Shown: positions 1 through 17,251 of the stretch, in pieces | How the letters are laid out: every line of letters starts with the position of its first letter | Position numbering within the stretch: position 1 is the first letter of the stretch | DNA from: Paracoccaceae bacterium | Lineage (GTDB): Bacteria > Pseudomonadota > Alphaproteobacteria > Rhodobacterales > Rhodobacteraceae | Length of the DNA stretch: 17,251 nucleotides | Direction of reading: 5' to 3' | Assembly: GCA_002401945.1 (NCBI GenBank) | Contig: NVUP01000014.1 | Location: 93,160 to 110,410, forward strand | Position numbers and translations under genes: made by a program | The notes under the pieces: generated by a model | Told to the model about the DNA's origin: nothing | Databases searched by the model: none | The model's input: only the letters and a program-made list of their open reading frames with translations

Positions 1-346
1 CTTTGAAGAAGAAGAAGCTCGACTCGTCGTATTCCCCAGCCAGAATCTCATCGGCGCGGCGGCGGAACCCTACCGCTGTAGGTGAATGTTCCCATTCCGG
101 ATTGAACGGCAACCAGTCGTCCCAGGCCGATCCCGCCGAAGCCAGTATCTCATTGTTCAGTTTATTGAGAGGGGCCGATTCAAAATATCCCTTGGGGTTG
201 GCACCTTCCCCACCAATGGCGCGGCGCGGCATATCACAGCCCAGCAGGTTCAGCAGCCCACCCAGGGCCGACGTTCCCGACCGATGCATCCCCAGAATCA
301 CAAGGCATGTTCTGGCGGGGGTTTTCTTCGATTTGGGAGAGGGCAT
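1..346 (-). CDS. Sulfotransferase-like P-loop protein, N-terminal part (cut by window edge)
   Basis: The first 115 codons of a gene that continues past the left edge. The protein opens with a basic stretch and then a beta strand and P-loop-like motif, VILGMHRSGTSAL (residues about 16-28), which in sulfotransferases binds the 5'-phosphosulfate of PAPS. It is followed by NPKGYFES and a WDDW stretch, typical of the bacterial sulfotransferase group that starts GMHRSGTS. The 3'-phosphate-binding half lies outside the window, so activity cannot be judged. The ATG at 346 is the first start after an in-frame TAA; the ribosome site before it is weak (GGACAC). It lies 54 bases after the stop of the large glycosyltransferase gene on the same strand and is probably the next gene of that operon, which fits glycan sulfation. 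A related P-loop kinase or hydrolase is a less likely alternative. Confidence 0.8.
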   Translation of the reverse strand, partial: MPSPKSKKTPARTCLVILGMHRSGTSALGGLLNLLGCDMPRRAIGGEGANPKGYFESAPLNKLNNEILASAGSAWDDWLPFNPEWEHSPTAVGFRRRADEILAGEYDESSFFFFK

Positions 347-400
347 GATGTGTCCGAACGTCCGGGTGACTAAAGTATCTGAAATTTTGATTTACAGTTC

Positions 401-6060
<5,660 letters not shown>

Positions 6061-6129
6061 TCACTTTTCTTAGACTGGAATTGCGGTGTCCCTGCAAGGC
6101 ACCCCAGGCAGCCCCCGCCCCAAAAGCTG

Positions 6130-7044
6130 TCAGCTGTCTCTGCGATAGCCCAGAGTTTCGGCATAGGGAAAGGTCACCTCTTCCGCCATCGCATGCAAGT
6201 GAGCATTTTTTGAGTGCTTCCAGCCCTCGGCCGGAGTGATGACAATGTCGGTACGACGCTCTTTCAGCACCGTGGCATTGGCTGGTGGGAACAGATGCGT
6301 GTCCAGCCAGGAGATATCAGCCGTGTTGCGGCTGGTGAACAGCGACAGATCTGGCGTCAATCCGGCCCAGTCCTGGATTGCCTCAATCCAATGCCGAGGC
6401 CGCTCGGTCAGATCCTCATAACGCAGCCGCATGAACCGGTGCGGGTTCAGATCACGGATCACCTGCAACCGCCGTTGCCGCCCGGCCCAGTTGCGGGTCC
6501 GGCCGCGCAACACAGCCGGGCGCTTCAGCACCTTGGCCCAGCTGACAGCCACTGCGCGCGGGTCACGCACCAGATTCAACACATGCAAATCGATTTCCGG
6601 GATCAGACTAAGCGCCAGGCACAGGTCCACTGATTTGGAACTGTCAACCAGCAGCCGCCCCCCCGCCTGCGCGGCCGCCGCAATATAGAGATCGCGGAAA
6701 GCCTCAAGAAAAACGGCGTGATCCTGGGTCAATGCCTTGCGGACTGCAAGCTCGCCCCAGCGGGGATCCGCGTTGGCCGCCTTGCGGAACAGCTGCATCC
6801 CCTCGGTCAGCGCCTGCAAGGCTCCGGCGCCATGCAGCTTTTCGACCTGTGCCACCACGGCACCCCAATAAGAACAGCTTGGCACCGGTTGATCACAGCT
6901 GCAAATTTCCTGCTCCAGCAGGGCCAGCGGCAGGTCACGAATCTGGCCAATATTATAGACCTGCGCATGTTGTGACAGCATCAACGACAGGAAGGTTGTC
7001 CCCGACCGACCAGCCCCAGCAATATAAAGAACCTTAGTAAGCAA
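6130..7044 (-). CDS. Sulfotransferase (PAPS-dependent family)
   Basis: A 304-residue protein of the sulfotransferase family, expected to move sulfate from PAPS to a hydroxyl of a glycan. The 5'-phosphosulfate loop AGAGRSGTT is at residues 9-17, and the 3'-phosphate site VRDPRAVAVSW begins at 159. A cysteine cluster of the form C-x-C-x5-C-x2-W near residue 50 is typical of one bacterial subgroup. No signal peptide or membrane segment is seen. The start is taken as TTG at 7044 because GGAGGG lies 5 bases upstream; a TTG at 7056 would place that ribosome site inside the gene. It is the first gene of a leftward operon with glf and the large glycosyltransferase, and it diverges from the adenylation/carrier/SGNH gene. 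The acceptor is unknown; the context suggests the exported polysaccharide. Confidence 0.88.
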   Translation of the reverse strand: MLTKVLYIAGAGRSGTTFLSLMLSQHAQVYNIGQIRDLPLALLEQEICSCDQPVPSCSYWGAVVAQVEKLHGAGALQALTEGMQLFRKAANADPRWGELAVRKALTQDHAVFLEAFRDLYIAAAAQAGGRLLVDSSKSVDLCLALSLIPEIDLHVLNLVRDPRAVAVSWAKVLKRPAVLRGRTRNWAGRQRRLQVIRDLNPHRFMRLRYEDLTERPRHWIEAIQDWAGLTPDLSLFTSRNTADISWLDTHLFPPANATVLKERRTDIVITPAEGWKHSKNAHLHAMAEEVTFPYAETLGYRRDS

Positions 7045-7049
7045 TCGTC

Positions 7050-7055
7050 CCTCCA
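7050..7055 (-). promoter_or_regulatory. Ribosome binding site that sets the sulfotransferase start
   Basis: GGAGGG on the minus strand, 5 bases before the TTG at 7044. It argues for that TTG over the in-frame TTG at 7056. Confidence 0.6.
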
Positions 7056-7068
7056 ATATCGTAATTCA

Positions 7069-7091
7069 TTTGCGAGTACGAGGATCGCAAA
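7069..7091. promoter_or_regulatory. Inverted repeat in divergent intergenic region, possible operator
   Basis: TTTGCGA (7069-7075) and TCGCAAA (7085-7091) form a perfect 7-base inverted repeat around a 9-base spacer. A second partial partner, CTCGCA at 7093-7098, also pairs with TGCGAG at 7071-7076. The site lies between two divergent start codons (7044 and 7159), where a shared regulator would bind. I could not identify convincing -35/-10 boxes for either direction. No regulator gene is in the window. Confidence 0.4.
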
Positions 7092-7146
7092 ACTCGCACC
7101 AGCTTGCAACCGGATCATTTACGGCTTGTTTCATGCCTTGTTTTTT

Positions 7147-7151
7147 GGGAG
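7147..7151 (+). promoter_or_regulatory. Ribosome binding site that sets the adenylation/carrier/SGNH start
   Basis: GGGAG, 7 bases before the ATG at 7159. It supports that ATG over an upstream in-frame TTG at 7126. Confidence 0.65.
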
Positions 7152-7158
7152 AAACACA

Positions 7159-9957
7159 ATGTTTTTTACGGCTGGCCAGGTACTTGACATGAAAGACCTT
7201 TTCCCATCTCCGATCGCGTCAAAGCGCTGGCGCGCCAGCGATGACTTCCTTCGGTCTGTCGCAAGATGGCCGGATCGCCCAGCCATCACCGTTGCCGGTC
7301 GCAGCTATTCCTACAGCGACCTCAACACCCATGTCCAAGCGCTCGCCGCAGCCATCGCTGATTGCGAAAACAGCAGCGATGCTCCCGTGGCCGCAATCTA
7401 TGCCAACCGGAGCCTGGAGACCTATGTCGCGGTCCTCGCCGCCGGGATGCGGGGCTATGCCTATGTGCCGCTAAATTCAAAATTCCCCGCCGAGCGCAAT
7501 CGCTATATCCTCGACCGCTCCGGGGCCTCGGTGCTGATCTTTGATCAAAACAGCGGCGCAGCCGTTGCGGATATTCTGACCAGTGACAGCGATGCTCCCA
7601 CAGCCCCGCTCCCCCATCAGATCCTGAGCAGCAACGTGCCGACATCGACCCGCCGGGATCTCCCGCGTCTGCATGACAACCCTTATGCCTATGTGTTGTT
7701 CACCTCGGGCAGCACCGGCCAGCCCAAGGGTGTCGCCATTCGACACAGCAATCTGGAGGCTTATCTGCAGGCGACCTTTGCGGTCACCGATTATAATCAC
7801 CAAGACCGAATGTCGCAAAATTTTGACCTCACCTTCGATCTCAGTGCCCACGACATGTTTGTCTGCTGGCGCGCCGGAGGCCATCTGATCGTGCCTTCCG
7901 CCGCCGATCTGGAACGCCCCGCCGACTATCTGCACAGCCATAACATCACCTGCTGGTTCTCGGTGCCCAGCCTGGCGCAGAAAATGCGCCTGCAGGGCGC
8001 GGTGCAGCCTGGATCCCTGAGCAATCTGCGTCTGACGCTGTTCTGCGGCGAGGCCCTGCCGGTCGATCTGGCACAGGACTGGGCCCGCGCCACCGGTCAA
8101 AGGGTGGAAAACTGGTATGGCCCAACCGAGGCCACCATTGCCTGCACCCGCTACCAGCTGCCTGCGGATCCGGAACAGATCCAAGGTCGGTTCAACCTGG
8201 TGCCCATTGGCATCCCGCTGCCCGGTGTGCAGACTCTGGTGCTGAAAGAGGATGGCAGCCCTGCTGCTGCCGGAGACAGCGGTGAATTGCTGGTCACCGG
8301 ACCGCAGGTGGCGGATGGCTATGTCGGCGACGCCGATAAGACCGCCAAAGCCTTTGTGCTGCCAACCGGGCGAAGCGCAATTCACTACCGCACCGGCGAT
8401 CGGGTCGAAACGGAAGAGGATGGCAACCTGCAGTTCATCGACCGTATCGACAATCAGATCAAGATCCGCGGCTACCGGGTTGAGCTGGGTGAGATCGAAG
8501 CAGTGCTGCGCAGCCACGCCGCAGGCTGCAATGCGGTGGTGGTTGCGCTGCCATTGAAATCCGCCATACCCACCAGCCTGGTCGGCGTGGTCGAAGGCTG
8601 GGAGGGCCCCGGCCGCCAGCTCAAACAGGCCATCGAAGGTCACCTGCCGGACTACATGACCCCCTCGCGGGTTCTGGTAATGAAACACTTCCCAAAAAAC
8701 GCCAGCGGCAAGGTTGATCGCGGTGCCATTGGCCAGCGGGTTGTCAGCCGGCTGGAAAAAATGCACGCAGCGGCCACCCCAAAGAAAAAATTCAAACGTC
8801 AGGATCGGCTGGTTCAATTCATACAGCAGATCAACCCGGCCATCGCCCGCCAGGATATCGAGCGGGCAGAAAACCTGATGGATGCTGGCCTCGATTCGAT
8901 GGGGTTTGTCGACTTCACCATTCGGCTGGAGAACCATTTTGACCTGTCCCTGACCCAGGAAACTGTGTCAGAGCTGTCGCAGATGTCCCTGACCCAGATG
9001 GTGGGGTTTCTGCGACGGGCGCTAGAGCCCAAAGGCGCCGACCGGTTCCAGCCGCCCACCACCGGCACATTGTCCTCTCCCAAACTGAAACGTCACCTGC
9101 ATTACCGGGCCATGCGGGCGCTGGATATGCTCGATAAATTCCCTGACTTTGCCAAGACCACCACCGATCCAATGGTGCTGTGCATCGGCTCTTCCGGGTT
9201 TATGCGCGGGATCTGCCCGGCCACCATCGAAGCCACCGCCCAGCAGGCGGGTCACCGGGTCCGGGCCGGCAATCTCGGCATGGCCATGCTCAGTGTCGAC
9301 GGCATCACCGAAGTCTGCGAGTTCCTCCGCAGCACGATGCAGGATCTGGACCGCCGCATTGATCATGCGGTGATCGAGATGGAGATCATGCAATTGAGCA
9401 TTCTCCCCCCCGCCGGCGACATCGAGATCATGGAGGCCTTCAAGGCCGGCGCCTTCCGGGATGTCCCGCGTAAATATTATGATGCCGATACCATCTGGGA
9501 GGCTGACAGCGGCGGTGCCATCGCGGCCTCGGAAACGCCGGAGGCCGTGGTTAGCCAGGCCAATTGGGAACGCAATCGGAACCGCGAAATCCGCGATGCC
9601 TTTGACGGTCAGATCAAGATGGACAGTCGCGCCGTCGCCAGTTGGATCCGCGGCGTCAAGGCGCTGCAGCAGGTGAGCAACCATGTGACTGCAGTGATCC
9701 ACCCGATCCAGAGCAGCGGAGCAAAAGCCGCCCCAGCCCAACACGGCCCCAACCATGTCCGCGATCTGATTGCACAAGTCACCCGCGAAACCGGGGTCGA
9801 GATACGGTTGGATACCGACTTTGACATGGCCGATGAAGATTTCAAGAATATCAGCCACATGAATGATCATCGTGGCCGCCAGACCTTTTCGGCGCAAATC
9901 ACCCGCCACCTTTTCAAGTTCAAGCCTGACACGGCAGGACACACCGGAGAACATTGA
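7159..9957 (+). CDS. Adenylation domain - carrier protein - SGNH domain fusion (DltA/DltC/DltD-like order)
   Basis: A 932-residue protein with three domains and no signal peptide. Residues about 30-520 are an amino-acid adenylation domain: TSGSTGQPKG near 181, FDLSAHD with Asp227 at the position that binds the substrate amino group, FCGEALP, NWYGPTEAT from 318, YRTGD from 410, IKIRGYRVELGE from 434 and NASGK with the catalytic Lys518. It reads more like DltA (D-alanine activation) than like a typical NRPS module. Residues about 545-625 are a carrier domain with the phosphopantetheine serine in GLDSM (Ser580). Residues about 660-932 resemble an SGNH esterase/acyltransferase: GSSGFMRG (Ser678 or Ser679), NLGMA, and HMN with His900; the usual aspartate three residues before the histidine is Asn897. 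The domain order matches dltA-dltC-dltD with no DltB. The start is set by GGGAG at 7147-7151. The stop shares a base with the next ATG. It probably activates an amino acid and passes it to a sugar, but substrate and acceptor are inferred. Confidence 0.88.
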   Translation: MFFTAGQVLDMKDLFPSPIASKRWRASDDFLRSVARWPDRPAITVAGRSYSYSDLNTHVQALAAAIADCENSSDAPVAAIYANRSLETYVAVLAAGMRGYAYVPLNSKFPAERNRYILDRSGASVLIFDQNSGAAVADILTSDSDAPTAPLPHQILSSNVPTSTRRDLPRLHDNPYAYVLFTSGSTGQPKGVAIRHSNLEAYLQATFAVTDYNHQDRMSQNFDLTFDLSAHDMFVCWRAGGHLIVPSAADLERPADYLHSHNITCWFSVPSLAQKMRLQGAVQPGSLSNLRLTLFCGEALPVDLAQDWARATGQRVENWYGPTEATIACTRYQLPADPEQIQGRFNLVPIGIPLPGVQTLVLKEDGSPAAAGDSGELLVTGPQVADGYVGDADKTAKAFVLPTGRSAIHYRTGDRVETEEDGNLQFIDRIDNQIKIRGYRVELGEIEAVLRSHAAGCNAVVVALPLKSAIPTSLVGVVEGWEGPGRQLKQAIEGHLPDYMTPSRVLVMKHFPKNASGKVDRGAIGQRVVSRLEKMHAAATPKKKFKRQDRLVQFIQQINPAIARQDIERAENLMDAGLDSMGFVDFTIRLENHFDLSLTQETVSELSQMSLTQMVGFLRRALEPKGADRFQPPTTGTLSSPKLKRHLHYRAMRALDMLDKFPDFAKTTTDPMVLCIGSSGFMRGICPATIEATAQQAGHRVRAGNLGMAMLSVDGITEVCEFLRSTMQDLDRRIDHAVIEMEIMQLSILPPAGDIEIMEAFKAGAFRDVPRKYYDADTIWEADSGGAIAASETPEAVVSQANWERNRNREIRDAFDGQIKMDSRAVASWIRGVKALQQVSNHVTAVIHPIQSSGAKAAPAQHGPNHVRDLIAQVTRETGVEIRLDTDFDMADEDFKNISHMNDHRGRQTFSAQITRHLFKFKPDTAGHTGEH
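9946..9949 (+). promoter_or_regulatory. Ribosome binding site inside the 3' end of the fusion gene
   Basis: GGAG, 7 bases before the ATG at 9957. It lies within the last codons of the upstream gene, so the two genes are probably translated in a coupled way. Confidence 0.6.
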
Positions 9958-10928
9958 TGACTCACCCCCCCAGCTTTCTGATCTGTTCAGAGCGTTCTGG
10001 CTCAAACCTGATCAGCACAATCATGGGCACCCATTCCCAAATCTATGCGCCACCACCGCTTCACTTTGGCCAAGTTGTCTTTAAAAATCTGCATGAAACC
10101 CTCCCCCGTGGCACCCGTTCGCGGGCATGGGAAAAGCTCCAGGCCCAGGCCACAAGACGGGTCCGAAAACTGGCCGGTCCGGAGGAGGCCCAAATCCTGC
10201 AGGATTGGTTGGCCACCCGCAACACAGTTGATCCCGAGGAACTGATCCGGTTCCTCTATCTTCAGGTCCCTTCCGAGGCCACAAACAAGCGAGTCTTTAT
10301 AAAAGAGAACAACCTTCACCAGTTGCTGTTCTTCATTCTTAACTGTTTTCCGGATGCCAAATTTGTCTTCCAGGTCCGCGACCCGCGGGACTTTCTAGCT
10401 TCGGCCAGGGCCGCCACGGCAGCTCCACACGGCAATAAATTCGGCTCCGATCGTGGCGCCCTCAGGGTTTGGGAGCAAGATCAGAGAACCGGCCTGCAGG
10501 CCCTTGCCCTGTTGGGGGCAGACCGCGTTTTTCTGCACCGATATGAGGATCTCCTGATCGATTCCGAAGCCGTGGTGCGGCGGATCTGCAGCTTTCTCGG
10601 CGTGGATTTCGAACCTGAAATGCTGGAGTTTCACAAGACTGAAAAAGCCAGCCAACTGGCAGACAGCCACAAGCAGCGTCAAAACATCAACAAGCCACTT
10701 ATGGAAAATAATTTTGCCAAATACCGAAAGGCCCTGACCCAGGCTGATATCCGAATGGTGGAACGGCCCCTGGGCCGCCTGATGCACACCTTCGGCTATC
10801 CCCTGGATCTGATCCTCCTGGGCAAGGGGGCCAAGAAGAGCCGGCGCAAAACCTCTGCCGAACAGTCCAGCTTCCAACGCAGGCCCCTGTTGCCACCGCT
10901 GGACTATGGCCCCTCGCCTTTCTTCTGA
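9957..10928 (+). CDS. Sulfotransferase (PAPS-dependent family)
   Basis: A 323-residue sulfotransferase-family protein. The 5'-phosphosulfate loop is CSERSGSNL (residues 10-18), in the variant form ERSGSN found in Stf0-like and related bacterial enzymes. The 3'-phosphate site is VRDPRDFLASARA, beginning at residue 140. A later segment, LHRYEDLL, is also common in the family. The C-terminal 60 residues are basic. The start ATG overlaps the preceding stop (TGATG) and has GGAG 7 bases upstream, so it is tightly coupled to the adenylation/carrier/SGNH gene and likely acts on the same glycan or intermediate. A run of seven C at 9965-9971 covers codons 3-5. The acceptor is not evident from sequence. 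Confidence 0.88.
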   Translation: MTHPPSFLICSERSGSNLISTIMGTHSQIYAPPPLHFGQVVFKNLHETLPRGTRSRAWEKLQAQATRRVRKLAGPEEAQILQDWLATRNTVDPEELIRFLYLQVPSEATNKRVFIKENNLHQLLFFILNCFPDAKFVFQVRDPRDFLASARAATAAPHGNKFGSDRGALRVWEQDQRTGLQALALLGADRVFLHRYEDLLIDSEAVVRRICSFLGVDFEPEMLEFHKTEKASQLADSHKQRQNINKPLMENNFAKYRKALTQADIRMVERPLGRLMHTFGYPLDLILLGKGAKKSRRKTSAEQSSFQRRPLLPPLDYGPSPFF

Positions 10929-10943
10929 CAGCTCTGCTGCCAA

Positions 10944-10998
10944 AATCAGGGATCAAACCACATCCACATACTCTAAAGAGGGGTTTGGGGCCCTGATT
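10944..10998. terminator. Possible bidirectional terminator hairpin between convergent genes
   Basis: AATCAGGG (10944-10951) pairs with CCCTGATT (10991-10998), and an inner CAAACC (10954-10959) pairs with GGTTTG (10982-10987), separated from the outer stem by a small internal loop. It fills the space between the plus-strand sulfotransferase stop (10928) and the minus-strand stop (10997-10999), which it overlaps. The loop is long and only a short T run follows on the minus strand, so the terminator role is tentative. Confidence 0.4.
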
Positions 10999-12100
10999 AC
11001 TCCTGAGCGCTCAGATCATCCAGACGTTTGTCAGCCGCTTCATCGCCACGTTTTCTTAAAAGGCGCCGGATCTGCTGCAGCGCCGGAGCATAAACCGTCT
11101 CCTCAGAAACCGGCAGCACCTGCCGCGCCTGGTCAAGATCATCAAAAAACGCGGCGCGCCCGACCACCCCGCCCAGATAGGCATTGATCGGCGCAAACTG
11201 CTCCACCAGATGCTGCCGATTTTGCACACCAAACAGCTCAATCTGAGTGCTGTCTGGCAACCTGAGCTTCGGTGTCAGGTCTCGTATTTCAGCGCGCAGA
11301 GCGCTGGCCTGGTCACGAGGCAACTCGGTAATACCCCGGCGAACAATCTCATAGACACCGCGATGCAGAGAGTCGTTTTCCCGCCGCTCCCGGGCCAGGC
11401 CTTTTGGGACTTTCAGCCCGTTCTGGGTGATGAAATCCGCCACCGACCCGCCTGCATTACGCACTTCGGTGTAATTTCTCAAAATCACCCGGGCTTCTGG
11501 CAAGGCCTGCAACCAGCCTTCGACCATCAGCCGATAATCAAAGTGAATGCCGCTGATATAGGGCTCCACCCCATTGGTGCGCAGCGGCGCAATCGTATGG
11601 CCAAACTTCAACCTCTGGCCGTGCCAAGACGCCAGATATTCATCAATCCGCCGCAGGGTGGCGGTCACCGTGAATTCGGCCTCAGGGAAAAACCCAACCA
11701 ACTGGTGGATCAACTCCGGGGCAACGGCATTGAAATTGGCAAACACCTCGGCGGCCAGAATCATCGTATGGGGGGTGAAAAAGCTGACCTGCTGACGGAT
11801 CGCATGTATCATCTGCGGCTGCCCCGGCAGCCGCTTGTGATAGTTGGGCACTTTGCCACCCTGGTGGTCAGCCAGCATCCGAAAGGCCAGCGCATTATGT
11901 GGTTCACGGGCATTGATCGGCAAAGGCCCATCCGGCTGATGCCGACCCGCTGCCATCGCAGACATCAGCGCCAGGCCTTCAAAATCAGTGGCTGGGTACA
12001 AAATCCCGGCCTGCGCCAGCGCCACCGCGTTGCGCGCCAGATAATCTTGCAACGAGGTCGACCCAACCTTGTGATGGCCAATAAACAGAATGATCTTCAT
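10997..12100 (-). CDS. P-loop sulfotransferase-like protein (HHKVGSTS type)
   Basis: A 367-residue protein whose N-terminus, FIGHHKVGSTSLQDYL (residues 6-21), is a variant of the sulfotransferase phosphosulfate loop of the HKTGST type. TLRRIDEYLASWHGQRLKFG from residue 148 looks like the matching 3'-phosphate-binding strand and helix (arginine then serine). No signal peptide or membrane segment is seen. The C-terminal third is charged and not recognisable. The ATG at 12100 begins directly with the first strand, as expected; its ribosome site is weak (AAGAG). It is the last gene of the leftward kpsE-kpsT-GlfT2-like operon, 58 bases after the previous stop. It is more divergent than the other three sulfotransferase-like proteins here, so a different P-loop activity is possible. 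Confidence 0.7.
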   Translation of the reverse strand: MKIILFIGHHKVGSTSLQDYLARNAVALAQAGILYPATDFEGLALMSAMAAGRHQPDGPLPINAREPHNALAFRMLADHQGGKVPNYHKRLPGQPQMIHAIRQQVSFFTPHTMILAAEVFANFNAVAPELIHQLVGFFPEAEFTVTATLRRIDEYLASWHGQRLKFGHTIAPLRTNGVEPYISGIHFDYRLMVEGWLQALPEARVILRNYTEVRNAGGSVADFITQNGLKVPKGLARERRENDSLHRGVYEIVRRGITELPRDQASALRAEIRDLTPKLRLPDSTQIELFGVQNRQHLVEQFAPINAYLGGVVGRAAFFDDLDQARQVLPVSEETVYAPALQQIRRLLRKRGDEAADKRLDDLSAQE

Positions 12101-12158
12101 AAATGCTCTTAAACCTGTTTTAGTCGGCTTGATCTTACCCTATGCGGGGGGGCGTCGC

Positions 12159-13991
12159 TCACACAGCAACCTTTTGCGCCGCGCGGGATGGCTCTGCCAT
12201 CTCCAACTTGTCCCGCCAATAGGTCTCGCTGGTCAGTCGGCCATAGTCACCCCGATACTGCATCGCCAATGTCTCATAACATTTAAAAAACCGCAGGCCA
12301 TTGCGCAGGAACCGGCCACAGAGCTGCACCGCCCGCCACTTGTCATGACAGACGGTATAGGCCTTGGTTTCCTCGGCATTCAACACCGTGATCTGTGCCG
12401 CCCCCCACACATATCCGATATGGCCACGGTGTTTTGCCCGCAGGGTGATCTTGCGGCCCAGACGGCCATAAAATGGGATCAGCAATCCGTTTAGTGTCAG
12501 CTTCATCAGCAGCCGCCCGCCCCAACTCAGCGGAGTTTTGCGGATCGGTGGCAACCCATGGGTGGAGTCTATATTCTGCCAGGTCTCGCTCTTGGTCAGC
12601 GCCTTCAAATCAGCGCGCCGCTGCGCCATATCAGCGTTTTGATCAAAAAATTCAGGGCCTTGCATCACATCTTCCAAAGCCAAGTTGACCGCCGCCATAG
12701 TGTCGTAATGCATCCGTGGCAGGTTGCGCAGCATAAACCAGGCCGCTATTTTTAGCACCCGCAGCCGCCCCATATCCAACGCTGGCAGGCTCAAGTGATG
12801 CGCCATATGACTGCGCAGGTCCAAATACCAAGTCTGCGGGCTTTCCTTTTCAGTAAAGCTCTCCTGGAACGATACAACGCCGTTTAGGGTGACAATGTTA
12901 AAATCGTTGGCCAGCGAGAAACTGACATCATCCCCCCGGACAAAAAACGGAAAGGCCAGATGCTCGGCCCGTTCCAGCGGAAAGGCAAAATACCACCAGC
13001 CACCATAGAAATTCCACGGCACCGGGCGGCAGGCTGAGGCTTCCATGTCGATCACTTCGTCAACATCCCTCAGGTCGGTGCCCATATGCAACGGCTGGCA
13101 TCCGCCATGAAACAACGCGCCGTTTTCCCAGATTGCCCAGCGGTGCTGCTCACCAATCATCGCACCAGCCACCGCCGTGCCCGGATCCGTTGCATAGGCC
13201 AAAAACTGATAGGTGCGTTCCAGGCTGTCCATATGGATCGAGGCATCATCATCCATGAACAGGCAATGGCTGGCGCCGCGCCCGCGCGCCTCCAGCAACC
13301 CGCGGGTAAAACCGCCAGCCCCGCCCAGGTTGGCATTTGGAATGATGCTGACATGGTCATTGGCTGTCGTTTCAACCGACTGGCCATTGTCGACCACAAC
13401 CATATGCAGATGGTCCTGCATCCAGGACTGGGCGGCAAAGGCGCTGAACCGCGCCATGGTCCGCGCCACTTCGGCCTCCCGCCTGAAGGTGGTCACTGCC
13501 AGCACCAAATCGGGGCTGCGCCGCGGCGCCTGCCTGGTCTGCCAGCTGGCATTGAGCAACGCTCCCTGTCCCAGCGCCCGTAGTTCGAAAAACAACTGCC
13601 CCGGATCATACGGCGGCTGCAGCACATGGCTCAGCTCCAACCGCAGCTGACCGTTTTCCGGAAAGGTAACAATGTCACTAACCACCCGGTCCCAGGATTT
13701 TCCCCGCGATGCCAGAAACACCGACAGCTCAAACTCGCCAGCGCCCTCCAGCAACAGAGACAGATCTTCCAGCCCGCATTCCCGAACCCATTTCTCCCCG
13801 TTGAACAGATTGAACCAGGTGCTAAAGGCGACCAGACCACCGCTGGCAAAGCGCACCCGCCTGCCTCGATCCGATACCGCAACCGGGCCTTTGCTGCGCA
13901 GATACAGATCCCGTTCTGTGCAAATGCCGGACTCGGGCCACATCAGAGATTGCAGGCTATAGAAGCTTGGTAGGTCAGAATGATCAGTCAA
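12159..13991 (-). CDS. GlfT2-like galactofuranosyltransferase (GT2)
   Basis: A 610-residue protein with the two-part layout of mycobacterial GlfT2: an N-terminal beta-rich domain (about 1-170), then a GT-A domain and an alpha-helical C-terminus. Landmarks are VVVDNGQ, NANLGGAGGF, the metal-binding FMDDDAS with DDD at 247-249 (256-258 in GlfT2), FYGGWWYFAFP, RGDDVSF with Asp354-355, and a histidine-rich SHMAHH. It should transfer galactofuranose from UDP-Galf at the inner face of the membrane; Glf is encoded at 4882-6039. The start is chosen as TTG at 13991, preceded by GGAGG with a 7-base gap. An ATG at 14039, one base after the kpsT stop, would add 16 residues but has no clear ribosome site. 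Linkage type and whether it polymerises or only adds single residues cannot be seen. Confidence 0.88.
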   Translation of the reverse strand: MTDHSDLPSFYSLQSLMWPESGICTERDLYLRSKGPVAVSDRGRRVRFASGGLVAFSTWFNLFNGEKWVRECGLEDLSLLLEGAGEFELSVFLASRGKSWDRVVSDIVTFPENGQLRLELSHVLQPPYDPGQLFFELRALGQGALLNASWQTRQAPRRSPDLVLAVTTFRREAEVARTMARFSAFAAQSWMQDHLHMVVVDNGQSVETTANDHVSIIPNANLGGAGGFTRGLLEARGRGASHCLFMDDDASIHMDSLERTYQFLAYATDPGTAVAGAMIGEQHRWAIWENGALFHGGCQPLHMGTDLRDVDEVIDMEASACRPVPWNFYGGWWYFAFPLERAEHLAFPFFVRGDDVSFSLANDFNIVTLNGVVSFQESFTEKESPQTWYLDLRSHMAHHLSLPALDMGRLRVLKIAAWFMLRNLPRMHYDTMAAVNLALEDVMQGPEFFDQNADMAQRRADLKALTKSETWQNIDSTHGLPPIRKTPLSWGGRLLMKLTLNGLLIPFYGRLGRKITLRAKHRGHIGYVWGAAQITVLNAEETKAYTVCHDKWRAVQLCGRFLRNGLRFFKCYETLAMQYRGDYGRLTSETYWRDKLEMAEPSRAAQKVAV

Positions 13992-13998
13992 TGGGTGG

Positions 13999-14003
13999 CC
14001 TCC
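13999..14003 (-). promoter_or_regulatory. Ribosome binding site favouring the TTG start of the GlfT2-like gene
   Basis: GGAGG on the minus strand, 7 bases before TTG at 13991. The competing ATG at 14039 lacks such a site. Confidence 0.5.
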
Positions 14004-14040
14004 AAGTCCGCCTCTCTTTAGTCTTCCGTCGCCGCACATT

Positions 14041-14694
14041 TCAACTCATCATTTCCTGATGCAGGGCAATGGCTTCTTCAAGGTCCTCAAAATACTGCAT
14101 TCTGCCATGCTCCAGCACGATGCCGGCATTACAGAATTTGCGCACCTGCCCCATTGAGTGATTGACCATGATGGCACTGGACTGCTGCATCCGATCGGCA
14201 AACAGGATCCGGCTTTTGCGCTTGAACTGGGCATCTCCCACTGCGGTCACCTCATCAACCAAGTAGGTGTCAAACCGGATCCCCATTGAGGCGCCAAAGG
14301 TCAACCGCGAGCGCATGCCCGATGAATAGCTGCGCATGGGCATATGGTAAAATTTACCCAGCTCGGCAAACCCATCGACAAAGGCCACCAGCTCATCGGT
14401 ATCGACACCATAGATCCGGGCGATAAATCGCACATTTTCGGCGCCACTCAGGTCCTTGTGAAACGACGCCCCCAGCCCCACCGGCCAAGAGATGCTGCCA
14501 TCGCTAACCACCCGCCCATGATCCGGGCGCATGGTGCCCGCGATGATTTTAAGCAGGGTTGATTTCCCAGCGCCGTTGCGCCCCAACAGCGCCAGAGATT
14601 TCCCGGTGGGCAAGGTCAGGTTCAGATTATCGATGACGATCTTGCGCTCGCCCTCCAGCCAGAAGCTTTTGGTCAGGTTCTCAAAACGGATCAT
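14041..14694 (-). CDS. kpsT: Capsule polysaccharide ABC exporter, ATP-binding protein (KpsT-like)
   Basis: A 217-residue ATPase of an ABC-2 polysaccharide exporter. Walker A is GRNGAGKST (residues 38-46), the signature is YSSGMRSRLTFG, Walker B is YLVDEVTAVGD and the switch histidine is in NHSM. The start at 14694 (MIRFENLTKSF) gives the usual KpsT length; a start further upstream would lie inside kpsE. It begins 5 bases after the kpsE stop and ends one base before the first possible start of the GlfT2-like gene, so the three form one operon. Its membrane partner is the divergent kpsM-like gene at 16173. It powers export of a lipid-linked glycan across the inner membrane. Confidence 0.94.
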   Translation of the reverse strand: MIRFENLTKSFWLEGERKIVIDNLNLTLPTGKSLALLGRNGAGKSTLLKIIAGTMRPDHGRVVSDGSISWPVGLGASFHKDLSGAENVRFIARIYGVDTDELVAFVDGFAELGKFYHMPMRSYSSGMRSRLTFGASMGIRFDTYLVDEVTAVGDAQFKRKSRILFADRMQQSSAIMVNHSMGQVRKFCNAGIVLEHGRMQYFEDLEEAIALHQEMMS

Positions 14695-14699
14695 AGGGC

Positions 14700-16082
14700 T
14701 CAACTGCGGTCCCGGATTGAATAATAAATCAGCGACAGGATAGACCAACCCAGCAACAGGAACAGCCCGGCCAGCCCGGCCAGAATAAACCGCTGCGGGT
14801 ACTGCGAATCTTCCGCCTGGGTTGGCTTGATATAGGTGGCCAGATAGCGGCTTTGGCGCACCGCATCGTCGCGTGCCACTTCCAGCGCAGTCAAGGCCGC
14901 ACGATAAGACGTCTCGGCATATTCCAGATCCACAGTCAGCCGCTCAAATTCGGAAATCAGCGACGGGTAATCCTCGCCCACAGCCCCGGTCTCGGTACTG
15001 GCTGAAGTAAAGGTCTGACGTTCTATATCGATACGGTCGCGGATCACGTCAATGCGCTGGCGGGCCGTTTTCAGCCGTGGATCCCCCTCGCTGACGCTGC
15101 CGCGCAGCAGGTCAAAGTCGATCAGTGCTTCAGCCAGTTGCTGCTGCAGATTGTTCATCACCCCCATGCGGCCCTGAATGTCGGCGTTTGGATCGACAAT
15201 ACGGGTGCGGGTGCGGAATTGGGTCAGCGCCTCGCGGGCGGCCTTCAGCCGTTCGATCGCCTCGTCCAGATCGGCCTGAGCATATCCCATCGCATCCTCG
15301 CGGGCACGGGCGTTCAGAACATTGATGCGAGTCTGGCTCTCGGCGACAATCTCGCGCGTGATGGCCTGCGCCATCACCGCATCAAACGCCACCGCCTGCA
15401 CTTCAATCAGCCCAGAAGAGCCATCATAAGAAATGCTAACCACTCGCTGCCAGTACCAGACCAGATCTTCAAGACTGGCATCCGGCCACAGCGAAAAAGC
15501 CCAGTCATCCGGCCAGCGTTGCGCATAATGCGCCTTCAGGCCCAATCGCGCATCAACCACTTTGGCCATTTCCTGGCTTTGGATGAACTCATAGAGAATA
15601 TCGCTGTCCGAAGCTGCGTTGCCACCGGCAAATTGTGCCAACCCGCCCAGCAGATCATTGGCGCTGCTGCTTTCTTGGCTGCGCACAGTAAACCCGGTGG
15701 TGGAGATATACTGATCCCCAGCCACGGTCCACAGATACAAAACCACCGCCACCAGCGGCGCCAGCACCAGCAGAAGGAAACTGGCCAGCAGCCCCACATG
15801 CCGCTTTTTCATCCGCGCCGGACGGGCGACCGGTGGCAATTGCAGGGCCGCCAGCTCTGGGGCAGCCAAGGCTTTGGCCGCCGCTCGTCTTTTTTTGCGC
15901 CGCTGTTTATTACCTTTGCCACGGCCCTTGCCTCTCCCGCCCCCTGGCACCAACAGTTGCACATTGCTTTGTGGGTCGGGTTCAATGACCTCGTTGCCGA
16001 CAACTTCGGTTTGCACAGCGGGTGCAGCCGGATCATCCGGCAAGGACCGTTTCGGGTCGGGAGAAGAATTACCCTGCTTCAT
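14700..16082 (-). CDS. kpsE: Capsule export inner-membrane protein (KpsE/BexC-like)
   Basis: A 460-residue polysaccharide co-polymerase-type protein that links the ABC exporter to the outer-membrane channel through the periplasm. A cytoplasmic tail of about 90 residues contains a strongly basic Gly/Arg/Lys stretch (about 50-66). Transmembrane segments lie at about 95-121 and 431-453. Between them is a periplasmic domain with GDQYISTTGFTVRS after the first segment and long coiled-coil stretches (about 240-420). The layout and length match KpsE, BexC and CtrB, apart from the longer basic tail. The ATG at 16082 is used here; a TTG three codons upstream (16091) has a slightly better placed AGG and may be the true start. 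It opens the leftward export operon and diverges from kpsM. Confidence 0.9.
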   Translation of the reverse strand: MKQGNSSPDPKRSLPDDPAAPAVQTEVVGNEVIEPDPQSNVQLLVPGGGRGKGRGKGNKQRRKKRRAAAKALAAPELAALQLPPVARPARMKKRHVGLLASFLLLVLAPLVAVVLYLWTVAGDQYISTTGFTVRSQESSSANDLLGGLAQFAGGNAASDSDILYEFIQSQEMAKVVDARLGLKAHYAQRWPDDWAFSLWPDASLEDLVWYWQRVVSISYDGSSGLIEVQAVAFDAVMAQAITREIVAESQTRINVLNARAREDAMGYAQADLDEAIERLKAAREALTQFRTRTRIVDPNADIQGRMGVMNNLQQQLAEALIDFDLLRGSVSEGDPRLKTARQRIDVIRDRIDIERQTFTSASTETGAVGEDYPSLISEFERLTVDLEYAETSYRAALTALEVARDDAVRQSRYLATYIKPTQAEDSQYPQRFILAGLAGLFLLLGWSILSLIYYSIRDRS

Positions 16083-16172
16083 ATCGGTCAATCTCGGCCT
16101 ACATCCGTTTGTAATTGGCTTTAGTTGCTGCCATAGTATGGCTTGCTAACGTCTGCATCACAATGGGCTTTC
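16083..16172. promoter_or_regulatory. Divergent intergenic region between kpsE-like and kpsM-like genes
   Basis: A 90-base region that must hold start signals for both directions. A weak plus-strand candidate is TTGTAA (16109-16114) with TAGTAT (16134-16139), but the 19-base spacing is poor. No clear operator repeat is seen. Confidence 0.3.
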
Positions 16173-16994
16173 ATGGTCAGCATTCCTCCCGCGGCAGCGC
16201 CTGCCCAACGTCCAAAACCCGTCGGCAAACGTCGTTTTGCCACCCTGCGCACCATCTTCGCTCTGGTGCTGCGCGAGATGTCCACACGTTACGGGCGCAC
16301 CCCCGGAGGCTACCTCTGGGGTGTCCTGGAACCCCTGGCCACCGTCATATTTCTCAGCCTTGGGTTTTCACTGGTTCTGCGCTCCCCCTCTCTGGGCACC
16401 AGCTTTTTGCTGTTCTACGCGACCGGCTATTTGCCGTTCAATTTCTACCAGGTGCTGTCCGGCTCCATCGCCTCAGCTCTGAGCTTTTCCAAACCACTGC
16501 TGAAATACCCCGCCGTGACCTGGCTGGATGCGGTGATGGCACGGTTTTTGCTCAACAGCCTGACCAACATTCTAATCGCGGCCCTGCTGTTTACCGGCAT
16601 CCTGGCGGCCATCGGCAACCGCTCGGCTCTGGATCTGCCAGCAATTGTTCTGGCCATTGGCCTGGCGATGATTTTTGGCTTGGCAGTGGGGGTCCTCAAC
16701 TGCGTGCTGATGGGGCTTTATCCAGTATGGAAAATGACCTGGGGCATCGTCACCCGGCCGCTATTTCTAGCCTCGGGGGTGCTTTTTCTCTACGATGACC
16801 TACCACCGATGGCACAGCAGGTACTGTGGTATAATCCACTGATCCATATCACCGGGTTGACGCGCACCGGATTCTTTTCCACCTACAACCCCGCCTACAT
16901 CAGCGTCATCTATGTTCTGGTTGTCAGCCTAATAGTGCTCACCCTGGGGCTGGTGCTGATGGGCCGCTATCACCGGGTCATTCTGAACCGCTAA
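16173..16994 (+). CDS. kpsM: Capsule polysaccharide ABC exporter, permease (KpsM-like)
   Basis: A 273-residue ABC-2 type permease. After a basic cytoplasmic tail come REMSTRYGRTPGGYLWGVLEP (residues 34-54), the typical KpsM interface helix and first membrane entry, and then about six hydrophobic segments (about 52-72, 78-100, 125-150, 155-184, 189-208, 243-267). It forms the exporter with the KpsT-like ATPase. The ATG at 16173 is preferred; a TTG at 16143 would add ten residues, and neither has a strong ribosome site. The gene is transcribed away from kpsE-kpsT, unlike the classical kpsMT operon. Its last 17 bases overlap the end of a convergent glycosyltransferase gene. Confidence 0.93.
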   Translation: MVSIPPAAAPAQRPKPVGKRRFATLRTIFALVLREMSTRYGRTPGGYLWGVLEPLATVIFLSLGFSLVLRSPSLGTSFLLFYATGYLPFNFYQVLSGSIASALSFSKPLLKYPAVTWLDAVMARFLLNSLTNILIAALLFTGILAAIGNRSALDLPAIVLAIGLAMIFGLAVGVLNCVLMGLYPVWKMTWGIVTRPLFLASGVLFLYDDLPPMAQQVLWYNPLIHITGLTRTGFFSTYNPAYISVIYVLVVSLIVLTLGLVLMGRYHRVILNR

Positions 16995-17251
16995 CAGGAC
17001 CTTCATCCGCCAGTGCCAAGACATTGCCGTGCGACCGGCCCAGACGTCGGCCCAATCCGTCACCGATGGCCCGCCAGGTCAGCCGCAGATACGCGCGCCG
17101 CACGCCGCGGTGATGGCGCACCTTGAGGATCCATTTGGGCAGCACCACCAGCAACGCCGGCCAGAACCACCAGCCCGCCGCCTGGCGATACAACAGCAAC
17201 AGGTTGCGGTGGTGGTAATAGACCTTCCACAGCGGTCGGAACCTCTGCCCC
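16978..17251 (-). CDS. GT2 family glycosyltransferase, C-terminal part (cut by window edge)
   Basis: The last 90 codons of a gene that enters from the right edge. The protein shows WKVYYHHRNLLLLYRQ, then WWFWPALLVVLPKW, and ends with AIGDGLGRRLGR; this is the typical end of WbbL-like GT2 enzymes (YY-x2-RN, a hydrophobic helix, then DGL-x-G-R-x-G). The catalytic part is outside the window, so donor and acceptor are unknown. Its stop at 16978-16980 lies inside the 3' end of the convergent kpsM-like gene. It is probably part of the same polysaccharide locus. Confidence 0.82.
   Translation of the reverse strand, partial: GQRFRPLWKVYYHHRNLLLLYRQAAGWWFWPALLVVLPKWILKVRHHRGVRRAYLRLTWRAIGDGLGRRLGRSHGNVLALADEGPVSGSE

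Follow-up and report, generated by a model that had tools for sequence, protein, structure and literature searches.

A single-chain adenylation, carrier, and SGNH protein found with sulfotransferases: a candidate system for aminoacyl transfer in the cytoplasm

In the Dlt pathway, the carrier protein hands D-alanine to DltB and DltX and then to a serine of DltD (available part of PMC12148441). The window analyzed here, a stretch of DNA of 17,251 nucleotides, encodes a protein in which an amino acid adenylation (A) domain, a carrier (T) domain, and an SGNH domain are joined in one chain (A-T-SGNH; Table 1). Literature searches, with most subscription journals outside their coverage, returned no description of such a protein or of its pairing with sulfotransferases, and the analysis points to an undescribed variant of carrier-dependent aminoacylation systems.

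Table 1. Features of the window, with coordinates, strand, and basis of assignment
Feature	Coordinates	Strand	Basis or remark
UDP-galactopyranose mutase	4882..6039	-	Pfam
ST1, sulfotransferase (Sulfotransfer_3), divergent neighbor	6130..7056	-	Pfam, HMM; start tentative
A-T-SGNH protein, 932 aa	7159..9957	+	Pfam, NCBIfam, structure model
Adenylation (A) domain, about residues 25-525	7231..8733	+	PF00501/PF13193; TIGR01733 above cut-off; conserved specificity code
Carrier (T) domain	8797..9024	+	PF00550; phosphopantetheine Ser580, codon 8896-8898
SGNH domain	9076..9918	+	Structure model, fold search, conservation
SGNH residues: GSSG with Ser679; Asn705/Gly707; Glu740; His848-Pro849; Asn897-x-x-His900	Ser679, 9193-9195; His900 codon, 9856-9858
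ST2, sulfotransferase (Sulfotransfer_3)	9954..10928	+	Pfam, HMM; ATG 9957
ORF; N-terminal HHKVGSTSL resembles a sulfotransferase P-loop (by eye)	10997..12100	-	No Pfam match
Galactofuranosyltransferase-2-like glycosyltransferase	12159..14039	-	Pfam
ABC exporter ATPase	14041..14748	-	Pfam
Probable polysaccharide export inner-membrane protein	14700..16091	-	No Pfam match; 73%-identical Phaeobacter plasmid relative annotated as sugar transporter
ABC-2 exporter permease	16143..16994	+	Pfam

Domain order and the SGNH domain

A sequence-only reading of this locus had proposed a protein resembling DltA, DltC, and DltD fused in order. The order was confirmed, with the A and T domains identified by Pfam and NCBIfam and the SGNH domain by a predicted model and fold search. 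The protein scored 348.8 bits against TIGR01733 (amino acid adenylation; cut-off 317.4) and 29.3 bits against PF00550 (carrier; cut-off 20.8). No signal peptide was seen, as that reading had stated, and no transmembrane segment either. Membership in the Dlt families did not hold. The DltA models stayed under cut-off (272.7 bits for the D-alanine ligase model TIGR01734, cut-off 559.85), the DltD family PF04914 was absent from the matches of 35 C-terminal domain members at E ≤ 1, and MBOAT was lacking. A plain DltACD fusion was, therefore, rejected as a classification and retained as a working analogy, with DltD among the good structural matches. The lack of an MBOAT gene, claimed for the window, extended to its own genome (85% complete), where neither an MBOAT nor a DltD (PF04914) match was found. 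Pfam placed no AT3 membrane domain in the A-T-SGNH protein and no AlmG-type acyltransferase among the ten window proteins scanned.

No SGNH family of Pfam matched the C-terminal part of the protein. That this part might be unrelated to SGNH proteins, an outcome allowed for by the sequence-only reading, was answered by structure prediction, which gave an SGNH fold (pLDDT 88). DltD structures aligned over the greatest length, 228-236 residues compared to 157-194 for the other matches listed; PatB was among the Foldseek matches and E. coli TesA among the structural matches. Conservation was assessed in an alignment of 56 rows, some nearly identical, made up of the window protein, 35 loci, 2 plasmids, and 18 database proteins. 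Ser580 of the carrier domain was kept in all 56 rows, as were Arg653, Ser678, Ser679, Gly707, Glu740, Arg807, and Pro849; His848 was present in 55 and His900 in 54. The positions of Ser679 and His900 in this alignment suggest that they are catalytic. The canonical SGNH aspartate three residues ahead of His900 is missing in the window protein, which has Asn897 there; across the alignment, Asn occupies this position in 33 of the 56 rows and Asp in 21, while one row has Thr and another a gap. With Asn in place of Asp, the SGNH domain might be slow or perform other chemistry.

A protein search with the C-terminal region, restricted to candidates of 0.55-1.75 times the query length, returned 19 proteins of 857-932 amino acids, among them the one encoded in the window. 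A scan of genome contigs yielded 41 loci, 35 of which (L009-L042 and L045) hold the C-terminal part; the other six match the A region only or stop at a contig edge. Among the candidates listed, the C-terminal domain by itself found 2 proteins without the full architecture, and its profile found 5, on contigs of 1.4-3.6 kb. These are probably truncated genes, and their confinement to short contigs suggests that the SGNH domain is private to this architecture. The hosts are alphaproteobacteria (Rhodobacteraceae/Roseobacteraceae, Rhodospirillales, and Caulobacteraceae), Woeseiaceae, Steroidobacteraceae and other Gammaproteobacteria, Comamonadaceae and other Burkholderiales, and one Verrucomicrobiales MAG. 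The gene is also present on two complete plasmids, with 69% identity in Phaeobacter sp. G2 and 48% in Leisingera thetidis.

Substrate pocket and a possible cytoplasmic route

The specificity residues of the A domain read DLHFLCWIAK at positions 227, 228, 231, 267, 294, 296, 319, 327, 328, and 518, as mapped by our own motif alignment based on the PheA scheme. This code, or DLHFLCWISK with Ser at position nine, was found in 47 of the 56 rows. A serine or threonine substrate was considered, as sulfotransferases need hydroxyls, and was set aside when the Ser and Thr codes did not fit. Linear gramicidin synthase came up as the best PDB match of the protein because two of its stretches match and their scores add; it was discarded when the 130-residue pocket region alone ranked AlmE (4oxi) first among solved structures at 102 bits, followed by 8k4r (79), 6akd (75), proline ligase (55), and DltA (53). 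In the same alignment AlmE reads DLHLFCLIA over the nine positions covered, 3 of which differ from the A-T-SGNH code. The adenylation domain had been called DltA-like; a small-amino-acid pocket stands, but the best sequence match of the pocket region is the glycine enzyme AlmE. According to the available part of PMC12930378, AlmE uses glycine and loads AlmF, AlmG moves the glycine onto lipid A, and D-alanine can be mis-activated by AlmE. The match to AlmE, therefore, predicts glycine or alanine as the most likely substrate of the A-T-SGNH protein.

We tentatively favor, at a little short of an even chance, a self-contained and MBOAT-free machine that follows the logic of Dlt and Alm and would transfer glycine or alanine in the cytoplasm to an acceptor sulfated by ST1 and ST2. 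The A domain would activate the amino acid, which would be loaded as a thioester onto the phosphopantetheine arm of the protein's own carrier domain; the genome has two ACPS-type phosphopantetheinyl transferase matches. Ser679 would accept the aminoacyl group, with His900 as the base, and the SGNH domain would then deliver it in ester linkage to a hydroxyl on an acceptor of cytoplasmic origin. This same acceptor would be sulfated with PAPS by ST1 and, in genomes that have it, by ST2. In the window the acceptor would most likely be a sulfated, Galf-containing polysaccharide exported by the ABC exporter, and a capsule is plausible in that role. If the acceptor is finished in the cytoplasm and then exported in this manner, neither an MBOAT nor a periplasmic SGNH step is necessary. 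With carrier and SGNH serine in one chain, transfer could bypass the membrane relay, an arrangement suited to polymers that ABC transporters export complete. A cytoplasmic chain with activating, carrying, and transferring domains of its own would offer such a bypass, and its one-chain form would be convenient for study of transfer from a carrier to an SGNH serine.

Each of the closest known systems shares part of this logic. Dlt (DltA, DltC, DltB, DltX, and DltD) likewise combines amino acid adenylation, a carrier thioester, and an SGNH-fold transferase, whereas here a single polypeptide is tied to sulfotransferases. AlmEFG, which places glycine on lipid A in Vibrio cholerae, includes the best sequence match of the pocket region and is alike in its logic of adenylation enzyme, carrier, and transferase (available part of PMC12930378), but in the A-T-SGNH protein an SGNH domain replaces AlmG, the parts form one chain, and sulfotransferases are the partners. 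PatAB and OatA, as MBOAT-SGNH and AT3-SGNH acyltransferases, share the SGNH fold with its catalytic serine (available part of PMC12148441). As far as these partial sources describe them, SGNH acyltransferases of envelope polymers work outside the cytoplasmic membrane and are supplied by MBOAT or AT3 membrane partners, whereas the A-T-SGNH protein is apparently cytoplasmic with its carrier on board.

Sulfotransferase partners

The sequence-only reading had placed the gene among capsule sulfation, Galf, and export genes. Capsule genes in general proved not to be its specific conserved partners; two PAPS-type sulfotransferases, the main partner that the reading missed, are, and one of them is often fused to the protein or abuts its gene. 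Clustering of neighboring ORFs placed a sulfotransferase next to the A-T-SGNH gene at many loci. By Pfam, the extra N-terminal part of the L034 and L027 proteins is a Sulfotransfer_3 domain, and sulfotransferase genes lie directly upstream at L021, with two stretches, and L030. HMMs for ST1 and ST2 were built from two neighbor-ORF clusters. ST1 was within 1.3 kb of the gene in 27 of the 35 loci (at L010 about 115 bases away, at 16037-16942 of contig C102 in genome G535) and formed part of an ST1-ST2 fusion immediately upstream at 3 further loci (L021, L037, and L042), for a total of 30. ST2 was fused N-terminally to A-T-SGNH in 6 loci (L025, L027, L032, L034, L035, and L036) and lay within 31 bases in 15 more, so that it is fused or abutting in 21 of 35; the L019 copy is a fragment. 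In the window, the ATG of ST2 overlaps the A-T-SGNH stop codon (TGATG).

Five loci had no adjacent ST1. The gene is at a contig edge in L018 and L039, ST1 is on a different contig in L025 and about 10.7 kb off in L040, and at L011 it was not found in the flank examined; L011 has an ST2-like ORF 7.5 kb away, and the strong ST2 of that genome is on another contig. Apart from fused copies, 41 sulfotransferase ORFs lay within 1.3 kb of the gene and 1 lay farther, counts that show specificity and not independent discovery, as the HMMs came from the near genes. Whole-genome searches are a fairer test, though based on the same kind of alignments. Across 36 genomes (those of the 35 loci and that of L046, where the contig cuts off the gene), ST1 was present in 35 at E ≤ 1e-20 and ST2 in 23 at E ≤ 1e-40. 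Neither was found in the genome of L018, the Verrucomicrobiales MAG.

Sampling by family gave the same association. Of 248 genomes drawn evenly from the family to which the window belongs, 4 (counting the window's own) had the SGNH domain. ST1 was present in each of these 4 and in no other genome of the sample; ST2 was strong in 3 of them. Weaker ST2-like matches were seen in two genomes without the module, G022 and G366, which were left out of the membership count. The family of L045, with 107 genomes, had a strong SGNH match in 8 (7 of them already in the contig scan) and ST1 in 7 of those; in the eighth the A-T-SGNH gene is at a contig edge. The remaining 99 had one weak partial ST1 match (G611) and one weak partial SGNH match (G570), both in genomes that lack the module and were not counted. 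Pairwise identities of A-T-SGNH correlated with those of ST1 (r = 0.93, 24 rows) and ST2 (r = 0.90, 21 rows), and in each case none of 2000 permutations gave a value as high. Such steady pairing suggests a transferable gene set that puts both an aminoacyl group and a sulfate onto a single molecule. The module, found in distant bacteria with sulfotransferases of its own, points to an undescribed intracellular decoration of a cell molecule.

An R-x-G-x loop close to the N-terminus is retained in both sulfotransferases, and RDPR is invariant; these two elements presumably bind PAPS. Their nearest solved relatives are the sulfotransferases of olefin synthase and CurM (4gox and 4gbm), with E values of 3e-14 and 6e-13, respectively, for ST2 and about 2e-4 for ST1, which had no other solved relative at E ≤ 1. 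CurM and olefin synthase sulfotransferases act on carrier-bound substrates, and their ST-thioesterase pair works by sulfation on the carrier followed by release. The resemblance includes a sulfotransferase that adjoins, or is fused to, a carrier and a hydrolase fold of the release type; unlike those modules, the A-T-SGNH chain has a small-amino-acid A domain and lacks polyketide domains. The CurM/olefin synthase thioesterase is an alpha/beta-hydrolase, whereas the C-terminal domain of the A-T-SGNH chain is SGNH.

This kinship would fit sulfation on the carrier, the main rival to the favored route, in which ST2, and perhaps ST1, would sulfate a carrier-bound group, aminoacyl or other, and the sulfated product would then be released or transferred by the SGNH domain. 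The fused and abutting ST2 genes argue for such a scheme. The predicted glycine or alanine, however, has no hydroxyl to sulfate, a strong ST2 is missing in 13 of the 36 genomes (which also counts against the favored route), and CurM may be nearest by default if few bacterial sulfotransferases of this type have been solved. We regard sulfation on the carrier as doubtful on balance. A bolder reading, which we hold to be similarly doubtful, is that ST1, ST2, and A-T-SGNH, at times with ST2 and A-T-SGNH in one chain, form a transferable assembly for a sulfated aminoacyl ester, with sulfation and aminoacylation coupled on the carrier and handover by the SGNH domain wholly in the cytoplasm. This coupling, if true, would represent a new class of modification chemistry that depends on a carrier.

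Gene setting and the acceptor

For the favored route, in which a cytoplasmic acceptor is both sulfated and aminoacylated, the setting of the gene bears on the acceptor. Pfam scans of ten window proteins identified glycosyltransferases, glf, sulfotransferases, and an ABC exporter as neighbors. Capsule sulfation, Galf, and export neighbors had been part of the earlier reading; polysaccharide genes surround the gene in the window and some relatives but not at most of the other loci sampled, many of which lie among unrelated genes. Two tallies were made of Pfam families in neighboring ORFs of 180-900 amino acids, with the ST1, ST2, and A-T-SGNH clusters left out; the ORFs came from a greedy caller, and some are spurious. 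The first covered 116 of 122 ORFs at 16 non-Rhodobacterales loci, and its commonest families were an AAA-FHA ATPase (7), peptidase M19 (5), and FG-GAP (4). The second covered 105 of 194 ORFs at 15 Rhodobacterales loci and omitted L009, L010, L015, L040, and L054, all but L015 window-like, so that it leans away from a polysaccharide setting. Among its 25 commonest of 92 families, Sulfotransfer_2 was the only one in three members, and the remainder were mostly metabolic, regulatory, and transport proteins. No glycan-synthesis family was among those matched by at least 3 members in either tally, read as the 25 commonest of 128 and the 25 commonest of 92 families, so that single glycan genes could escape. 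Individual loci did have such neighbors: a family-41 glycosyltransferase and ABC exporter at L037, a phosphomannomutase at L031, exosortase EpsH at L011, and an ABC-2 exporter at L013. When 20 further neighbors were scanned at L011-L014, L016, and L041, those at L012, L014, L016, and L041 were regulators, metabolic enzymes, Lon, TGT, and a transposase. The assignment as a capsule gene by context is weakened, since neighbors vary across loci, and the many sampled loci that are not among polysaccharide genes count against the favored route. Its other weak points are the replacement of the SGNH Asp by Asn, the putative nature of the acceptor, and the L018 genome that lacks both sulfotransferases.

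Housekeeping or unrelated neighbors at many loci would instead suit a small-molecule or lipid pathway, in which the module would yield a sulfated and aminoacylated metabolite or lipid in free form. The SGNH domain would then act as a thioesterase, or as an acyltransferase toward a small acceptor, and the polysaccharide plasmids would serve only as carriers. The TesA match is consistent with this, as is the sparse distribution of the SGNH domain, found in 2 of 289 genomes of a class-wide sample that included the window's own. Beyond ST1 and ST2, however, no transport or tailoring family recurred among those listed, save in a few related loci, and the gene is inside large polysaccharide clusters in the window and on two complete plasmids; we consider such a pathway unlikely. 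Amide-linked amino acids are frequent on bacterial glycans, and the identity of the acceptor leaves room for an amino group, so that the amino acid could go to an amino sugar or similar group and not to a hydroxyl. We judge this amide route quite improbable: no amino-sugar family was among the recurrent neighbor families listed, and DltD, PatB, and OatA, in the partial sources available, modify envelope polymers through O-acyl transfer. The cytoplasmic transfer to a hydroxyl that we favor would give a handle on how the host bacteria tune the charge of a surface polymer or other product.

The polysaccharide setting is seen on the window's replicon as well as on the plasmids of Phaeobacter sp. 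G2 and Leisingera. The final 17328 bases of contig C38, the source of the window, repeat its first 17328 except at 138 positions, mostly masked N near the ends, and the contig can therefore be read as a replicon that is circular, with 93082 bases. This replicon has in common with the Phaeobacter sp. G2 plasmid RepA (83%), ParA (87%), rfbABCD (72-89%), glf (82%), and exporter genes, and that plasmid presumably resembles biofilm plasmids of the RepA-I type, which carry a rhamnose operon.

Replicon carrying the window

The two ends of the contig carrying the window repeat each other over 17.3 kb; therefore, the window is part of a circular replicon of 93 kb. RepA, ParAB and a rhamnose operon are encoded on this replicon, and they resemble those of roseobacter polysaccharide plasmids.

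Sulfotransferases and other genes of the window

The two Sulfotransfer_3 partners of the adenylation-carrier-SGNH (A-T-SGNH) gene, ST1 and ST2, are fused head to tail as a single gene in three loci (L037, 8002-10011; L042, 4395-6503; and L021, 1167-3206; own-locus coordinates here and below), and in each the fusion gene overlaps the A-T-SGNH gene. The protein at 10997-12100 in the window had no Pfam match, and its relatives were present in loci L009, L010, L040 and L053. The ORF at the window edge is probably an additional sulfotransferase, judging from its sequence.

Further features of the window
Feature	Position	Strand	Remark
1494-aa protein	401-4885	-	single chain with several glycosyltransferase stretches
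Protein without Pfam match	10997-12100	-	N-terminus appears to resemble a sulfotransferase P-loop
ORF start	2-346	-	reads GMHRSGTSAL; cut by window edge

Neighbors in other loci

In a Verrucomicrobiales MAG (L018, 187-6952), the gene after the A-T-SGNH copy encodes a fusion of a sulfatase with a glycoside hydrolase family 2 protein, and no match to ST1 or ST2 was found in the genome of this MAG. In a Caulobacteraceae MAG (L029, 5984-7878), the module of A-T-SGNH gene and sulfotransferases adjoins both an LptA/LptD_N-domain gene and a gene clustering with the ABC exporter ATPase of the window, a possible hint that the acceptor in that locus is LPS-related. Two genes recur upstream of the module in Woeseiaceae MAGs (L020, L028 and L045): one for a peptidase M19 and one for a 370-aa protein that has no Pfam match.
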